From Phenylobacterium sp. (lineage in GTDB: Bacteria; Pseudomonadota; Alphaproteobacteria; Caulobacterales; Caulobacteraceae), in contig NZ_JAUYAF010000020.1 in assembly GCF_030693625.1 (NCBI RefSeq), positions 39,094-103,093 on the forward strand: 64,000 nucleotides of DNA, written 5' to 3'. A program made the position numbers and the translations under genes. The notes under the pieces were generated by a model. The model worked only from the letters and a program-made list of their open reading frames with translations, was not told where the DNA came from and made no database searches. Shown here piece by piece: positions 1 to 64,000 of the stretch (positions are counted from its first letter, which is position 1; the number at the start of each line of letters is the position of its first letter).

Positions 1-60
1 GGCCTCGCCGGGCCCGCTGACCGCGCCGCGGTGGTGGCCTATATGAAGGGGCTGAAATGA
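1..60 (+). CDS. 3' end of an upstream gene, possibly a c-type cytochrome
   Basis: Only the last 19 codons are inside the window, ending GLK and TGA at 58-60. The visible tail (DRAAVVAYMKGLK) resembles the C-terminal helix of small class I c-type cytochromes, which often end in DRxxVxAYLxxL. No haem motif is visible because the gene starts outside the window. Its stop overlaps the ATG of the next gene (ATGA at 57-60), so the two are probably translationally coupled. The cytochrome reading is inference from a very short tail. Confidence 0.4.
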   Translation, partial: GLAGPADRAAVVAYMKGLK

Positions 61-374
61 GAGCCGCGCCGTGGATCGCGCTCGCTGCAGGCCTGGCCCT
101 GGCCGGCTGCGCCACCGTCGCCCCTGAAGACGCCACCGACGCGCCCATGACCTATGCTTGCGGCGCCGGGAAGCGCTTCGTGGCGTCCTATGCCCTGGAT
201 GGGCGGATCGTGCGGGTGACCGCTGGCGGCCAGACGACGACCCTGCGGCAGGTGAAGAAGAAGAGGGGCGATCCCATCTTCGCGGCCGGCGGCATGACTC
301 TTACCACCAAGGGAGCATCGGCGGATCTGGACGGCGCCCCGGCCGGTCCCTACCGGAACTGCAGAACCGGCTAG
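57..374 (+). CDS. MliC-like lipoprotein (C-type lysozyme inhibitor family)
   Basis: A 105-aa protein with a lipoprotein signal peptide: positive start, hydrophobic stretch, lipobox LAGC with Cys18. The mature part has the MliC/PliC layout: an early YxC, a strand with RFVASY, a GGQTTTLRQV segment, a small-residue GG turn, a TKGASADL strand and a terminal Cys. Known family members are outer-membrane lipoproteins that bind and inhibit C-type lysozymes. The two mature Cys (in TYACG and RNC) probably form the family disulphide. The start overlaps the stop of the preceding gene, and its own stop overlaps the GTG of the next gene. Confidence 0.7.
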   Translation: MRAAPWIALAAGLALAGCATVAPEDATDAPMTYACGAGKRFVASYALDGRIVRVTAGGQTTTLRQVKKKRGDPIFAAGGMTLTTKGASADLDGAPAGPYRNCRTG

Positions 375-1264
375 TGGACGCCTTCCCCGCCTATTTCCCC
401 CTGGCCGGCCGCAAGATCGTTGTGGCGGGGTCGGGCGAGGCCGCGGAGAACAAGCTGCGGCTGCTGGCTTCGTCGCCGGCGACCCTGGTGCGGGTGGAGG
501 GGGCCGACGCCTTCCTGACCGGCAGCTATTCCGGCGCCCTGCTGGTCTTCATCGACGGCGAGGACGAGGCTTTCGCCAAGGGCGCGGCCGCGGCGGCGCG
601 AGCCGCCCGGGTCCTGGTCAATGTCACCGACCGGCCCGAGCTCTGCGACTTCACCACGCCGGCCGTCATCGACCGGGGCGAGGTGGTGGCGGCCATCGGC
701 ACGGGCGGCGCGTCGCCCATGCTGGCGACCATGCTGCGCAACGACATCGAGCAGCGGGTGCCGGAGGGTACGGGCCGGGTCGCGGCCCTGTTCCGCAAAT
801 TCCAGGATGACGTCCGCGCCAAGTTCCCCGAATTGCACGCCCGGCGGGCCTTCCTGCGCGAGACCCTGTCGGGCGCGGTGGCGCAAGCCGCCCAGGGCGG
901 CGACATGGAGAAGGCCCAGAGCCTGTTCCGCGACGCCATCGCCAAGGGCCCCAAGGCGGCCGGTAAGGTGCAGTTCGTGGCCGGGCGCGGGCCTGCCGAT
1001 CTTCTGACCCTCCGCGCCAGCCGAGCCCTGGCCGCCGCCGACGTGATCGCCGCCGACGACGCCGCCGACCCCGACATCCTGGCGATGGCGCGGCGCGACG
1101 CCGAGCGGCTGACGCCCCTTGAGGCGACGCCCCAGGCGATGATCGAGCTGGCCCAGTCCGGCCGCCGCGTGGTGCGGGTGGTGGTTCTGGCCCCGCCCGC
1201 GGAGGAAGCCCGGGCCCTGGCCGCCGCCGGTGTGACGGTCGAGGTCCTGGCGTCGGCGACGTGA
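374..1264 (+). CDS. Siroheme synthase N-terminal domain protein with truncated SUMT half
   Basis: 296 aa from a GTG that overlaps the preceding TAG by one base. Residues about 1-205 match the precorrin-2 dehydrogenase/sirohydrochlorin ferrochelatase half of CysG: Rossmann motif GSGEAAENK, the VNVTDRPELCDFTTPA segment, and TGGASPMLA with the conserved Ser. The C-terminal part begins like a uroporphyrinogen-III methyltransferase (GRGPADLLTLRASRALAAADV) but ends after only about 90 residues, where a full SUMT domain has about 245. The methyltransferase is therefore probably inactive or structural, with SUMT supplied by another gene. It overlaps the modB start. Confidence 0.75.
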   Translation: MDAFPAYFPLAGRKIVVAGSGEAAENKLRLLASSPATLVRVEGADAFLTGSYSGALLVFIDGEDEAFAKGAAAAARAARVLVNVTDRPELCDFTTPAVIDRGEVVAAIGTGGASPMLATMLRNDIEQRVPEGTGRVAALFRKFQDDVRAKFPELHARRAFLRETLSGAVAQAAQGGDMEKAQSLFRDAIAKGPKAAGKVQFVAGRGPADLLTLRASRALAAADVIAADDAADPDILAMARRDAERLTPLEATPQAMIELAQSGRRVVRVVVLAPPAEEARALAAAGVTVEVLASAT

Positions 1265-1956
1265 CGGGCCTGTCCCCCGACGACTGGGCCGCGATCACCC
1301 TGTCCCTGAAGGTGGCCCTCGCCGCCACCGCCTTCGGCCTGCCCCTGGCGCTCGCCACCGCCCTGGCCCAGGCGCGCGGCAGGTTCGGGGTGCGGGTCCT
1401 GCTGGATGTCCTGGTGACCCTGCCGCTGGTCCTGCCGCCGGTGGCGACCGGCTATGGCCTGTTGCTGCTGTTCGGCCGGAGCGGTCCGATCGGAGAAGCC
1501 CTGGAGAAGGCGGGCGTCGTCTTCGCCTTCGACTGGACGGGCGCGGCCCTGGCGGCGGGGATCATGGCCTTCCCGCTGATGGTGCGACCCATGCGGCTGG
1601 CCATCGAGGCCCTGGACAAGGAGGTCGACGAGGTGGCCCGGACCCTGGGCGCCCCGCCCCTCGTGCGGTTCTTCCGCATCACCCTGCCCCTGGCCCTGCC
1701 CGGCGTGGCGGCGGGCGCGATCCTGGGGTTCGCCAAGGCGCTGGGGGAATTCGGGGCCACCATCACCTTCGTGGCCGCCATTCCGGGGGAGACTCTTACC
1801 CTCCCCGCCGCGATCTACGGCGCCACTCAGTCGCCGGGCGACGAGGCCCGCGCTGGCATGCTGTGCCTGGTGGCCGCCGCCATCGCCATCGGTGCGGTGT
1901 TGGTGTCCGACCTGGTGGGGCGGCTGGCCACCCGGACGTCCCGGGGCGCGCCCTAG
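1261..1956 (+). CDS. modB: Molybdate ABC transporter permease ModB
   Basis: 231 aa, GTG start inside the preceding stop (GTGA). Five to six hydrophobic segments and the permease signature EVARTLGAPPLVRFFRITLP (EAA loop) near residue 125, followed by GFAKALGEFGATITFVA, which is typical of ModB. Family role: inner-membrane channel of the ModABC molybdate importer. modA and modC are not visible downstream, so the partner genes must lie elsewhere or have been lost. Placement behind a siroheme gene is unusual; molybdate and siroheme are both used by nitrate/nitrite assimilation, but that link is inference. Confidence 0.85.
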   Translation: MTGLSPDDWAAITLSLKVALAATAFGLPLALATALAQARGRFGVRVLLDVLVTLPLVLPPVATGYGLLLLFGRSGPIGEALEKAGVVFAFDWTGAALAAGIMAFPLMVRPMRLAIEALDKEVDEVARTLGAPPLVRFFRITLPLALPGVAAGAILGFAKALGEFGATITFVAAIPGETLTLPAAIYGATQSPGDEARAGMLCLVAAAIAIGAVLVSDLVGRLATRTSRGAP

Positions 1957-1961
1957 GTATT

Positions 1962-1999
1962 TATCCGGGTAATATTGACTAAGGATTATATCCGGGTAA
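1962..1999. promoter_or_regulatory. Direct repeat operator candidate (TATCCGGGTAA x2)
   Basis: The 11-mer TATCCGGGTAA occurs at 1962-1972 and again at 1989-1999, 27 bp apart, in an AT-rich island of an otherwise GC-rich window. A TTGACT hexamer at 1975-1980 lies between the copies. The position just before the phosphotransferase start (2028) suggests a regulator site. I do not recognise the regulator. Confidence 0.4.
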
Positions 2000-2027
2000 A
2001 AGGCGGCGCTTCACCGGAGCCGTCCCA

Positions 2028-3035
2028 ATGTCCCTGCCGCAAGCCTATCGCCCCGCCGTTGACCGCGCCCTCCAGGCGGCGTTCGGCACGACGGAGATGG
2101 ACAGCCTCGCCCCCGTCGCTGGCGGTCTCTCCGGCGCCCTGACCTATCGGATCCGCGTCGGGGGCATCGCCTATCTGCTGCGGGTCGAGACCCAGCGCGA
2201 CGGCTTTCAGGATCCCCATCGCTGGCATCCGTGCATGGCCATCGCGGCCCAGGCCTGTCTGGCGCCCCGCGTCCGCTATGCCGACGCCACCGACGGTGTG
2301 GTGATCATGGAGTTCATCTCCGAGCAGTCCTGGGCCGTCGACTATGCCGGGACCCGTAGGGACCTGATTGTCGAGGCCGCCCAAGGCGTCCGCGCCCTCC
2401 ACCAGACACAGGCCTTCCCGCCTCTCGTGGACTACATGCAGGGCATGGACGAGGTCTGGTCAGGGTTCCTGGCCACCGGCCTGCTGGCCAAGGCGGCGAC
2501 CGCGGATCTGCTGGAGCGATACGGCCGGGTTCGCGCGGCCTACCGCACCGACCCGGCCGACCTGGTCTCCAGCCACAACGACCTGAACCCGCGCAACATC
2601 CTCTATGACGGGCGCAGGCTGTGGTTCATCGACTGGGAGAGCGCGTTCCTCGCCGACCGTCACGTGGACCTGGCGACCCTGGCCAACTTCATCACCCATG
2701 ACGTCGGCGAGGAAGACCTGCTGCTGGCGACCTATTTCGGCCAGGCGCCTGACCCCCGCCAGCGGGCGCGGCATCTGGTGATGCGGCAGGTCAACCACCT
2801 GTTCTACGGCCTGATCATGCTGACCGCCGTGGCGCGGCTGCGTCCAGGCGAACGGGCGGCGGGCGGCCTGGAGGGGCCGTCGCTGGCGGAAATCCACCAG
2901 GGCATCGGCGCCGGGACCTTCGTCCTGGAGGGCTGGGAAGGTCAGGTCGCCTATGGCAGGGCGCGGCTCGCCCAGGCCCTGGCGGGGATGAAGACCGACG
3001 CCTTCGATCAGGCGGTCAGCATGCTGACCGCCTGA
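2028..3035 (+). CDS. Phosphotransferase, aminoglycoside/choline kinase fold
   Basis: 335 aa. The kinase core is visible: N-terminal VAGGLSGALTYRIRVGG nucleotide loop, a VIMEFI hinge around residue 90, the Brenner motif SSHNDLNPRNILYDG (catalytic Asp and metal Asn) near residue 182 and FIDWESA (metal Asp). This is the APH/choline/ethanolamine kinase superfamily. The substrate is not predictable and resistance is not implied: the motif N-D rather than H-G-D suggests a metabolic kinase. The gene stands alone, with the repeated motif at 1962-1999 upstream and a convergent MFS gene downstream. Confidence 0.75.
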   Translation: MSLPQAYRPAVDRALQAAFGTTEMDSLAPVAGGLSGALTYRIRVGGIAYLLRVETQRDGFQDPHRWHPCMAIAAQACLAPRVRYADATDGVVIMEFISEQSWAVDYAGTRRDLIVEAAQGVRALHQTQAFPPLVDYMQGMDEVWSGFLATGLLAKAATADLLERYGRVRAAYRTDPADLVSSHNDLNPRNILYDGRRLWFIDWESAFLADRHVDLATLANFITHDVGEEDLLLATYFGQAPDPRQRARHLVMRQVNHLFYGLIMLTAVARLRPGERAAGGLEGPSLAEIHQGIGAGTFVLEGWEGQVAYGRARLAQALAGMKTDAFDQAVSMLTA

Positions 3036-3041
3036 CGGGCC

Positions 3042-4709
3042 CTAGTCGTGCAGGGACCGCTTGTTGGTCTCGGGCAGGAACAGCAGGCAGGTGACCACCG
3101 AGATCGCCGTGAAGGCGAAGGGGTACCAGAGGCCGGAATAGATATCACCCACCGCCGCCACGATGGCGAAGGCGGTGAAGGGCACGAAGCCGCCGACCCA
3201 GCCGGTGCCGATATGGTAGGGCAGGGACATGGCGGTGTAGCGGATGCGGGTGGGGAACAGCTCCACCAGGGTCGCGGCGATGGGTCCGAACAGGGCCGTG
3301 GCGGCGATCACGAACACCATCAGCACGCCGAACACGCCGGGCAGGTTCATCCGCGCCGGATCGGCCTTCTCAGGATAGCCGGCGGCCTTCAGCCCGCCCT
3401 TGATGCGGCCCTCGATAGCGGCCTTCGCGGCCTTGGCGTCGTCCTTGGAAAGGCCGGCGATGGAGTCTGACTCGACGACGGCCGCGCCGATCTTCACCTG
3501 GGCCTTGGCGCCCGGCGCGCCCTGCTGGTTCTTGTAGGAGACCCCGGCGTTGGCCAGCGTGCCCTTGGCGATATCGCAGGAGGAGGTGAAGGCCGCCTTG
3601 CCCACAGGATCGAACTGCAGCGAGCACTCGGCCGGGTCGGCCACCACGACGATGGGGGTGCGGGCCTCCGCCTCGGCGAGCGCCGGGTTGGCGGTCTTGG
3701 CCAGCATGTGGAAGCCGGGGAAGTAGGCGGCCAGCATCAGGGTCATGCCAAACAGCATCACCGGCTTGCGGCCCACCTTGTCCGACAGCCAGCCGAAGAG
3801 GACGTAGAAGATGGCGCTGACCGCGGTGGCGGCCATCATCAGCATGTTGATGGTCTCGGCCGGGACCTTGAGGAACTTGTCCAGGAAGGTCTGGGTGTAG
3901 AAGAAGGCCGTGTACCAGACGGCGCCCTGGGCGAACATGATGGCCACCAGGGCCAGGAGCACGATCTTCAGGTTCTTCCAGGTGCCGAAGGCCTCGGTGA
4001 AGGGCGCCTTGGCGATCTCGCCTTCCTCTTTCATCTTGGCGAAGGCCGGGCTCTCCGACAGCTTCAGGCGCATGAAGATCGAGATGACCAGCAGGCCCGC
4101 CGAGAACAGGAACGGAATGCGCCAGCCCCAGGCGTCGAAGGCCTCGGGCCCGAAGTAGCGGCCCACCACGACCCGGGTCGCCAGGATCACCAGCAAGGCG
4201 CCGAACAGGCCGAAGGCGGCGGAGGTCTGCACCCAACTGGTGGAGCGGCCCCGGGCGCCGGGGGGCGCGTGCTCGGCCACATAGATGGCCGCGCCGCCGT
4301 ATTCTCCGCCGAGCGCGAAGCCCTGCAGGATGCGCATCAGCACGAGCAGGGCCGGCGCGATGATCCCGACCTGGGCGTAGGTGGGCAGGAGGCCGATGGC
4401 CACGGTGGCGCCGCCCATCAGCACCACGGTGAACAGGAAGGCGCCCTTGCGTCCCACCCGGTCGCCGATGCGGCCGAACACCAGGGCGCCGAGCGGCCGG
4501 AAGGCGAAGCCCGCGCCGAACAGGGCGAGCGCGGCGATATAGCCGGCGGTCTCAGGGAGACCGGAGAAGAAGGTCTTGGAGATGACCTGGGTCAGGCTGC
4601 CGAAAACGAAGAAGTCGTACCATTCGAAGGTGGTCCCGGCGGCCGAGGCGCCCACCACGGTGCGCAACGAAGCTTCCTTCGGCGCCTTGGCCTCTTCAAC
4701 TGCCGCCAT
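3042..4709 (-). CDS. MFS transporter, metabolite:H+ symporter (MHS) family
   Basis: 555 aa from the ATG at 4709, chosen because GGGGGAGAG sits 5-13 nt upstream. It starts with GTTFEWYDFFVFG, typical of the ShiA/ProP-like MHS branch, and has the MFS loop GRIGDRVGRKGAF and the second-half copy GWLSDKVGRK. Twelve membrane segments can be traced. Between TM9 and TM10 there is an insertion of about 110 residues containing two Cys (AECSL and SSCDI), predicted periplasmic by topology. Family substrates are organic acids or osmolytes; none can be assigned here. Confidence 0.8.
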   Translation of the reverse strand: MAAVEEAKAPKEASLRTVVGASAAGTTFEWYDFFVFGSLTQVISKTFFSGLPETAGYIAALALFGAGFAFRPLGALVFGRIGDRVGRKGAFLFTVVLMGGATVAIGLLPTYAQVGIIAPALLVLMRILQGFALGGEYGGAAIYVAEHAPPGARGRSTSWVQTSAAFGLFGALLVILATRVVVGRYFGPEAFDAWGWRIPFLFSAGLLVISIFMRLKLSESPAFAKMKEEGEIAKAPFTEAFGTWKNLKIVLLALVAIMFAQGAVWYTAFFYTQTFLDKFLKVPAETINMLMMAATAVSAIFYVLFGWLSDKVGRKPVMLFGMTLMLAAYFPGFHMLAKTANPALAEAEARTPIVVVADPAECSLQFDPVGKAAFTSSCDIAKGTLANAGVSYKNQQGAPGAKAQVKIGAAVVESDSIAGLSKDDAKAAKAAIEGRIKGGLKAAGYPEKADPARMNLPGVFGVLMVFVIAATALFGPIAATLVELFPTRIRYTAMSLPYHIGTGWVGGFVPFTAFAIVAAVGDIYSGLWYPFAFTAISVVTCLLFLPETNKRSLHD

Positions 4710-4816
4710 ACGTCTCTCCCCCGAGCTCTTTGTGACCAAGGTCTAGCATTGGCTTGTGCGGCGTTGGAAGGGCGGGCGCGCTTCTCCTCTTCCACAGGTG
4801 GAGAGGTGGGGATTGG

Positions 4817-7510
4817 CTAGGCCACGGCCTCTTCGGCGAAGTCGGCGGGCGCGCTCAGGCGGGCGATCTCGGTCAGCAGGGCGGTGGGGGAGATCGGCTT
4901 GCCCACGACGCCGTCCATTCCGGCTTCCAGGTAGGACTGGTGCTGGTGGGACAGGACGTTGGCGGTCAGGGCTACGATGGGGGTCTGGGCCACGGGACCG
5001 CCCAGGGCGCGGATGCGGCGGCAGGCCTCCAGGCCGTCGATGCCGGGCATCTGGACGTCCATCAGGATCAGGTCGAACCCGCCCCGCGCCGCGGCCTTGA
5101 CCCCCAGCAGGCCGTCGGCGGCGGTCTCGACGCTGGCGCCGAGATTTTCCAGCAGCTTGGTGGCGATTATGCGGTTGGTGGAATTGTCCTCCACCACCAG
5201 GATGCGCAGGCCCTCCAGCACCGGTTCGCCGGTGTCGGCGATGGCGACGACCGGCTCGGCCCTGGGAGCGGAAACCTCCAGCCAGAAGACCGAACCCTTG
5301 TCCTCAACCGAGGTGAAGCCCACCGCGCCGCCCATCATCTCCGCCAGCTTCTGGGTGATGGCCAGGCCCAGGCCCGAGCCACCGAACTTGCGGGTGGTGG
5401 ACGCGTCGCCCTGGTCGAAGCGCTGGAAGATGCGGCCCTGGGCGTCGGCGGGAATACCGACACCGGTGTCGGCGACCTCAAGGCGCAGCACCCGGCCGGC
5501 GCTCGTGTTGTGCAGGGCGGCCCGGATGGTGATCGACCCTTCCAGGGTGAACTTCACCGCATTGCCCACCAGGTTGAACAGGGCCTGGCGCAGCCGAACC
5601 GGGTCGGTGCGGACCCAGTCGAGATCGGCCAGGCCCTCGAGCTTCAGCTCCAGCCCCTTGGCTTCGGCCTGCGGTCGCAGCAGGCGGGTGACCCCCTGGA
5701 TCAGGGCGGCGGGATCGACGGACTCCTCGGCCAGGGTCAGGGCGCCGGCCTCGATCTTGGAGAAGTCGATCACGTCGTTGAGGAGCTCGGCCAGCATCTG
5801 GCCGCAGGAGAGCGCCTCCTCCAGCATGGCCCGGCCGTCCTGGCTCAGGCTCTCGGTCTTCAGCAGGTGCAGGACCCCCATCACCCCGTTCATCGGCGTG
5901 CGGATCTCGTGGCTCATATTGGCCAGGAAGGCGGCCTTGGCCTCGGCGCCGGCCTGGGCGGCCTGCTGGGCCTCGATGAGGGCCAGCTCCTGGCGCTTGC
6001 GCTGGTCGAAGTCGTGGACGAGGCCGACACCTTTCAGCCAGCGGCCCTTGGAGTCGCGCTTGAGGTGGTGGAACACCCGCATCCAGCGAGCCTCGCCGGA
6101 GGGCGTCATGATGCGGGCCTCGAAGGCCTCGCCCGACTTGCGGCGGTCGGCGTTGATGTCGAGGAAGGCCTGGCGCACGCCGGCCATGTCGTCCGCATGG
6201 AACTTGGGGAAGTTCAGCTTCAGGGCGTCTCCATAGCTGCGTGAGGAGCGGCCGATCAGCTTCTTGAACTCCGGGCTGGCCCAGAAGGTCTTGTTGACGT
6301 GGTCGATCTCATAGACCCCGGCGTCGGCGGCGCTGAGCGCCACCTTCAGGCGCCGGGCGTTGGTCTGGGCCTCGCGCCGGGCGCTGGCCACCGCCGAGAT
6401 GTCGTCCACATAGGCCAGCATGCCGCCGATCTCGCCGGCGGCGTCCAGCCAGGGCCGCGCCTCCCAGCGCACCCAGTGCTTGCCGCCCTGGCTGTCGGTG
6501 AAGCGGTCCTCCTTGCTGGAGATCACCTCGCCCTTCAGGGCCCGCCGCTGGGCGGCCAGAAACTTCTTGGGAATGGTGGGGAAGACGTCCTCCAGCCTGA
6601 GCCCCACATGGTCGCGGTGGCCCAGGCTGAAGGCGTGACGCCAGCGGCTCGAGATCATCAGGTAGCGCAGGTCGCGGTCGAACATGGCCACCGCGAAGGG
6701 GGCGTTCTCAATCAGCTGACGGATTTGCCGCTCGGCGGCCACGGCCGCGTCGCGGGCGGCGATCATCTCGGTGATGTCCTGCGACATCCCCTTGAGCGCG
6801 AAGGCGCCCCCTCGTCGGGGCTCACAATGGAAGGTGGCGCGCCAGGTCGACCAGCGGCCGTCCTTGTTGCGCATCCGGTGTTCAAGCGTCTGGGGGATAC
6901 CCTCCAGGATGCCGCGGTTGAAGGCGGACCGGACGGCCTGGGCCTCGTCGGGATGCAGGATTTCGCGGAAGGCCTCGGCGCTCCCCATTTCGTCGCGGCT
7001 GTAGCCGGTGATGGCAAGGATATCGTCGGACCAGTCGAGGCGCTCGCCGGCCGGCTCGAAGGACCAGGTGCCGACGCCCGCGCTCTCCGAGAGCAGCAGG
7101 CGCGTGCGGCGGGCATCCTCCACCTCGGCCTGGCGCTCCCGGTCCTGGGTGGCGTCGCGCAGGGTTCCGATGATTTGCCCGTCGTCGGTCAGCTGGCTAC
7201 GACCCTCGAACCAGCGGTAGGAGCCGTCCTTCATCCGCATGCGGGCGACGTTCTGGCCAGTGCGGGTCTCGATCAGCTGTTCGGCGAACTCGCCAAAGGC
7301 CTCCAGGTCGTCGGGATGAATGAAGTCGGCGGCGGACTTGCCGAGAATCTCGTCGCTGGCCCAGCCGGTCGTCGCCGTCCAGGCCGGGTTCACCAATTTG
7401 AATCGGGCGTCAGGACCGATGACGAGCAACAACTCCTGGCTGTTGGTGAACAGCCACTGGATCATCAGGCCGTGCTCCGTCGGCGTGTTGTCCGCACGCT
7501 CTGCCGGCAT
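4817..7510 (-). CDS. Hybrid sensor histidine kinase with multiple PAS domains
   Basis: 897 aa. ATG at 7510 is chosen for the GGGGGA upstream. Order: four or five PAS/PAC units (residues about 15-500; PAC endings such as DGSYRWFEGR and KGRWLKGVG), HisKA with phospho-accepting His in NMSHEIRTPMNG, HATPase_c with N box NLVGNAVKFT, GVGIP and GGSGLGLAI, then a receiver with Asp in LILMDVQMPGIDG and Lys in VVGKPIS. There are no membrane segments, so it is probably a cytoplasmic sensor. No histidine phosphotransferase domain is present; ChpT or another HPt would be needed for onward relay. No partner regulator is adjacent. Confidence 0.9.
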   Translation of the reverse strand: MPAERADNTPTEHGLMIQWLFTNSQELLLVIGPDARFKLVNPAWTATTGWASDEILGKSAADFIHPDDLEAFGEFAEQLIETRTGQNVARMRMKDGSYRWFEGRSQLTDDGQIIGTLRDATQDRERQAEVEDARRTRLLLSESAGVGTWSFEPAGERLDWSDDILAITGYSRDEMGSAEAFREILHPDEAQAVRSAFNRGILEGIPQTLEHRMRNKDGRWSTWRATFHCEPRRGGAFALKGMSQDITEMIAARDAAVAAERQIRQLIENAPFAVAMFDRDLRYLMISSRWRHAFSLGHRDHVGLRLEDVFPTIPKKFLAAQRRALKGEVISSKEDRFTDSQGGKHWVRWEARPWLDAAGEIGGMLAYVDDISAVASARREAQTNARRLKVALSAADAGVYEIDHVNKTFWASPEFKKLIGRSSRSYGDALKLNFPKFHADDMAGVRQAFLDINADRRKSGEAFEARIMTPSGEARWMRVFHHLKRDSKGRWLKGVGLVHDFDQRKRQELALIEAQQAAQAGAEAKAAFLANMSHEIRTPMNGVMGVLHLLKTESLSQDGRAMLEEALSCGQMLAELLNDVIDFSKIEAGALTLAEESVDPAALIQGVTRLLRPQAEAKGLELKLEGLADLDWVRTDPVRLRQALFNLVGNAVKFTLEGSITIRAALHNTSAGRVLRLEVADTGVGIPADAQGRIFQRFDQGDASTTRKFGGSGLGLAITQKLAEMMGGAVGFTSVEDKGSVFWLEVSAPRAEPVVAIADTGEPVLEGLRILVVEDNSTNRIIATKLLENLGASVETAADGLLGVKAAARGGFDLILMDVQMPGIDGLEACRRIRALGGPVAQTPIVALTANVLSHQHQSYLEAGMDGVVGKPISPTALLTEIARLSAPADFAEEAVA

Positions 7511-7674
7511 AGAAATCGTCCCCCGCGTTCGAGGCCGACTCTTAGGCGGGAAGCGTAAACGCAACGTTCGAAGAACGCCGTTTGATCGCGAAGGTTGAAG
7601 CTATTTCAACCGGGGGCCGTGGAGGGCGCCGAGCCGCGGGCCGTACCAAAATTTCACTATCATGCGATGCACAC

Positions 7675-7703
7675 TACCTTGTATGAAGCAGTACCTTGCG
7701 ATG
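7675..7703. promoter_or_regulatory. PadR autoregulatory promoter/operator candidate
   Basis: Two near-identical blocks, TACCTTGTATG (7675-7685) and TACCTTGCGATG (7692-7703), are repeated at a 17-bp step about 30 bp before the padR-like start. Promoters of PadR operons often carry such paired TACnTTG elements acting both as promoter and operator. This is inference from position and pattern. Confidence 0.45.
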
Positions 7704-7732
7704 TTCGATCGAAGGTTTTGGAGGCAGGCCGC

Positions 7733-8056
7733 GTGGAAGCCGTGGAAGTTCAACTGAAGAAGGGGGTGCTCGAGATGTGCGTGCTCGCGCTCCTCTCCCG
7801 GGGCGACAACTACGCCTACGAGATCGCCAGCCGGTTGGCCGAAGGGATCGATATGGGGGAAGGCACCATCTATCCGCTGATGCGGCGGATGCAGGCCGAT
7901 GGGCTGGTGGACACCTATCTGGTGGAGTCTTCCTCGGGTCCGCCGCGCAAATATTATCGGCTGACCGAGGCCGGGAAGACCAACTTCATCAGCCAGAAGC
8001 AGGCCTGGGTCTCGTTCTCCAAGGCCGTCAACGCCATCCTGGGAGACGCCCAATGA
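7733..8056 (+). CDS. PadR family transcriptional regulator
   Basis: 107 aa from the GTG at 7733, preceded by GGAGG at 7720-7724 at proper spacing; an upstream ATG at 7670 would add 21 poorly conserved residues. It shows the compact PadR winged helix: KKGVLEMCVLALLSRGDNYAYEI, GEGTIYPLMRRMQADGLV and a PRKYYRLTEAGK wing. The stop overlaps the ATG of the DUF1700 gene (ATGA). PadR plus DUF1700 plus DUF2807 is a known operon type in which PadR represses envelope-related membrane proteins. Confidence 0.85.
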   Translation: MEAVEVQLKKGVLEMCVLALLSRGDNYAYEIASRLAEGIDMGEGTIYPLMRRMQADGLVDTYLVESSSGPPRKYYRLTEAGKTNFISQKQAWVSFSKAVNAILGDAQ

Positions 8057-8619
8057 CCCGCCAGGCGTTCCTTGCCCGGCTGCGGGAGGGCCTGGCTGGC
8101 CTGCCCGCCCATGCCATCACCGACATCGCCGCCGACTATGAGGCGCACTTCGCCGAGGGCGAGGCCGCCGGCCGCACCGAGGCCGAGGTCGCCGCCGCCC
8201 TGGGCGACCCTGGCCGCCTGGCTCGCGAGCTGCGCGCCGAGGCGGGCCTGAAGCGCTGGGAGTCCGAGCGCAACCCGTCGGCCGCCGCCTCCGCGGTCTT
8301 CGCGGTGCTGGGACTGGGCGCCATCGACCTGCTGATCCTGCTGCCCATCGTGCTCTCCATCGCCGGGACCCTGCTGGGGCTGTTCGTCGCGGTGATCGCG
8401 GTATTCGGCTCGGGCGGCTTTGTCTTCGCCGCCGGTCCGTTCCTGGACCCGCCGGGCGGGGTGGCCGCGGCCATGCTGGCGGGCATCGGCCTGATGGCGG
8501 GCTCAGTGTCCCTGGGCGCCGTGCTCTGCCTGGTCACCGTCGGCTTCGTGAACCTGCTCGTCTGGTACGGGCGTCTCCACTACCGGCTGCTGAAGCCGGC
8601 CATTGAACCTCAAGCCTGA
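8053..8619 (+). CDS. DUF1700 (HAAS-type) membrane protein
   Basis: 188 aa. The N-terminal part (residues 1-75) is a helical signalling module: FLARLREGLAGLP, DIAADYEAHFAEG, AALGDPGRLARELRAE, which matches DUF1700/HAAS. About four hydrophobic segments follow. The family works with PadR regulators in sensing membrane or envelope state; the exact role is unknown. ATG overlaps the PadR stop. Confidence 0.8.
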   Translation: MTRQAFLARLREGLAGLPAHAITDIAADYEAHFAEGEAAGRTEAEVAAALGDPGRLARELRAEAGLKRWESERNPSAAASAVFAVLGLGAIDLLILLPIVLSIAGTLLGLFVAVIAVFGSGGFVFAAGPFLDPPGGVAAAMLAGIGLMAGSVSLGAVLCLVTVGFVNLLVWYGRLHYRLLKPAIEPQA

Positions 8620-8630
8620 AGGCCCCTGAC

Positions 8631-9401
8631 ATGATCCGCCTTCTCGTCATCATCGCCGTGGTGGGCTTTCTCACCTGCATCGTCACCCTGGGCGGCGCCG
8701 TGGCCCTCGGCGGCCGCGACATCGCCGCCCAGGGCTGGGACCGCTGGAGCTGGTCGGACCGTGACTGGGACATCGGCTGGGATGAACACGGCAAGCGCCA
8801 CGGCAGTTGGCGCAACCACCACAAGGACGATCCCGAATGGGCGTCCGTCACCCGGGAGCTGGCCTGGGACGGGGGGACCGCCCTGATCCTGGACGTGCCC
8901 GCCGAGGTCACCTTCACCCAAGGCGGCGAAGGCCCCGGCAAGCTGACGGTCACCGGACCCAAGCGCTCCCTCGACACCCTGACCCTTGCGGCCGGCCGGC
9001 TCAGTGACCGCGTCAGTCACACAGGCGCGCGTCTGAAAGTCGTCATGACCGCCCCCAAGGTCACCCGCTTCGAGCTGAAGGGCGTCGATCGCCTCAATAT
9101 CGAGGCCTATGACCAGGACAGCCTGGAGATCAGCACCACCGGCATGGCCAAGGTCACGGGCCAGGGCAAGACCAAGGCCCTGACCCTCAACATGACCGGC
9201 GCCGGCGAGGCTGATCTTGGCGGCCTCGACGCCGAGACCGTGGAGGTGGACATCTCGGGCGCGGCCGAAGCCACGGTGGCGCCCCGCACCAGCGCGAGGC
9301 TGGACATCTCAGGCTCGGGGGAGGTCGATCTGAAGACCCGCCCCGTGAAGCTGGAAAAGAACATCTCCGGCTCAGGCGAGGTGCACGAGCTGGAATCCTA
9401 G
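8631..9401 (+). CDS. DUF2807 (GIN domain) putative secreted/adhesin-like protein
   Basis: 256 aa with one N-terminal hydrophobic segment (residues 2-24) and a C-terminal beta-helical domain rich in repeated G-[TSA]-G turns (STTGMAKVTGQGK, MTGAGEADLGG, DISGAAEATV, DISGSGEVDL, NISGSGEVHEL). This is the DUF2807 (GIN) pattern, predicted exported. It is the last gene of the PadR operon, 11 nt after DUF1700. A strong terminator follows at 9461. Confidence 0.8.
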   Translation: MIRLLVIIAVVGFLTCIVTLGGAVALGGRDIAAQGWDRWSWSDRDWDIGWDEHGKRHGSWRNHHKDDPEWASVTRELAWDGGTALILDVPAEVTFTQGGEGPGKLTVTGPKRSLDTLTLAAGRLSDRVSHTGARLKVVMTAPKVTRFELKGVDRLNIEAYDQDSLEISTTGMAKVTGQGKTKALTLNMTGAGEADLGGLDAETVEVDISGAAEATVAPRTSARLDISGSGEVDLKTRPVKLEKNISGSGEVHELES

Positions 9402-9460
9402 AAATCCGCGCAAGCGGAGCGGCCGACGGTTCTTCCCCAAAAAGACAACCGGCCTGACTG

Positions 9461-9495
9461 GCCCAGGGCGCTCCCCCGCCCTGGGCTCTTTCTTG
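9461..9495 (+). terminator. Intrinsic terminator of the PadR operon
   Basis: Perfect 10-bp stem GCCCAGGGCG / CGCCCTGGGC (9461-9470 and 9477-9486) with a 6-nt loop, followed by TCTTTCTTG. Confidence 0.8.
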
Positions 9496-9529
9496 TGGTC
9501 CCGCCCGGTCGCCTGCCGGCCGCTGCGCC

Positions 9530-10714
9530 TTAGAAGGCGTTCTCGCCGGTGATGGCCCGGCCCAGGATCAGGGCGTGGACGTCGTGAGCGCCTTCATAGG
9601 TGTTGACGGTCTCCAGGTTCGCCGCGTGACGCATCACATGGTACTCGCCGGAAATCCCGTTGCCGCCGTGGATGTCGCGGGCCTCGCGGGCGATGGCCAG
9701 CGCCTTGCCGCAGTTGTTGCGCTTCATCAGGCTGATGGCTTCCGGCACCCAGGCGCCCTGGTCCAGCAGGCGGCCCAGCGCCAGGGAGCCCTCGAAGCCG
9801 AGCGCGATCTCGGTCTGCATGTCGGCCAGCTTCTTCTGCACCAGTTGACGGGCGGCCAGCGGTTTGCCGAACACGCTGCGGGTCTTGGTGTAGTCGCGGC
9901 TGGCGTGCAGGCAGAATTCCGCCGCGCCCATGGCCCCCCAGGAAATGCCGTAGCGGGCCTTGTTCAGGCAGGAGAACGGGCCCCGCAGGCCAGAGACATT
10001 GGGCAGCATCTGGTCTTCCGGCACGAAGACGTCGGCGAGTGCGATCTCGCCGGTGATGGAGGCGCGCAGGGACAGCTTGTTCTGGATCTTCGGCGTCTCG
10101 AAACCCTCCGAGCCCCGGTCCACCAGGAAGCCGCGGATCACCCCGTCCAGCTTGGCCCAGACCAGGGCGACGTCGCAGATCGGCGAGTTGCTGATCCACA
10201 TCTTGGAGCCGTTCAAGGTGTAGCCGCCGGGCGCCTTGCGGGCCACGGTGCGCATGGAGGCGGGGTCGGACCCGCCGTCGGCCTCGGTCAGGCCGAAACA
10301 GCCGATGATCTCACCCTTGGCCATGCCGGGCAGGTACTTGCGCTTCTGCTCTTCTGATCCGAAGGCGTAGATCGGGTACATCACCAGGGACGACTGGACG
10401 CTCATGGCCGAACGGTAGCCGGAGTCGATCGCCTCGATCTCGCGGGCGATCAGACCGTAGGCCACGTGGTTGACGCCGGCGCCGCCGTACTCCTCCGGCA
10501 GCGTGGGGCCAAGGAAACCCAGGGCGCCCATCTCGGTCATGATCTCGCGGTCGAACCGCTCCTCGGCATAGGCAGAGACCACCCGGGGCAGCAGCTTCTC
10601 GCGGGCATAGGACCGGGCCGCGTCCCAGACCATGGTCTCCTCCTCGGAGAGCCGGGACTTCATGTCCAGGGGATCTTCCCAGTCGAAGGTCTTGGCGGCG
10701 CTGTCCTGAGCCAT
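9530..10714 (-). CDS. gcdH: Glutaryl-CoA dehydrogenase
   Basis: 394 aa acyl-CoA dehydrogenase. The start ([17 protein letters not shown]), the [15 protein letters not shown] region, [16 protein letters not shown] flavin motif, [16 protein letters not shown] segment and [20 protein letters not shown] with the catalytic Glu are characteristic of glutaryl-CoA dehydrogenase. Reaction: oxidative decarboxylation of glutaryl-CoA to crotonyl-CoA in lysine/tryptophan degradation, electrons to ETF. It lies 42 bp downstream of an enoyl-CoA hydratase gene on the same strand, which fits crotonyl-CoA processing. Confidence 0.92.
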
Positions 10715-10756
10715 GGTTTTTTCCTGCGCTAAAACTGCAGGCCTTATGACGCCAAG

Positions 10757-11548
10757 TCAGGTCCCTGTGTAGACGCCTTTGCGCTTCTCCAGGAACGAGG
10801 CGCGAGACTCCTTCACGTCATTGGTGGCCCGACGGGCGAAGGAGAGGCCGACGGATTCGTATTTCAGGGCGGTGTCGAGGTCGCTTTCGAAGTTGGTCTG
10901 CAGCACCTTCTTGGCGGTGCGCACCGCCAGCGGCGGCCAGCGGGTGATCTCCTCGGCATAGGCCAGGGCCGCGTCGAGAAGCTGGTCGTGGGCCACCAGG
11001 CGATTGAGCAGGCCCAGGGACTTCGCCTCGTCGGCCAGGACCATGCGGCTGGTCAGGATCAGATCGGCGGCGTCAGCATAGCCGACGATGCGCGGCAGCA
11101 GCCAGCTCATCCCTGAGTCGGGCGACAGGCTGCGCTCGACGAAGGTGGTCTTGAAGCGGGCGTGCTCGGAGCCGATGCGGACGTCGCAGCCGAGCGCCGC
11201 ACTCATGCCGGCGCCCGCGCAGACCCCATTGATGGCGCCGATCAGCGGCTTGTCGAAGTCGTGGAACAGCCTCGCCCACCGCCCCACCCAGCTCATCTCG
11301 TCAAGCCGTGCGTTCTGGCTTGTCTCAGGGGGAGGCGCCTGGCCGGTCAGGTCGGCCCCGGAACAGAAGCCCCGCCCGGCCCCGGTGAGAATCACCGCGC
11401 GGATATTGTCGTCCTCGCGCGCCAGGGCGAAGGCGGCGTGGACGTCGGCGCGCAGTTCGCCACTTATGGCGTTCAGCTTTTCCGGGCGATTCAGGGTGAT
11501 GATGCCGGCGTGGCCGCGGGTCTCATACTCGATCGTCTGCCAGGTCAT
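10757..11548 (-). CDS. Enoyl-CoA hydratase/isomerase family protein
   Basis: 263 aa from the ATG at 11548, with GGGGAGA upstream. Crotonase motifs are clear: ITLNRPEKLNAI, TGAGRGFCSGADLTG (oxyanion hole) and GVCAGAGMSAALGCDVRIG followed by SLSPDSGMSWLLPRIVG. The second Glu of classical hydratases falls in ERSLSPDSG as Asp, as in PaaG/PaaB-like isomerases, so either hydration of crotonyl-CoA or an isomerisation is possible. It probably forms an operon with gcdH. Confidence 0.82.
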   Translation of the reverse strand: MTWQTIEYETRGHAGIITLNRPEKLNAISGELRADVHAAFALAREDDNIRAVILTGAGRGFCSGADLTGQAPPPETSQNARLDEMSWVGRWARLFHDFDKPLIGAINGVCAGAGMSAALGCDVRIGSEHARFKTTFVERSLSPDSGMSWLLPRIVGYADAADLILTSRMVLADEAKSLGLLNRLVAHDQLLDAALAYAEEITRWPPLAVRTAKKVLQTNFESDLDTALKYESVGLSFARRATNDVKESRASFLEKRKGVYTGT

Positions 11549-11746
11549 CCGCGTCTCCCCTTTTATCGCGACCCTCACGTTCCTTGCGCGGGGAGGCAAG
11601 GGCGATCTGAAACAGAGGTGTCGACCGTACGACAGTCCGCCCACTCGCGCTCCGCGCGAATCATGTGAGTCTGTGTGCAGAACGTCGCAACCTTCCGCGA
11701 CGGTCGGTCGTTCCCGTGTCAGGCGTTCAAGACCAAGGGACCACCC

Positions 11747-11947
11747 ATGTCGCTTACCCGTACCGAGTCCAACCCGTTCGACCTGGTCCGGCCCTTCGTG
11801 GTGCTGGCCGTGTTCGCATTCTTCGTCGGCTTTGCGATCTACATGGTCGCGGGCGCGGGCAGCGTCGCCACCGCCTATTCCCGAACCCACGCCGCGGCGC
11901 CGATTTCCTTGGACTCTGTCGACTGGGACAGCCGCAAGGCCATCTAG
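11747..11947 (+). CDS. Small single-pass membrane protein
   Basis: 66 aa: a short polar start (MSLTRTESNPFDLVRP), one strong transmembrane helix (FVVLAVFAFFVGFAIYMVAGAG) and a polar tail. I do not recognise a family. The ATG at 11747 is the most credible start; a GTG/TTG extension upstream has no hydrophobic or conserved character. Convergent with cysQ, 7 bp between stops. Confidence 0.6.
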   Translation: MSLTRTESNPFDLVRPFVVLAVFAFFVGFAIYMVAGAGSVATAYSRTHAAAPISLDSVDWDSRKAI

Positions 11948-11954
11948 CGCGGCC

Positions 11955-12725
11955 TTACTTGCCCCGCGCCACGAACCAGCCGTTGCGGAATTTCTCGTCG
12001 GCCTTGCCGTAGACGAAGGTCTCGCCTTCCGGCGTCAGCACGCTTCCCCCCGCCGCTTCCAGCACGGCGTGGCCGGCGGCGATGTCCCACTCCATCGTCG
12101 GGCCATGGCGCGGATAGACATCAGCCGAGCCTTCCGCCAGACGGCAGAACTTGATGGAGGAATCCATCGCGCTGGGGGTGTCGAAGCCGTACTTGTCGGC
12201 CAGGGCCTTGATCGTCTCTTCCTTCATGGTGTGACTGACCAGGGCGACGGCCTTGCCCTGAGGCCAGGCCCGGGCCTGGACCGGCCTGCCCGCCTCGCCC
12301 ACCACGCGCTTCATCGTCTGGCCGGCCTGAGTGTACCAGGTCTCGCCCGAGGCCGGGGCGCAGACGGCTCCGGCCACGGGACGACGATGTTCGATCAGGG
12401 CGATATTGACCGTGAAGTTGGGGTCGCCGCGCACGAAGGCCTTGGTGCCGTCCACCGGATCCACCAGGAAGAAGCGCTCGCCCACGGCGTCGGGGGTCCC
12501 GAACTCGCTGGCGTCCTCCTCGGAGATCACGTGGACCCCCGGGAAGTGGGTCTCAAGCCGCTGCAGGATCAGGGCCTCGCCGCGCCGGTCGGCCTCGGTG
12601 ACCGGGCTCTCGTCGGCCTTGGAGAAGACCTCAAGGCCTGACTTCCAAAGCGGCAGGACCAGGCGGCCGGCCTCTTCGACGATGTCGGCCAGCAGGGCGC
12701 CGACATCGGTGTTGAAACTGCTCAT
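11955..12725 (-). CDS. cysQ: 3'(2'),5'-bisphosphate nucleotidase CysQ
   Basis: 256 aa inositol monophosphatase fold. Metal motifs: SPVTEADRRGE, ISEEDASE (Glu-Glu-Asp), DPVDGTKAFVRG and the late MEWDIAAGHAVLEAAGG. FVRGDPNFTVNIAL is typical of CysQ rather than SuhB. Role: removes 3'-phosphoadenosine 5'-phosphate formed during sulfate assimilation. Its ATG overlaps the stop of the DUF3553 gene upstream (ATGA), so the two are coupled. Confidence 0.85.
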   Translation of the reverse strand: MSSFNTDVGALLADIVEEAGRLVLPLWKSGLEVFSKADESPVTEADRRGEALILQRLETHFPGVHVISEEDASEFGTPDAVGERFFLVDPVDGTKAFVRGDPNFTVNIALIEHRRPVAGAVCAPASGETWYTQAGQTMKRVVGEAGRPVQARAWPQGKAVALVSHTMKEETIKALADKYGFDTPSAMDSSIKFCRLAEGSADVYPRHGPTMEWDIAAGHAVLEAAGGSVLTPEGETFVYGKADEKFRNGWFVARGK

Positions 12726-12922
12726 CGCCTGACGCTCCGGGGGTCATCGCTCACAAAGGTCAGGGGCACGATCGCAGTGTCGATCACCTGCTTGCCCGCT
12801 TCCTGGAAATTCACCGTCACCTTGCGCCCCGCCACCGACTGCACCTGACCCGGCCCCCAGTCGTCCCGGCCTGGATGGCGCACGATGACGCCGGGCTGGA
12901 GGAAGGGATCGGAACCGCTCAT
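12722..12922 (-). CDS. DUF3553 small protein
   Basis: 66 aa: FLQPGVIVRHPGRDDWGPGQV, then KVTVNFQEAGKQVI. This is the DUF3553 pattern, a short beta-barrel-like domain also found appended to UvrD-type helicases. ATG at 12922 is chosen over an upstream TTG. It is divergent from chpT, and a DUF3553 gene is, as I recall, a common neighbour of chpT/cysQ in Caulobacterales. Confidence 0.75.
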   Translation of the reverse strand: MSGSDPFLQPGVIVRHPGRDDWGPGQVQSVAGRKVTVNFQEAGKQVIDTAIVPLTFVSDDPRSVRR

Positions 12923-12988
12923 GAGGCGGTTACCTATCCGCCTGCCCCGCTTTGCCAAAGCGCCAAATCAGGCCAAGTTCGAGGCCTC

Positions 12989-13672
12989 ATGTCAGACATC
13001 GACCAGAACGCCCCCGCCGAACCCTCCGGGGAGCTCCCCCCGGCGCCGCGCACCGCCGAGGTCGCCGCATATCTGGCGGCGCGGATGTGTCACGACTTCA
13101 TCAGCCCCGCGAGCGCCATCGTCTCGGGCCTCGACCTGCTGGATGATCCCAGCGCCCAGGACATGCGCGAAGACGCCATGAACCTGATCGCCGGCAGCGC
13201 GCGCAAACTGGCCGACCTGCTGTCCTTCACCCGGGTCGCCTTCGGCGCGTCGGCGACGGCAGAGATGTTCGACGCCCGCGAACTGGCCAAGCTGGCCCAG
13301 GGTGTCTTCGCCCATATGCGCGCCGAAATGGACTGGCAGGTGGAGCCTGCCTCACTGAACAAACCGGCGGCGCGGGCCATTCTCAACCTGGCCCAGATGG
13401 CCGGCGCGGCCCTGCCCACCGGCGGCGTCGCCAAGATCCGCGCGGTGGTGGAGGGCGCCACCGTGGTGCTCGCGGTGGAGGCCATCGGTCCCCGCGCCCG
13501 CCTGCGCTCCGAGGTCCTGGCCGGTCTGCGCGGCGAGGCCATGGGGGAGGGACTGCACGGCCACTGGGTCCAGGCCTATTACGTCCACCTGTTCCTGACC
13601 GACGCGGGCGGCCGAATCTTCGCCGACGTCACTGAAGAGCAGGTCACCTTCGCGGCCAGCATTCCGGCCTGA
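12989..13672 (+). CDS. chpT: Histidine phosphotransferase ChpT
   Basis: 227 aa from the ATG at 12989 (GAGG at 12981-12984). The segment ARMCHDFISPASAIVSG with the phospho-accepting His, DPSAQDMREDAMNLI and ARKLADLLSFTRVAFGAS are nearly as in Caulobacter ChpT; the C-terminal half is the degenerate ATPase-like domain (GPRARLRSEVLAGLRGE). Known role: relays phosphate from the hybrid kinase CckA to CtrA and CpdR, controlling the cell cycle. Followed by CheY- and CheR-like genes, the same order I recall in C. crescentus. Confidence 0.93.
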   Translation: MSDIDQNAPAEPSGELPPAPRTAEVAAYLAARMCHDFISPASAIVSGLDLLDDPSAQDMREDAMNLIAGSARKLADLLSFTRVAFGASATAEMFDARELAKLAQGVFAHMRAEMDWQVEPASLNKPAARAILNLAQMAGAALPTGGVAKIRAVVEGATVVLAVEAIGPRARLRSEVLAGLRGEAMGEGLHGHWVQAYYVHLFLTDAGGRIFADVTEEQVTFAASIPA

Positions 13673-13725
13673 GCGGCCGTCACATCGGCCTGCGACCTAG
13701 CCGCGCGAAATGTGAATTCCGGGCG

Positions 13726-13746
13726 GGTTAATACGGCTCCTTAACC
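13726..13746. promoter_or_regulatory. GGTTAA-N9-TTAACC inverted repeat before the CheY gene
   Basis: A perfect 6-bp inverted repeat 41 bp upstream of the CheY-like start. It resembles CtrA sites (TTAA-N7-TTAA) but the spacer is 9, not 7, so CtrA binding is only a possibility. Confidence 0.35.
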
Positions 13747-13786
13747 AACCGCGCGCGAGAAGACGGTTGAAGGGTGGAGTATCCCG

Positions 13787-14152
13787 TTGAAGACCTGCCT
13801 CGTCGTTGACGACAGCCGGGTGATCCGCAAGGTCGCCCGACGGATTCTGGAGGACATCGGCTTCGAGATCGCCGAGGCGTCCGACGGGATGGAGGCGCTT
13901 GCCTGGTGCCGGGCGGCCATGCCTGATGCGGTGCTGCTGGACTGGAACATGCCGGTGATGACGGGGATCGAGTTCCTGCGCCACCTGCGGCAGGAGCCGG
14001 GCGGCGACAGGCCCACCGTGGTGTTCTGCACCGTCGAGAATGACATCGAACGCATCCGCGAGGCGCTCGACTGCGGCGCCAACGAGTACATCATGAAGCC
14101 CTTCGACGGCGACATCATCGCCTCGAAGTTCGCCGAGGCCGGACTGGCATGA
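13787..14152 (+). CDS. CheY-like single-domain response regulator
   Basis: 121 aa from a TTG start with GGAG at 13775-13778. Receiver residues: acidic VVDDSR, phospho-Asp in LLDWNMPVMTG, Thr in FCTVEN and Lys in YIMKPFDG. No output domain. Matches the CheY-like protein encoded next to chpT in Caulobacter. It overlaps cheR by ATGA, so the pair is coupled. Confidence 0.88.
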   Translation: MKTCLVVDDSRVIRKVARRILEDIGFEIAEASDGMEALAWCRAAMPDAVLLDWNMPVMTGIEFLRHLRQEPGGDRPTVVFCTVENDIERIREALDCGANEYIMKPFDGDIIASKFAEAGLA

Positions 14153-14976
14153 GGTCCGAGGACATCGATCTGGTGGTCCAGCTCTGCGCGGCCCGTGCCG
14201 GGCTCTTCGTCGACCCGCACAAGACCTACCTGCTGGAGAGCCGCCTGGGCCCGGTGGCGCGGCGTGAGAACTTCGGCTCCATCGACGAGATGATCGCCAC
14301 CCTGCGCACCAAGCGTGAGGACCGGCTGGCCTGGGCGATCGTCGAGTGCATGGCCTCCAGCGAGACCGCCTTCTTCCGCGACCGCGCGCCCTTCGCCCTG
14401 TTCCGGGACGAAATCCTGCCCACCCTCGCGCGGCTGCGCGACGGCGAGCCGATCCGCATCTGGAGCGCGGCCTGCGGTTCGGGCCAGGAAGTCTATTCCC
14501 TCGCCATGACCATCGAGGATCAGCGGGCGCTGATTCCGGGCGCCAAGCTGGAGCTGTTCGCCTCGGACCTCTCCGAGCGCGCCCTGGAAAAGGCCCAGAG
14601 CGGCCTCTACACCCAGTTCGAGATCCAGCGCGGCCTGCCGATCCGCCAGCTGGTGCGCCACTTCGAGAAGGCCGACGAAATGTGGGCGCTCGCCCCGCGG
14701 ATCCGTCAGATGGTCCGCTGGCGGCGCATCAACCTGGTGGCCGACCTCTCGGCGGCCGGCCGCTTCGACGTGATCTTCTGCCGATATGTGCTGAACGGCA
14801 TGGTGGAGCCGATGCGGGCCCGCCTGCTGGAGAACCTGGCCCGGGCTCTGAGCCCCGACGGCTTCCTGTTCCTGGGCCTGGGGGAGACCGCCACCGGCCT
14901 TTCGGAGGCCTTCCAGCCCGTCAGCGGGCGACCCGGGCTCTACGCCCGCAATCCTTCCTTTCGCGCCGTCGCCTGA
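14149..14976 (+). CDS. CheR-type protein-glutamate methyltransferase
   Basis: 275 aa. N-terminal CheR helical domain (residues 1-75), then SSETAFFRDRAPF, the SAM motif WSAACGSGQEVYSLAM, ASDLSERALEKAQSGLY and DVIFCRYVLNGM. Canonical CheR has GEEPYSIAM and FCRNVLIYF, so two conserved blocks are altered while SAM binding looks preserved. Family role: methylates chemoreceptor glutamates. No receptor or CheA gene is nearby, so the target is open. Confidence 0.82.
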   Translation: MRSEDIDLVVQLCAARAGLFVDPHKTYLLESRLGPVARRENFGSIDEMIATLRTKREDRLAWAIVECMASSETAFFRDRAPFALFRDEILPTLARLRDGEPIRIWSAACGSGQEVYSLAMTIEDQRALIPGAKLELFASDLSERALEKAQSGLYTQFEIQRGLPIRQLVRHFEKADEMWALAPRIRQMVRWRRINLVADLSAAGRFDVIFCRYVLNGMVEPMRARLLENLARALSPDGFLFLGLGETATGLSEAFQPVSGRPGLYARNPSFRAVA

Positions 14977-15027
14977 CAGGCGGAGCCACACCCCCTAGAC
15001 TACCCCCATCACTCGGGGAATTTTTCG

Positions 15028-15654
15028 ATGTCCAAGCGCCTGTTGTCCGCGACCGCCGCGATCCTGGCCGCCACCCTGGCGCTGGCCAGCTGCAACAAGC
15101 CCACCCAGGAGCCGTCCGCGCCGGTCTCTCCGGGACAGCCGACACCGCCTGTCGCGCCGCCGGGACACGTGGCGACACCGGCTCCTGCCGCCCGCCTGAC
15201 TGGCTTCTTCCATCAGCCAGGCCTCAACCTGTTCGGCTATTATTTCCCCAAGGCGCCCGTCCAGTTCGGAAATTTCAAGCTCCGCCAGCTGCATCTGGGC
15301 TCGCCCGAGGAGTTCGCCAGCTACGAAAAGGGCCAGAGGATCTCGCCCAACTACGCTCCGGTGATGCTGGAGTTCGACGACGTGACCAGCCCCCAGCGGG
15401 AGAACGAGCTGGGCCAGCCCTATCACGAGGTCAGCCGGCGGGTTCTGCCCACGGCCTACAGAATCACGTCCGAGCAGCTGAGCTTCCACGGCCGGGACGA
15501 TGTGCTGGGAGAGGTCAGCTTCGACGGTCGGATCGACGCCAAGGCCCTGGAGCGGGTCCAGGCCGGCGGGGCTGAGGAGACCGTGCTGGACGGAGCGCTC
15601 GCGGCCATGGGCCAGAAGCTCAACCGGGCGTTCGTCTGGTTCGGCGGCGACTGA
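15028..15654 (+). CDS. Predicted lipoprotein, unknown function
   Basis: 208 aa with a lipoprotein signal (LALASC, Cys23), a Pro-rich linker (residues 28-55) and a globular domain of about 150 residues with no motif I recognise (GFFHQPGLNLFGYYFP, MLEFDDVTSP, AYRITSEQLSFHG). Follows cheR after 51 bp, possibly with its own promoter. Probably an outer-membrane or periplasmic lipoprotein. Confidence 0.65.
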   Translation: MSKRLLSATAAILAATLALASCNKPTQEPSAPVSPGQPTPPVAPPGHVATPAPAARLTGFFHQPGLNLFGYYFPKAPVQFGNFKLRQLHLGSPEEFASYEKGQRISPNYAPVMLEFDDVTSPQRENELGQPYHEVSRRVLPTAYRITSEQLSFHGRDDVLGEVSFDGRIDAKALERVQAGGAEETVLDGALAAMGQKLNRAFVWFGGD

Positions 15655-15673
15655 CCCCTTCGCCCACGAAAAA

Positions 15674-15698
15674 TCCCGCCGCAGAAACTGCGGCGGGA
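15674..15698 (-). terminator. Hairpin terminator between converging genes
   Basis: Perfect 11-bp stem TCCCGCCGCAG / CTGCGGCGGGA (15674-15684 and 15688-15698) with an AAA loop. On the minus strand it is followed by TTTTTCGTGG, so it best terminates the entericidin-like gene; it may also stop the lipoprotein transcript on the plus strand. Confidence 0.75.
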
Positions 15699-15726
15699 CG
15701 TTCGGCCCGAGTGAGGCTTGTAGGTC

Positions 15727-15864
15727 TTAGTTCTTTGCGTCTTCGGCGGTGTTGGTCACAGCCGAACCGGCGGCGGACACGTCCTGGCCAGCACCCGACA
15801 GGGTGTTGCAGGCGGAAATGGCGAAGGTGGCGGCCACGACGGCCAGTAGAGCGAGCTTACGCAT
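15727..15864 (-). CDS. Entericidin-like small lipoprotein (EcnA/EcnB family)
   Basis: 45 aa: MRKLALLAVVAATF, lipobox ISAC, then NTLSGAGQDVSAAGSAVTNTAEDAKN. The CNTxxGxGxDxxxAG pattern right after the lipid Cys is the entericidin signature. Family members are tiny membrane lipoproteins; E. coli EcnB is stress-sigma dependent. ATG at 15864 has GGGGAGA upstream. An exact GGAAC-N16-CGTT motif lies at 15928-15904, inside the end of phyK, so EcfG control is likely. A terminator follows. Confidence 0.85.
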   Translation of the reverse strand: MRKLALLAVVAATFAISACNTLSGAGQDVSAAGSAVTNTAEDAKN

Positions 15865-15903
15865 ATGGGTGTCTCCCCGGGGATGTTGAACTTGCGGGAG
15901 ACG

Positions 15904-15928
15904 AACGGTCAGGCTGCAGCCTGGTTCC
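15904..15928 (-). promoter_or_regulatory. EcfG-type promoter for the entericidin-like gene
   Basis: Minus strand GGAAC (15928-15924), 16-nt spacer, CGTT (15907-15904). The -10 is 40 nt before the ATG at 15864. The site lies within the last codons of phyK. Exact match to the remembered GSR consensus GGAAC-N16/17-CGTT. Confidence 0.8.
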
Positions 15929-17633
15929 CTGATTGGTCCTCAGGCTTCACTGTATTTTCGAGACCGGGGGTCGGGAAGACGAGCCGGACCGTCACGCCGC
16001 CGGTTTCATTGCGCACCAACTCGGTCCGACCGCGCAGCTGACGGGCGAAGGCGGTCATCAGGGTCCTGCCCACGCCGGACGCCGTAAGCACGTCATTGCT
16101 GGACTGCCCGTCGTCGCTGATATCCAGCTCCGCCTCGTCGCCACGCACCTTGAAAGTGACCGTCAGCGTGCCGCCCCGGCCCGCGAAGGCGTGCTTCTGG
16201 GCGTTGGTGATCGCCTCGACGGCGAACAGGGCGAGCGGCGCCAGCCTGTCGGGGTCGATCACCAGGGCGTCCACATGTATCTCGGTCTTCACCGGGCCCC
16301 CATGCAGGGCCTCGGCGGAGATGAGCTGGCCGGTCAGCTCCTCCAGGAAGGGCCGCAGATCGACCTTCTTCAGGTCCGGGCCCTGATACAGAGCGCGATA
16401 GATAAGGGCGAGGGCGGTGATCCTCTGGCGGGTGTCGGACATGGCCGCCCGGGCGGCGGGGTCGGTGAGGGCGCGCTGCTGCATGTTGAGCAGCGAGGAG
16501 ATGACCTGCAGGTTGTTCTTCACCCGGTGATGGATCTCGCGCATCAGCGCGTCCTTCTGGGCCAGGTTGTCGCGCAGGGTGGCGTCGCGCCCGACGATGG
16601 CGTCGGCCATCTGCTCCAGGGTTTCGGCCAGGTCGCGGATTTCCGGCGGTGCCTGTTCGGCCTGGACCGGACGCACCGTCAGGCGGCCCCGGGCATAGAG
16701 CGCCGCGATCCTCTGCAGATAAGCGATCCAGCGGATCACCACCCGCTCGGTCACCACCAGCACCGCCAGCAGGGCCAGAACGAAGGCCAGGATTGGGAAG
16801 AGCAGGCCGGTCAGGGGGTTGAGCCGCGCCCAGGAGAACAGGCCCTGGGCCCTGGCCGAGAGGATCACATAGAGGTCGTCCCCCACCAGCGGCGCGGCGG
16901 AGTAGACCCGGCGCTGGCCGCGGCGATCCTCGGCGTACCAGACCACCGAGCCCTTGGCGTCGGCGCGGGCGCGCCAGTCGCGCGGCAAGGCGGGAAACGC
17001 CTCGCGGTCGGTGAGGTTCATGTAGTCGCCCTGCCCATCGGCAAGGGCCACCTCGGCCTCGTCGGGCAGGGAACGGTCGGCCAGGCGCGGGGCCAGGCTC
17101 TGCAGGGAGATCACCGCCACCAGGGCGCCGTCAAAGCCGACCTTGGGATCGGTGGAGCGGACCGCCGCCAACAGCACCGGTTCGCGGCCATAGATGGCGC
17201 CGGGATCGCGGGTGACCACCAGGTTGTCGCCCTCGGCGAGCTGCCGGAACCAGGGGCGCTCGGCGCGGGCAGGGTCGCTGGGAACATCATGAGCGGCGCA
17301 GGCGACCCGGCCGCGCCGGTCGAAACGGATCAGGTTTGAATAGCCGGGGATGCGCTGGGTCACCTCGGCCAGGCGCTGGGCGCACTGGAGGCCGACGGAA
17401 GCCGGCGCCAAGGTTTCCAGCAGGATGTCAGCGGCCTCCATCCGGGCCCGCGCCGTGGCGGCGCTGCGCTCGGCCGAGGCGGCGAGGTTCTGGCGGACGA
17501 TCTCGCCCTCTCGACGGAAGGCCATGGAGGACTGGATCGCGCCGAGGATCAGCACCGGCAACAGGGCCGCGGCCAGCGCGGCGGTAAGGCGCACCCGGAT
17601 CGTCGACAGAGAACCCCAGGGGGATGTGATCAT
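15909..17633 (-). CDS. phyK: Sensor histidine kinase PhyK (HisKA_2 family)
   Basis: 574 aa. TM1 at residues about 13-35, an extracytoplasmic sensor region (36-280), TM2 near 285-310 (LLFPILAFVLALLAVLVV), HAMP-like linker, then HisKA_2 with phospho-His in MREIHHRVKNNLQVISSLL and a HATPase domain (EAITNAQKHAFAGRGG, GVGRTLMTAFARQL). Position behind ecfG and kinase type match Caulobacter PhyK, the kinase/phosphatase acting on PhyR. ecfG ends 14 bp upstream, so nepR-ecfG-phyK is probably one operon. Confidence 0.88.
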   Translation of the reverse strand: MITSPWGSLSTIRVRLTAALAAALLPVLILGAIQSSMAFRREGEIVRQNLAASAERSAATARARMEAADILLETLAPASVGLQCAQRLAEVTQRIPGYSNLIRFDRRGRVACAAHDVPSDPARAERPWFRQLAEGDNLVVTRDPGAIYGREPVLLAAVRSTDPKVGFDGALVAVISLQSLAPRLADRSLPDEAEVALADGQGDYMNLTDREAFPALPRDWRARADAKGSVVWYAEDRRGQRRVYSAAPLVGDDLYVILSARAQGLFSWARLNPLTGLLFPILAFVLALLAVLVVTERVVIRWIAYLQRIAALYARGRLTVRPVQAEQAPPEIRDLAETLEQMADAIVGRDATLRDNLAQKDALMREIHHRVKNNLQVISSLLNMQQRALTDPAARAAMSDTRQRITALALIYRALYQGPDLKKVDLRPFLEELTGQLISAEALHGGPVKTEIHVDALVIDPDRLAPLALFAVEAITNAQKHAFAGRGGTLTVTFKVRGDEAELDISDDGQSSNDVLTASGVGRTLMTAFARQLRGRTELVRNETGGVTVRLVFPTPGLENTVKPEDQSGNQAAA

Positions 17634-17647
17634 GTCTTGCCCGTCGC

Positions 17648-18253
17648 CTAGCGGGCGCTAGAGAGGCGCTCCGCATCCGCCAGGATGGAGCGCATCGCGT
17701 CGCCGGCGGCTCCACCATCACGATCATAGGCCCCGTCGTCGAGGATCGCGTGCAGGGCGCGCCGCGCGCGGCTGACCCGGCTCTTCACGGTGCCGACCGC
17801 GCAGTTGCAGATTTCGGCTGCCTCCTCATAGGCGAAGCCTCCAGCGCCCACCAGCACCAGGGCTTCACGCTGCTCTGCCGGCAGCATGGCCAGCGACAGG
17901 CGCAATTCGTCCAGGGCGACGGGCGCCTCGGGGTCGTCCACCGCCACCAGGGTCCGCTCGGCGGCTTCCTGGTCGAGCTGGCTTTGCCGCCAGGACCGAC
18001 GCTTCTCCGAATAGAACTGGTTGCGCAGGATCATGAAGGTCCAGGCCTTCATGTTGGTGCCCATCTGGAAGCTGTTGCGCGCGTCCCAGGCCTTCATCAT
18101 GGCGTCCTGCGCCAGATCGTCCGCGCCGGCCGGTTCTCCGGCCAGGGTCCGTGCGAAGGCGCGCAGGTGGGGGATCAGTTTGACGAGTTCGCGCTTGAAC
18201 GCCTCGTCATCCGCAGCCGAGCGGTTGGCGTTCTTGGAATCGTCCCCGGCCAT
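17648..18253 (-). CDS. ecfG: General stress response sigma factor EcfG (SigT)
   Basis: 201 aa ECF sigma factor (EcfG group). Sigma2: LIPHLRAFARTLAGEPAGADDLAQDAMMKAW and NMKAWTFMILRNQFYSEKRR; sigma4: LPAEQREALVLVGAGGFAYEEAAEICNCAVGTVKSRVSRAR. Together with nepR and phyR alongside, the identity is secure. Role: directs RNA polymerase to GGAAC-N16/17-CGTT promoters when freed from NepR. The ATG overlaps the nepR stop (TAATG). Confidence 0.95.
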   Translation of the reverse strand: MAGDDSKNANRSAADDEAFKRELVKLIPHLRAFARTLAGEPAGADDLAQDAMMKAWDARNSFQMGTNMKAWTFMILRNQFYSEKRRSWRQSQLDQEAAERTLVAVDDPEAPVALDELRLSLAMLPAEQREALVLVGAGGFAYEEAAEICNCAVGTVKSRVSRARRALHAILDDGAYDRDGGAAGDAMRSILADAERLSSAR

Positions 18254-18441
18254 TAGCCGTTCTCCGAAGAACGCTTGTCAGCCTTGCGGAGGATATCCAG
18301 GAATTCGTCGGGGACCGGCTCGTTGACGACCTCGTCAAACATCTGGCGCAGACGCGCGCCAATGGCCTGCTGCCGAAGTCGGGCTTCGTCGAGAACCGCG
18401 GAGACTTTCCGCGGGTCCACATTGGATGCTGGTTCGATCAT
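18253..18441 (-). CDS. nepR: Anti-sigma factor NepR
   Basis: 62 aa from ATG at 18441 with GAGG just upstream; longer starts would run into the promoter region. Core RLRQMFDEVVNEPVPDEFLDIL is the NepR signature that wraps EcfG and, alternatively, the sigma-like domain of PhyR. First gene of the nepR-ecfG-phyK operon, transcribed from an EcfG-type promoter at 18575-18550. Confidence 0.95.
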   Translation of the reverse strand: MIEPASNVDPRKVSAVLDEARLRQQAIGARLRQMFDEVVNEPVPDEFLDILRKADKRSSENG

Positions 18442-18549
18442 GTCCTCGGCGCCCCGCTTGCGCGGCGCTTGCCCCCTCGATTGGTCATCGTCGCCCGTCA
18501 ACGCCCCGCTCCGGTTCCGGTTCCCATGATCGCGCTCTAGGATGGACAA

Positions 18550-18575
18550 AACGCACGCCTTAGGGAACCGGTTCC
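18550..18575 (-). promoter_or_regulatory. EcfG-type promoter for nepR-ecfG-phyK
   Basis: Minus strand GGAAC (18575-18571), 17-nt spacer, CGTT (18553-18550). Its -35 is one half of the palindrome GGAACCGGTTCC at 18564-18575, shared with the phyR promoter. Predicts autoregulation of the sigma operon with a leader of about 100 nt. Confidence 0.8.
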
Positions 18576-18588
18576 CCACAGCGACGTT
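18564..18588 (+). promoter_or_regulatory. EcfG-type promoter for phyR
   Basis: Plus strand GGAAC (18564-18568), 16-nt spacer, CGTT (18585-18588), about 78 nt before the phyR start codon. Shares the palindromic -35 with the divergent nepR promoter. Confidence 0.8.
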
Positions 18589-18665
18589 TCCGGCGCTATG
18601 CTGAGCGCTATCGGGCGGGTTATCCCGACGTGGTCGCGTGTTCCTAAAACGGGGAGGGTAAAACC

Positions 18666-19460
18666 TTGAGTCTGCTAGCCCGACTGGCGCCGCATCTTCC
18701 TTATGTGCGCCGCTATGCCCGCGCCCTCACCGGCGATCAAACCACCGGTGATCACTATGTCCGTGTCGCGCTGGAGGCCCTGGCGGCTGGCGAGAGGGTC
18801 CTCGAGGCCAATCTCACGCCGCGGGTGGCGCTCTACCACGTCTTCCACGCCATCTGGCTGAGCACGGGCGCCAAGCTTGAGCCCCGCGATGGCGGTGTCA
18901 CGAGCGACGACGCCAGTGGCCGGCTGATGCGGATCGCGCCCCGGTCGCGCCAGGCCTTCCTGCTGACCGCTCTTGAGGGCTTTACGCCGTCGGAGGCCGC
19001 ACAGATCCTGGGCGCCGACTTCGCCGAGGTGGAGGGACTGATCGGCGAGGCGCAAGCTGAGATCGACGCCGAATTGGCCACCGACGTCCTGATCATCGAG
19101 GATGAACCGGTGATCGCCGCGGACATTGAGGCCCTGGTCACCGAACTGGGCCACACCGTGGTGGATATCGCCGCAACCCGAACCGAGGCGGTCGACGCGG
19201 TCAATCGCAAGGTCCCGGGCTTGGTGCTGGCCGACATCCAGCTGGCCGACGGCTCCTCCGGGATCGACGCCGTGAAGGACATCCTGGCCCGCTACGATGT
19301 GCCGGTGATCTTCATCACCGCCTTCCCGGAACGCCTGCTGACCGGTGAGCGCCCCGAGCCCACCTTCCTGATCACCAAACCTTTCCAGCCCGAAACGGTG
19401 AAGGCGGCGATCGGCCAGGCCTTGTTCTTCCATCCCCGGAACGCCAAGCAAGCCGCCTGA
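18666..19460 (+). CDS. phyR: General stress response anti-anti-sigma regulator PhyR
   Basis: 264 aa from a TTG with GGGGAGGG about 8 nt upstream; the start MSLLARLAPHLPYVRRYARALTG is as I recall for Caulobacter PhyR. Residues 1-130 are the EcfG-like decoy domain; residues about 140-255 the receiver: DVLIIEDEPVIA, phospho-Asp in LVLADIQLADGSSG, ITAFPE and TKPFQPETVK. Known mechanism: phosphorylation by PhyK exposes the sigma-like domain, which binds NepR and frees EcfG. Confidence 0.95.
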   Translation: MSLLARLAPHLPYVRRYARALTGDQTTGDHYVRVALEALAAGERVLEANLTPRVALYHVFHAIWLSTGAKLEPRDGGVTSDDASGRLMRIAPRSRQAFLLTALEGFTPSEAAQILGADFAEVEGLIGEAQAEIDAELATDVLIIEDEPVIAADIEALVTELGHTVVDIAATRTEAVDAVNRKVPGLVLADIQLADGSSGIDAVKDILARYDVPVIFITAFPERLLTGERPEPTFLITKPFQPETVKAAIGQALFFHPRNAKQAA

Positions 19461-19481
19461 TCTTCGAGCCATGGCTTGAAC

Positions 19482-19506
19482 GGAACGCCGGCCTCGCGCC
19501 GGCGTT
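19482..19506 (+). promoter_or_regulatory. EcfG-type promoter for DUF1328 gene, superimposed on phyR terminator
   Basis: GGAAC (19482-19486), 16-nt spacer, CGTT (19503-19506), exact consensus, 53 nt before the ATG at 19559. The same bases form the phyR terminator hairpin. Confidence 0.6.
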
Positions 19507-19512
19507 TTCGTT
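19484..19512 (+). terminator. phyR intrinsic terminator
   Basis: Perfect 9-bp stem AACGCCGGC / GCCGGCGTT (19484-19492 and 19498-19506), 5-nt loop, followed by TTCGTT. The arms coincide with the -35 and -10 of the EcfG-type promoter described above. Confidence 0.7.
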
Positions 19513-19558
19513 GTCAGGCCGCCGCGTCGGGCGGGGCCATGGTTCCGGAGTCGATTTC

Positions 19559-19732
19559 ATGCTGGGCTGGTCCTTGACCTTCGCCGTCCTCGCCATCGTG
19601 GCGGGCCTCCTGGGCTTCATGGGCCTTGCGGGCCTCGCCGCCACCGTGGCCAAGGTGCTGTTCGTCATCTTCCTGGTGCTGCTGGTGGGCAGCTTTGTCA
19701 TCCGCGCGGTGCGGGGGCAGTCGGTCCTCTGA
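19559..19732 (+). CDS. DUF1328 small membrane protein (YtjA family)
   Basis: 57 aa: MLGWSLTFAVLAIVAGLLGFMGLAGLAATVAKVLFVIFLVLLVGSF..., two transmembrane helices, the DUF1328 pattern. ATG at 19559 has GGAG at 19547-19550. Function unknown; family genes are often stress-induced. Preceded by an EcfG-type promoter. A close paralogue lies at 23668-23838. Confidence 0.85.
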   Translation: MLGWSLTFAVLAIVAGLLGFMGLAGLAATVAKVLFVIFLVLLVGSFVIRAVRGQSVL

Positions 19733-19752
19733 TCCACCGACATCGAGATATG

Positions 19753-19781
19753 AAAACGGCCGCCCAGTGGGCGGCCGTTTT
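19753..19781. terminator. Bidirectional intrinsic terminator
   Basis: Perfect 13-bp stem AAAACGGCCGCCC / GGGCGGCCGTTTT with loop AGT, between converging genes ending at 19732 and 19802. A-tract and T-tract at both sides allow use in both directions. Confidence 0.88.
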
Positions 19782-19801
19782 GCATTGTAGGTGCGAGAGC
19801 C

Positions 19802-20068
19802 TTATCGCGGGGCGTCGGGCGACGTCTGCTGGGTGTTCTCGGCCGGCGCTCCGGCGTCAAAGATCTGAGCATCGGCCGGCTGGCGCGCATTGTTGACCTC
19901 GGTGGAGGCGAGGTTGTCGGCCTGCCAGGTCCAGGCGCCGAACAGAGCCATGGCGGCAAGGGCGGTGGAGACCAGCAGCACCCAGAAGACATGACGACCA
20001 AAACGGCCCTGGCGGGCGCGAGTGGCGTTGAGGACGGGGTGGTCGGAATTGCGGGAGAGGACGGCCAT
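19802..20068 (-). CDS. Small single-pass membrane protein, GSR cluster
   Basis: 88 aa: polar N-terminus, one helix (VFWVLLVSTALAAMALFGAWTW) and a polar tail ending QQTSPDAPR. AAGGAG precedes the ATG. No family recognised. Second gene of a two-gene unit with 20089-20292, 20 bp downstream of it; both are probably expressed from the EcfG-type promoter at 20362-20338. Confidence 0.65.
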   Translation of the reverse strand: MAVLSRNSDHPVLNATRARQGRFGRHVFWVLLVSTALAAMALFGAWTWQADNLASTEVNNARQPADAQIFDAGAPAENTQQTSPDAPR

Positions 20069-20088
20069 GGGGGTGGCTCCTTAGTTAC

Positions 20089-20292
20089 CTAGTTCGGGAA
20101 ATAGCTGAATGGACCGGGGGGAACCGGGCCTGCGGCGTCGCGTGCGCTGAGCTGGCCGATCAGGCCGCCGGCGAAGGCGACCCCCAAGACCACCGCAATG
20201 GCGGCGGTGCGGCGGCGCGTCTGGCGCTGGCGCGGGCTCGGCGCGGTGAAATTGACCACTCCGCTGGTGGGCGCATCAAAGGCGCGGATCAT
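20089..20292 (-). CDS. Small membrane protein, GSR cluster
   Basis: 67 aa from ATG at 20292: MIRAFDAPTSGVVNF, a basic stretch RQRQTRRR, one helix (TAAIAVVLGVAFAGGLIGQL), tail ending FSYFPN. Unknown family. An exact EcfG-type promoter ends 46 nt upstream of the start. Confidence 0.65.
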   Translation of the reverse strand: MIRAFDAPTSGVVNFTAPSPRQRQTRRRTAAIAVVLGVAFAGGLIGQLSARDAAGPVPPGPFSYFPN

Positions 20293-20337
20293 GGGGGACC
20301 CCCGAGTTCGACGCGAGCCGGACGCCCGCATCTTGCT

Positions 20338-20362
20338 AACGCCACAGCCCTGCTGCTGTTCC
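20338..20362 (-). promoter_or_regulatory. EcfG-type promoter for two small membrane protein genes
   Basis: Minus strand GGAAC (20362-20358), 16-nt spacer, CGTT (20341-20338); exact consensus, start codon at 20292. Confidence 0.8.
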
Positions 20363-20438
20363 CGCTCATCGACGGTTCAGGTGGGTTGCGGCAAGATGAG
20401 TCGCAATGAGGTCGCGGCCTCCCCATCTATTGAGCATC

Positions 20439-20765
20439 ATGATCAAGCCCAGGTACGTTCTCGCCGCCGGCCTCGCCGCCGGTCTCATGTTCGCCTTCGC
20501 CAACCTCGCCTCTGCGCAGGGCGCGGCCCTGGAAGGTCGCGAAGTCCGCGCCTCCGATGGCGCGGTGGTGGGGACGATCGCCAAGGTGATCGCCGGCGCC
20601 GACGGACGCCCGCTGCAGGTCCTGGTTCAGCCGAAGGGCGCACGCCCGACCGGCCCGCGCAGCCTGCCCTACAAGGCCCTGAGCGCGGACGGCGATCGCT
20701 TTGTCATCCCGCTCAGCAAGGCGGAGTTCGACTCCATGCCGGCGGTGAATCTGGCGGTGAAATAA
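20439..20765 (+). CDS. Secreted PRC-barrel-like protein
   Basis: 108 aa from the ATG at 20439 (a 119-aa form from 20406 is possible). Signal peptide (YVLAAGLAAGLMFAFANLASA) then one compact domain: LEGREVRASDGAVVGTIAKVIAGADGRPLQVLVQP, which has the PRC-barrel strand pattern. Periplasmic. I see no EcfG-type promoter in front of it on this strand. Confidence 0.6.
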   Translation: MIKPRYVLAAGLAAGLMFAFANLASAQGAALEGREVRASDGAVVGTIAKVIAGADGRPLQVLVQPKGARPTGPRSLPYKALSADGDRFVIPLSKAEFDSMPAVNLAVK

Positions 20766-20789
20766 ATTCTGAAAAACCCTCGCAAAACG

Positions 20790-20814
20790 GGAACAAAGGA
20801 TTTTGCGGTGTGTT
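20790..20814 (+). promoter_or_regulatory. EcfG-type promoter for the small RNA
   Basis: GGAAC (20790-20794), 16-nt spacer, TGTT (20811-20814). One deviation (T for C in CGTT) from consensus. The predicted start is at about 20820, exactly where the structured RNA begins. Confidence 0.65.
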
Positions 20815-20819
20815 TGATA

Positions 20820-20942
20820 TTTGCGAAGGCGGCGACGCCCCCCCCGACTTGAGGCCGGCGCACACGCCGGTCTGCCGCCTTCGCACCCCATTCTCGACGT
20901 GCACACCTTCAAGGCGGCTCCCCCCAGAGCCGCCCTTTCTTT
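20820..20942 (+). ncRNA. gsrN: Candidate GsrN small RNA of the general stress response
   Basis: A non-coding stretch with strong designed-looking structure. A perfect 12-bp stem (20822-20833 with 20874-20885) encloses a run of eight C (20838-20845) and a CCGGCG-CACA-CGCCGG hairpin (20855-20870). A terminator hairpin GGCGGCT / AGCCGCC (20913-20934) with a C6 loop and a CTTTCTTT tail ends it. Length about 120 nt. An EcfG-type promoter precedes it. Caulobacter GsrN is, as I recall, a roughly 100-nt sigma-T-dependent sRNA with a C-rich recognition loop and an intrinsic terminator, often syntenic with the GSR locus. Orthology is inference. Confidence 0.6.
20913..20942 (+). terminator. Terminator of the small RNA
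   Basis: Stem GGCGGCT / AGCCGCC (20913-20919 and 20928-20934), loop CCCCCCAG, then CTTTCTTT. Confidence 0.8.
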
Positions 20943-20955
20943 GCGCCCTGCCGGC

Positions 20956-21414
20956 CTAGTTGCGCGGGGTCGAGAGCTTGAGAGTAACGTCGGCGCGACG
21001 GCGCAGGGGCCGATTGTCGCCGCCGGTGGTGGTGGAGCCGGCCTGACCCGCGGCGCTCAGATCCAATTCGGCGGCGGGCAGGCCGCTGGCGGCCAGCGCC
21101 TGGGTGACGGAAGACGCCCTCTGCCTGGAGAGTTCCAGGTTGGCGGCCGGAGCGCCGGCGGCGTCGGCCAGGCCCATGACCAGAACCTTGTCCACCTGAC
21201 AGCCCTTGGCCTGATCGGCGGCGGCGCGCAGGACGGCGCGGCCTTCCTTGGTGACCTCAGCGGAGTCAGGCTCGAAGTAAATCTCCGCCGTCACGTCGGC
21301 GCAACTCGCCTCGCGCGTGACGATGCGGTCGCGGGCGCTGGTCATTGTCGTGCAGCCGGCCCCCAGGACCGACACCACCAGAACCGCCGCACCAAGTCCA
21401 CGAACCATCGTCAT
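20956..21414 (-). CDS. OmpA-family lipoprotein
   Basis: 152 aa. Lipoprotein signal ending LGAGC, then an OmpA C-terminal-like domain: AEIYFEPDSAEVTKEGRAVLRAAADQAK, MGLADAAGAPAANLELSRQRASSVTQALAASGLP, RRRADVTLKL. The order matches peptidoglycan-binding OmpA domains, with the second consensus Asp/Arg region (LSxxRAxxV) intact. It converges on the small RNA. ATG at 21414; 21408 is an alternative. Confidence 0.8.
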   Translation of the reverse strand: MTMVRGLGAAVLVVSVLGAGCTTMTSARDRIVTREASCADVTAEIYFEPDSAEVTKEGRAVLRAAADQAKGCQVDKVLVMGLADAAGAPAANLELSRQRASSVTQALAASGLPAAELDLSAAGQAGSTTTGGDNRPLRRRADVTLKLSTPRN

Positions 21415-21481
21415 CAGCCACACCTTCTTGGAACAGGCCGCCACCATAGCCCAGCGCCGCGGCATAGCCATCCACAGCAGC

Positions 21482-21506
21482 AACGCCTGGCGACGCTCCG
21501 CGTTCG
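21482..21506 (-). promoter_or_regulatory. Weak EcfG-type promoter candidate for the OmpA-like lipoprotein
   Basis: Minus strand CGAAC (21506-21502), 16-nt spacer, CGTT (21485-21482): one mismatch in the -35. Lies 68 nt before the ATG at 21414. Confidence 0.3.
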
Positions 21507-21520
21507 ACGCCGTCGCAAGG

Positions 21521-21545
21521 GGAACCCCCAACAGCCTCCACCGTT
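21521..21545 (+). promoter_or_regulatory. EcfG-type promoter for the 104-aa membrane protein
   Basis: GGAAC (21521-21525), 16-nt spacer, CGTT (21542-21545); exact consensus, 35 nt before the ATG at 21580. Confidence 0.8.
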
Positions 21546-21579
21546 TCGTGAGTCCAACAAGCGACCGGAGACCACGATC

Positions 21580-21894
21580 ATGCTGTGGAAGCGCCGCAAC
21601 ACTTCGCCCGACGCCCTGACGCACGAAGAGCAGGAGGTTCGCGACGCCGGTGAGCGTGGCCGCCGTGACGAGCGCAAGGCGCGCAAGCGTCACCCGATCA
21701 TGATGACCCTGACCTTCGCCGCCGCCCTTGTGGGCGGCCTGGTGCTGGCCCCGGCCGTCATGGAAGGGTCCTTCGCCCGCAGGGGCGGAATCGTCGATCA
21801 TGGCTTGGCCCTGGCCACCAATCATGCTCAGCCCGTGGTCATGGACGCCGCTCGTGACCTGAAGGCCAAGACCTTCCGCCAGACGGAAAGCTGA
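21580..21894 (+). CDS. Small membrane protein, GSR cluster
   Basis: 104 aa from the ATG at 21580 (GGAG at 21567-21570). Charged N-terminus (HEEQEVRDAGERGRRDERKARKRH), one helix (MMTLTFAAALVGGLVLAPAV) and a polar C-terminal half. No family recognised. An exact EcfG-type promoter precedes it, and the lipid kinase gene starts 7 bp after its stop, so both may respond to stress. Confidence 0.7.
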   Translation: MLWKRRNTSPDALTHEEQEVRDAGERGRRDERKARKRHPIMMTLTFAAALVGGLVLAPAVMEGSFARRGGIVDHGLALATNHAQPVVMDAARDLKAKTFRQTES

Positions 21895-21901
21895 GCTCCG
21901 C

Positions 21902-22822
21902 ATGGGGGCCACGATCCGCAGCATCGAACTGATCGCCAACACCGCCTCGGGCAGTGTCGGAGCCGCAGCGCCTGACGAGGCGCGTGCCCTGCTGGCCGAG
22001 TTCGGCGGCAAGGCCAATGTGTGCGTGCCCGAGGGCGGCGACCTGGCGGGCTGCCTGCAGGCCGCCATCGACCGGGCCCCCGACCTGCTGGTGATCCTGG
22101 CCGGTGACGGCACCGCGCGCGCCGCGGCCGAGCTTTGCGGCATGGACGGACCGATGATCGCGCCCTTGCCGGGCGGGACCATGAATATGCTGCCCAAGGC
22201 GGTCTATGGGACCACCGACTGGAAGGCCGCCCTGCGCGACACCCTTGAACAGGGCGAGGAACGCACGATCGGCGGTGGCGTGGTGGACGGTCGCCTGTTC
22301 CTGGTGGCGGCCATCCTTGGCTCCGGAGCCTTGCTGGCGCCCGCCCGCGAGGCGGTGCGCGAGGGTCGCCCGGTGATCGCCTTCCACCGGGCCCGGCGAG
22401 CGTGGCGCCGGGCCTTTTCCGGCCGCCTGCGCTACAGCCTCGACGGCGCGACGCGCGGCAAGGCCGAGGCCATGACCTTCATGTGCCCCATCGCCTCGCG
22501 CGCTCTGAATGACGACGACCAGTTCCTGGAGGCCGCGGCGCTCGATCCCACCGGCGTGGCCGAGGCGCTGCGCATCGGGCTGCATAGCGTGATGGGCGAT
22601 TGGCGCGACGATCCCGCGGTCGAGGCCGTGGCCTGCCGGCACGCCCGGGTCTGGGCTTCGAGCGGCATACCGGCCGTGCTGGACGGGGAGCCCGCGCGTC
22701 TGAAGGCCAGCGTCCAGGTGAGCTGGAAAAGCGCGGTCACGCGGGTACTGGCTCCGCCCAAGCAAGACCACGCCGAGGCCGGCGGAGATGTGCCCAAAGA
22801 GACGGTCAAGGCGGCGAGCTGA
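21902..22822 (+). CDS. Diacylglycerol kinase-family lipid kinase
   Basis: 306 aa. NTASGSVG near the start, the catalytic-core motif VILAGDGTARAAAEL (GGDGT-type, first Gly replaced by Ala) and APLPGGTMNMLPK are those of DAGK/sphingosine/YegS-like kinases. The C-terminal beta-sandwich carries LDGEPARLKA, the family's DGE motif. Likely phosphorylates a membrane lipid. Cotranscription with the preceding stress gene and overlap with the phosphoesterase gene (TGATG) suggest a three-gene unit. Confidence 0.8.
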   Translation: MGATIRSIELIANTASGSVGAAAPDEARALLAEFGGKANVCVPEGGDLAGCLQAAIDRAPDLLVILAGDGTARAAAELCGMDGPMIAPLPGGTMNMLPKAVYGTTDWKAALRDTLEQGEERTIGGGVVDGRLFLVAAILGSGALLAPAREAVREGRPVIAFHRARRAWRRAFSGRLRYSLDGATRGKAEAMTFMCPIASRALNDDDQFLEAAALDPTGVAEALRIGLHSVMGDWRDDPAVEAVACRHARVWASSGIPAVLDGEPARLKASVQVSWKSAVTRVLAPPKQDHAEAGGDVPKETVKAAS

Positions 22823-23598
22823 TGCGCATCGCCCACCTGTCCGACATCCACTTCGGCGGCGAGAACGTCGAGGCGGTGGCCGCAGCGACCGAGTGTCTTG
22901 CCGCCGATCCGCTCGATCTGGTGGTGGTCTCCGGCGACCTGACCCGCTTCGGCGAGAAGGGCGAGTTCGCGTCCGCCGCCGCATGGCTCAAGCAGCTTCC
23001 CGAACCCAGGCTGGTGACGCCGGGCAATCACGACGCTCCGTACCTCGCCTGGTATGATCGCCTGTTCTCCCCCTTCGCCCGCTATGAGCGCGCCATCGGC
23101 CCCGCCCGTTTCCAGACTCATCTGGCGCCGGGCCTGGCGGTGTACGGCGTCAACACAGCGCGCGGGGTCCAGCCCCGCGCCAATTGGTCAAAGGGGCAGA
23201 TTTCCGACAACCAGGTGCAGGAGGCCCTGGCCTGGTTCGCCGCGGCGCCGGCTGACACCTTGAAGATCGTCGTCTGCCACCATCCGCTTACTGAGATGAT
23301 CGGCGGGCCCATGACCGGCAAGGTCTGGAACGGGGAGGCCGCCGCCAAGGCCTTCGCCGAGGCCGGGGTCGACCTGGTGCTGAGCGGGCACATCCACGCC
23401 CCCTTTACCTGGCCCTACGGCTATGGCGACGGCAAGACCTACGCGGCGGGTTGCGGAACCCTTTCGATCCGCGAGCGCGGCGTTCCGCCCGGATTCAACA
23501 TCGTGGAGACCGACGGCGCCGAGATCCGGGTCACGGCCAAGGCCTGGACTGGGAGCAAGTACGAGTCGGAGCGCACCTGGTCGCTGACGCGGCGCTGA
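22822..23598 (+). CDS. Metallophosphoesterase (calcineurin-like)
   Basis: 258 aa. All metal motifs are present: AHLSDIHFGG, VVVSGDLTRFGE, VTPGNHD, VCHHPL and LSGHIHAPF. Closest in style to CpdA-like/Icc phosphodiesterases. The substrate is unknown; in a pair with a lipid kinase a lipid phosphate or nucleotide is possible. ATG overlaps the lipid kinase stop. A terminator follows. Confidence 0.82.
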   Translation: MRIAHLSDIHFGGENVEAVAAATECLAADPLDLVVVSGDLTRFGEKGEFASAAAWLKQLPEPRLVTPGNHDAPYLAWYDRLFSPFARYERAIGPARFQTHLAPGLAVYGVNTARGVQPRANWSKGQISDNQVQEALAWFAAAPADTLKIVVCHHPLTEMIGGPMTGKVWNGEAAAKAFAEAGVDLVLSGHIHAPFTWPYGYGDGKTYAAGCGTLSIRERGVPPGFNIVETDGAEIRVTAKAWTGSKYESERTWSLTRR

Positions 23599-23612
23599 CC
23601 CGCACAAAGAAA

Positions 23613-23648
23613 AGCGCGCCCGCGACCAGGTCGGAGGCGCGCTCTTTG
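23613..23648. terminator. Intrinsic terminator between converging genes
   Basis: Stem AGCGCGCC / GGCGCGCT (23613-23620 and 23636-23643) followed by CTTTG on the plus strand and TTTCTTTG on the minus strand. Confidence 0.75.
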
Positions 23649-23667
23649 ACCTTCGTCTGCGGCGTGT

Positions 23668-23838
23668 CTAGACGCTTCGCCCGCGGACGAGGTGCATGAC
23701 GAGGCTGACCACGAACAGCACCAGGAAGACGAAGAACAGAATCTTGGCGACACCCATCGCGGCGCCCGCGATCGAGGTGAAGCCAAGGAGGCCGGCGATC
23801 AAGGCGACCACCAGGAAGGTCAGGGCCCAGCTCAGCAT
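23668..23838 (-). CDS. DUF1328 small membrane protein, second copy
   Basis: 56 aa: [25 protein letters not shown]..., [27 protein letters not shown]. Two helices; a clear paralogue of the protein at 19559-19732 (shared ALTF, AGLLGF, AKxLF, FLVLxVxS and VRG). GGAG precedes the ATG. Exact EcfG-type promoter at 23898-23874. Confidence 0.85.
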
Positions 23839-23865
23839 GGGGGAAGCTCCGGTTGGTTGGCGTAC

Positions 23866-24543
23866 CTAGCTTGAACGTGCATCAAGCTCAGCCGTTCCCG
23901 TGGCGGGCTTCACCGGCGCCGGATGGGTCCAGGCTTGGCCTTCCCCACGCGACGCCGCGTACTGGCCCTTGGCGAAGCTCCAGTTCGGCAGGGCGTCGAA
24001 CCAGGCGTTCAGGAAGCCCTCACGGTCATTCTTGTGGTCCAGATAGTAGGCGTGCTCCCACAGGTCACAGACCAGCAGGGGGGTAAGGCCGCGATGGATC
24101 AGCAGGTCCTCGGCGTCATGGGTGGAGAGCACCTTGAGGGTCTCGCCCTCGGCGGCCAGCCAGACCCAGCCCGAGCCGAAGTGGGCGGCGCCCTCCGTCA
24201 CGAAGGCGGCCTTCAGGGCCTCGAGTCCGCCGAAGTCACGGGCGATCGCCTGGGTCAGAACACCATCGGGCGCCTGGCGCCCTGCGCTCATCGCGGTCCA
24301 GAAGAAGGTGTGGTTCCAAGCCTGGGCGGCGTTGTTGAACAGCTTTCTGGCCGCGTCATCGCCGACGGCCTCCCGGACCACGTCCTCCAGGCTGTCCGGC
24401 GTGCGGCCGGCCTTGGCCAGCAGGGTGTTCAGCGTCTCGATGTACTTCTTGTGATGCTTGCCGTGATGCACGTCCATCGTGGCGCGCGAGATCACCGGCT
24501 CGAGGGCGGCGTGGTCGTAGGGCAGGGGGGGCAGTTCAAACAT
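23866..24543 (-). CDS. sodB: Superoxide dismutase, Fe/Mn family (Fe-like)
   Basis: 225 aa. Metal ligands are visible: LPYDHAALEP (His), WNHTFFW (His), VCDLWEHAYY (Asp, His). The Gln in NNAAQAWNHT, placed N-terminally of the second His, is the Fe-SOD type. FGSGWVWL is conserved. Converts superoxide to peroxide and oxygen. It has a C-terminal tail of about 20 residues beyond the usual end. No EcfG motif was found in front of it, but its 3' end carries the promoter of the DUF1328 gene. Confidence 0.9.
   Translation of the reverse strand: MFELPPLPYDHAALEPVISRATMDVHHGKHHKKYIETLNTLLAKAGRTPDSLEDVVREAVGDDAARKLFNNAAQAWNHTFFWTAMSAGRQAPDGVLTQAIARDFGGLEALKAAFVTEGAAHFGSGWVWLAAEGETLKVLSTHDAEDLLIHRGLTPLLVCDLWEHAYYLDHKNDREGFLNAWFDALPNWSFAKGQYAASRGEGQAWTHPAPVKPATGTAELDARSS
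23874..23898 (-). promoter_or_regulatory. EcfG-type promoter for the second DUF1328 gene
   Basis: Minus strand GGAAC (23898-23894), 16-nt spacer, CGTT (23877-23874); exact consensus inside the last codons of sodB, 36 nt before the ATG at 23838. Confidence 0.8.
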
Positions 24544-24612
24544 GGCGGGGTTCCGGGTGGGGGGCGTGAAACGCCCGTCCCTTCCGAAACCCCTGAACCT
24601 GCGTGAGGTTCG

Positions 24613-25014
24613 CTACTTTTTCTTCGCCTTGTCGGCGGAGCGTGTGGCCATGGCGGTGGCGAGCACCGTGGCCACGATCTTCGGATTCCTCAGCGCCACC
24701 AGGCTGGCCCCGATGATGGCGCTGGCCGCGACGATGGGCTTTTCCTTGGCGAGATCGATCAGCCGGGTGAGGGTGTCTCGCTCCTCAGCCTGTTTTCCAA
24801 GCCTCGGCGGGTTCACCTTGATCAGCAGCGCCATCGCGCACAGCGCCATCAACACCGCGGCCGCACCGGCGACCGAGGCTGCGGCCCAGGCCGGCCCCAC
24901 CTGCGGCAGGACGGCCGCATAGAGCGTAAAGGCCAGCGCCACGACGACAACGACCGCCGCCGCGCCAAGCGCGGAGACGGCCGAGACGTAGAGAACGGCT
25001 TTCTTGAAGATCAA
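24613..25014 (-). CDS. Holin-X/YqjE-like membrane protein
   Basis: 133 aa from a TTG that overlaps the upstream stop (TTGA). Two helices in residues 5-70 (VSALGAAAVVVVVALAFTLYAAVL; AWAAASVAGAAAVLMALCAMALL) with the P-x-x-G-x-A-W turn common in the phage-holin superfamily III/YqjE group, then a KEKPIVAASAIIGASLVALRNPK segment. Function unknown. The order DUF883 then this gene mirrors E. coli yqjD-yqjE. Confidence 0.65.
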   Translation of the reverse strand: MIFKKAVLYVSAVSALGAAAVVVVVALAFTLYAAVLPQVGPAWAAASVAGAAAVLMALCAMALLIKVNPPRLGKQAEERDTLTRLIDLAKEKPIVAASAIIGASLVALRNPKIVATVLATAMATRSADKAKKK

Positions 25015-25334
25015 CGGTTGCGGCCGCTGGCGAGCAGCAGACCCACCAGGAGACCAACGCCCAGCGCGGTGCCGGCGGCCATCAGGGGCTTCTCACGAAC
25101 GCGCTCGACGACGTAGCGCTGGGCTTCGTCGAGATGTTCGCCGGCGTTGTCGGCATAGGTGCGGCTTTGGGCGCGAACCTGCTCCATGCCCTCGGCGACC
25201 ACCTTCTCAAAGCGCTTCGCGGCTTCGGCGAAGCTGCGTTCGGCCTGGCTGGCCAGTTGGGTCGCGGCCTCGGCCACGGAATTGGCGGCGGCCTTGGCTT
25301 CCTCGGCAGTCCGTTCGACGGCGTTCGCGGGCAT
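25011..25334 (-). CDS. DUF883 (YqjD/ElaB-like) membrane-anchored protein
   Basis: 107 aa. Long amphipathic helix with Ala/Glu/Lys heptads (residues 5-75), then VREKPLMAAGTALGVGLLVGLLLASGRNR, a C-tail anchor typical of YqjD/ElaB, which bind ribosomes at the membrane in stationary phase. GGAGA precedes the ATG. Driven by an exact EcfG-type promoter at 25426-25402. Confidence 0.75.
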   Translation of the reverse strand: MPANAVERTAEEAKAAANSVAEAATQLASQAERSFAEAAKRFEKVVAEGMEQVRAQSRTYADNAGEHLDEAQRYVVERVREKPLMAAGTALGVGLLVGLLLASGRNR

Positions 25335-25401
25335 TGAAGAATCTCCAGAAAATTAGGGGCAGCCCCCGCAAGGCCTTGCGAGCGTGGGGAAGCACAGCCA
25401 G

Positions 25402-25426
25402 AACGCCACCATCTTAGGCCGGTTCC
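25402..25426 (-). promoter_or_regulatory. EcfG-type promoter for the DUF883 operon
   Basis: Minus strand GGAAC (25426-25422), 16-nt spacer, CGTT (25405-25402); exact consensus, 68 nt before the ATG at 25334. Confidence 0.8.
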
Positions 25427-25532
25427 GGCTGCGGCGCAAAGCTGTCGCGCCTGATCGAATTGTGTTCGGCATTGGGGCCCTCAGCCCACGGTTCCTGTCG
25501 CATCGGCGCAAACAGCGATCTATGGTCTTCTC

Positions 25533-26945
25533 ATGAGTGAGAAGGCCGCCGGCCTGAACCTGGACCGTAAGCGCCTCGACCTCGCGCTCCAGGCTGCGCG
25601 TCTGGGCGAGTTCGAGTGGGACGTCGTCCGCGGCGTTTTCATCGTCAGCGATCGGATGGCCGCGATCACCGGCATGCCGTCCGGTGAAATCCCCGTAGAC
25701 GGCGCCGCGGATATTCAGGAGTTCGTGCATCCCGACGACAGGGAGGCCCTGACCCTTCAGATTCAGGAGAGCCTCCGCGCCGAGGGTCGCTACGAGGCCG
25801 AGTACCGCCTGCAGCCAGGGCCTAACGGCGAGATCATCTGGTTGCGGGCGGCCGGGATCCAGGTCCTGAACGACGCCGGCGAGATGACCGCCCTCTGTGG
25901 CGTCGTCCAGAACATCACTGACAGCCGGGTCGAAGACGACCAGCGCCGCACCCTGATGGCCGAGGTGGACCATCGGGTGAAGAACGTGCTCGCCGCGGTC
26001 CAGTCCCTGGCCTACCAGACCGCCAAGCGCACCACGTCCCTCGAGAGCTTCCTCTCCAACTTCGCCGGCCGGCTGAAGTCCATGGGCTCGGCAAACGAGC
26101 TTCTGACGGCCGCTCGCTGGCGTGGCGCGGCCATCGCCCATCTGGCGGCCGCCGAACTCGGAGGCATCGCCCCTGGTCAAACCCGTTGGGAGGGGCCCGA
26201 GCTGTTCCTGACGCCGCGGGCCGCCAACGCCCTGTCCCTGGCCCTGCACGAACTGGCCACCAATGCGGTGAAGTTCGGGGCGCTTTCCACCGACACCGGC
26301 CGGGTCGATGTCCGCTGGACGGAGCGGCCGGAGGGCGGGTTCGAACTGACCTGGAACGAGAGTGGCGGGCCCCCGGTCGGCGTCCCCGGACACAAGGGCT
26401 TCGGCGCCACCTTGCTGGCACAGGTCACCGGACGCGAACTGAACGGCGAGGTGGTCCCCGAATTCCGCGCCGCCGGCGTGCGGGTGCGGGTCACCGCCGG
26501 GGCCCAGACCCTGGTGGACCGGCCCGAAAACGTGCCCGAGGCCCCGGCGGTCCGGGTGTTCGAAACCACGCCCAGGACCGACCGGCCGACGGACCTGCGC
26601 GGGTCGCGGGTATTGATCGTCGAGGACGCCGTGCTGCTGGCCCTGGAGCTGGAGACCGGCCTGTCCGACGCCGGCGCCGAGGTGGTGGGGCCGGCCTATG
26701 AACTGGCGGAGGCCATGGCCCTGCTGGACGGCCATATCGACGCCGCCGTGCTGGACGCCAACCTCAACGGTCTTTCGGTGCATCCGGTGGCCGAGGCCCT
26801 GGCGGCCCGCGGCATCCCCTTCGTGTTCGCCACCGGCTACGGCGACACCGGCGCGCCGCTCGGCTTCGACGCTCCGATCATTCGCAAGCCCTACGACGTG
26901 ACCCAGGTGGCCGCCGCAGTCTCGGCCCTGCTCAACGCGGCCTAG
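25533..26945 (+). CDS. PAS-HWE histidine kinase with C-terminal receiver
   Basis: 470 aa. PAS/PAC at residues about 12-135 (GEFEWDVVRG, IIWLRAAGIQVLNDAGE), HWE kinase core with phospho-His in MAEVDHRVKNVLAAVQSL, N box ALHELATNAVKFGAL, and TWNESGGP, then a receiver (residues 355-470): VLIVEDAVLLALE, phospho-Asp in AVLDANLNG, FATGYG, RKPYD. Soluble. HWE/HisKA_2 kinases are the usual PhyR kinases, so a link to the adjacent GSR genes is plausible but unproven. Confidence 0.88.
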   Translation: MSEKAAGLNLDRKRLDLALQAARLGEFEWDVVRGVFIVSDRMAAITGMPSGEIPVDGAADIQEFVHPDDREALTLQIQESLRAEGRYEAEYRLQPGPNGEIIWLRAAGIQVLNDAGEMTALCGVVQNITDSRVEDDQRRTLMAEVDHRVKNVLAAVQSLAYQTAKRTTSLESFLSNFAGRLKSMGSANELLTAARWRGAAIAHLAAAELGGIAPGQTRWEGPELFLTPRAANALSLALHELATNAVKFGALSTDTGRVDVRWTERPEGGFELTWNESGGPPVGVPGHKGFGATLLAQVTGRELNGEVVPEFRAAGVRVRVTAGAQTLVDRPENVPEAPAVRVFETTPRTDRPTDLRGSRVLIVEDAVLLALELETGLSDAGAEVVGPAYELAEAMALLDGHIDAAVLDANLNGLSVHPVAEALAARGIPFVFATGYGDTGAPLGFDAPIIRKPYDVTQVAAAVSALLNAA

Positions 26946-27748
26946 ACCTCCTCGCCGTTCAGGAACCTGATCATGGTCGCCGTGGCCGTGCGGTCCTGGA
27001 TCATGAACAGGTGGCCGCCCTCGAAGAACCGCAACGTCGAGCCCTTGATCCGGCTGGCCAGGTTCTCCTGGGTCGCCGGCAGGGCGATGCCGTCGTAGCG
27101 GCCCGCGGCGATCAGGGTCGGCGCCTCGATCTGGTCCAGCCGGTCCCAGGTGTCGTGGTGGGCGCGGGCCTCCAGCTGACGCCGGGCACCCATCTCGTGA
27201 CCCGGTTCCTCGCCATAGGGATCGGCTGAACTGATGGCGATGATCTGCCGGTAGGTGTCGGGGTTGGCTTCCGCCCAAGCGGCGTCGCGGCGGGTATCGG
27301 AGATCGGCGTCAGGTGTCTGGCGCGGGCCTCGCCCTTGAGATGGTCGATCTCGTGGAAGGGGAAGGAGGCGCCGCCGGCCCCACCTGGCGAGGTGCAGGC
27401 TAGGACCAGCCGGTCCACCCGGCCCGGATGCCGCAGAACAAGCTCCTGGGCCACCATGCCGCCGAAGGAGACGCCGACAATGTGGGCGCGCCCGATGCCC
27501 AGCTCCCCCATCAGGGCCGAGGCGTCGTCGGCATAGTCAGCCATGCTGTAGGCGACATCGGGCTTGTCCGAACGCCCCAGGCCGCGCTGGTCGTAGGACA
27601 CCATGTCGAAGGCCTTGGGAAACGGCCCGTCGAACTGGTTGGGCTTGTTGCGCAGGTCGCCGCCGGTGCCGGAAATGAACAACAGGGGCGGACCAGATCC
27701 GGCCCGCTCATAATAGAGATTCAGGCCGTTCACGTGGGCGGTGGGCAT
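26942..27748 (-). CDS. Alpha/beta hydrolase
   Basis: 268 aa from ATG at 27748 (AGGGAGAG upstream). Oxyanion region FISGTGGDLR, nucleophile elbow VGVSFGGMVAQ (Ser), acid in IAAGRYDGIALP and His in FEGGHLFMIQD. Esterase/lactonase-like; the substrate is unknown. Converges with the HWE kinase (4-bp overlap of stops) and diverges from the SDR gene. Confidence 0.8.
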   Translation of the reverse strand: MPTAHVNGLNLYYERAGSGPPLLFISGTGGDLRNKPNQFDGPFPKAFDMVSYDQRGLGRSDKPDVAYSMADYADDASALMGELGIGRAHIVGVSFGGMVAQELVLRHPGRVDRLVLACTSPGGAGGASFPFHEIDHLKGEARARHLTPISDTRRDAAWAEANPDTYRQIIAISSADPYGEEPGHEMGARRQLEARAHHDTWDRLDQIEAPTLIAAGRYDGIALPATQENLASRIKGSTLRFFEGGHLFMIQDRTATATMIRFLNGEEV

Positions 27749-27830
27749 ACGAACTCTCCCTGCCGCGACAGCGGCGCAAGCTTCGCCTAGGTTCGGACGA
27801 GCAGGGCAGCCAGGCAAGCGGGGAAGCATC

Positions 27831-28670
27831 ATGAAGAGCGTCGTGGTCACGGGAGTCTCCACCGGCATCGGCTGGGGGATCACCAAGGTGCTGACCGGAC
27901 AGGGGGTCCGGGTGTTCGGCAGCGTGCGGAAGGCCGCGGACGCTGACCGCCTGCGTCAAGAATTCGGCGACCGCTTCGTCCCCCTGATCTTCGACGTCAC
28001 CGACGAGGCCGCGGTGCGCGCCGCCGCCGAGCAGGTGCGGGTCGCCCTGGCCGGCGAGACCCTGATGGGTCTGGTGAACAATGCCGGGGTGGCGGTCGCC
28101 GGCCCCCTGCTGCACCTGCCCATCGCCGACTTCCGCCAGCAGATCGAGGTCAATCTGACGGGTGTGGTGATTGCGACCCAAGCCTTCGCCCCGCTGCTGA
28201 ACGCGGGCGGCAAGGGGGCCTCGGGCCGAATCGTCAATATCAGCTCGGTGGGGGGCAAGAACGGCTCGCCCTTCCTGGCGCCCTACAACGCCTCGAAGTT
28301 CGCGGTGGAGGGCCTGTCGGAGGCCCTGCGCCGCGAGCTGATGCTGTTCGGTGTCGACGTGATCGTGGTGGCCCCCGGCGCCGTGGCCACGCCGATCTGG
28401 GGCAAGGCGCGTCCCGAGGACATCGAGCCCTATCGCCACACCCCCTTCTATCCGGCCCTCCAGAAGGTCCACGCCTTCATGACCTCCAGCGGCGCCGCCG
28501 GCCTGCGCCCGGAAGCTATCGGGGAGGCGGTGGCCAAGGCCCTGACCACCCCCAAGCCCAAGGTCCGCTACACCGTCGCCCCCAACCCCCTGACCACCTT
28601 CATGATGGCCAACCTGCCCAGGCGCGTTGTGGACAACATGGTCGGCAAGCGGCTGGGGCTCTCTTCCTAG
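27831..28670 (+). CDS. SDR family NAD(P)-dependent oxidoreductase
   Basis: 279 aa, ATG at 27831 with GGGGAAG upstream. Cofactor loop TGVSTGIGWG, NNAGVA, catalytic Ser in NISSVGG and YNASKFAVEG (Tyr-x3-Lys). Classical SDR; longer C-terminal region as in retinol-dehydrogenase-like members. The substrate is unknown. Its 3' end overlaps the thioesterase gene on the other strand by 4 bp. Confidence 0.82.
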   Translation: MKSVVVTGVSTGIGWGITKVLTGQGVRVFGSVRKAADADRLRQEFGDRFVPLIFDVTDEAAVRAAAEQVRVALAGETLMGLVNNAGVAVAGPLLHLPIADFRQQIEVNLTGVVIATQAFAPLLNAGGKGASGRIVNISSVGGKNGSPFLAPYNASKFAVEGLSEALRRELMLFGVDVIVVAPGAVATPIWGKARPEDIEPYRHTPFYPALQKVHAFMTSSGAAGLRPEAIGEAVAKALTTPKPKVRYTVAPNPLTTFMMANLPRRVVDNMVGKRLGLSS

Positions 28671-29092
28671 ACCTTCGGCATCAGGATCTGCTGGGCGGCG
28701 GCGCGGGCGATCAGCTCGCCGTCCTCGCGGCGGAAGTCGGCCTCCACGGTGATCAGCTGGCGGGTGGACGCCGTCACCCGGCCCTCGATTGTCAGGGGGC
28801 GGGCGGCGCCGACCTTCACGAACTGCATCTGCAGATTGATGGTGCGGTAGTAGGTCTCGTCGGGCACGACGGTCATGGCCGCGAAGGCCAGGATCTGGTC
28901 GGCCAGGGCGGCCAGATAGCCGCCGAACAGCGAGCCATCGCCGTTGAGGATCTCCGGCGTGGGTCGCCAAGTCTTGCGCACCCAGCCCGGGCCCCAGTCC
29001 TCCAGGGTTCCCATCCTCAGGGTCGTCACCACCGGCGGGACCTCTGTCGCCCCCGCCTTCAACGCGTCCAGCCGCTCCGTCGCCCAGGTCAT
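28667..29092 (-). CDS. PaaI/hotdog-fold thioesterase
   Basis: 141 aa hotdog domain: LNGDGSLFGGYLAALADQILAFAAM is the helix with the active-site region, followed by YYRTINLQMQFVKVGAARPLTIEGRV. Probably hydrolyses an acyl-CoA. Divergent from the TetR gene, which may regulate it. Confidence 0.75.
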   Translation of the reverse strand: MTWATERLDALKAGATEVPPVVTTLRMGTLEDWGPGWVRKTWRPTPEILNGDGSLFGGYLAALADQILAFAAMTVVPDETYYRTINLQMQFVKVGAARPLTIEGRVTASTRQLITVEADFRREDGELIARAAAQQILMPKV

Positions 29093-29176
29093 CTGTCGTG
29101 CCTCCCCTGTTGAGGCCCGGACAATCCGAGTTATGCTCAGGTTCGGCTACTCGTCTTTCACGGAGCCCCCGGGCGC

Positions 29177-29728
29177 ATGGCGCAAACCCAACGCCGACAA
29201 CCGAGACAGGCTCGGGCGGTGGCGACCCAGGCGACCATCTTCGAGGCCACCGCTCAGATTCTGGAGAGTCAGGGGGAGGCGGCGCTTACCACCAATGCGA
29301 TCGCCGAGCGCGCGGGGATCAGCATCGGCACGCTTTACCAATACCATGCCGACAAGGCCTCGATCCTGGTGGCCATGGCGCTGGCCGAGAACGCCAAGGT
29401 AAGGGCGCAGCTGATCGCGGCCGCAGGGCCGGACGGGGTCTCGCCCGCGCGCCTGGCGATCCGCGCCCAGATCGCCATCATGGCCGACCGCCCGACCACG
29501 CGGCGGGCCTGCCTGAAGGCGATCCTGGCCACCGAGCACATCGCGGCCGAGGAGAAGACCACCAACCGCCTGATCGAGCGCCACCCTGGCGACCGCCTGG
29601 ACCGCTTCGTCATCAGCCGCGCGGTGATCGGGGTGATCCGCGCCGCGGTGCTGGAGGGTTCCCCGGTGCTGGCCGATCCGGGGCTGGAGGACGCGCTGAT
29701 GAAGCTGGTGGAGCGCTACTCCGCCTAG
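29177..29728 (+). CDS. TetR family transcriptional regulator
   Basis: 183 aa. HTH near the N-terminus: TIFEATAQILESQGEAALTTNAIAERAGISIGTLYQYHADK. The C-terminal ligand domain is generic. The divergent thioesterase gene is the likely target; operators cannot be picked out with confidence in the 84-bp gap. Confidence 0.85.
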   Translation: MAQTQRRQPRQARAVATQATIFEATAQILESQGEAALTTNAIAERAGISIGTLYQYHADKASILVAMALAENAKVRAQLIAAAGPDGVSPARLAIRAQIAIMADRPTTRRACLKAILATEHIAAEEKTTNRLIERHPGDRLDRFVISRAVIGVIRAAVLEGSPVLADPGLEDALMKLVERYSA

Positions 29729-30198
29729 CCTGGCGCCTTGTGGATCGGGTCGACCCAGGCGACCCCTTCCGGCTTCTCCACCGGCTCGATGTCCAGGTTC
29801 ACCACCACCGCGTCGCTGTCGCTGCGCACCAGCAGGCATTCCAGGGTCTCATCGGCCGAGGCGTTGATCTCCTGGTGCGGCACATAGGGCGGGACATAGA
29901 TGAAGTCGCCGGGACCGGCCTCGGCGGTGAATTCCAGCTTCTCGCCCCAGCGCATCCGGGCCCGGCCCTTCAGAACATAGATGACGCTCTCCAGGGGACC
30001 GTGATGATGGGCGCCGGTCTTGGCGTCGGCGTGGATGTGGACTGTGCCCGCCCAGAGCTTCTGGGCTCCAACCCGGGCGAAGTTGATGGCCGCGGCCCGG
30101 TCCATGCCGGGCGTCTGGGGGGTATTGGTGTCGAGCTGGTCGCCAGGCACCACGCGGACCCCGGTGTGCTTCCAGGCGTCTTGCGGAATATCGGACAT
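29725..30198 (-). CDS. Cupin-domain protein
   Basis: 157 aa. Cupin motif 1 TGAHHHGPLESVIYVLKG (His pair and Glu) and motif 2 GDFIYVPPYVPHQEIN (His) indicate a metal-binding beta barrel. Enzymatic or regulatory role unknown. Converges with TetR (shared CTAG) and lies 22 bp downstream of the CoA-transferase gene, probably in one operon. Confidence 0.75.
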   Translation of the reverse strand: MSDIPQDAWKHTGVRVVPGDQLDTNTPQTPGMDRAAAINFARVGAQKLWAGTVHIHADAKTGAHHHGPLESVIYVLKGRARMRWGEKLEFTAEAGPGDFIYVPPYVPHQEINASADETLECLLVRSDSDAVVVNLDIEPVEKPEGVAWVDPIHKAPG

Positions 30199-30220
30199 CG
30201 CTCGGCCTCCGGCGCAGACC

Positions 30221-31426
30221 CTAGACTATGCCCTTGGCCCGCAGCTCCGCCACCCTCGCGGCGTCGAGGCCCGCCAGACCGGTCAACACCTCGTCGGTGT
30301 GCTGGCCAAGGGTGGGCCCCGGCCAGCGAACCTTGCCCGGGGTCTCCGACATCCTTGGGAAGGTGTTCTGCATCTTGATCTTGCCGAACACCGGATGGTC
30401 GGTCTCCACGATGGTGTCGCGCGCCTGGAACTGTTCGTTCTCCAGCATGTCCGGTGCGCGGAATATCCGGCCCGAGGGGATGCCGTCGGCCTCCAGCAGG
30501 GTCAGCAGGTCGGCCAGCGCAAAATCCTTGGTCCAGTCGGCGATGATGTCGTCCAGCTCGCCCTGGTTCACCCCGCGCGAGGCGTGGTCGACGAACTTCG
30601 GGTCCTTGGCCAACTCGGGCCGACCCATCGTTTGCGCCAGCCGGGCGAAGACGGTGTCGCCGTTGCCGCCGATCAGGATCAACTCGCCCTGCGCGCAGGG
30701 ATAGACGTTGGACGGCGCGATGCCGGGCAGGATCGAGCCCGACCGCTCGCGAACATAGCCGGTGAGGTCGTACTCGGTGACCAGGTTCTCCATCACCGCC
30801 AGCACGCTCTCATAGAGGGCCACGTCCAGCATCTGCCCGCGGCCGGTATTGGCCCGGTGGTGCAGGGCCATGGTGATCCCCATCACCGCGTGCATGGCCG
30901 TCAGGCTGTCGCCGATCGAGATGCCGGCCCGCGCCGGGGGGCGGTCGGGCTCGCCCGTGACGTGGCGTAGGCCGCCCATGGCCTCGCCGATCAGGCCGTA
31001 GCCGGCGCGGGTGGCGTAGGGACCGGTCTGGCCGAAGCCAGAGACCCTCGCCATGATCAGACGCGGATTGATGGCCGACAACGCCTCATAGCCCAAGCCC
31101 CACTTCTCCATGGTGCCCGGCCGGAAGTTCTCGATCAGCACGTCGGCCTTGGCGATCAGGTCCCCGGCGATCGCGCGGCCTTCGGGCGTGCGCAGGTCCA
31201 GGCCCACCGACTGCTTGTTGCGGCCGATCACCGGCCACCAGGGCGACAGGCCCTGGGGCAGGCTGCGGCCCCACTGGCGCATGGGGTCGCCCACCTTGGG
31301 GTCCTCGATCTTGATCACCCGGGCCCCGAAGTCCCCCAGGATCTGTCCGGCGAAGGGGCCGGCGATCAGGGTCCCCATCTCGATGACCACGAGGTCCTTG
31401 AGCGGACCCTCGGCGGCGTCAGTCAT
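30221..31426 (-). CDS. CaiB/BaiF family CoA-transferase
   Basis: 401 aa class III CoA-transferase: VVIEMGTLIAGPFAGQILGDFGARVIKIEDP, NKQSVGLDLRTPEGR, ENFRPGTMEKWGLGYE (catalytic Asp region is PRLIMARVSGFGQTGP), GYGLIGEAMGGLRHVTG. Transfers CoA between carboxylic acids. The substrate is unknown; glutarate is thinkable given gcdH about 20 kb away, but there is no local evidence. Confidence 0.85.
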   Translation of the reverse strand: MTDAAEGPLKDLVVIEMGTLIAGPFAGQILGDFGARVIKIEDPKVGDPMRQWGRSLPQGLSPWWPVIGRNKQSVGLDLRTPEGRAIAGDLIAKADVLIENFRPGTMEKWGLGYEALSAINPRLIMARVSGFGQTGPYATRAGYGLIGEAMGGLRHVTGEPDRPPARAGISIGDSLTAMHAVMGITMALHHRANTGRGQMLDVALYESVLAVMENLVTEYDLTGYVRERSGSILPGIAPSNVYPCAQGELILIGGNGDTVFARLAQTMGRPELAKDPKFVDHASRGVNQGELDDIIADWTKDFALADLLTLLEADGIPSGRIFRAPDMLENEQFQARDTIVETDHPVFGKIKMQNTFPRMSETPGKVRWPGPTLGQHTDEVLTGLAGLDAARVAELRAKGIV

Positions 31427-31439
31427 TTTTCGGCTCCCC

Positions 31440-31465
31440 GGAACATGTTCACGCTTCCGTGAGTT
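31440..31465 (+). promoter_or_regulatory. Possible EcfG-type promoter for the DUF4142 gene
   Basis: GGAAC (31440-31444), 17-nt spacer, AGTT (31462-31465): one mismatch in the -10. Lies 63 nt before the ATG at 31529. Confidence 0.4.
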
Positions 31466-31528
31466 TGGAATGCGCGGGCAGGTCGTTGGACCCGCCCAGA
31501 CCTCTGTATGTCAATCAGGAGCTTCCCC

Positions 31529-32119
31529 ATGAGCCGTCATCTGCTGATCGCGGGCGCGTGCATCGCCGCCCTTTCCCTCGCCGCCTGTGGCCAGAAGGCC
31601 GATCCTGCGGCGACCGACACCGTCGCCGCCGACCAGGCCGCAATGCCGGCCGCCGACGTTGCGCCCGCCGCGCCCGCCGCGGTGACGATGGCCACCGACT
31701 TCGTGCCGATGGCCGCCGCCAGCGACATGTTCGAGATCGAGGCCGCCAAGGTCGCCCAGACCAAGTCCACCAACGCCGAGGTCAAGAAGTTCGCGGCCGA
31801 GATGATCGCGGCCCACACCAAGTCCAGCGCCGACCTCAAGAAGGCCATCGCCGACTCGGGCCAGACCATGACGCCCCCGGCCGCCCTGCCCGCCGACAAG
31901 CAGGCGATGCTGGACAGCCTGAAGGCCGCCGACGCCGCGGGCTTCGACAAGATGTACGTCGACGGCCAGGTGGTGGCTCACCAGGTGGCGCTGAACCTGA
32001 TGCAGGGCTATGCCGACGGCGGCGACGTCCCGGCCCTCAAGGCCTTCGCCACCGCCACCGCCCCGGTGGTCAAGGGCCACCACGACATGGCCAAGATGAT
32101 GGCCGACAAGATGATGTAG
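31529..32119 (+). CDS. DUF4142 lipoprotein
   Basis: 196 aa from ATG at 31529 (AGGAG upstream). Lipobox LAAC, an Ala/Pro-rich linker, then the ferritin-like four-helix DUF4142 domain: AASDMFEIEAAKVAQTKSTNAEVKKFAAEMIAAHTKSSADLK ... YVDGQVVAHQVALNLMQGYADGG. Periplasmic; related proteins are often stress-induced. A near-match EcfG promoter lies upstream. Confidence 0.82.
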   Translation: MSRHLLIAGACIAALSLAACGQKADPAATDTVAADQAAMPAADVAPAAPAAVTMATDFVPMAAASDMFEIEAAKVAQTKSTNAEVKKFAAEMIAAHTKSSADLKKAIADSGQTMTPPAALPADKQAMLDSLKAADAAGFDKMYVDGQVVAHQVALNLMQGYADGGDVPALKAFATATAPVVKGHHDMAKMMADKMM

Positions 32120-32200
32120 GCGGCACGGAGCCCCGCTCTTCACGCCGCGTGCGTGGGGGCGGGGTTCCCTTCCCCCCGGCGCGGGCGTAAGGCGGCTCTC

Positions 32201-32881
32201 ATGACCGATTACGTCCTTGCTCCGCCGGCCCAGGCCTGCGTCCCCGTCGAGGGCTCGAGCGCCCTCTTCCCCGTCCGCCGTATCTACTGCGTGGGGCGCA
32301 ACTACGCCGCCCACCGCCGCGAGATGGGGGGTGACGACCGAGATCCGCCCTTCTTCTTCGCCAAGCCCGCCGACGCCATCGTCGTGCCTGGGGCCCCAGT
32401 CCCCTATCCGACCCGCACCGCCAACCTGCACCACGAGATCGAACTGGTGGTGGCCCTGAAGGGCGGGGGCTCGAACGTGCCCGTCGAGAGCGCCCTGGAC
32501 CTGGTCTACGGCTACGCGGTCGGCGTCGACCTGACCCGCCGGGACCTGCAGAACACCGCCAAGGACAAGGGACAGCCCTGGGAAGCCGGCAAGGCCTTCG
32601 ACGCCTCGGCCCCGATCTCCGCCATCAAGCCCTGGACGGGCCCCGCGCCGCAGGGCCGCATCGCCATCTCCGTCAACGGGACGGTGAAACAGGAAGGCGT
32701 CGTGGCCGACATGATCTGGAACGTCGCCGAGATCATCGCTGAAGCCTCCAAGCTCTGGGCCCTGGCGCCCGGTGACCTGATCTTCACCGGCACGCCGGAA
32801 GGCGTCGCGGCCATCGTGGCCGGCGACAAGATCGAGGGCGAAGTCGACGGCGTCGGCGCCCTCAGCTTCACGGTCGCCTGA
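32201..32881 (+). CDS. Fumarylacetoacetate hydrolase family protein (fumarylpyruvate hydrolase-like)
   Basis: 226 aa. IYCVGRNYAAHRREMG, PFFFAKPADAIV, NLHHEIELVVALK (metal Glu pair), GYAVGVDLTRRDLQ, KAFDASAPI and GDLIFTGTPEGV are FAH-family motifs. The short length fits fumarylpyruvate hydrolase/YcgM types rather than the approximately 400-aa tyrosine-pathway enzyme. Placed directly before a maleylpyruvate/maleylacetoacetate isomerase gene (1 bp gap), which suggests gentisate-type ring-cleavage degradation. Confidence 0.83.
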   Translation: MTDYVLAPPAQACVPVEGSSALFPVRRIYCVGRNYAAHRREMGGDDRDPPFFFAKPADAIVVPGAPVPYPTRTANLHHEIELVVALKGGGSNVPVESALDLVYGYAVGVDLTRRDLQNTAKDKGQPWEAGKAFDASAPISAIKPWTGPAPQGRIAISVNGTVKQEGVVADMIWNVAEIIAEASKLWALAPGDLIFTGTPEGVAAIVAGDKIEGEVDGVGALSFTVA

Positions 32882-32882
32882 G

Positions 32883-33530
32883 ATGAGCCTGATCCTCTAT
32901 TCCCAGTGGCGGGCCACCGCCCCCTATCGCGTGCGCATCGGCCTGGCGCTCAAGGGCCTCGACTACGTCTACGAGCCCGTCGACCTGGTGGCCGGCGCCC
33001 AGCACAAGCCGGCCTATCGCGCGGTCAATATCCAGCGCCTGGTGCCGACCCTGGACCTGGGCGACGGGACCGACGTCCTGACCCAGAGCCTGGCGATCCT
33101 GGAATATCTCGACGAGACCCATCCGGAACCCGCCCTGCTGCCCAGGGACCCACTCGACCGCGCTCGGGTCCGCGCCATGGCGGGGATCATCGCCTGCGAC
33201 ATCCACCCCCTGAACAACATGCGGGTGCAGCGGGCCCTGGAGGCCATGGACGTCGCCGCCCCGCGCCGCGCCAAGTGGACCGAGCGCTGGATCGTCGACG
33301 GCTTCAACACGCTCGAGCCGATGATCGCCAAGTACGGCAGGGGCTTCTGCTTCGGCGACACGCCCACCATCGCCGATTGCTGCCTGATCCCGCAGATCTA
33401 CTCGGCGGCCCGCTACAAGGTGGAGCTGGACGCCTGGCCGGCGATCCAGGCGGTGGGCTTGCGGTCCAAGGAGCACCCAGCCTTTATCGCCGCCCTGCCC
33501 GAGAACCAACCGGACGCGATCCCGGCCTAG
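32883..33530 (+). CDS. maiA: Maleylacetoacetate/maleylpyruvate isomerase (zeta GST)
   Basis: 215 aa. GST zeta class: SQWRATAPYRVRIGLALKGLDY, RLVPTLDLGDG, LTQSLAILEYLDETHP, then the helical domain with CFGDTPTIADCCLIPQIYSA. The usual SSC(x)WR start is altered to SQWRATAPYRV: the first Ser and the Cys are not both kept. Isomerises maleyl- to fumaryl-acetoacetate or -pyruvate with glutathione. Operon with the FAH gene. Confidence 0.83.
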   Translation: MSLILYSQWRATAPYRVRIGLALKGLDYVYEPVDLVAGAQHKPAYRAVNIQRLVPTLDLGDGTDVLTQSLAILEYLDETHPEPALLPRDPLDRARVRAMAGIIACDIHPLNNMRVQRALEAMDVAAPRRAKWTERWIVDGFNTLEPMIAKYGRGFCFGDTPTIADCCLIPQIYSAARYKVELDAWPAIQAVGLRSKEHPAFIAALPENQPDAIPA

Positions 33531-35560
33531 TTCCCCCGAACCCGGACCCTTGCGGTCACCTTGCGGCCCTCGCTGTCGATGACCATCAGGCGGTAGAAGC
33601 CGGGGCCCTTGGGCCGCCAGACCACGCGGCCCGACACCGGGTCGCGGGCGAGGGGCTCGCCATCGATGTACCAGGCTAGGCCCTCGCCGCCGGCGGCCAG
33701 GACCAGGCCCCGAGACTTGGGGCCGAAGCTCTCCACCTGCACGGCCGAGCCGTCCGGCGGGAAGATCAGGCGTGGGCCGGGGGTGACGGTGTCCAGCTTC
33801 CGCAGGGCCTCCGGCGCCGCGCGGGGCGCGATGGGGCGCGGGGCGGCGGCCGGAGCGTCCAGCAGGTCGGCGACGTCGAACAGCAGGGGCAGGGCCGCGT
33901 CGCGTCCGGTGAGGCCGCCCCGCGCGCCCCCATCGGCCCGGCCGGTCCAGACCAGGATCACGTACTTGCCGACAATGCCCGCCGCCACCGCGTCGCGGAA
34001 GCCGTAGGAGGTGCCGGTCTTGAAGGCCATCAGCGGCCGGCCCTTGGTGAGCGCCGCGGGGCTTGAGCCGGCCGGTGGCGGGGTCTCGCGCAGAATGTCC
34101 AGCACCTGGGTGGCGGCGGCCCCGCGCATCAGCCGGTCGCCCCCCTGTCGCGGGCGCCTTTTGGCCTCGGCTTGCGTCCAGGCCAGCGGCTTGGCCACGC
34201 CACCGTCGCCGAGCGCCGCATAGAGCACCGCCAGGTCCCGCAGGCTGATCCCGACACCGCCGAGCGCGATGGCCAGGCCCGGCGTGCGAAGCTGCCGCCG
34301 CGGTCGCACCAGGGTCACGTCAACGGCGGCCAGCCGCGCCTCGAAGGAGGACGGCCCCACCTTTTCCAGCAGTTCGACGGCCGGCACGTTGAGGGAGTGG
34401 GAGAGGGCCTCCCGCGCCGTGACCTTGCCATGGAAGACCCGGTCGAAGTTCTCCGGCTGATAGTCGGCGAAGCGGCGCGGGGCGTCATTGATCTCGGTGT
34501 CGGGCGCCGCGATGCCGTCGTCGAAGGCGAAGCCGTAGATGAAGGGCTTGAGGGTCGACCCCGGCGAGCGGATGGCGCGGGTCATGTCGATCCAGCCCCC
34601 GGGACGCTCCAGGCCACCGGAGCCGACGGCGGCGCGGACGGCGCGGCTCTTGATCTCCACCACCAGGATGGCGGCGGTGTCCTCCGGCCCCTGGGCGCGG
34701 GAGACGGCGGCGGCCAGGGGCTCCAGCCGCGACTGCAGGCCGGCGTCGATCGTCGAGACCACCGAGGCCTGGGAGGCGGGCGCGGCGCGGGCCAGTTCTC
34801 CGGCCGTATGCCAAGCCATGGCGGGGAAGGGCGCGCGGCCGGGCAGGGGCTCGCTGTCGGCCTCGCTGGCCTCGGCCTCGGTCATGCGCCGGGCCCGGAC
34901 CATCTTGTCCAGCACTGCGCGACGGGCGGTGCGCGCCGCATCGGGGCGGCGGTCGGGCCGCCTGGCCTCGGGCGACTGGGGCAGGGCGATCAGCAGGGCC
35001 TGCTCGCTGTTGGTCAGGGTCTCCGGCTCATGGCCGAAATAGGAGAGGCTGGCGGCCCGCACCCCCTCCAGGTTGCCGCCGTAGGGGGCCAGCGTCAGGT
35101 AGAGGGCCAGGATTTCGCGCTTCGAATAGCGCGCCTCGATCTGCACCGCCCGGATCATCTCGATCAGCTTGGCGCCGAGGGTCCGGGGGCGGGGCTCCAG
35201 CAGGCGGGCGGTCTGCATGGTCAGGGTGGAGGCGCCGGAGGTCACCCGGCCGCGAACCATCGCCGAGCCCGCCGCCCGGATCACGGCGATGGGGTCGACC
35301 CCGGGATGCAGCCAGAACCGCGCGTCCTCGATGGCCACCAGGCGGCGTTGAAAGACCTTGTCCGTCCGCGCCAGGTCGGTCCGGATCCGCCATCGCCCGT
35401 CCTCCACCGGCAGGGCGCGCAGCCAGGCGCCGCGCTGGTCCAGGGCCACCGGTGAGGACCGCTGGGCGCGCGACAGATCCGGCGGCAGCAGGGCGTCCAG
35501 GGCGAACACCGCCGTCTCGGCCGCGAGCAGGGCGAGGAGCGCCAGGGTGATGCGGCGCAC
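33527..35560 (-). CDS. pbpC: Penicillin-binding protein 1C
   Basis: 677 aa from the GTG at 35560. TM helix (ITLALLALLAAETAVFAL), GT51 transglycosylase with AIEDARFWLHPGVDP (catalytic Glu) and TLTMQTARLL, transpeptidase with SPGSTLKPF (SxxK), SHSLN and FKTGTSYGF, and a C-terminal BiPBP_C beta domain. Polymerises and crosslinks peptidoglycan in the periplasm. A longer frame from GTG at 35716 exists, but its added 52 residues are mostly encoded by a palindromic repeat and have no Shine-Dalgarno. Follows the alpha-2-macroglobulin gene, as in E. coli yfhM-pbpC. Confidence 0.88.
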   Translation of the reverse strand: MRRITLALLALLAAETAVFALDALLPPDLSRAQRSSPVALDQRGAWLRALPVEDGRWRIRTDLARTDKVFQRRLVAIEDARFWLHPGVDPIAVIRAAGSAMVRGRVTSGASTLTMQTARLLEPRPRTLGAKLIEMIRAVQIEARYSKREILALYLTLAPYGGNLEGVRAASLSYFGHEPETLTNSEQALLIALPQSPEARRPDRRPDAARTARRAVLDKMVRARRMTEAEASEADSEPLPGRAPFPAMAWHTAGELARAAPASQASVVSTIDAGLQSRLEPLAAAVSRAQGPEDTAAILVVEIKSRAVRAAVGSGGLERPGGWIDMTRAIRSPGSTLKPFIYGFAFDDGIAAPDTEINDAPRRFADYQPENFDRVFHGKVTAREALSHSLNVPAVELLEKVGPSSFEARLAAVDVTLVRPRRQLRTPGLAIALGGVGISLRDLAVLYAALGDGGVAKPLAWTQAEAKRRPRQGGDRLMRGAAATQVLDILRETPPPAGSSPAALTKGRPLMAFKTGTSYGFRDAVAAGIVGKYVILVWTGRADGGARGGLTGRDAALPLLFDVADLLDAPAAAPRPIAPRAAPEALRKLDTVTPGPRLIFPPDGSAVQVESFGPKSRGLVLAAGGEGLAWYIDGEPLARDPVSGRVVWRPKGPGFYRLMVIDSEGRKVTARVRVRGN

Positions 35561-35584
35561 CTTTCCGCCCCCGTGACCAACGGG

Positions 35585-35685
35585 TACGGGGGAGGGGGAC
35601 CGCGAACCGGTGGAGGGGGCGACCTCAGGCTCGGCGCCCGGTCTTGCCCCCTCCACCACGCTCCGCGCGGTCCCCCTCCCCCGTA
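35585..35685. repeat. Palindromic interspersed repeat, copy 1
   Basis: Outer arms form a perfect 20-bp inverted repeat (35585-35604 and 35666-35685; G-rich TACGGGGGAGG... with its complement). Inner arms GGTGGAGGGGGC / GCCCCCTCCACC at 35609-35620 and 35646-35657 surround a CTCGGCGCCCGG core. The same element occurs at 59063-59195. Confidence 0.85.
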
Positions 35686-35722
35686 AACGGAGCAGGAAGA
35701 TTTGACGCCAGTCCACTTACAG

Positions 35723-38700
35723 CTACGGCCCCGGCGTGATCGTTGTCCGGTCCGCGGCCGTACGGGCGTTGAGCGCCGGGCGGTACATGTCGTGGGCCTG
35801 GGCGCCGGGGAGCAGGAAGTCGCCGGCGGTCACCGCGCGGGCGACATAGGCGAAGGAGAAGCTCGCCTTGCCCGCCAGGTCGGTGGCCGCGACATAGCGG
35901 TCGTCGCGGCTTTCCTGGACGTCGGCGCCGGTCAGGGTTCCCAGGAACCGGAACGGTCCGTTCTGGGCGTCGTCCGGTCCCAGCACCGTCTCGATCTCGA
36001 AGCCGGCCGGCAGCGGATCGTCAATGACCAGCGCCATGGAGCGCGCCTGGCTGGAGCGTCCCGACACCACGACGATCACCCGGTCGCCCTGGCGCAAGCC
36101 CCGGGGATCGACCGCGCCGCCGGTGAAGCCCACCAGCCGCTTGCTGAGCGTGATGCCGCTCTCGCTGGCCGGCGGCGCGGCGATGGGGGTCCCCGTCACC
36201 GTCACCGTCCGCCAGAGCGCATTGCCGCCGTTGGTGAAGCTGGCCGCCGAGAGCTTGCCCACCGCCCAGCGCGGCGCTCCGCCCGCCGGGCTGAGCGGGG
36301 TGGCGCCGGCGGCGGTGACCTTCATCGGTCCGGCCGCCTTCAGCATGAAGTGGGCGGCCTGCAGCAGGCGAGCCTGCTCCTGGGTGTTGAGGCTGTCAGG
36401 GTCCTTCACGGCGTTCTCCAGCCGGCCCTGCAGGCCGCGCGCCATGCCGCTTTCCCCGGCCTCGTAGGCGAGCGCGATGACGGCCGCCAGGTCCCGCAGC
36501 GGGCTCTGGTACCAGTCGCTCTCCTCACGATAGCCCAGGCTGCGGATCGCCTGGCGCAGGGCCGAGCGGGCCCGGGCGTGGTCGCCCATCAGGGCGAGGC
36601 CCGCGCCCACCTGGGCCTTGGCCAGGGGTGAGCTTTCGCTCCTCATCTGCACGTCGTGCCACCAGCGCAGGCGGCCCAGGTCGCCCCGGCCGCCCTTGGC
36701 CAGGACGTAGAGGGCGTAGGCCGAGGCGCGGCTGCGCATGCTGGCCGTGGCCTTCTTGGAGGCGTCGGGCGAGCCCGCCCACCACTCGGGATACTCCGTG
36801 CGGTAGGAGATCGGGACCCAGCCGGTGGGCTGGGAGATCTGGCGCATGGCTGACAGCGCCCGGTCGACGGCCTGTTGCGGCACGGGCACGCCCGCGCGCT
36901 GGGCCTCGATCAGGAAGTCGGTGGCGTAGGCGCCCAGCCAGGCGTCGGCCTCCCCGTCGCCGACCCGCCAGAGGCCGAAGGCCCCGTCGAGGGTCTGGCG
37001 GTCCAGCAGGCGTCCGACGGCGCCGGCCAGGGCGGCGGAGGAGCGCTTCACCTTCGGGTCGCTGCTGACCTCCTGGGCATAGAGCAGGGGATAGGCCGCC
37101 GAAATGGTCTGCTCGGTGCAGCCATAGGGATAGCGTGACAGGGCCACAGCGATCGGCCCGGGGTCGAAGCCCCGGAACGGCGAGTAGCTGACCTGCATCG
37201 TCGCGTCTCCCGCCGCCAGGCCCGACAGCAGGTCGGCCGTCGGGGTGTAGCTGGTCCCGGGGCGCTGCAACTCGATGGTGGTGCGGGTGACCGGGCTCCA
37301 GCCCAGGCGGGTCTGGATCGGATAGTCACGCGTGGTCGTGAAGCCCGGGCCTGAGACCGTGAACCCGACCTTGCCGATGCCGGCGCGGGTGGGGGCGTCA
37401 AAGGCGATCCGCTCGGCGACCCGCTGGTTGAGAGCCAGCTGATAGGCCTTCTTGAACGGCGCCAGTATGCCGCCCGACGAGGTCAGTTGGGCGACATACG
37501 CGCCGACCCTGCCCTCCAGATTGTGCAGTTCCAGGGTGGCGAAGGCCTTGTCCCCGGGCGCCAGGAAGCGCGGCAGGGACAGTTCGGTCACCACCGGTTC
37601 GCGCACGGTGAGCGGCCTGGAGGCCGACCCCACGGCGGTGTCGGTCCAGGCCACGGCCATCAGCCGCAGTTCGCCGTTGAAGTCCGGCGCCGGGAACTTG
37701 ATCACCGCCTTGCCGTCCAGGCCCGTCTCCACCACGCCCGACCACAGGGCCACGGTCTTGATGGGGGTGACCGTCAGGCCCTCGCCGCCGATCTCGTCGC
37801 CGCCGAAGCTGACATTGGCGGGCGCGCCCAGGTTGGGGTCGAGCATGCGGCCGTAGTCATCGCGGTAGCCGAGGGTCAGGGCCTTCTTGCCGAAGTACCA
37901 CTTCACCGGATCGGGACTGTCGAACTTGGTCAGGCGCAGGATGCCCTCGTCGACGGCCGCCAGGGTCACGTGCGCCCGGCCTCCGAGGCCGGCGCCCTTG
38001 ATGGTGATGGGCACGCTGAGCAGGGCCTTGGAGTCCACCTTGGCCGGGGTGTTCAGCTCGACGCTGAGCTTGCGGCTCTTCGGGTCGAGGGGGACGTAGA
38101 CAAGGCCAAGCGCCCGGCGCGGCTTGGGCGCGGCCACCGGATCGCGGGGCTGAACCACGCTCACCAGGACATAGGCCCCGCCGCCCCAGGCGCCGTTGGT
38201 CTTCAGGCGCACGGTGGCGCCCTCCTTGCCGACGGTGACGGTCTTGAAGTCGATCAGCCGGTCGGTGGCCACCGCGATCTGAGCCTCGCCGGCATAGGGC
38301 GGCTTCAGCGTGATCTCGACGGTGTCGCCCTGGGCGTAGGCCTGGGCCCCGGCGCTGACCCGCACGAAGTCGGGGGCCTCCACGTCCTTGGCCGGCGCGC
38401 CCCAACCCGAGGCGAAGCGGATGACGCTTTTGGCGCCGCCCGGTCCGGTGAGCTCGAGGCGATAGTCGCCCCAGCCGAGACGGCGTGCGATGCGGGCGGG
38501 AGCCCCAGCGCCCACGTTCAGCGCGCCCTTCTGCACCACCACGTCGCGGCTGGTCCGGCGCCACTGCCAGCGTCCGTCCTGCTGGTACCAGTCATAGTCC
38601 CAGTTCTCGGCGATCAGGCTGTAGGCCACGCCGTTGGCCGACGTCCGCTTGCCCATGGCGTCGGCGGCGATGACGTTGAGGGCGATGGTGGGATCCCCGC

Positions 38701-40843
38701 TGCCGCCTGAGTCACCCTGGTCGACCTTGACCCCCAGATAGAGGGCCTTGGTGCGGACCTTGAGGTTCAGGCCCTCGCGCACCGGCCGGCCGCCGGGCTC
38801 GAAGACGCTGGCGGTCATGACGGCCGACAGGGGCTGGGGGGTGTCGCCGGCCTCGGCGGCCGACAGCTTCAGGGTGGCCCGGCCCTCGCCGTCGGTGACG
38901 GTCTGGCCGAGGGCGAGATACTTCTCCTCGAAGGGGCTGACCTGGTCGCCCCACTGATAGCCCTCGAACTGCGGGAAGGGATCGGCGTCGACCTTCAGCC
39001 GCGCCTCGCCCTGCACCTGCAGGCCGGCGCCGGCAGCGCCGTAGAGGAAGCGGGCGTTGATATCGACATTGCGGATCTCCGCTGCCTTCAGCGGAACGGA
39101 TTCCTGGCCGACCGTGGTCACCGCCAGCCGCTGCGGGGCGAAGTCCTCGACCGAGAAGCTCAGGGTCCCGGCGGGCTGCTCCAGGCCGTCGATCTCGACC
39201 TTGGCGGTCCAGCGGCCGCGGGGCGCGCTCTTGGGCAGGACGACATCGGCGCCGACGGACCCCGCCGGGGCGCGGTCGAAGGCGTAGCGCTTGAACTCCA
39301 CGCCGGACGGACGGCGCACGACGATGGCGCCCTTGCGATCCTTCACCGCCTTGACCTCACGGTCGCGCAGCAGGGCGTTCAGGTGCACCGTCTCGCCGGG
39401 GCGATAGATGCCGCGATCGCCATAGATGTAGGCGTCGACGGCGGTGGAGACCGAACGACCGGCCACGCCGCCGTCCGGGCTTTCGGTGGTGCGGCCGCCG
39501 ATGCCCTGTTTCGACAGGTCGACAGGGGCGCGGTCGAGGTCGAGCACGGCGAGGTCGCCGGCCGGTCCGTAGGCCATCACCATCTTGGCGTCGGCGGGGC
39601 CTTCGCCCTCCAGCAGGGCGTGGTCGAAGCGCGCGCGGCCCGAGGCGTCGGCGTTGGCCACGGCCAGGTCCTCCCCGTTGCGGGCCACCAGGGTGACCTT
39701 CACGCCCGGCAGGGTCTTGGCGGTCTTCAGCGAGCGGACCACGACATCGAGGGCTTCGGAGCCGTCATAGGCCGACAGCGCCATGTCGGTGAACATCACC
39801 CAGCGCCTGGCCTGGGCCGGCGGATTGGGGTCGAGGGTCTCGCCGTCGTCGCCCTTGATCGCCCGGCCGCCGGACGCGTCGCGCGCCTTGATGACGTAGC
39901 CGCCCGGCTTCATTTCCTTGAGCACGGCGCCCAGGGGGAAGACGGTGGTGGTGCGGTCGCCGACGTTCTGGGCGTTCACCGCCACCTCGCCCTTCCAGAC
40001 GATCCGGCCCTCGTCGTCGGGGCTGTCGGAGCCGTAGTCGTCGGAATACTGGCCCTCGGGCGTGGGATCGGGCGCGCTGATCGACTTGCGGACCAGGTTG
40101 CGGTCCACCACGCGCCAGACCTCCACATAGAGGCGTGACACGTTCACGGTCTCGATACCGACGCCGTCGGCGTCCTCGCGCGGCAGGATCACGCCCTCGC
40201 CGGCGAAGCCGACATAGGGGGGCTTTTCGCCGAAGGTGAAGTCGACGTCGGCGTTTGCGGCGAGGAGTTCGCCGCCCCGGGCGGGCAGGCCCTTCAGCAG
40301 GGTCACGCGGCGGTCGGTGAAGCCGACGCCCGCGACGCAAAGCTCCGAGCCCTTCACCGAGACGGCGGGACTGCCCCCCATGTCCGGCGCCACCAGGACA
40401 TAGTCAGCATAGGACTTGGCGGGATCGAGCGGACGGGTCAGCTCGACGCAGGCCAGGGGCTCAGGCTTGGAGGTGTCGATGCGCGAGCGCCAGACGGCGA
40501 AGCCTTCGGGCTTGGGGACGCCACGGCGGGGCGCGTTGGCGTTGCGGGGCTTGCCGAACAAGGACCAGCCTTGGGCGCCTGGCTCCAGCTTGGCGGCGGG
40601 GCCGGACTTGCCGGCGCCGAACAGGGACATGCCGTCCACGCCCTTGGCGGCGATGAAGCCGCCGCCGAAGGCCACCACCAGCAGGCCGGCGGCCAGCAGG
40701 CCCGGCACACGGCTGGAACGCGCGCGATCGGTCCACCCCCGCAGGCGGCCACGGAACGTCGAGGCGGGGCGTTGCGGGGCGGCATCGGGCCGGGGCATGG
40801 GCTCAGGCGCGCCCTCGGTCGGCGTCTCGTCGCTCGGAGCCAT
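35723..40843 (-). CDS. Alpha-2-macroglobulin family protein (YfhM-like)
   Basis: 1706 aa from ATG at 40843 (GGGGAGGGGG upstream). Cytoplasmic Pro-rich start, one membrane anchor (VPGLLAAGLLVVAFGGGFIAA near residue 45), MG domains, the A2M segment (TVALWSGVVETGLDGKAVIKF), and the thioester motif PYGCTEQTISAAYPLL followed by an alpha/alpha toroid. No lipobox is seen, so it is anchored by a helix. Family role: periplasmic protease trap working with PBP1C in envelope repair. pbpC follows on the same strand. Confidence 0.9.
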   Translation of the reverse strand: MAPSDETPTEGAPEPMPRPDAAPQRPASTFRGRLRGWTDRARSSRVPGLLAAGLLVVAFGGGFIAAKGVDGMSLFGAGKSGPAAKLEPGAQGWSLFGKPRNANAPRRGVPKPEGFAVWRSRIDTSKPEPLACVELTRPLDPAKSYADYVLVAPDMGGSPAVSVKGSELCVAGVGFTDRRVTLLKGLPARGGELLAANADVDFTFGEKPPYVGFAGEGVILPREDADGVGIETVNVSRLYVEVWRVVDRNLVRKSISAPDPTPEGQYSDDYGSDSPDDEGRIVWKGEVAVNAQNVGDRTTTVFPLGAVLKEMKPGGYVIKARDASGGRAIKGDDGETLDPNPPAQARRWVMFTDMALSAYDGSEALDVVVRSLKTAKTLPGVKVTLVARNGEDLAVANADASGRARFDHALLEGEGPADAKMVMAYGPAGDLAVLDLDRAPVDLSKQGIGGRTTESPDGGVAGRSVSTAVDAYIYGDRGIYRPGETVHLNALLRDREVKAVKDRKGAIVVRRPSGVEFKRYAFDRAPAGSVGADVVLPKSAPRGRWTAKVEIDGLEQPAGTLSFSVEDFAPQRLAVTTVGQESVPLKAAEIRNVDINARFLYGAAGAGLQVQGEARLKVDADPFPQFEGYQWGDQVSPFEEKYLALGQTVTDGEGRATLKLSAAEAGDTPQPLSAVMTASVFEPGGRPVREGLNLKVRTKALYLGVKVDQGDSGGSGDPTIALNVIAADAMGKRTSANGVAYSLIAENWDYDWYQQDGRWQWRRTSRDVVVQKGALNVGAGAPARIARRLGWGDYRLELTGPGGAKSVIRFASGWGAPAKDVEAPDFVRVSAGAQAYAQGDTVEITLKPPYAGEAQIAVATDRLIDFKTVTVGKEGATVRLKTNGAWGGGAYVLVSVVQPRDPVAAPKPRRALGLVYVPLDPKSRKLSVELNTPAKVDSKALLSVPITIKGAGLGGRAHVTLAAVDEGILRLTKFDSPDPVKWYFGKKALTLGYRDDYGRMLDPNLGAPANVSFGGDEIGGEGLTVTPIKTVALWSGVVETGLDGKAVIKFPAPDFNGELRLMAVAWTDTAVGSASRPLTVREPVVTELSLPRFLAPGDKAFATLELHNLEGRVGAYVAQLTSSGGILAPFKKAYQLALNQRVAERIAFDAPTRAGIGKVGFTVSGPGFTTTRDYPIQTRLGWSPVTRTTIELQRPGTSYTPTADLLSGLAAGDATMQVSYSPFRGFDPGPIAVALSRYPYGCTEQTISAAYPLLYAQEVSSDPKVKRSSAALAGAVGRLLDRQTLDGAFGLWRVGDGEADAWLGAYATDFLIEAQRAGVPVPQQAVDRALSAMRQISQPTGWVPISYRTEYPEWWAGSPDASKKATASMRSRASAYALYVLAKGGRGDLGRLRWWHDVQMRSESSPLAKAQVGAGLALMGDHARARSALRQAIRSLGYREESDWYQSPLRDLAAVIALAYEAGESGMARGLQGRLENAVKDPDSLNTQEQARLLQAAHFMLKAAGPMKVTAAGATPLSPAGGAPRWAVGKLSAASFTNGGNALWRTVTVTGTPIAAPPASESGITLSKRLVGFTGGAVDPRGLRQGDRVIVVVSGRSSQARSMALVIDDPLPAGFEIETVLGPDDAQNGPFRFLGTLTGADVQESRDDRYVAATDLAGKASFSFAYVARAVTAGDFLLPGAQAHDMYRPALNARTAADRTTITPGP

Positions 40844-41006
40844 CGCCCCCTCCCCGGATGACCACTGTCGTGGCCAGAGGGGAGGGCAAAGCTTAGCCAA
40901 GGTCAATTGGCGTGCCCTGTCGGGGAGGATTTGCGGGCTGATTTTACGGCGCGGAACCGTTGTGTCCCGCTGTTGCGTCTGCGGCCGCCCGACTGGACAC
41001 GAAGAT

Positions 41007-41046
41007 GTTGCGCGCCGCACTGCATGAAGCGCGCAACCGCTTGACA
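41007..41046. promoter_or_regulatory. Inverted repeat and TTGACA box upstream of a small gene
   Basis: Perfect 9-bp inverted repeat GTTGCGCGC / GCGCGCAAC (41007-41015 and 41029-41037) followed at 41041 by TTGACA. It lies in the 265-bp gap between the alpha-2-macroglobulin start and the small gene at 41109; I see no other feature in this gap. Confidence 0.35.
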
Positions 41047-41108
41047 CAAAGGTGCGTTGGAGTCGTCATCAAGCATTCTTGCTGCAACGCAACAACGCGA
41101 GGCCGCCC

Positions 41109-41282
41109 ATGACAGACCAACCGTTCGCCTACTCGCTGGCCCATGCCGAGCTTGGCTGGTCGTGGTCGGTCTATGACTTGGACGGCGAGACCGTCGCCAC
41201 CGGTCTGGATCGCAGTCAGTCGGGCGCCCAGGCCGCGGTGGAGGACACCATCCGCCGCGCCGCCTCTGAGATGCGCGCCTAG
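41109..41282 (+). CDS. Small conserved-looking protein, unknown function
   Basis: 57 aa: MTDQPFAYSLAHAELGWSWSVYDLDGETVATG..., RSQSGAQAAVEDTIRRAASEMRA. Looks like a beta-hairpin plus helix, soluble; no family recognised. GAGG at 41098-41102 supports the ATG. Followed after 88 bp by the M2 peptidase. Confidence 0.6.
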   Translation: MTDQPFAYSLAHAELGWSWSVYDLDGETVATGLDRSQSGAQAAVEDTIRRAASEMRA

Positions 41283-41370
41283 CGCTTGACCGCCGACGCG
41301 CCTGGACGTCCCATCGCGGTCATGGCGGCGCAGACGCGCCGCGACCCTGACGCGCAAGGACATCCCTCGC

Positions 41371-43170
41371 ATGCGATCCCAACTTCTGGCCGCCACCGCG
41401 GTCGCCCTGCTGGCCTTCGGGCCGGCCGCCGCCCAAGGCGCAAAGCCCACCCCGGCGGAAGCCAAGGCCTTCGCCGACAAGGCTGAGGCCGATCTCGCCG
41501 CCTTCAGCGAATACGCCGCCCGCTCTTCCTGGGTCCGCGCCACCTACATCACCGAGGACACTCAGTGGCTCGAGGCCAAGGCCAGCGCCGAGCAGAATGT
41601 GCTGGCCACCGGCTACGCCAAGCAGGCGGCGAAGTATGACGGGGTCGCTGTCGACCCGGTGACCGCCCGCAAGCTGAAGCTGCTGAAGCTGTTCCTCACC
41701 TCGCCGGCGCCCGACCGGCCCGGCGCGGCGGCCGAACTCGCCGGCCTGCAGTCCAGGCTCGACTCCACCTATTCCACCGGCAAGTTCCAGCACAAGGGCA
41801 AGGCCCTGACCCTGAATGACGCCGAGGACATCCTGGCCAACAGCCGCGACCCCGCCGAGCTGAAGGCGGTCTGGGAGGGCTGGCACACCGTTTCCCCGCC
41901 GATGAAGGCCGACTACGCCAGGGCGGCCGCCCTGACCAACGAGGGCGCCAAGGGCCTGGGCTTCGCCGACACCGGGGCGCTGTGGCGCTCCAACTACGAC
42001 ATGGACCCTGACGCCTTCGCCGCCGAGACCGACCGGCTGTGGACCCAGGTGGAGCCCTTCTACCGGAACCTGCACTGCTATGTGCGGGCCCGGCTGAACG
42101 ACAAGTACGGCGATGCGGTCCAGCCGCGCACCGGCCCGATCCGCGCTGACTTGACCGGCAACATGTGGGCCCAGACCTGGGGCAACATCTATGACGTGGT
42201 GGCGCCCAAGACCGCGGCCTCCAGCTATGATCTGGACAAGCTCCTGGTGGCTCACGGCTATACGCCCGTGAAGATGACCCAGACCGGGGAAGCCTTCTAT
42301 TCGTCCCTGGGCTTCGCGCCCCTGCCCAAGACCTTCTGGGAACGCTCGATGCTGGAGCGGCCGCGGGACCGCGAGGTCACCTGCCACGCGTCGGCCTGGA
42401 ACGTGAACGACCGCGACGACATCCGCATCAAGGCCTGTTTCAAGGTCAACGCCGACGACTTCTACACCGTCCATCACGAGCTGGGTCACAACTACTACCA
42501 GCGCGCCTATTCGGCTCAGCCCTATCTCTTCAAGGGCTCGGCCAATGACGGCTTCCACGAGGCGGTCGGGGACCTGGCCGGCATGTCGGCCCTCACCCCC
42601 ACCTACCTCAATCAGATCGGCCTGCTGGAAAAGGTCCCAGGCGCGGAGGAGGACATCCCCTATCTGCTGAAGATGGCGCTCGACAAGATCGCCTTCCTGC
42701 CCTTCGGCCTGATGATCGACAAGTGGCGCTGGCAGGTGTTCTCCGGCCAGGTGGACGAGGCGCACTACAATGAGGCCTGGTGGAAACTGCGGGGCCAGTA
42801 TCAGGGCCTGGCCCCGCCCGGTCCGCGTCCCGCCGACGCCTTTGATCCGGCCGCCAAGTACCACATCGCCGCCAGCGTGCCCTACATGCGCTACTTCCTG
42901 GCCTTCAACTACGAGTTCCAGTTCCAGCGCGCGGCCTGCAAGCAGATGGGCTGGAAGGGGCCGCTGCACCGCTGCTCCCTCTATGGCCGCAAGGATGTGG
43001 GCGAGAAGCTGAACGCCATGCTGGAGCTCGGAAACTCCCAGCCGTGGCAGGAGACCCTCAAGGTCTATTCGGGCGAGACGCATACCGACGGCAGCGCCAT
43101 CACCGAGTATTTCAAGCCTCTGAACGGCTGGTTGACCCAGCAGAACAAGGGCGAGCGCTGCGGCTGGTGA
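41371..43170 (+). CDS. M2 family peptidyl-dipeptidase (ACE-like)
   Basis: 599 aa with signal peptide (LLAATAVALLAFGPAAAQG). Zinc motif HHELGHNYY (HExxH, His near residue 369) and downstream NDGFHEAVGDLAG supplying the third ligand Glu; TYITEDTQWLEAKA at the start is typical of the angiotensin-converting-enzyme family. Exported metallopeptidase releasing C-terminal dipeptides. M2 enzymes occur in only some bacteria, including Caulobacterales and Xanthomonadales. Confidence 0.9.
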   Translation: MRSQLLAATAVALLAFGPAAAQGAKPTPAEAKAFADKAEADLAAFSEYAARSSWVRATYITEDTQWLEAKASAEQNVLATGYAKQAAKYDGVAVDPVTARKLKLLKLFLTSPAPDRPGAAAELAGLQSRLDSTYSTGKFQHKGKALTLNDAEDILANSRDPAELKAVWEGWHTVSPPMKADYARAAALTNEGAKGLGFADTGALWRSNYDMDPDAFAAETDRLWTQVEPFYRNLHCYVRARLNDKYGDAVQPRTGPIRADLTGNMWAQTWGNIYDVVAPKTAASSYDLDKLLVAHGYTPVKMTQTGEAFYSSLGFAPLPKTFWERSMLERPRDREVTCHASAWNVNDRDDIRIKACFKVNADDFYTVHHELGHNYYQRAYSAQPYLFKGSANDGFHEAVGDLAGMSALTPTYLNQIGLLEKVPGAEEDIPYLLKMALDKIAFLPFGLMIDKWRWQVFSGQVDEAHYNEAWWKLRGQYQGLAPPGPRPADAFDPAAKYHIAASVPYMRYFLAFNYEFQFQRAACKQMGWKGPLHRCSLYGRKDVGEKLNAMLELGNSQPWQETLKVYSGETHTDGSAITEYFKPLNGWLTQQNKGERCGW

Positions 43171-43280
43171 GCGGGGCGCCTCGGGGATTTCCTTGCGGCG
43201 CCGTTTACCCTGTGGGGCGCCTCTTTCGTTTACGCTGATCTGCGAAACTTCCCCGATATTCCTGAGATCGGGAGCGTGGC

Positions 43281-44927
43281 GTGCGCGCGAAACTGGACCA
43301 AGACAAGGCTCGGGCGATGGACTGGCGGGTGCGGCTGCTGCGCCGCTGCGTGGCCGGCGCCCGGGACGAGAACGGCGCCGCGGCGGTGTTCTTCGCGGTC
43401 TCCCTGATCCTGCTCGCCCCGTTGATGCTGGGCATGTTCGACATCTACCTGGCCTCGACCCAGCGCAACAACCTGCAGGACGCCCTGGACGCCGCGGCCC
43501 TCTTCGCCGCGCGCTCCACCGGCACGACCAGCGGCGCGGTGGACGCGGTGGGCGACGCCGCCCTCACCGCCAACCTGGTCCTGCCGGCCGGCGCCACCCT
43601 GGTGGCCTCGAACTTCACCCTCGTCGGCGACAAGGTGGTGGGTTACGCCGAGGTGACGCCCCCGGCCCTGGCGCCCGGCGTCTGGAACCACACCAACGTC
43701 AAGGCCAACGCCGAGGTCGTGCGCTCCCTCGACCGGCTCGAGATCGCCCTGGTGCTCGACAACACCGGCTCCATGCAGGGCACGAAGCTCGCCACCCTCA
43801 AGGACGCCGCGGCGGCCCTGGTGGACAAGTTGGTGGAGGCCTCGGCGCGCAGCGTTCAGACCGACCCCCTGAAGATCGCCCTGGTGCCGTTCTCCACCAC
43901 GGTCCGCGTGCAGGGGACCACGGCGCTGACCAGCTACAACCCCACGAACCGCACCGGGCCGGGCATTCCCACCTGGATCGACCCGCTGGCCTCCGCGCAC
44001 TGGTCGGGGTCCACCAATAACGACATCTTCGAGGTGAGCTCTGGCTCCACCACCAAGACCGACCGCTTCACGATGATGAAGAACATTGGTCAGTCCTGGG
44101 GCGGCTGCGTCGAGCAGCGCCGCCAGCCCTATGACATCCGGGAGGACGCGGCGAGTTCGGCGACCCCGGCCTCGATGTTCATTCCATATTTCTGGCCCGA
44201 CGAGCCCGACAGCAATCACTACAACAACTACATGAACGATGGCGGCGCCTCAGGCCTGACCGCCCGGCAGAAGCAGCGCCGGACAGCCAAGTACGCCGGC
44301 GGCAGCATGGCGCGCTCGGGGGCCTTCAGCCTCGATGGCTCGGCCTACGGCGCCTATTCCCTGGGCCCCAACGCCGGCTGCACCCTGCAGCCCGTCATCC
44401 CCCTGACCACCAGCAGCGCCTCCATCAAGACCGGCATCACCAATATGACCGCGGTGGGGGAAACCAACATTCCCCTGGGCCTGGTCTGGGGCTGGCATGC
44501 GGTGGCGCCTTCCGGACCGCTTACCGGCGGCTCGCCCTACGGCACCGCCCACGTCCGCAAGATCATCATCCTGATGACCGACGGCAATAACACCATGAAC
44601 AATCCCTCCAGGAGCGGGGAATCGAACGGCTCGTTCTATGGCGGCCTGGGCTACATCTGGCAGAACATGCTGGGCACCACCTCGTCGGACGGTAACGTGC
44701 GCGCCAACGCCATCGACACCCGGCTGGCGCTGCTTTGTTCAGCCGTGAAGGCCAAGGACATCGTGGTCTATACGGTGCGGGTGGAGGTCAATAGCGGCTC
44801 CTCGTCCCTGTTGCAGAACTGCGCCTCGACGCCGGACAAGTTCTACGACGTGCAGGATGTCGACGATCTGCAGGCCGCCTTCGACGCCATCGCAGGCTCC
44901 ATCGACAACTTGAGGCTGGCGAAATAG
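43281..44927 (+). CDS. TadG-like pilus assembly protein with vWA domain
   Basis: 548 aa from GTG at 43281 (GGGAG at 43271-43275). N-terminal DENGAAAVFFAVSLILLAPLMLGMFDIYLASTQRNNLQDALDAAALFAAR is the Flp/Tad-type TadE/TadG membrane segment; then a vWA fold with MIDAS VLDNTGSMQGTK, GETNIPLGLVWGWH and IILMTDGNNT, interrupted by a long Tyr/Asn-rich insertion (residues 230-360). Likely surface or periplasm exposed. No other Tad genes are nearby. Confidence 0.83.
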   Translation: MRAKLDQDKARAMDWRVRLLRRCVAGARDENGAAAVFFAVSLILLAPLMLGMFDIYLASTQRNNLQDALDAAALFAARSTGTTSGAVDAVGDAALTANLVLPAGATLVASNFTLVGDKVVGYAEVTPPALAPGVWNHTNVKANAEVVRSLDRLEIALVLDNTGSMQGTKLATLKDAAAALVDKLVEASARSVQTDPLKIALVPFSTTVRVQGTTALTSYNPTNRTGPGIPTWIDPLASAHWSGSTNNDIFEVSSGSTTKTDRFTMMKNIGQSWGGCVEQRRQPYDIREDAASSATPASMFIPYFWPDEPDSNHYNNYMNDGGASGLTARQKQRRTAKYAGGSMARSGAFSLDGSAYGAYSLGPNAGCTLQPVIPLTTSSASIKTGITNMTAVGETNIPLGLVWGWHAVAPSGPLTGGSPYGTAHVRKIIILMTDGNNTMNNPSRSGESNGSFYGGLGYIWQNMLGTTSSDGNVRANAIDTRLALLCSAVKAKDIVVYTVRVEVNSGSSSLLQNCASTPDKFYDVQDVDDLQAAFDAIAGSIDNLRLAK

Positions 44928-45036
44928 CCGCGCCGGCCCCGGTGATCGCGTGGCGGCGCTTGAGAAGTCGACCCCGGGGGCCTATCTTGATCCTCGGCGG
45001 GTCTGCTGCGGATCTCGTCGAAGGCAACAAATCCCA

Positions 45037-45190
45037 GAGACCTTAATTCTCTCTACGGGAGCTGTCCCTGTCCGGGCTCGTGGGCCCGGGCATATGGCGC
45101 CCACCTGGTATACCAGGTCCGAGGGGGTTTTAACCGTCCTTCACGGCTCTCGCGGCGCCGCCACCCTTTCCCTCCCTCAGGGTGAGAGAC
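45037..45190 (+). ncRNA. ssrS: Candidate 6S RNA (ssrS)
   Basis: A 264-bp gap before fau contains an extended fold: closing stem CTCTC/GAGAG (45049-45053 with 45184-45188) and GGGAG/CTCCC (45057-45061 with 45172-45176), hairpin CCGGGC/GCCCGG (45072-45089) and a perfect 16-bp palindrome ACCTGGTATACCAGGT (45103-45118). 6S RNA is classically encoded immediately upstream of the 5-formyltetrahydrofolate cyclo-ligase gene, as here. Ends are approximate; the identity rests mainly on synteny and the closing stem. Confidence 0.55.
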
Positions 45191-45191
45191 C

Positions 45192-45764
45192 TTGTCCCCG
45201 ACCTCCAAGACCGAGCAGCGGGCGCGCCTTCGCGTGCTGCGCAAGGCCCTGGCCATCGCGGCCCCCGATGCGGCCGAGCGGGCCGCGGCCCTGCTGCCCC
45301 TGGAACGGCTGCCGGCCTTCGCGGCCTTCGGCGGCTACCATGCCCTGGGATCGGAGCTTGACCCCAGCCCGCTGATCCGCAGGCTGGCGGCGACCGGCGC
45401 CATGCTGACCCTGCCCGTGGCCCTGTCGCGCGACGCGCCCCTGGTCTTTCGAGCCTGGGATTCCCGCGACACCCTGGTTCCCGACGCCGTCGGCGTGCCG
45501 GCGCCCCCGCCCTCCGCCCCTGGACTGCATCCGGACCTGGTGATCGCCCCCCTGCTGGCCTTCGACCGCCGGGGCGGCCGCCTGGGCCAGGGCGGAGGTC
45601 ATTATGATCGGACCCTGGAGAGCCTTCGCTCGAGCCGGCCGGTCTTTGTCCTGGGCCTGGCCTATGCCGGCCAGGAGGTCGAACCGATGGATCTTGACCC
45701 GCACGACCAGAGGCTGGACGCCATCCTCACGGAAACGGGCTATAGGGAAGTCCAGAACATCTAA
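45192..45764 (+). CDS. fau: 5-formyltetrahydrofolate cyclo-ligase
   Basis: 190 aa from TTG at 45192. YgfA/MTHFS fold: RLRVLRKAL, YHALGSELDPSPLIRRL, GxVPDAVGVPAP and the phosphate/ATP motif FDRRGGRLGQGGGHYDRTLE. Converts 5-formyl-THF to 5,10-methenyl-THF with ATP. The start codon lies directly after the presumed 6S RNA 3' end. The YmdB-type gene follows after 9 bp. Confidence 0.9.
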   Translation: MSPTSKTEQRARLRVLRKALAIAAPDAAERAAALLPLERLPAFAAFGGYHALGSELDPSPLIRRLAATGAMLTLPVALSRDAPLVFRAWDSRDTLVPDAVGVPAPPPSAPGLHPDLVIAPLLAFDRRGGRLGQGGGHYDRTLESLRSSRPVFVLGLAYAGQEVEPMDLDPHDQRLDAILTETGYREVQNI

Positions 45765-45773
45765 GGACTATCA

Positions 45774-46613
45774 ATGCGTTTTGCTTTCTTCGGGGATGTG
45801 GTGGGCCGAGCCGGCCGCGACGGGATCGCCGACTATCTGCCCGCCCTGCGCCGCAGGCTGGCCCTGGATTTCGTCATCATCAACGCCGAGAACGCCGCGG
45901 CGGGTTTCGGCATCACCGAGAACACCGCCCGCGAACTGTTCGACGCCGGGGCCGACTGCCTGACGCTCGGCAACCACTCCTTCGACCAGAAGGAGGCGCT
46001 CACCTATATCGTGCGCGAACCGCGCCTGATCCGGCCGGTGAACTATCCGTTGTTCGCCGACACGCCGGGCCGCGGCTCGCAGATGTTCGAGACCGACAAG
46101 GGCCAGCGCATCCTGGTGATCAATGTGCTGGGCCGCGTCCACATGGACAGCCTGGATGACCCCTTCGCCGCCGTGGACCGCGAGTTGGAGGCCTGCCCGT
46201 TGGGCATGGCCGTGGACGCCATCGTGGTGGACATGCACGCAGAGATCACCAGCGAGAAGATGGCCATGGGTCACTTCTGCGACGGCCGCGCCAGCCTGGT
46301 GGTGGGCACCCACACCCACGTCCCCACCGCCGACTGCCAGATCCTCAACGGTGGCACCGCCTACCAGACCGACGCCGGCGCCTGCGCCGACTATGACAGC
46401 GTGATCGGCAACCAGAAGGAAGAGCCCCTGCGGCGCTTCACCACCCGCATCTCGGGCGGCCGCTACAAGCCGGCCGAAGGTCCGGCCACGGTCTGCGGGG
46501 TCTATGTGGAGACCGACGACGCCACGGGCCTGGCCCGCCGGGTCGAGCCGATCCGCATCGGCGGGCGGCTGTCGGAAACCGTGCCCGTCCTGGACGCCGT
46601 GGCGGCGGAGTAG
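45774..46613 (+). CDS. YmdB family metallophosphoesterase (TIGR00282 type)
   Basis: 279 aa. FFGDVVGRAGRDGI, INAENAAAGFGI, LTLGNHSFDQKEAL, DMHAEITSEKMAMG, VVGTHTHVPTAD and TDAGACADYDSVIG match the YmdB group of di-iron phosphoesterases (2',3'-cAMP phosphodiesterase activity reported in Bacillus). Downstream of fau in what looks like one operon. Confidence 0.88.
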   Translation: MRFAFFGDVVGRAGRDGIADYLPALRRRLALDFVIINAENAAAGFGITENTARELFDAGADCLTLGNHSFDQKEALTYIVREPRLIRPVNYPLFADTPGRGSQMFETDKGQRILVINVLGRVHMDSLDDPFAAVDRELEACPLGMAVDAIVVDMHAEITSEKMAMGHFCDGRASLVVGTHTHVPTADCQILNGGTAYQTDAGACADYDSVIGNQKEEPLRRFTTRISGGRYKPAEGPATVCGVYVETDDATGLARRVEPIRIGGRLSETVPVLDAVAAE

Positions 46614-46631
46614 CCCGGCCGACGACCTGGT

Positions 46632-48365
46632 TCAGGCGACTTCCGTTTCCGCCATGTCCGCACGCGCCTCGCAGGCGTCGAGGATGGCGGCGATCAAGGC
46701 CATGGGCTGGATCGGCTTGGGCTGCACGTCGTCAAAGCCGTGGGCCAGCAGCTTCTGATCCTCGCCCGGCATGGCGTCGGCGGTGAGCGCGATCACCGGC
46801 TGACGCGGGTCGCCCGTCTCGCCCGCGCGGATGCGGCGCAGGGCCTCGATGCCGTCCATGCGCGGCATGTGCACATCCATCAGCACGAGGTCGAAGGCCT
46901 TCTCCCGCAGCATGTCCAGGGCCTCGGCGCCGTCGTTGGCGGTCTCGAGACGCGCGCCGACCGCCTCCAGGACGGCGCGGACCACGGCCTGGTTGATCGG
47001 GTTGTCCTCGGCGACCAGCAGGGTGAGGCCCGAAAGCCCGCCGTTCGCCGCCTCGGGTTCGGCCAGGTCGACCGCGTCGGCGCGGGGCAGTTCTAGGGTG
47101 ACCCGGAACACCGACCCCCGGCCAGGCTCGCTCTCCACCATGATCACGCCGCCCATCAGGTCGGTGAGCTGACGGCAGATGGCGAGGCCGAGGCCCGTGC
47201 CGCCGAACTTGCGCGTCGTGGCCGCGTCGGCCTGGGCGAAGGCGTGGAACAGCTTGGCCTGTTGCTCAGGCGCGATGCCGATGCCGGTGTCGGAAACCGC
47301 GATCTCGAAGCAGGCGGACTCTTCACCCTGGGCGATCACCGGTCGGACCGACAGGCGCACCTCGCCGACGTCCGTGAACTTCAAGGCGTTGGACACCAGG
47401 TTCAGCATGATCTGGCGGATGCGGTTGGGGTCGCCGGCCAGCCAGCGCGGCGCGCCAGGCGCCAGCTCGTAGCTGAGCTCGACGCCCTTGGCGCTGGCGG
47501 TCTCCCGCCACAGGTCGATCACCCTGGCGCCGACCTCGGTGAGGTCGAAGGCGATTTCCTCCAGATCCAGCTTGCCGGCTTCGATCTTCGAGACGTCGAG
47601 AATGTCGTTGAGGATGGCCATCAGCCCGTCGCCCGAGCGGATCAGCATCTCCACCTGGGCGCCCTGGCGCTCGTCCAGACGGGTCTGCTTCAGGGCGTGG
47701 GCCATGCCCAGGACCCCGTTCATCGGGGTCCGCAGCTCGTGGCTCATCATGGCCAGGAAGGCGGACTTGGCCTGGTTGGCCTCTATGGCCGTGGCCTGTG
47801 CGTCCTCCAGGGCCTGGGCGCTGCGCATGTTCACCACGGCGCTGTTGAAGACGTAGAGCACCGCCAGGCTGAGGCTGATCGCCAGGGTGACCAGCGGCGC
47901 GCCGCTGAACCCGCCGTCCAGCATCAGCAGGCCGATGAGCAGGGCGGCGGGGATACCGGTCAGGATGCCGAGCGCAAGCTTGGAGCGGAAGGCGAAACAC
48001 TGGCCGTGGATCATCTGGCTCGCGGAGATGGCGATGCAGGTGAGCTGCAGGGCCTGGGACCCTGTCCGCCAGTACATCCAGGCCGCGCCGGACCAGAACA
48101 GGCTGACCGCCACCGTGGCTCCGACATAGAGCAGGCGGTTGGTCATGGAATTGGGCCGGCCGGCGGCGGGCTCGCGGGTGACCCACCAGGTCCAGGCCTC
48201 GCCGGCCGCCACGGCGCAGAGCCAGATCGTCGCAAGCGCGGGTCCGAAATTCAGGCCCAGCAGCAGGCCGCTGACGAAGGTGAGGACGAGGCGGATCCCC
48301 AGGGTCGCGCGCGATTCCGCGCCGACGATATCCAGCTGTTCGTTGAGCAGGCCGCGCAGCGTCAT
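46632..48365 (-). CDS. Membrane-bound hybrid histidine kinase
   Basis: 577 aa from ATG at 48365. Five to six helices in residues 15-195 without a large periplasmic domain, then HisKA ([12 protein letters not shown]), HATPase ([26 protein letters not shown]) and a receiver with Asp in [13 protein letters not shown] and Lys in VQPKPIQP. The membrane block probably senses a lipid or small molecule. No HPt domain. Confidence 0.88.
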
Positions 48366-48556
48366 GTTTCCAGCCGGCCCCCCTTTTGAGCGTGTCGAAT
48401 TCCCCTTCGTCAACCTAGGCCGGCAAACATGAAATCTTCGTTTTTGGCGCCGGAGACCAAAATTCCGCTGGCGAGGTGGCGGGAAGCTGGCCTTAGAGGT
48501 CTTCGGCCAGCTTTTCGGGAAGGCTCTTTGGGCCCCGCCCCGGCGGCGGCTGAAAA

Positions 48557-48751
48557 TCAGGCCTTGTCCCGCGCCGCGATGCTTTGTCCGCCCACGCCCC
48601 AATGCTCGCGTTCCACCTCGTCGATGACCACGAAGGTGGTCTGCGGGTTCTTGTTCAGCACCTTGACCAGCAGTTCGGTGGCGCCGGCGATCAGCTCTTC
48701 CTTCTGGGCCTGGGTGGCGCCGGGCGTGATGCGGATATTGACGTAGGGCAT
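48557..48751 (-). CDS. 4-oxalocrotonate tautomerase family protein
   Basis: 64 aa: [28 protein letters not shown] ... [21 protein letters not shown]. Pro2 (the catalytic Pro1 after Met removal), the Arg region and the WGVGG turn are conserved. Tautomerase fold; the substrate is unknown. Confidence 0.85.
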
Positions 48752-48809
48752 GGAGCCTTCCTGGATGCTGTGGCTTAAGTCGCCTCGTCCTTAAGGCCGG
48801 AGTTCGCCG

Positions 48810-49163
48810 ATGTCCCGTTTCCTCGCCCGCGTGCTGATCGCAGCCCTGGGTCTCTGGCTCGCCGCCGTGGTCCTGGCCGGCGTCTCCTATTCCGGTTGGC
48901 TGGATCTGCTGCTGGCCGCGCTGCTGCTGGGGCTGGTCAACGCCATCGTCAGGCCGATCGTCTTCCTGCTGACCCTGCCGCTCACCATCCTGACGCTCGG
49001 CCTGTTCCTGCTGGTGGTGAACGCCGCCATGATCGGGCTGGTGGCCCTGCTGCTGCCGGGCTTCACGATCTCGGGCCTGATCCCGGGCATCCTCGCCTCG
49101 ATCATCGTGGGCGTGGTCAGCTGGACCGGCGGGGTCGTGCTGGGCGACGGAAAGTCCGACTGA
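48810..49163 (+). CDS. Phage holin family / YvlD-like membrane protein
   Basis: 117 aa, four helices: [70 protein letters not shown]. The [32 protein letters not shown] block is the YvlD (PF04020) signature. Envelope protein of unknown role. TGATG overlap with the next gene. Confidence 0.82.
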
Positions 49164-49378
49164 TGGCGACCTTCCTGATCCGTCACAAGGGCGAGCTGGG
49201 GGTCGAGTGGGCCTTCATCAGGGCCAAGTCACCGGGCGCCCTGACCACCGCCTTCCGCGACATCGAGGTCATCGAGCCGTGGCCGGAATGGGCCACCCCG
49301 CAGATGGTCAAGGATGTCGGCGTCTACGAGATCAGGGGCGAGCTGAGCCCGCTGCTCGAAAAGCTCAAACGCCAGTAG
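49163..49378 (+). CDS. Small protein, unknown function
   Basis: 71 aa: [43 protein letters not shown]..., ending EKLKRQ. Soluble alpha/beta character; I do not recognise a family. Translationally coupled to the YvlD-like gene, so coexpression is likely. Confidence 0.65.
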
Positions 49379-49390
49379 CGCGCACGAAAA

Positions 49391-49416
49391 AGGGCGGAGC
49401 CTCGCGGCCCCGCCCT
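49391..49416 (-). terminator. groESL terminator
   Basis: Stem AGGGCGG / CCGCCCT (49391-49397 and 49410-49416), extended inside; on the minus strand followed by TTTTTCGTG, so it terminates groEL transcription. Confidence 0.75.
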
Positions 49417-49444
49417 CAATCTTAAGCGCGTTAGGGGCCTGGAC

Positions 49445-51097
<1,653 letters not shown>

Positions 51098-51144
51098 TCA
51101 GCTCTTTCAGAGTTTTATGGAGGGGAGGAGAGCGGAGGAGGTGG

Positions 51145-51432
51145 TTATTCAACCACGCCCAGGACGTCGCTTTCCTTCATGATCAGGAGGTCCTGACCGT
51201 CGATCTTCACTTCGGTGCCCGACCACTTGCCGAACAGGATCTTGTCGCCCGGCTTCACGTCCAGGGGTTGGATCTTGCCGCTGTCATCACGGGCGCCGGG
51301 GCCGACGGCGACGACTTCGCCTTCCTGCGGCTTTTCCTTGGCGGTGTCGGGAATGATGATCCCGCCCTTGGTCTTTTCCTCTTCTTCGACGCGCTTGATC
51401 AGCACGCGGTCTCCCAGGGGACGAAACGCCAT
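51145..51432 (-). CDS. groES: Co-chaperonin GroES (Hsp10)
   Basis: 95 aa from ATG at 51432 (AGAGAAA upstream). [46 protein letters not shown] with the mobile loop, ending [10 protein letters not shown]. Lid of GroEL. Preceded by a CIRCE-like operator and a heat-shock type promoter. Confidence 0.98.
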
Positions 51433-51490
51433 GTCTTTTTCTCTCCGTTCGAAACGGTTGAATGGATTGCGTCGCACAAGGGGCCGACCG

Positions 51491-51517
51491 TTAGCAGCCG
51501 CGGCCCCTGAGTGCTAA
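51491..51517. promoter_or_regulatory. CIRCE operator (imperfect) of groESL
   Basis: Plus-strand TTAGCAGCC-N9-GAGTGCTAA: one arm is the exact CIRCE arm, the other differs at two positions. CIRCE (TTAGCACTC-N9-GAGTGCTAA) is bound by the repressor HrcA. Lies 59 bp before the groES start. Confidence 0.85.
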
Positions 51518-51528
51518 CGACGGCCGGG

Positions 51529-51557
51529 AGGTAGGGTCCCAAGGCTCTGGAGTCAAG
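51529..51557 (-). promoter_or_regulatory. Sigma-32-like promoter of groESL
   Basis: Minus strand CTTGACT (51557-51551), 14-nt spacer, CCCTACCT (51536-51529), resembling CTTGAAA-N13/14-CCCCATNT. CIRCE lies just downstream, at the expected position for repression. Confidence 0.6.
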
Positions 51558-51665
51558 CTTGGCTGGAGGCGAAAGGGGTTCGCGGGCGAATCCGCTTGGC
51601 CCCCGGGGGACCGCCCGGATAAGGGTTCTGCGAGGGAAGAACCTAGAAATCCCAGGAGAATATCC

Positions 51666-52088
51666 ATGCGTCGCCTCATCGCGCTCGCCGCCCTGTCCGT
51701 CGCGGCCGTGGCGTCCGCCGCCAGCGCCGAGACCTGGAAGCCCTACAGCGCCGTCACCGACAAGGGCCTGCAGTGGTCCTACGACACCGACTACGCCTAT
51801 CGCGACAGCGCCTCTGGCAAGGTCGTGGTGCTGCAGGCGATCGGCAAGCCGGGCGCCACCCCGCGCCTGGGTCCCTCGGCCCCCGGCGCCGCCGACGGCG
51901 TCGGCAGCGTCGTGGCCCTCGACTGCCGGGCCCGGACGATCGTGCTGATCGGCTCCTACGCGCCGTCCAAGCCCCTGGCCCTGTCCGACACCTGGCGCTC
52001 GGCCACCGCCAAGAAGGTGGAGAGCGCCGACGACAAGGCCCTGGTGTCGGCCGCCTGCGAAGGCGCCGACAAGCTGCCCGCCAAGTAG
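51666..52088 (+). CDS. Secreted protein, unknown function
   Basis: 140 aa. Signal peptide (RRLIALAALSVAAVASAASAE), then a single domain: ETWKPYSAVTDKGLQWSYDTDYAYRDSASGKVVVLQAIGKPG, VVALDCRARTIVLIGSYAP, LVSAACEGADKLPAK. Two Cys may pair. Resembles the 'surface-adhesin-like' short periplasmic proteins but I cannot assign a family. Confidence 0.65.
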   Translation: MRRLIALAALSVAAVASAASAETWKPYSAVTDKGLQWSYDTDYAYRDSASGKVVVLQAIGKPGATPRLGPSAPGAADGVGSVVALDCRARTIVLIGSYAPSKPLALSDTWRSATAKKVESADDKALVSAACEGADKLPAK

Positions 52089-52144
52089 GGATTGCCAAGC
52101 CGGCAGGGCGTCCTAGCCTCGGGTCAAACCGAGGAGGGACGCCG

Positions 52145-52519
52145 ATGCTGGACCATGTGAGCCTGAAGGTCGCCAATCACGCCGCCGCCCAGGCCTTCTA
52201 CGACAAGGCGCTCGCGCCCCTCGGCCTGACCCGGCTGGTCTCCATGGAGGACGCCTCGGGCTATGGTGCGAGCCGCCCGTTCTTCTGGATCGGCCAGGGG
52301 GACAAGGCGGGCTACTGCCATGTCGCCTTCAGCGCGCCCGACCACGCCACGGTGGACGCCTTTCACGCCGCGGCCCTGGCGGCCGGTGGCCGCGACAACG
52401 GCTCGCCCGGCCTGCGCGAGTACTATCACCCCACCTACTATGGCGCCTTCGTCCTCGACCCGGACGGGCACAACATCGAGGCGGTGTGCCACGGTGCGGG
52501 GCCGGCGCGTCCGGCCTGA
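52145..52519 (+). CDS. VOC family protein (glyoxalase fold)
   Basis: 124 aa. MLDHVSLKVANHAAAQAFYDKALAPLGL at the start, HVAFSAPDHATVDAFHAAALAAGG in the middle, and YYGAFVLDPDGHNIEAVCH at the end, the metal-binding pattern H...E...H...E of the VOC superfamily. AGGAGG precedes the ATG at 52145. The substrate is unknown. Confidence 0.85.
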   Translation: MLDHVSLKVANHAAAQAFYDKALAPLGLTRLVSMEDASGYGASRPFFWIGQGDKAGYCHVAFSAPDHATVDAFHAAALAAGGRDNGSPGLREYYHPTYYGAFVLDPDGHNIEAVCHGAGPARPA

Positions 52520-52602
52520 CGCTGTAAATTGAAACGCTTGTTTGGATTTCGGCGGAAAGTGCGCGAAGCTGGCGGCAACCAACAATCCGCAGGAGAGACC
52601 CG

Positions 52603-53922
52603 ATGAGCGAGACCCAGGACAAGGCCCAGTCCAGCTTCAAGCTGAACCCGATGGACGAGCTCAACGACCTGCGGATGTCCGAGAAGGCCCTGCCGCTGCT
52701 GGAGCATGTGAAGCGCTTCATCAAGGAAACCGTCAACCCGATGTCGGCGGAGTTCCACCGTCTGGGCGAGGGCAAGGCCGACATCTGGTCCTATGCGCCG
52801 GGCCAGCTGGAAGTCCTCGAAAAGGCCAAGGACAAGGCCAAGGCCGAGGGCCTGTGGAACTTCTTCCTGCCCAACGCCGAGACCGGCGAGGGCCTGTCCA
52901 ACCTCGACTACGCCTATATCGCCGTCGAGCTGGGCAAGAACCCGATGGCCTCGGAGACCATGAACTGCGCCGCGCCCGACACCGGCAACATGGAAGTCCT
53001 GGAGCGCGTCGGCACTCCTGAGCAGAAGAAGCAGTGGCTGGAGCCGCTGCTGGCCGGCAAGATCCGCTCGGCCTTCGCCATGACCGAGGTCAACGCCGCC
53101 TCGTCGGACGCCAAGAACGTCAACACCCGCGCCACCCTGGTGGGCGACGAGTACGTCATCAACGGCGAGAAGCACTATATCTCCGGCGCCGGCGACCCGC
53201 GCTGCAAGATCATGATCACCATGGTCCAGACCAGCCCGGATGGTCCGCCCAACCTGCGCCAGTCGCAGATCCTGGTCCCCACCGACGCGCCCGGCGTGAA
53301 GATCGTCGGCCCCATGAACGTGTTCGGCGATCCCGACGCGCCGCACGGCCACATGCACATCATCTTCGACAACGTCCGCGTGCCGGCGTCGAACATGCTG
53401 CTGGGGGAGGGCCGCGGCTTCGAGATCAGCCAGCTGCGCCTCGGCCCTGGCCGCATTCACCACTGCATGCGCGCCATCGGCCAGGCCGAGAAGGCCCTGG
53501 ACCTGATGGTCACCCGCGGCCTCTCCCGCGAAGCCTTCGGCAAGCCGCTGGTTCAGCTGGGCGGCAACATCGAGAAGATCAGCCGCGCCCGCATCGAGAT
53601 CGAGTCCATGCGCCTGATGGTGCTCAAGGCCGCCAAGGCCATGGACGTCCTGGGCAACCAGGAAGCCCGCATCTGGATCCACATGGTCAAGGCCCTGGTT
53701 CCGGAACGGGTCTGCGAGATCATCGACCAGGCCATCCAGATGCACGGCGCTCTGGGCGTGTCGCAGCACACCCCGCTGGCCCGCATGTACACCTCGACCC
53801 GCACCCTGCGGATCGCCGACGGCCCCGATGAAGTCCACCACATGGTCGTGGGCCGCAACGAACTGCGCCAGTACCGCGAGATGCCGGCCGACGCCTCCAC
53901 GGCGGCCGTCTTCCGGAACTAG
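52603..53922 (+). CDS. Acyl-CoA dehydrogenase (ACAD10/11-like)
   Basis: 439 aa. FAMTEVNAASSDAKNVNTRATL (flavin/substrate loop), GEKHYISGAGDPRCKIMITM, RLGPGRIHHCMRAIGQAEKALDLM and QMHGALGVSQHTPLARMYTSTRTLRIADGPDEVHHMVVGRNEL. The last block, with DGPDEVH instead of YEG, marks the ACAD10/11 subgroup, which acts on long or branched acyl-CoAs. Stand-alone gene with a good terminator. Confidence 0.87.
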   Translation: MSETQDKAQSSFKLNPMDELNDLRMSEKALPLLEHVKRFIKETVNPMSAEFHRLGEGKADIWSYAPGQLEVLEKAKDKAKAEGLWNFFLPNAETGEGLSNLDYAYIAVELGKNPMASETMNCAAPDTGNMEVLERVGTPEQKKQWLEPLLAGKIRSAFAMTEVNAASSDAKNVNTRATLVGDEYVINGEKHYISGAGDPRCKIMITMVQTSPDGPPNLRQSQILVPTDAPGVKIVGPMNVFGDPDAPHGHMHIIFDNVRVPASNMLLGEGRGFEISQLRLGPGRIHHCMRAIGQAEKALDLMVTRGLSREAFGKPLVQLGGNIEKISRARIEIESMRLMVLKAAKAMDVLGNQEARIWIHMVKALVPERVCEIIDQAIQMHGALGVSQHTPLARMYTSTRTLRIADGPDEVHHMVVGRNELRQYREMPADASTAAVFRN

Positions 53923-53949
53923 TCGTTCCGCCACATCGAGACGGAATGA

Positions 53950-53983
53950 GAGGCGGGGGCGACAGTCCCCGCCTCTTTTCGTT
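53950..53983 (+). terminator. Terminator of the acyl-CoA dehydrogenase gene
   Basis: Perfect 9-bp stem GAGGCGGGG / CCCCGCCTC (53950-53958 and 53967-53975) followed by TTTTCGTT. Confidence 0.85.
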
Positions 53984-54392
53984 AGTGGCCCGCGGTCGCC
54001 GGCGGCGGCGACAGCCGCTTGACGTCCTCCGCGGTCACCGGCTCGGGATAGGCGTTGCCGAAGTTGGTCCGCACATAGGTGATCACCGCGGCGGTCTGTT
54101 CGGGGCTCAGCATGTCGCCGAACCAGGGCATGCCGCCCCGGCCCTTGGTGACCATGACGATGGGATAGGCGGCCATCTTCATTTTCGGATTGCTGGCCAG
54201 GGACGGGAAGGCCGCCGCCCCCACCGCCCCCTTGCCGTCGGCCATGTGGCAGGTCTGGCAGACCATCCGGTAGACCTCCTCCCCGGTCTTCGGCACGGGG
54301 GGCTTGCTGCCCCCGGGCCCCGGCTCGTCGGCCATGGCGGGCGCGGCCAGGGTGAGGGCGACCACCAGGCCCAGCTTGGAAATCATCTTCAT
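53982..54392 (-). CDS. Small periplasmic c-type cytochrome
   Basis: 136 aa from ATG at 54392. Signal peptide (LGLVVALTLAAPAMA), haem motif MVCQTCHMADGKG (CxxCH) and Met ligand candidate in GRGGMPWFGDMLSPEQTAAVITYVRTNFGN. Class I cytochrome c. Starts 2 bp after the stop of the flavin amine oxidase gene, which makes it the likely electron acceptor of that enzyme. Confidence 0.88.
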   Translation of the reverse strand: MKMISKLGLVVALTLAAPAMADEPGPGGSKPPVPKTGEEVYRMVCQTCHMADGKGAVGAAAFPSLASNPKMKMAAYPIVMVTKGRGGMPWFGDMLSPEQTAAVITYVRTNFGNAYPEPVTAEDVKRLSPPPATAGH

Positions 54393-54394
54393 GC

Positions 54395-55984
54395 TCAGGC
54401 CTCCAGCGCGCGCTTGTGCAGACGGGTGATGGCGTCGAGGGAGGAGAGCAGGGAGCCCTCCATCCAGCAGCCGACGTAAGATGCGTGCTCGCCGGCCAGC
54501 ACCACGCGGCCATCGAGAGCCACCAGGTCCTGGTAGTGGGCGGCGCGGGTCTCCTCGGTCCAGCGGGCGCAGCAGCCCAGGATCCAGGGCACGCGGTTCC
54601 AGGCCACCGAGGCGCCGTTCGAGAACTCCTTGCGATAGCTCTCCGGGTGGAAGACCGACCCCTGGGCCAGGGCCGCCTCGATCCGCTGCTCCGGCGTCAT
54701 CCCGGCCAGGTGATAGCCGCTCATCCCGCTGGCGAAGGCGCCCAGCAGCACGGCGGGGCCATCCTGCAGGAAGTTGTTGTTGGGATAGGAGACCAGGCCG
54801 ATCTCCTGGTTGGTGAAGGAGTGGCCGCCATAGATGGCCGCGTCCTCCTCCCAGAACCGGCGCTTCATCTCCAGGCCGATCTTCACCGAGTTGGAGTAGG
54901 GCACCGCGGCGATGGCCGCGTTCATCTTCTCCGACATGTTGTTCTCGATCTGGCTCAGCACCGTCAGCGGGATGGTGCAGACGCACCAGTCGGCCTTGGC
55001 CTCGGTGACCACGCCGGTCCCGGTGTCGGTATAGGTGACCGCCACCCCCTTCCTGCCCTGGTCGATCTTGGTGACCTTGGCGTTGTAGGTGATCAGCGGC
55101 TGGACTTGGCTGGCGAAGGCCTTGCCGATCATGCCCATGCCCCCCACCGGCTGGAACATGGTGGTCTGGAATTCCTCGTTCATGAAGAACGACATGTTCC
55201 GCCAGATCTTCGAATCCAGCACGTCCTTGAGGGCGAACACCTCCGACGGCGACGGCGCGCCGCCCACCCCGCCGCCGGGATTGCGGGCGAACCCCCGGTG
55301 CTCGGACGAGCGCAGGTTCTTGGCGTACTTCATGTCGCGATCCAGCATGCCCCACTCGCGCAGGGCCTCCTTCAGGCGGTCGCGATCCTGGGCCGTGACG
55401 CTGGCGTCCAGGCCCTTCTGGTCGATGGCCTTGCCCAGCAGCTCGGCGACATTGCCCTCGAAGTCGGCGGCCAGGGACTTGAAGCGCTGCGGCTTGCCGC
55501 CGAAAGCCTCGGTGTTGTGGACATAGGCGTTGTGGTTGAACTGCACGAAGGGCTGCAGCTCGACATTGAAGGCCTTGCAGTAGTGCAGCAGGGTCCGGTG
55601 ATTGTGCGGGATGCGCCAGGGGCCGGGGTTCAGATAGTTGCCGTCGGCGAACCCCACCTTCTGGGTCGCCCCGCCCATCTCGGTGATGGTGTCGCCGCCA
55701 TAGACCGACCAGTTCCGGCCGCCGGCGCGGTTCTGGTATTCCAGCACCGTGACCTTGTAGCCCGCCTTGGTCAGCTCATAGGCCGCCAGCATCCCGGCCA
55801 GCCCCGCCCCCAGCACGATCACCGAGGCGCCCTTGCGCGCGCCCGACAGCTTGGGCGGTCCCGTGAACTGGCTCTCGGCGGCATAACCGAGGGTGGTCAT
55901 CATGTTGTACATCAGGGCCGATCCGCCCAGCATCCCGATGGTCGACAGCAGCTGCCGTCTCGTCGTCTTCCCGGTCTCTTCCAT
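54395..55984 (-). CDS. Tat-exported flavin amine oxidase/dehydrogenase
   Basis: 529 aa. Twin-arginine start TTRRQLLSTIGMLGGSALMY, FAD motif VIVLGAGLAGMLAAYELTKAGYKVTVLEYQNRAGGRNWSV, the monoamine-oxidase segment MGMIGKAFASQV and the C-terminal FAD motif GRVVLAGEHASYVGCWMEGSLLSSLDAITRL. Oxidises an amine in the periplasm. With a cytochrome c directly downstream it probably works as a dehydrogenase, as described for the nicotine oxidoreductase NicA2 and its cytochrome. The substrate is unknown. Confidence 0.87.
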   Translation of the reverse strand: MEETGKTTRRQLLSTIGMLGGSALMYNMMTTLGYAAESQFTGPPKLSGARKGASVIVLGAGLAGMLAAYELTKAGYKVTVLEYQNRAGGRNWSVYGGDTITEMGGATQKVGFADGNYLNPGPWRIPHNHRTLLHYCKAFNVELQPFVQFNHNAYVHNTEAFGGKPQRFKSLAADFEGNVAELLGKAIDQKGLDASVTAQDRDRLKEALREWGMLDRDMKYAKNLRSSEHRGFARNPGGGVGGAPSPSEVFALKDVLDSKIWRNMSFFMNEEFQTTMFQPVGGMGMIGKAFASQVQPLITYNAKVTKIDQGRKGVAVTYTDTGTGVVTEAKADWCVCTIPLTVLSQIENNMSEKMNAAIAAVPYSNSVKIGLEMKRRFWEEDAAIYGGHSFTNQEIGLVSYPNNNFLQDGPAVLLGAFASGMSGYHLAGMTPEQRIEAALAQGSVFHPESYRKEFSNGASVAWNRVPWILGCCARWTEETRAAHYQDLVALDGRVVLAGEHASYVGCWMEGSLLSSLDAITRLHKRALEA

Positions 55985-56429
55985 AAGCCGCCCCCTGAAC
56001 GCCAGGCTCCAGGCCTAGGGGACGGCGCGGCGCCGGCGCCAACCGTCAGCTCAGGAGCGGGTCCCCTTTTCGCCAACCTGCCTCCGCCTTGGCGCCCCTC
56101 GCGATGAACTGGCCACGGATCGAGCAGCCGCCTGTCAGTTCGACCCCCGAAGTTGAGTGCGACCCTGGGGGAGGAATTGCCCCCCTCTCGACGGCCGCGC
56201 TTGTTCGGGTGTAGAGCGAACCCGCTCCCAACGAGCCGGGGTCGATCCGCCAGCGCGTGATCCCTAAGGCTCCGTCCTCGCCGCGACCGGCGGACGTCTG
56301 AGAGCACGGCGCCTTCCTCCGGAGGGTGAGCGGGCGGACCCGCACATTCCGCGCACGATGCGCAGCTGTTCGCGATCGGAGGGGGCCTGTGTCCCTCTCG
56401 ACGAAGCGGACGCAACCGGAGGACCACCC
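55985..56429. other. 445-bp intergenic region without recognised gene
   Basis: Between the divergent amine oxidase and TauE genes. Reading frames exist on the minus strand but lack family features. No clear terminator, repeat or riboswitch seen. The Shine-Dalgarno CGGAGGA of the following gene lies at its end (56417-56423). Confidence 0.5.
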
Positions 56430-57188
56430 ATGAGCGCTCTCGCAGCCCTCTTCATCCTTGTTCTGTCCTTTGCGACCGCCACCCTGTCGGGGGTGTTCGG
56501 CATGGCCGGCGGCCTGGTCCTGATGGGCGGGCTGGCCCTGGTCCTTCCCGTCTCGGCGGCCTTCGTCACCCACGGGCTGCTGCAGCTGGTGGCCAACGGC
56601 TGGCGGGCCATCCTGCATCGCAAGCATGTCGCCTGGTCGATCGTCGCCCTCTACGCCCTGGGCTCGCTGATCGCCGGGGGGGTGATCTCGCTCATCGCGC
56701 TCGCGCCCTCAAAGCCGGCCCTCTTCCTGTTCATGGGCCTGCTGCCGGCCCTGCTCTGGCTGCCCCAGGACTGGATCAGGCTGGACGCCGCCAAGCCCGC
56801 CCAGGCCCTGCTGTCGGGGATCATGGTCACCGGGGTGAACCTGACGGCCGGGGTGGCCGGGCCGCTGTTGGACATCTTCTTCGTCCGCACGGCGCTCACC
56901 CGCCACGTTATCGTCGCCACCAAGGCCGCCACCCAGGTCTTCGCCCACCTGGCCAAGGTGGTGGTCTATGGCGGGCTGATGCTGCGCAGCCAGGACGGCG
57001 CCGGCATGCCGCCGCTGTGGCTGTTCGCGGCCGCCATTCCGCTCTCCATGCTGGGCACGGTGGTGGGGGGGCGCATTCTCGACCGCATGACCGACATCAA
57101 CTTCAAGCGCTACACCCGCCTCATCGTCACGGCGGTGGGCGTCCTCTACCTGGTCCAGGCCGGCCAGCTGTTCCTGAGCGGCCAATGA
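56430..57188 (+). CDS. TauE/SafE family permease, first copy
   Basis: 252 aa, ATG at 56430 with CGGAGGA upstream. Seven to eight helices; LSGVFGMAGGLVLMGGL near residue 20 and the second-half repeat GVNLTAGVAGPLLDIFFVR, VIVATKAATQVFAHLAKVVVYGG are the TauE/SafE sulfite/sulfonate exporter pattern. Substrate not predictable. ATGA overlap with the second copy. Confidence 0.83.
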   Translation: MSALAALFILVLSFATATLSGVFGMAGGLVLMGGLALVLPVSAAFVTHGLLQLVANGWRAILHRKHVAWSIVALYALGSLIAGGVISLIALAPSKPALFLFMGLLPALLWLPQDWIRLDAAKPAQALLSGIMVTGVNLTAGVAGPLLDIFFVRTALTRHVIVATKAATQVFAHLAKVVVYGGLMLRSQDGAGMPPLWLFAAAIPLSMLGTVVGGRILDRMTDINFKRYTRLIVTAVGVLYLVQAGQLFLSGQ

Positions 57189-57940
57189 GCGGTGGGCTGG
57201 CGGCCCTGATCCTGGCGGCGGTGCTGGCCACCGCCACCCTCTCGGGCGTCTTCGGCATGGCCGGCGGCCTGATCCTGATGGGGGTGCTGACCGCCCTGCT
57301 GCCGGTGCCATCGGCGCTCGCCATCCACGGCCTGGTGCAGATGGCGTCCAACGCCTCGCGCATCGTCCTGCACGTCAGGCACATCGTCTGGAAGGTGGTG
57401 GGCTTCTACGCCATCGGCGCGGTGGCCACGATGGCGGCCTTCACGGTGGTCTCGTACATTCCGAGCAAGGCGGTGGTCTATCTGGCGCTGGGCCTGCTGC
57501 CGATCCTCATCTGGGTGCCGGAGCGCTACAGCCCGCTGGACGCCGCCCGGCCCAGCCATGCGGTGCTGGCCGGTGTGCTCTCCACCGCCATGGCGCTCAC
57601 CTCCGGCATATCGGGACCCCTGGCCGACCTCTTCCTGGTGCGCAGCGCGCTGACCCGCCACCAGGTGCTCTCCACAAAGGCCGCCCTGCAGATGTTCAGC
57701 CACCTGTCCAAGGTGCTGTTCTATGGCGGCGCGATCCTGCTGGCCGGCGGCGACGGCTTCGCCCCGCCCTGGCTGCTCGTTGCGGCCTGCGCCCTGGCCG
57801 TCCTGGGCGTCACCCTCGGGGCCCGGGTGCTGGACAGGCTGACCGACCAGGGCTTCCGCGCCTGGCGGCGCTGGATTTTCACCGGGGTCGCGGCGGTGTA
57901 CCTCGTCCAGGCGGCGATCCTGTTTGCGAGGGGCCAATGA
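57185..57940 (+). CDS. TauE/SafE family permease, second copy
   Basis: 251 aa, start inside the stop of the first copy. Same architecture: LSGVFGMAGGLILMGVLTALLPVP, LTSGISGPLADLFLVRSALTRHQVLSTKAALQMFSHLSKVLFYGG. About half the aligned residues match the first copy by eye, so this is a tandem duplication. The two may form a heteromer or handle different anions. Followed by a GNAT gene, again with ATGA overlap. Confidence 0.83.
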   Translation: MSGGLAALILAAVLATATLSGVFGMAGGLILMGVLTALLPVPSALAIHGLVQMASNASRIVLHVRHIVWKVVGFYAIGAVATMAAFTVVSYIPSKAVVYLALGLLPILIWVPERYSPLDAARPSHAVLAGVLSTAMALTSGISGPLADLFLVRSALTRHQVLSTKAALQMFSHLSKVLFYGGAILLAGGDGFAPPWLLVAACALAVLGVTLGARVLDRLTDQGFRAWRRWIFTGVAAVYLVQAAILFARGQ

Positions 57941-58527
57941 AAGTCGATCCGACCCGGATGATGGAGAACCGCTTCGTGCGGCTGGAGCCCTTCACCGACG
58001 CGCACAAGGAAGAGCTGCGCGAGGCCTGCGACGCCGACCCCTCGGTCTGGACCGACCTCTATCCCTATTCCATGGCCGGCGAGCACTTCGACCCGCAGTG
58101 GCGCCGGATGGCCGCCAACCAGGCCAAGGGCGTCTCGATCCATTGGGCGGTGCTGGTGGGCGGCCGCTGCATCGGCATCACCTGCTACTCCTCCTACGAC
58201 CTGCCCAACGCCAGCCTGGAGATCGGCGGCACCTACTATCACCCCGACTATCGCGGCGGCCCGGTGAACCCAGCGGCCAAGCGGCTGATGATGGGCCAGG
58301 CCTTCGGCGACGGCGCGCGTCGCGTGGTCTTCCGCGTCGACGCCATCAACGCCCGCAGCCGCGCCGCCGTGCTGAAGCTGGGCGGCAAGCTGGAGGGGAC
58401 CTTGCGCCAGGACCGCGTCACCTGGACCGGCCGGGTGCGCGACACCTGCATCTTCTCGGTGCTGAAGGACGAGTGGCCCCCGGTGCGGGATGGGCTGGAC
58501 GCGCGCCTGGCGGCCTTCGAGGCCTAG
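57937..58527 (+). CDS. GNAT family N-acetyltransferase (RimJ/RimL-like)
   Basis: 196 aa. MMENRFVRLEPFTDAHKEEL at the start, LEIGGTYYHPDYRGGPVNPAAKRLMMGQAF (acetyl-CoA region) and VDAINARSRAAVLKLGGKLEGTLRQDRVT (the N-x-x-S and LGF-type motif). Acetyltransferase type 3 (RimJ/L group), acting on protein N-termini or small amines. Coupled to the permease genes. Confidence 0.82.
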   Translation: MKVDPTRMMENRFVRLEPFTDAHKEELREACDADPSVWTDLYPYSMAGEHFDPQWRRMAANQAKGVSIHWAVLVGGRCIGITCYSSYDLPNASLEIGGTYYHPDYRGGPVNPAAKRLMMGQAFGDGARRVVFRVDAINARSRAAVLKLGGKLEGTLRQDRVTWTGRVRDTCIFSVLKDEWPPVRDGLDARLAAFEA

Positions 58528-58529
58528 GC

Positions 58530-59078
58530 GTGTTCGACAGCCTCATCGCGGGCCGCACGCCCAGCTATGAGGGCGAGGCCCGCTGGGGCCCGCAGATCCA
58601 TCTGTCGGTGCGGGTCTTCCCCTGCGCCGAGTCCCCGCCGGACGACCTCGTCACCTCGGTGCGCGGGGTGGTGTTCAAGGGCGCCAAGGTCGTGGTGGTG
58701 GACGACGGCATCGACAGCCACGTCATGCCTGGCGGCCGTAGAGAGCCCGGCGAGACGATCAGCCAGACACTGGCGCGCGAACTGCGGGAGGAGTGCGGCT
58801 GGTCCGCGCCCAGCCCCCGCCTCTTCGCCATGATCTGTTTCCGGCATCTGTCGGCGCGACCCGACAACTACCGCTACCCCTATCCCGACTTTCTGCATCT
58901 GCTGTTCGTGGGCGAGGCCGGCGACTACCGGCGCGGAAGCCTGAAGCGCGCAGGCGAGATCGAGACCGGCTCGCGCCTGGTCCCGATCTCCCGCGCGCTC
59001 GCCGCCCTGTCGCTGGAGCAGCGGGCCATTCTGGGGCTGGCGATGGGGGCGCGGCGTTCGCCTTCCTCCCCTGCGTAG
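58530..59078 (+). CDS. Nudix hydrolase
   Basis: 182 aa from GTG at 58530, 2 nt after the GNAT stop. Nudix box MPGGRREPGETISQTLARELREECGW is intact (Gx5Ex7REUxEEx2). Hydrolyses a nucleoside diphosphate derivative. The last codons (RSPSSPA and stop) are encoded by the left edge of a palindromic repeat, so the C-terminus may be altered compared with relatives. Confidence 0.85.
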   Translation: MFDSLIAGRTPSYEGEARWGPQIHLSVRVFPCAESPPDDLVTSVRGVVFKGAKVVVVDDGIDSHVMPGGRREPGETISQTLARELREECGWSAPSPRLFAMICFRHLSARPDNYRYPYPDFLHLLFVGEAGDYRRGSLKRAGEIETGSRLVPISRALAALSLEQRAILGLAMGARRSPSSPA

Positions 59079-59195
59079 CGGGGGAGGGGGACCGCGCGTA
59101 GCGGGGTGGAGGGGGCGAGCCTCAAGCTCGGCGCCCGGTCGCGCCCCCTCCACCGCCTGATCGGCGGTCCCCCTCCCCCGTAAACGGGGGAGGAA
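59063..59195. repeat. Palindromic interspersed repeat, copy 2
   Basis: Outermost arms TTCCTCCCC / GGGGAGGAA (59063-59071 and 59187-59195), then GGGGGAGGGGGACCGC and its complement, GGTGGAGGGGGC / GCCCCCTCCACC and a CTCGGCGCCCGGTC core shared with copy 1 (35585-35685). Overlaps the end of the Nudix gene. Confidence 0.85.
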
Positions 59196-59207
59196 AACCC
59201 AATCCCG

Positions 59208-60086
59208 CTAAGCGCTGGCCGCTGTCTTCTCTTCGGCCGCCGGGAAGAACACCTCCTTGGCGTGGTCGGCGACGTCCTGGGCGGTGTAGGGGCGGCCCGG
59301 GTTGTAGCCGTCGGTCTGCATCATCTTGATCTCGCGCACGCCGCGCGAGGAGACGCCGAGCACCTTGCCGGTGTGGTCGGCGGCCAGGTCGGAGACCATG
59401 TAGAGCACGCCCGGCGCGATGTTTTCCGGCAGGCTCATGGCGTCGGGCTCCTTGCCCTGACGGCCCGGCAGATCCGAGGTCATGCGGGTGAAGGCGCCCG
59501 GCGCCAGGCCCATGACCCGGATGCCGTACTTGCGTCCCTCGATGGAGAGCACGCGCATGAAGCCGTAGATGCCGGCCTTGGCCGCCCCGTAGTTGGACTG
59601 GCCGAAATTGCCGTAGAGGCCCGAGGTGGAGCTGGTCATGACGATGGCGCCGGGCTTGCCGTTGTCCTTCATCCACTTCCACACCGGCATGGTGCAGCAA
59701 TAGGTGCCCTTCAGGTGCACCTTCACCACCAGGTCCCAGTCCTGTTCAGAGGTGTTGGCGAAGGTCTTGTCGCGCAGGATGCCAGCGTTGCAGACCAGGA
59801 TGTCGATCTGGCCGTAGTTGTCGAGCGCGGTCTTGGCGATATTCTCGCCGCCTTCCATGGTCGAGACGTCGTCGCCGTTGGCCACGGCCTTGCCGCCCGC
59901 CGCGATGATCTCGTCCACCACCTTCTGCGCCGCGGCGCTGGCGCCGTTCCCGGAGCCGTCGCGGCTGCCGCCCAGGTCGTTCACGACGACGCTCGCACCC
60001 TCCGCGGCGAACAGCTTGGCATAGGCCTCGCCCAGACCGCCGCCGGCGCCCGTGACAATCGCCACCTTCCCATCAAGAAGTCCCAT
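59208..60086 (-). CDS. SDR family oxidoreductase, (3R)-hydroxyacyl-CoA dehydrogenase-like
   Basis: 292 aa. [51 protein letters not shown]... closely resembles the dehydrogenase domain of peroxisomal multifunctional enzyme 2; [33 protein letters not shown] (Ser, Tyr, Lys). Acts on hydroxyacyl-CoA or steroid-like substrates with NAD. Single gene. Confidence 0.83.
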
Positions 60087-60176
60087 GGTCGTTCTCCCTA
60101 TGAATTTAATTATCCCGCATCATCGAACCGCGCTGGCCACCTGACAAGTATTGACCGCCGTCGGGGCAGGGGTGTT

Positions 60177-60198
60177 CCTGACGGAAAGAGCCGTCAGG
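60177..60198. promoter_or_regulatory. Perfect inverted repeat before the MBL hydrolase
   Basis: CCTGACGG-N6-CCGTCAGG at 60177-60198, 13 bp before the ATG at 60212, with TTGACC at 60151-60156. Could be an operator or an RNA hairpin covering the ribosome binding site GGGGA. Confidence 0.35.
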
Positions 60199-60211
60199 TT
60201 GGGGAAACACC

Positions 60212-61933
60212 ATGATCCGCGCACTCGCCGCCGCCGCGTTCGGCCTGCTGGCCACCGCCGCCCTGGCCGACGAACCGGCCGCCCGCATCGCCCCCTCGCT
60301 CGCCGCCCACACCGCCGAGTTCGCGCCGGCCAAGGTCTATGAGCCCGCGCCCGGCGTGTTCTCCGCCGTCGGCTACGGCATCGCCAATTCCATCATGGTG
60401 GTGGGCAAGACCGGGGTGGTGATCATCGACACCACCGACAGCCTGGAGGAGGCCCGGAAGGTGTGGGCCGAGTTCGCGCCGCGGGCCGGCGGCAAGCCGG
60501 TGGTGGCCATCATCTACACCCACAACCACAACGACCACATCAGCGGCGCCTCGGCCTTCCCGCTGGCCAAGGGCGGCAAGGTGATCGCCCAGGCGACCCT
60601 GCTGCGGGAGGCCGCCAAGTGGAACGGGGTCGCCGCCCCCTCCATAGCCGCCCGCGCGGCCCGCATGTACGGCGTCTTCCTGCCCAAGGGCACGCCGGAC
60701 GGCTTCGTCAGCGTCGGCATCGGCCCCTTCCTGTCGGCCTTTGGCGGCGGCGGGGCGGGCGGCTTCGTGGCCCCCAACCTGACCTTCGACCAGAAGCTCT
60801 CCATCAAGCTTGGCGGCGAACAGTTCGTCCTTGAGCATGCCCCCGGCGAGACCGAGGACCAGCTCTTCGTCTGGATGCCCGAGCGCCGGGTGCTGTTCCC
60901 CGGCGACAACATCTACAAGGCCTTCCCCAACCTCTACACGATCCGCGGCACCAGCTATCGCGACCCCGTCCAGTGGGCGGCCTCGCTGGACCGCATGCGC
61001 GCCCTGGGCGCCGATGTGCTGGTCCCGTCCCACACCCGGCCCATCGTCGGCGCGGAGGCCATCGCGACGACCCTGACCGACTATCGCGACGCGATTTCCT
61101 TCGTCCACGATCAGACTGTCCGCTGGATGAACCAGGGCCTGACGCCTGACGAGATTGTCGAGAAGGTGAAGCTGCCCGCCCACCTGGCGACAGATCCCTA
61201 TCTGCTGGAGCACTACGGCACCGTGGAGTGGTCGGTGCGCTCGGTGTTCGCGGGCTATATGGGCTGGTTCAGCGGCGACGCCGCGGAGCTTTCCAGGGAC
61301 GCGCCGGACCTGCGCGCCCGGGAGATCACCGACCTGGCCGGCGGACCCGCCGCCGCGCTCGCCAAGGCGCAGGCCGCCTACAATGAGGGCCGCTGGAAGT
61401 GGGCCGCCGAGCTGGCGACCCACGCCCGCCGCGCCGACCCGGCTCTGAAGCCCCAGGCCGACGCCCTGGAGGTGAAAGCCCTGCGCCAACTGGGCTTCGA
61501 CAGCGTCTCTCCCAACGGCCGCAACTACTATCTGGAGCAGGCCGCTGAACTGGCGGGCAAGGCGCCGGATTGGAAGACCATCATCGGCGCGCGCCAGGGC
61601 GGCGCCCAGGCCGCGGGCCTCCCGGCCAGCGCCATCGTCGCCACCTTCCCGGTTCGCCTCAACGCCGAGAAGGCCGCGCAGGCCGAGACGGCGCTGGCCC
61701 TGCGGCTGGCCGGTGAGGGCGACTGGACGATCCGCGTCCGCCGCGGCGTGGCCGAGACCTCCACGGGGGTGGCCCCGGACGCCCGCGTGGTGCTGGCGGG
61801 GACCAAGGCCGACCTGGTGACCGCCATGGCCTCGCCGGGCGCAATGCAGGGGGCGCTCGCCTCCGGCAAGTTGAAGCTGGAGAAGGGCGGTCCGGCGGAC
61901 CTGGCGACGGTCTTGGATCTATTCCGCGGCTGA
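60212..61933 (+). CDS. Alkylsulfatase-like metallo-beta-lactamase hydrolase
   Basis: 573 aa. Signal peptide (AAAAFGLLATAALA). MBL domain with IYTHNHNDHISGASAF (HxHxDH), EHAPGETEDQLFVW and FPGDNIYKAFPNLY, then the alkylsulfatase dimerisation domain (PEIVEKVKLPAHLATDPYLLEHYGTVEWSVRSVFAGYMGWFSGD) and a C-terminal SCP2-like domain. The layout is that of SdsA/BDS1 class III alkylsulfatases: primary alkyl sulfates to alcohols and sulfate. Periplasmic. The last 15 bp overlap the DUF6265 gene. Confidence 0.85.
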   Translation: MIRALAAAAFGLLATAALADEPAARIAPSLAAHTAEFAPAKVYEPAPGVFSAVGYGIANSIMVVGKTGVVIIDTTDSLEEARKVWAEFAPRAGGKPVVAIIYTHNHNDHISGASAFPLAKGGKVIAQATLLREAAKWNGVAAPSIAARAARMYGVFLPKGTPDGFVSVGIGPFLSAFGGGGAGGFVAPNLTFDQKLSIKLGGEQFVLEHAPGETEDQLFVWMPERRVLFPGDNIYKAFPNLYTIRGTSYRDPVQWAASLDRMRALGADVLVPSHTRPIVGAEAIATTLTDYRDAISFVHDQTVRWMNQGLTPDEIVEKVKLPAHLATDPYLLEHYGTVEWSVRSVFAGYMGWFSGDAAELSRDAPDLRAREITDLAGGPAAALAKAQAAYNEGRWKWAAELATHARRADPALKPQADALEVKALRQLGFDSVSPNGRNYYLEQAAELAGKAPDWKTIIGARQGGAQAAGLPASAIVATFPVRLNAEKAAQAETALALRLAGEGDWTIRVRRGVAETSTGVAPDARVVLAGTKADLVTAMASPGAMQGALASGKLKLEKGGPADLATVLDLFRG

Positions 61934-62353
61934 GGCCCGCACATAGGTCCAATGCTCGGCGCGCGGCTTGCCGGCCACCACGCCCTCGATCCCGGCGCAG
62001 AGGTTCTCGCCGCAGCGGCGGTACATGACGCGCTGGGGGAAGTCGTGGGCCCGGTTCTCGAAGACCGCGCTGCCGGGATCGCTGGCGATCGCCACGAAGG
62101 GGGTCGGCGGCTGGCCGTCCACATAGGCGGTGAAGGTCAGGCCCTGCGGCCCCACGGTGATGGTCATGAACTCCGAGCGCGCCGGCCTGCCCGGACGGTT
62201 GATCTGGCCCGCCCCCGACATCGCCCCGCCGAGCGGCGCGAGCCAGGTCTCCCGCGTCACCACCCCGTCCTTCTCATGGGTCCAGGAGCCGGACATCCAG
62301 GCAAGGTCGACGAGGGCGGCGATCACCGCGCCCGCCAGTATCGCCAGTATCAT
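61919..62353 (-). CDS. DUF6265 family protein
   Basis: 144 aa: an N-terminal hydrophobic stretch (MILAILAGAVIAALV), then DLAWMSGSWTHEKDGVVTRETWLAPLGGAMSGAGQ, TAYVDGQPPTPFVA, VFENRAHDFPQRVMYRR. The WMxGxW...E.W..P..G.M.G start and the FENxxHDFPQRxxYRR block mark DUF6265, a lipocalin-like domain. Exported or anchored. ATG overlaps the tadA stop (ATGA). Confidence 0.8.
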   Translation of the reverse strand: MILAILAGAVIAALVDLAWMSGSWTHEKDGVVTRETWLAPLGGAMSGAGQINRPGRPARSEFMTITVGPQGLTFTAYVDGQPPTPFVAIASDPGSAVFENRAHDFPQRVMYRRCGENLCAGIEGVVAGKPRAEHWTYVRASAAE

Positions 62354-62823
62354 GTCGGCTCTCCCTTCTTGCGCCGCGCCCGGAAGAAGCCCTTCAGCAT
62401 CGCCGAGCTCTCGTCGGCCAGCACGCCGCCGGTGACCTCCGGCCGCCAGTGGCAGGTGGGTTGCTCGAAGAAGCGGGGGCCGTGGATCACCGCCCCGCCC
62501 TTGGCGTCCTGCGCCCCGAACACCACGCGGCCGATCCGCGCGTGGCTGATGGCGCCGGCGCACATGGCGCAGGGCTCCAGGGTCACCACCAGGGTCAGGC
62601 CTGTCAGCCGGTAGTTGCCGAGCTTTTCCGCCGCCGCCCGCAGCGCCACGATCTCGGCGTGGGCGGTGGGATCGTGGGACCCGATGGGCTGGTTGGCGCC
62701 CACGGCCACCACCTCACCCGACACAGGATCGACCACCACGGCGCCCACCGGGGTCTCGCCCCGGTCGGCTGCGGCTTGCGCGGCTTCGAGCGCGATGCGC
62801 ATGGTGCGAAGATCATGGTCCAC
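62350..62823 (-). CDS. tadA: tRNA-specific adenosine deaminase TadA
   Basis: 157 aa from GTG at 62823 (ATG at 62802 is the alternative, 150 aa). RGETPVGAVVVDPVSGEVVAVGAN, HAEIVALRAAAE (zinc His and catalytic Glu), TLEPCAMCAGAISHARI (zinc Cys pair), FFRARRKKGEPT. Deaminates the wobble adenosine of tRNA-Arg(ACG) to inosine. Its start is head-to-head with the rluB-like gene and may overlap it by 9 bp. Confidence 0.9.
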   Translation of the reverse strand: MDHDLRTMRIALEAAQAAADRGETPVGAVVVDPVSGEVVAVGANQPIGSHDPTAHAEIVALRAAAEKLGNYRLTGLTLVVTLEPCAMCAGAISHARIGRVVFGAQDAKGGAVIHGPRFFEQPTCHWRPEVTGGVLADESSAMLKGFFRARRKKGEPT

Positions 62824-64000
62824 GATCCCCAAGACACCCAGGACGACCCCGCAGGTCAAGGCGGCGAACGCATCGCCAAGGCGATGGCGCGGGCCGGCGT
62901 CGCCTCCCGCCGCGAGGTCGAACGCCTGATCGAGGCCGGCCGCGTGTTCGTCAACGGTGAGCGGGTCACCACGCCCGCCACCAAGGTGGAGCCCGACGAC
63001 GTGCTCACCGTCGACGGTGCGCTCGTTCAGGCCGCCGAGCCTGCGCGCCTGTTCCGCTATCACAAGCCCGTCGGCCTGGTGACCACCCACAAGGACACCC
63101 AGGAACGCCCGACGGTCTTCGACGCCCTGCCCAAGGCCCTGCCGCGGCTGATCTCGGTGGGCCGCCTCGACCTCAATTCCGAGGGCCTGCTACTGCTGAC
63201 CAATGACGGCGGCCTGGCCCGGGCCCTGGAACTGCCCGCCAGCGCCGTCGTGCGCCGCTACCGCGCCCGGGCGCGCGGCCGGGTGACCCAGGAGAAGCTC
63301 GATCGCCTGAAGGACGGCATCACCGTCGAGGGCGTCAGCTACGGCGCCATCGAGGCCCACCTCGACAAGGCCAAGGAAGGTCCCCAGGGCGCCAACGTCT
63401 GGATCACCGTCACCCTGGCCGAGGGCAAGAACCGCGAGGTCCGGCGCGTGCTGGAGGCTCTTGGCCTGACGGTGAACCGCCTGATCCGCATGTCCTACGG
63501 CCCGCTCGCCCTGGGAACCCTGGCGGTGGGTGAGATCGAGGAGGTCGGGCCCCGCGTCATCCGCGAGCAGTTCGCCGATCACATCGCGGCCGGAAACCTG
63601 CCCACCGGCGACCGCGCCCAGTTCTCCAAGCCGATCGCCACCTGGGCCGGCGGCGATGTCCAGCGCCGGGGCCGCACCGCGCCGGGCGCCGGCCACCACA
63701 CGGGACCTGACGACGGCATGCCGGCCAAGCCCAAGACCGTCTACAAGGCCGGCTGGGCCAAGCCCACCATCACGCCGAGCCCGCATCCCAAGCGCAAGAC
63801 CAAGCCGAAACCGGCCGGCCCTGTCGCCCAGGTCCGTCCCGCCGCCATCCCGCCCAGCGGCCCGGCGCGGGCCCCACGGTCCGACGCGCGCCTCGCCGCC
63901 CAACGCGCCGAGCCCCGTGCGCCGCGCCCGGCCGCCCCTCGGTCAGACGCGCCGCGTCCGGAGCGTTCTCCCCGACCGGACGCCCCGCGTCCGCAAGGGG
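62815..64000 (+). CDS. rluB: Pseudouridine synthase, RluB/RsuA family (3' end outside window)
   Basis: Open to the window end (395 codons, no stop). ATG at 62815. S4 domain at residues 20-75 (ERIAKAMARAGVASRREVERLIEAGRVFVNG), catalytic motif ISVGRLDLNSEGLLLLTNDG (Asp in GRLD), EGKNREVRRVLEALGLTVNRLIRMSYGPLAL. From about residue 275 a long Pro/Arg/Lys-rich disordered tail with repeated APR and RPD units runs off the window. Modifies 23S (RluB) or 16S (RsuA) rRNA. Confidence 0.88.
   Translation, partial: MVHDPQDTQDDPAGQGGERIAKAMARAGVASRREVERLIEAGRVFVNGERVTTPATKVEPDDVLTVDGALVQAAEPARLFRYHKPVGLVTTHKDTQERPTVFDALPKALPRLISVGRLDLNSEGLLLLTNDGGLARALELPASAVVRRYRARARGRVTQEKLDRLKDGITVEGVSYGAIEAHLDKAKEGPQGANVWITVTLAEGKNREVRRVLEALGLTVNRLIRMSYGPLALGTLAVGEIEEVGPRVIREQFADHIAAGNLPTGDRAQFSKPIATWAGGDVQRRGRTAPGAGHHTGPDDGMPAKPKTVYKAGWAKPTITPSPHPKRKTKPKPAGPVAQVRPAAIPPSGPARAPRSDARLAAQRAEPRAPRPAAPRSDAPRPERSPRPDAPRPQG

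Follow-up and report, generated by a model that had tools for sequence, protein, structure and literature searches.

A probable GsrN orthologue in the general stress locus of a Phenylobacterium genome and a predicted, apparently uncatalogued companion family of small RNAs with the same recognition loop

In Caulobacter crescentus the small RNA GsrN (ccna_R0081), which aids survival under stress, is a sigma-T-dependent transcript of about 106 nt; it is cleaved to a stable 5' isoform, its full-length form is stabilised by Hfq, and a loop with six C mediates its pairing with katG (Tien et al. 2018, PMC5869019, cited throughout from the accessible part of its text). There, the first 58 nt of the RNA are enough for peroxide survival, and 27 of the 67 enriched regions have a predicted pairing to its 3' exposed region. 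The same paper reports homologues from Caulobacter, Brevundimonas and Phenylobacterium, most of them close to ecfG, nepR and phyR; C. crescentus itself is an exception in this respect.

The Rfam family that would correspond to this RNA bears another name, CC3552 (RF01529). This name is absent from the accessible text of PMC5869019 and from that of PMC5988900 and PMC11005374, both of which mention GsrN, and no paper linking it with GsrN was found in the literature searched. Our identification of RF01529 with GsrN is an inference based on length, loop, numbering and distribution. The model length of 106 equals the end of the published GsrN numbering (106), and the C. vibrioides MAG L100 has six C in the loop. 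When that sequence is numbered by hand from the G that follows the -10 element, nucleotide 37 falls in its inner loop and C53/T54 at a published GsrN end; the second published end, T64, is a C there.

An earlier note on the DNA studied here had proposed, from the letters alone, a GsrN orthologue at 20790-20942 of the window (the whole stretch analysed, 64,000 nucleotides), and a covariance search bears the proposal out. RF01529 matches over its full length, 1-106, at 20825-20935 of the + strand; the score is 75.7 bits (cut-off 50), with E 2.8e-10 when the whole window is searched. The Rfam scan of the 64-kb window gave just one other match over cut-off, a 6S RNA at 45000-45162 (RF00013, 54.9 bits, cut-off 46.4). 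Since the Rfam model, the promoter, the covarying structure and the general stress response (GSR) locus all agree, the segment 20823-20942 (+) is very probably a GsrN orthologue, and as such a member of a catalogued and published family.

The promoter is a pattern match of the EcfG (sigma-T) type on the + strand, with GGAAC at 20790-20794, a 17-nt spacer and GTT at 20812-20814; the earlier note, too, had read an EcfG-type promoter here. The -10 element is TGTT, and CGTT is the EcfG consensus. Judging from the homologues, the putative gsrN gene starts at G20823 and runs to a T-rich tail at 20942. Stem, inner hairpin, C8 run and terminator were likewise found where that note had placed them, with two corrections. 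The perfect 12-bp stem exists as DNA (20822-20833/20874-20885) but has 11 bp in the RNA, because this would start at G20823; and of the six C at 20920-20925, which had been taken for a C6 terminator loop, the first is paired with G20927, so that the loop is five C and an A (CCCCCA).

The 11-bp stem, supported by the fold and by the homologues, has its arms at 20823-20833 and 20874-20884 and closes a 5' domain (20823-20884). This domain contains the putative target-recognition loop GACGCCCCCCCCGACUUG at 20834-20851, conserved and predicted unpaired, and an inner hairpin at 20852-20873 seen in the fold and in compensatory changes. The computed unpaired probability is at least 0.82 over 20838-20851, save for C20845 (0.66) and G20846 (0.60), and ranges from 0.66 to 0.95 within the C8 run (20838-20845). 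A single-stranded linker, ACCCCATTCTCGACGTGCACACCTTCAA, occupies 20885-20912 and is followed at 20913-20942 by an intrinsic terminator, recognized in the fold and in a terminator scan, with the stem 20913-20920/20927-20934 and the tail CTTTCTTT. For the strand 20822-20942 the computed folding energy is -56.4 kcal/mol, where shuffles average -38.1 (z -5.37) and none of 200 does as well.

Across the family, RF01529 matches 125 of 199 genomes, 119 of them over cut-off, and 46 of the 60 genomes of the window's genus; the 5' domain is present in 17 of the 22 genera sampled. From 155 places, 119 were fetched as loci and four chance matches were dropped, which left an alignment of 115 rows, including two below cut-off (L225, L269). 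The earlier note had made its proposal depend on structural conservation in related genomes, and in the alignment of these 115 homologues 96.3% of cells preserve the structure of the window's RNA and 23 of its 28 pairs show changes on both sides; in controls where the partners were slid by 1-3, the values are 35-51% of cells and 4-8 two-sided pairs. All 11 pairs of the closing stem are standard in 115 or 114 of the 115 homologues. The inner hairpin shows compensatory changes (e.g. CG/UA 46/66 at 20856:20869), and its innermost pair, 20860:20865, is not kept, being unpaired in 54 of 111 cells. GGAAC-N16..18-GTT precedes 109 of the 115 homologues, with a spacer of 17 in 100; one of the other six (L246) is truncated at a contig end.

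The loop columns 20834-20851 have conservation values of 0.84-1.00 save C20838 (0.52), where the length of the C-run differs. C8 is the norm in the window's genus (42 of 56, range C6-C14) and C7 in other genera (35 of 59, range 5-9); the longest run of the genus, C14, is found in L224 (G108). This homopolymer variation, from 6 to 14 within the genus, could tune the choice of targets. The linker carries the motif TCTCGATGATG in 79 of 115 homologues, the window's copy being a variant, CTCGACGTGC, and is possibly a second pairing site or an Hfq/RNase site. The GsrN stretch of Phenylobacterium sp. LY.12 (L101) is the same as in genome G169 of the window's genus. Second, sub-cut-off RF01529 matches of 35-37 bits in four g3 genomes (L237, L238, L241, L242), the four dropped before the alignment, were rejected as paralogues: GGAAC is missing from them, and they resemble conserved coding sequence.

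The gene belongs to a phyK-ecfG-nepR-phyR locus, where it follows phyR at a distance of 1.4 kb. The sensor kinase phyK, the input of the GSR, is at 15909-17633 (-; NF051872, 868.5 bits, cut-off 750). An ECF sigma factor at 17648-18253 (-; Sigma70_r2, r4_2 and TIGR02937 sigma70-ECF over cut-off) is assigned to ecfG/sigT by its position next to the anti-sigma factor nepR at 18253-18579 (-; NF051865, 118.5 bits, cut-off 100; PF18557), and phyR is at 18666-19460 (+; NF006623, 371.2 bits, cut-off 240; PF22029). In a set of 30 GsrN-bearing genomes of the genus, 29 have their best PhyR match starting no more than 2.2 kb from GsrN. There are 12 GGAAC-N16..18-GTT sites in the window, where 2.7 would be expected, and none of 100 shuffles reached 12. 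Nine of the 12 cluster at 18500-25430, including sites before phyR and before a DUF1328 gene; on sequence grounds, this segment is a general-stress island.

The link with PhyR extends to the family, in which 123 of 125 GsrN genomes have a strong PhyR match against 27 of 74 without GsrN (199 genomes, phylogeny ignored); the two exceptions are G004 and G050. This count depends on 21 PhyR matches classed as weak by eye, all save G094 with E above 1e-17; G094 (E 2.4e-21, 181-aa frame) was also classed as weak, and shifting it changes 27/47 to 28/46. Five genomes of the genus (G051, G067, G079, G084, G148) have katG and neither a PhyR nor a GsrN match, and in these the general stress response has apparently been lost together with GsrN.

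The RNA of the window is therefore like that of C. crescentus in promoter type, stem, C-rich 5' loop, inner hairpin and terminator, and like most homologues in the accessible text of PMC5869019 in lying beside GSR genes. It differs from C. crescentus GsrN in having C8 instead of six C, the terminator loop CCCCCA and the linker variant already given, and in a genome without a fitting katG leader.

This last difference bears on the possibility that, as in C. crescentus, activation of katG is the main task of the RNA, which we consider very unlikely here. The genome does encode katG (743 codons), and the earlier note had singled out katG among the leaders against which pairing of the two C-rich loops should be predicted. 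Such pairing is not supported in this genome: the leader has no G-tract upstream, and its best duplex with the loop (-11.4 kcal/mol, shuffle mean -17.6) is equalled or bettered by 100 of 100 shuffled leaders. Within the genus 40 of 60 genomes have katG, and 30 katG loci yielded 28 leaders for scoring (none from L183 and L190), with the loop of our own species used for all and with starts picked mechanically, so that in some relatives the leader may have been misplaced. Four GsrN-bearing relatives, G199, G136, G209 and G221, have GTCGGGG upstream of katG; here 5, 29, 11 and 11 of 100 shuffles respectively do as well, which leaves only G199 clear of its shuffles. At most 5 of 100 shuffles are as good in G225, G199 and G079 only, the last without GsrN. 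In L201 (G136) and L205 (G199) GGTCGGGG(G) is found about 30 nt before the katG start, the C. crescentus site being at the 5' end, and the effect of such a site on translation could differ. Over the family GsrN and katG tend to occur together (95 genomes with both, 30 with GsrN only, 27 with katG only and 47 with neither, of 199; phylogeny ignored), but among strong-PhyR genomes the link is weak (94/29/16/11, p 0.09; phylogeny again ignored). Within the genus (29/17/11/3 of 60, p 0.35) katG is absent from 17 of the 46 GsrN genomes and present in 11 of the 14 without GsrN. As pairing with katG concerns one target in one species and is no criterion of the family, the leader result bears on the function of the RNA and not on its assignment.

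Two further readings concern the 3' half. The earlier note had suggested that both C runs might be seeds, and the C8 loop and the terminator loop are indeed both single-stranded in the predicted fold; the terminator loop is identical in G175 and related in G132 (TCCCCG), and the 27 of 67 C. crescentus regions predicted to pair with the 3' exposed region would suit a second seed. However, a terminator-loop C-run of at least five is found in just 2 of the 115 homologues (our own and G175) and one of at least four in 4, other loops such as GAAA, TTCG and GCAA being among the commonest, and the 5' loop is nearly invariant. Moreover the linker at 20885-20912 is the better conserved second single-stranded part, and in C. 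crescentus the first 58 nt suffice (PMC5869019, accessible part). That both loops pair with mRNAs is thus very unlikely. We give hardly any credence to the idea that the terminator, or the RNA as a whole, mainly serves the convergent OmpA-like gene on the minus strand (stop at 20956), as its 3' end or as an antisense element: the hairpin does lie 21 nt past that stop codon, but the terminator scan is positive on the + strand only, and the 5' domain covaries, occurs in 17 of 22 genera and has an EcfG-type promoter of its own.

The genome was also searched for TCAAGTCGGG, the complement of the GsrN loop. Ten sites were found against 14 for the reversed pattern, and hence no target-site enrichment. 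Two of the ten are small RNA genes themselves, gsrN and, outside the window, a putative companion of about 82 nt on the minus strand of contig C24 (11338-11419, or L286:1501-1582), with GGAAC upstream, a hairpin and a terminator. Its loop CGCCCCCCCGACUUGA is the same as that of GsrN, carried in one hairpin. In the predicted structure a stem GGGCGACGGC/GCCGTCGCCC encloses the loop AAATCGCCCCCCCGACTTGA and the terminator follows (fold z -4.86). In the putative promoter GGAAC is followed by 24 nt and then the RNA, with AATTG and not GTT at -10. An AHSA1-domain gene lies on one side and on the other a gene that resembles an amidase by its motif. In an alignment of five close relatives, no change is seen in 73 of the 82 columns of the RNA; the invariant columns number 31 of 61 in the 60 nt just upstream, 100 of 143 further upstream in the amidase-like gene, and 45 of 296 downstream, a figure lowered by one relative that breaks off in the alignment. 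The best Rfam match, sX13 (RF02232), reached 24.5 bits against a cut-off of 50 and was rejected, and no Rfam family matched over cut-off.

The companion is thus like GsrN in its EcfG-type GGAAC and its loop, and unlike it in being a single hairpin plus terminator of some 82 nt, without the GsrN-type inner hairpin or linker. As modelled, it would resemble the active 5' domain of GsrN minus these two parts. Among described systems, sX13 of Xanthomonas acts with C-rich loops on G-rich mRNA motifs near starts, independently of Hfq (PMC3771888, accessible part), but it has three such loops and belongs to the Gammaproteobacteria. The UCCC-motif small RNAs of S. aureus, RsaA and others, form a group with one common unpaired C-rich seed, RsaA being SigmaB-dependent (PMC3961350, accessible part); unlike GsrN and the companion, they have a shorter motif, depend on SigmaB and not EcfG, and are unrelated RNAs.

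A covariance model built from three companion sequences (R2) matched 12 of 390 family genomes, all 12 with GGAAC 29-35 nt before the model start. The refined model R3 matched 50 of 390 at E <=0.05, in 53 places, 50 of which were read (those of G367, G341 and G340 were left out). Of these 50 loci, 31 have both a loop CGC(4-12)GA and GGAAC at -25 to -36, 2 the loop only, 3 the promoter only and 14 neither (p 7e-8); in comparable windows of these loci the frequency of GGAAC is 1.3%. Because the model included the loop and not the promoter, the conservation of the loop is partly due to selection by the model, and stems and promoter are the independent evidence. We regard the 16 loci without promoter as chance matches, although the loop fits in two of them (L325, L330).

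The 34 promoter-bearing loci are distributed over 32 of the 390 genomes (19 of the window's genus, 9 of g21 and 4 of g22), and in unconstrained folding each of the 34 leaves the C-run open, enclosed by at least 7 bp. The folds show 23 kinds of outer 8-nt arms, some of which differ in register only. In the 14 largest gene groups, neighbours within 1.5 kb are common within five genome sets and not between them. Rfam at gathering found tRNAs only in eight of the 34 loci (L288, L291, L298, L300, L304, L305, L313, L316). An order-wide search gave four matches outside the family, none with GGAAC; two of these (L337, L339) have a C-run in the first hairpin, and a diverged relative is therefore possible there.

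Of 199 genomes, 19 carry the companion, and strong PhyR is present in 19 of 19 compared with 131 of the 180 others. Among PhyR-bearing genomes a GsrN match is absent from 10 of the 19 with the companion and from 17 of the 131 others (p 2e-4, phylogeny ignored), although nine of the ten belong to one genus (g21), so that few independent events are involved; strict RF01529 filters may miss a diverged GsrN, and R3 may miss companions. The companion would then be either an addition to GsrN, as in our own genome, or a stand-in for it. No paper on a second GSR small RNA with the loop of GsrN was found in open-licence PMC, and one may be in print elsewhere; the companion family is apparently uncatalogued.

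By analogy with C. crescentus, from which transcription, processing and pairing are inferred, stress would act through PhyK and PhyR, encoded 1.4-4.9 kb away, to free EcfG from NepR, and EcfG would transcribe a GsrN of about 120 nt up to the intrinsic terminator. The loop GACGCCCCCCCCGACUUG, kept open by the 11-bp stem and inner hairpin, would pair with G-rich mRNA sites of the GUCGGGG type and change their translation, and the 5' domain is probably cut free as the active form. Family membership, promoter sequence, covarying structure and locus are what the computational analysis itself shows.

We are tempted to suggest, as the more probable interpretation, that Caulobacteraceae have a second, uncatalogued family of EcfG-driven small RNAs, which would carry the GsrN recognition sequence (CGCCCCCCC-GACU) on a minimal hairpin, at no fewer than five unrelated positions and with stems freely replaced, and would stand in for an undetectable GsrN in some lineages (g21, G181). 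On this view, what the stress regulon conserves would be the recognition sequence, borne on different scaffolds through relocation or repeated invention. Since the same loop is found on a putative second hairpin RNA behind an EcfG-type promoter (contig C24), it is the recognition sequence, and not the scaffold, that seems to be kept by selection. The RNA of the window is ordinary on its own; it is the companion that merits further work. In this light katG, a proven direct target of GsrN in C. crescentus, is neither needed for the retention of GsrN nor matched here, and the nearly invariant loop, recurring on a second RNA behind a stress-type promoter, points to conserved targets of the GUCGGGG type.
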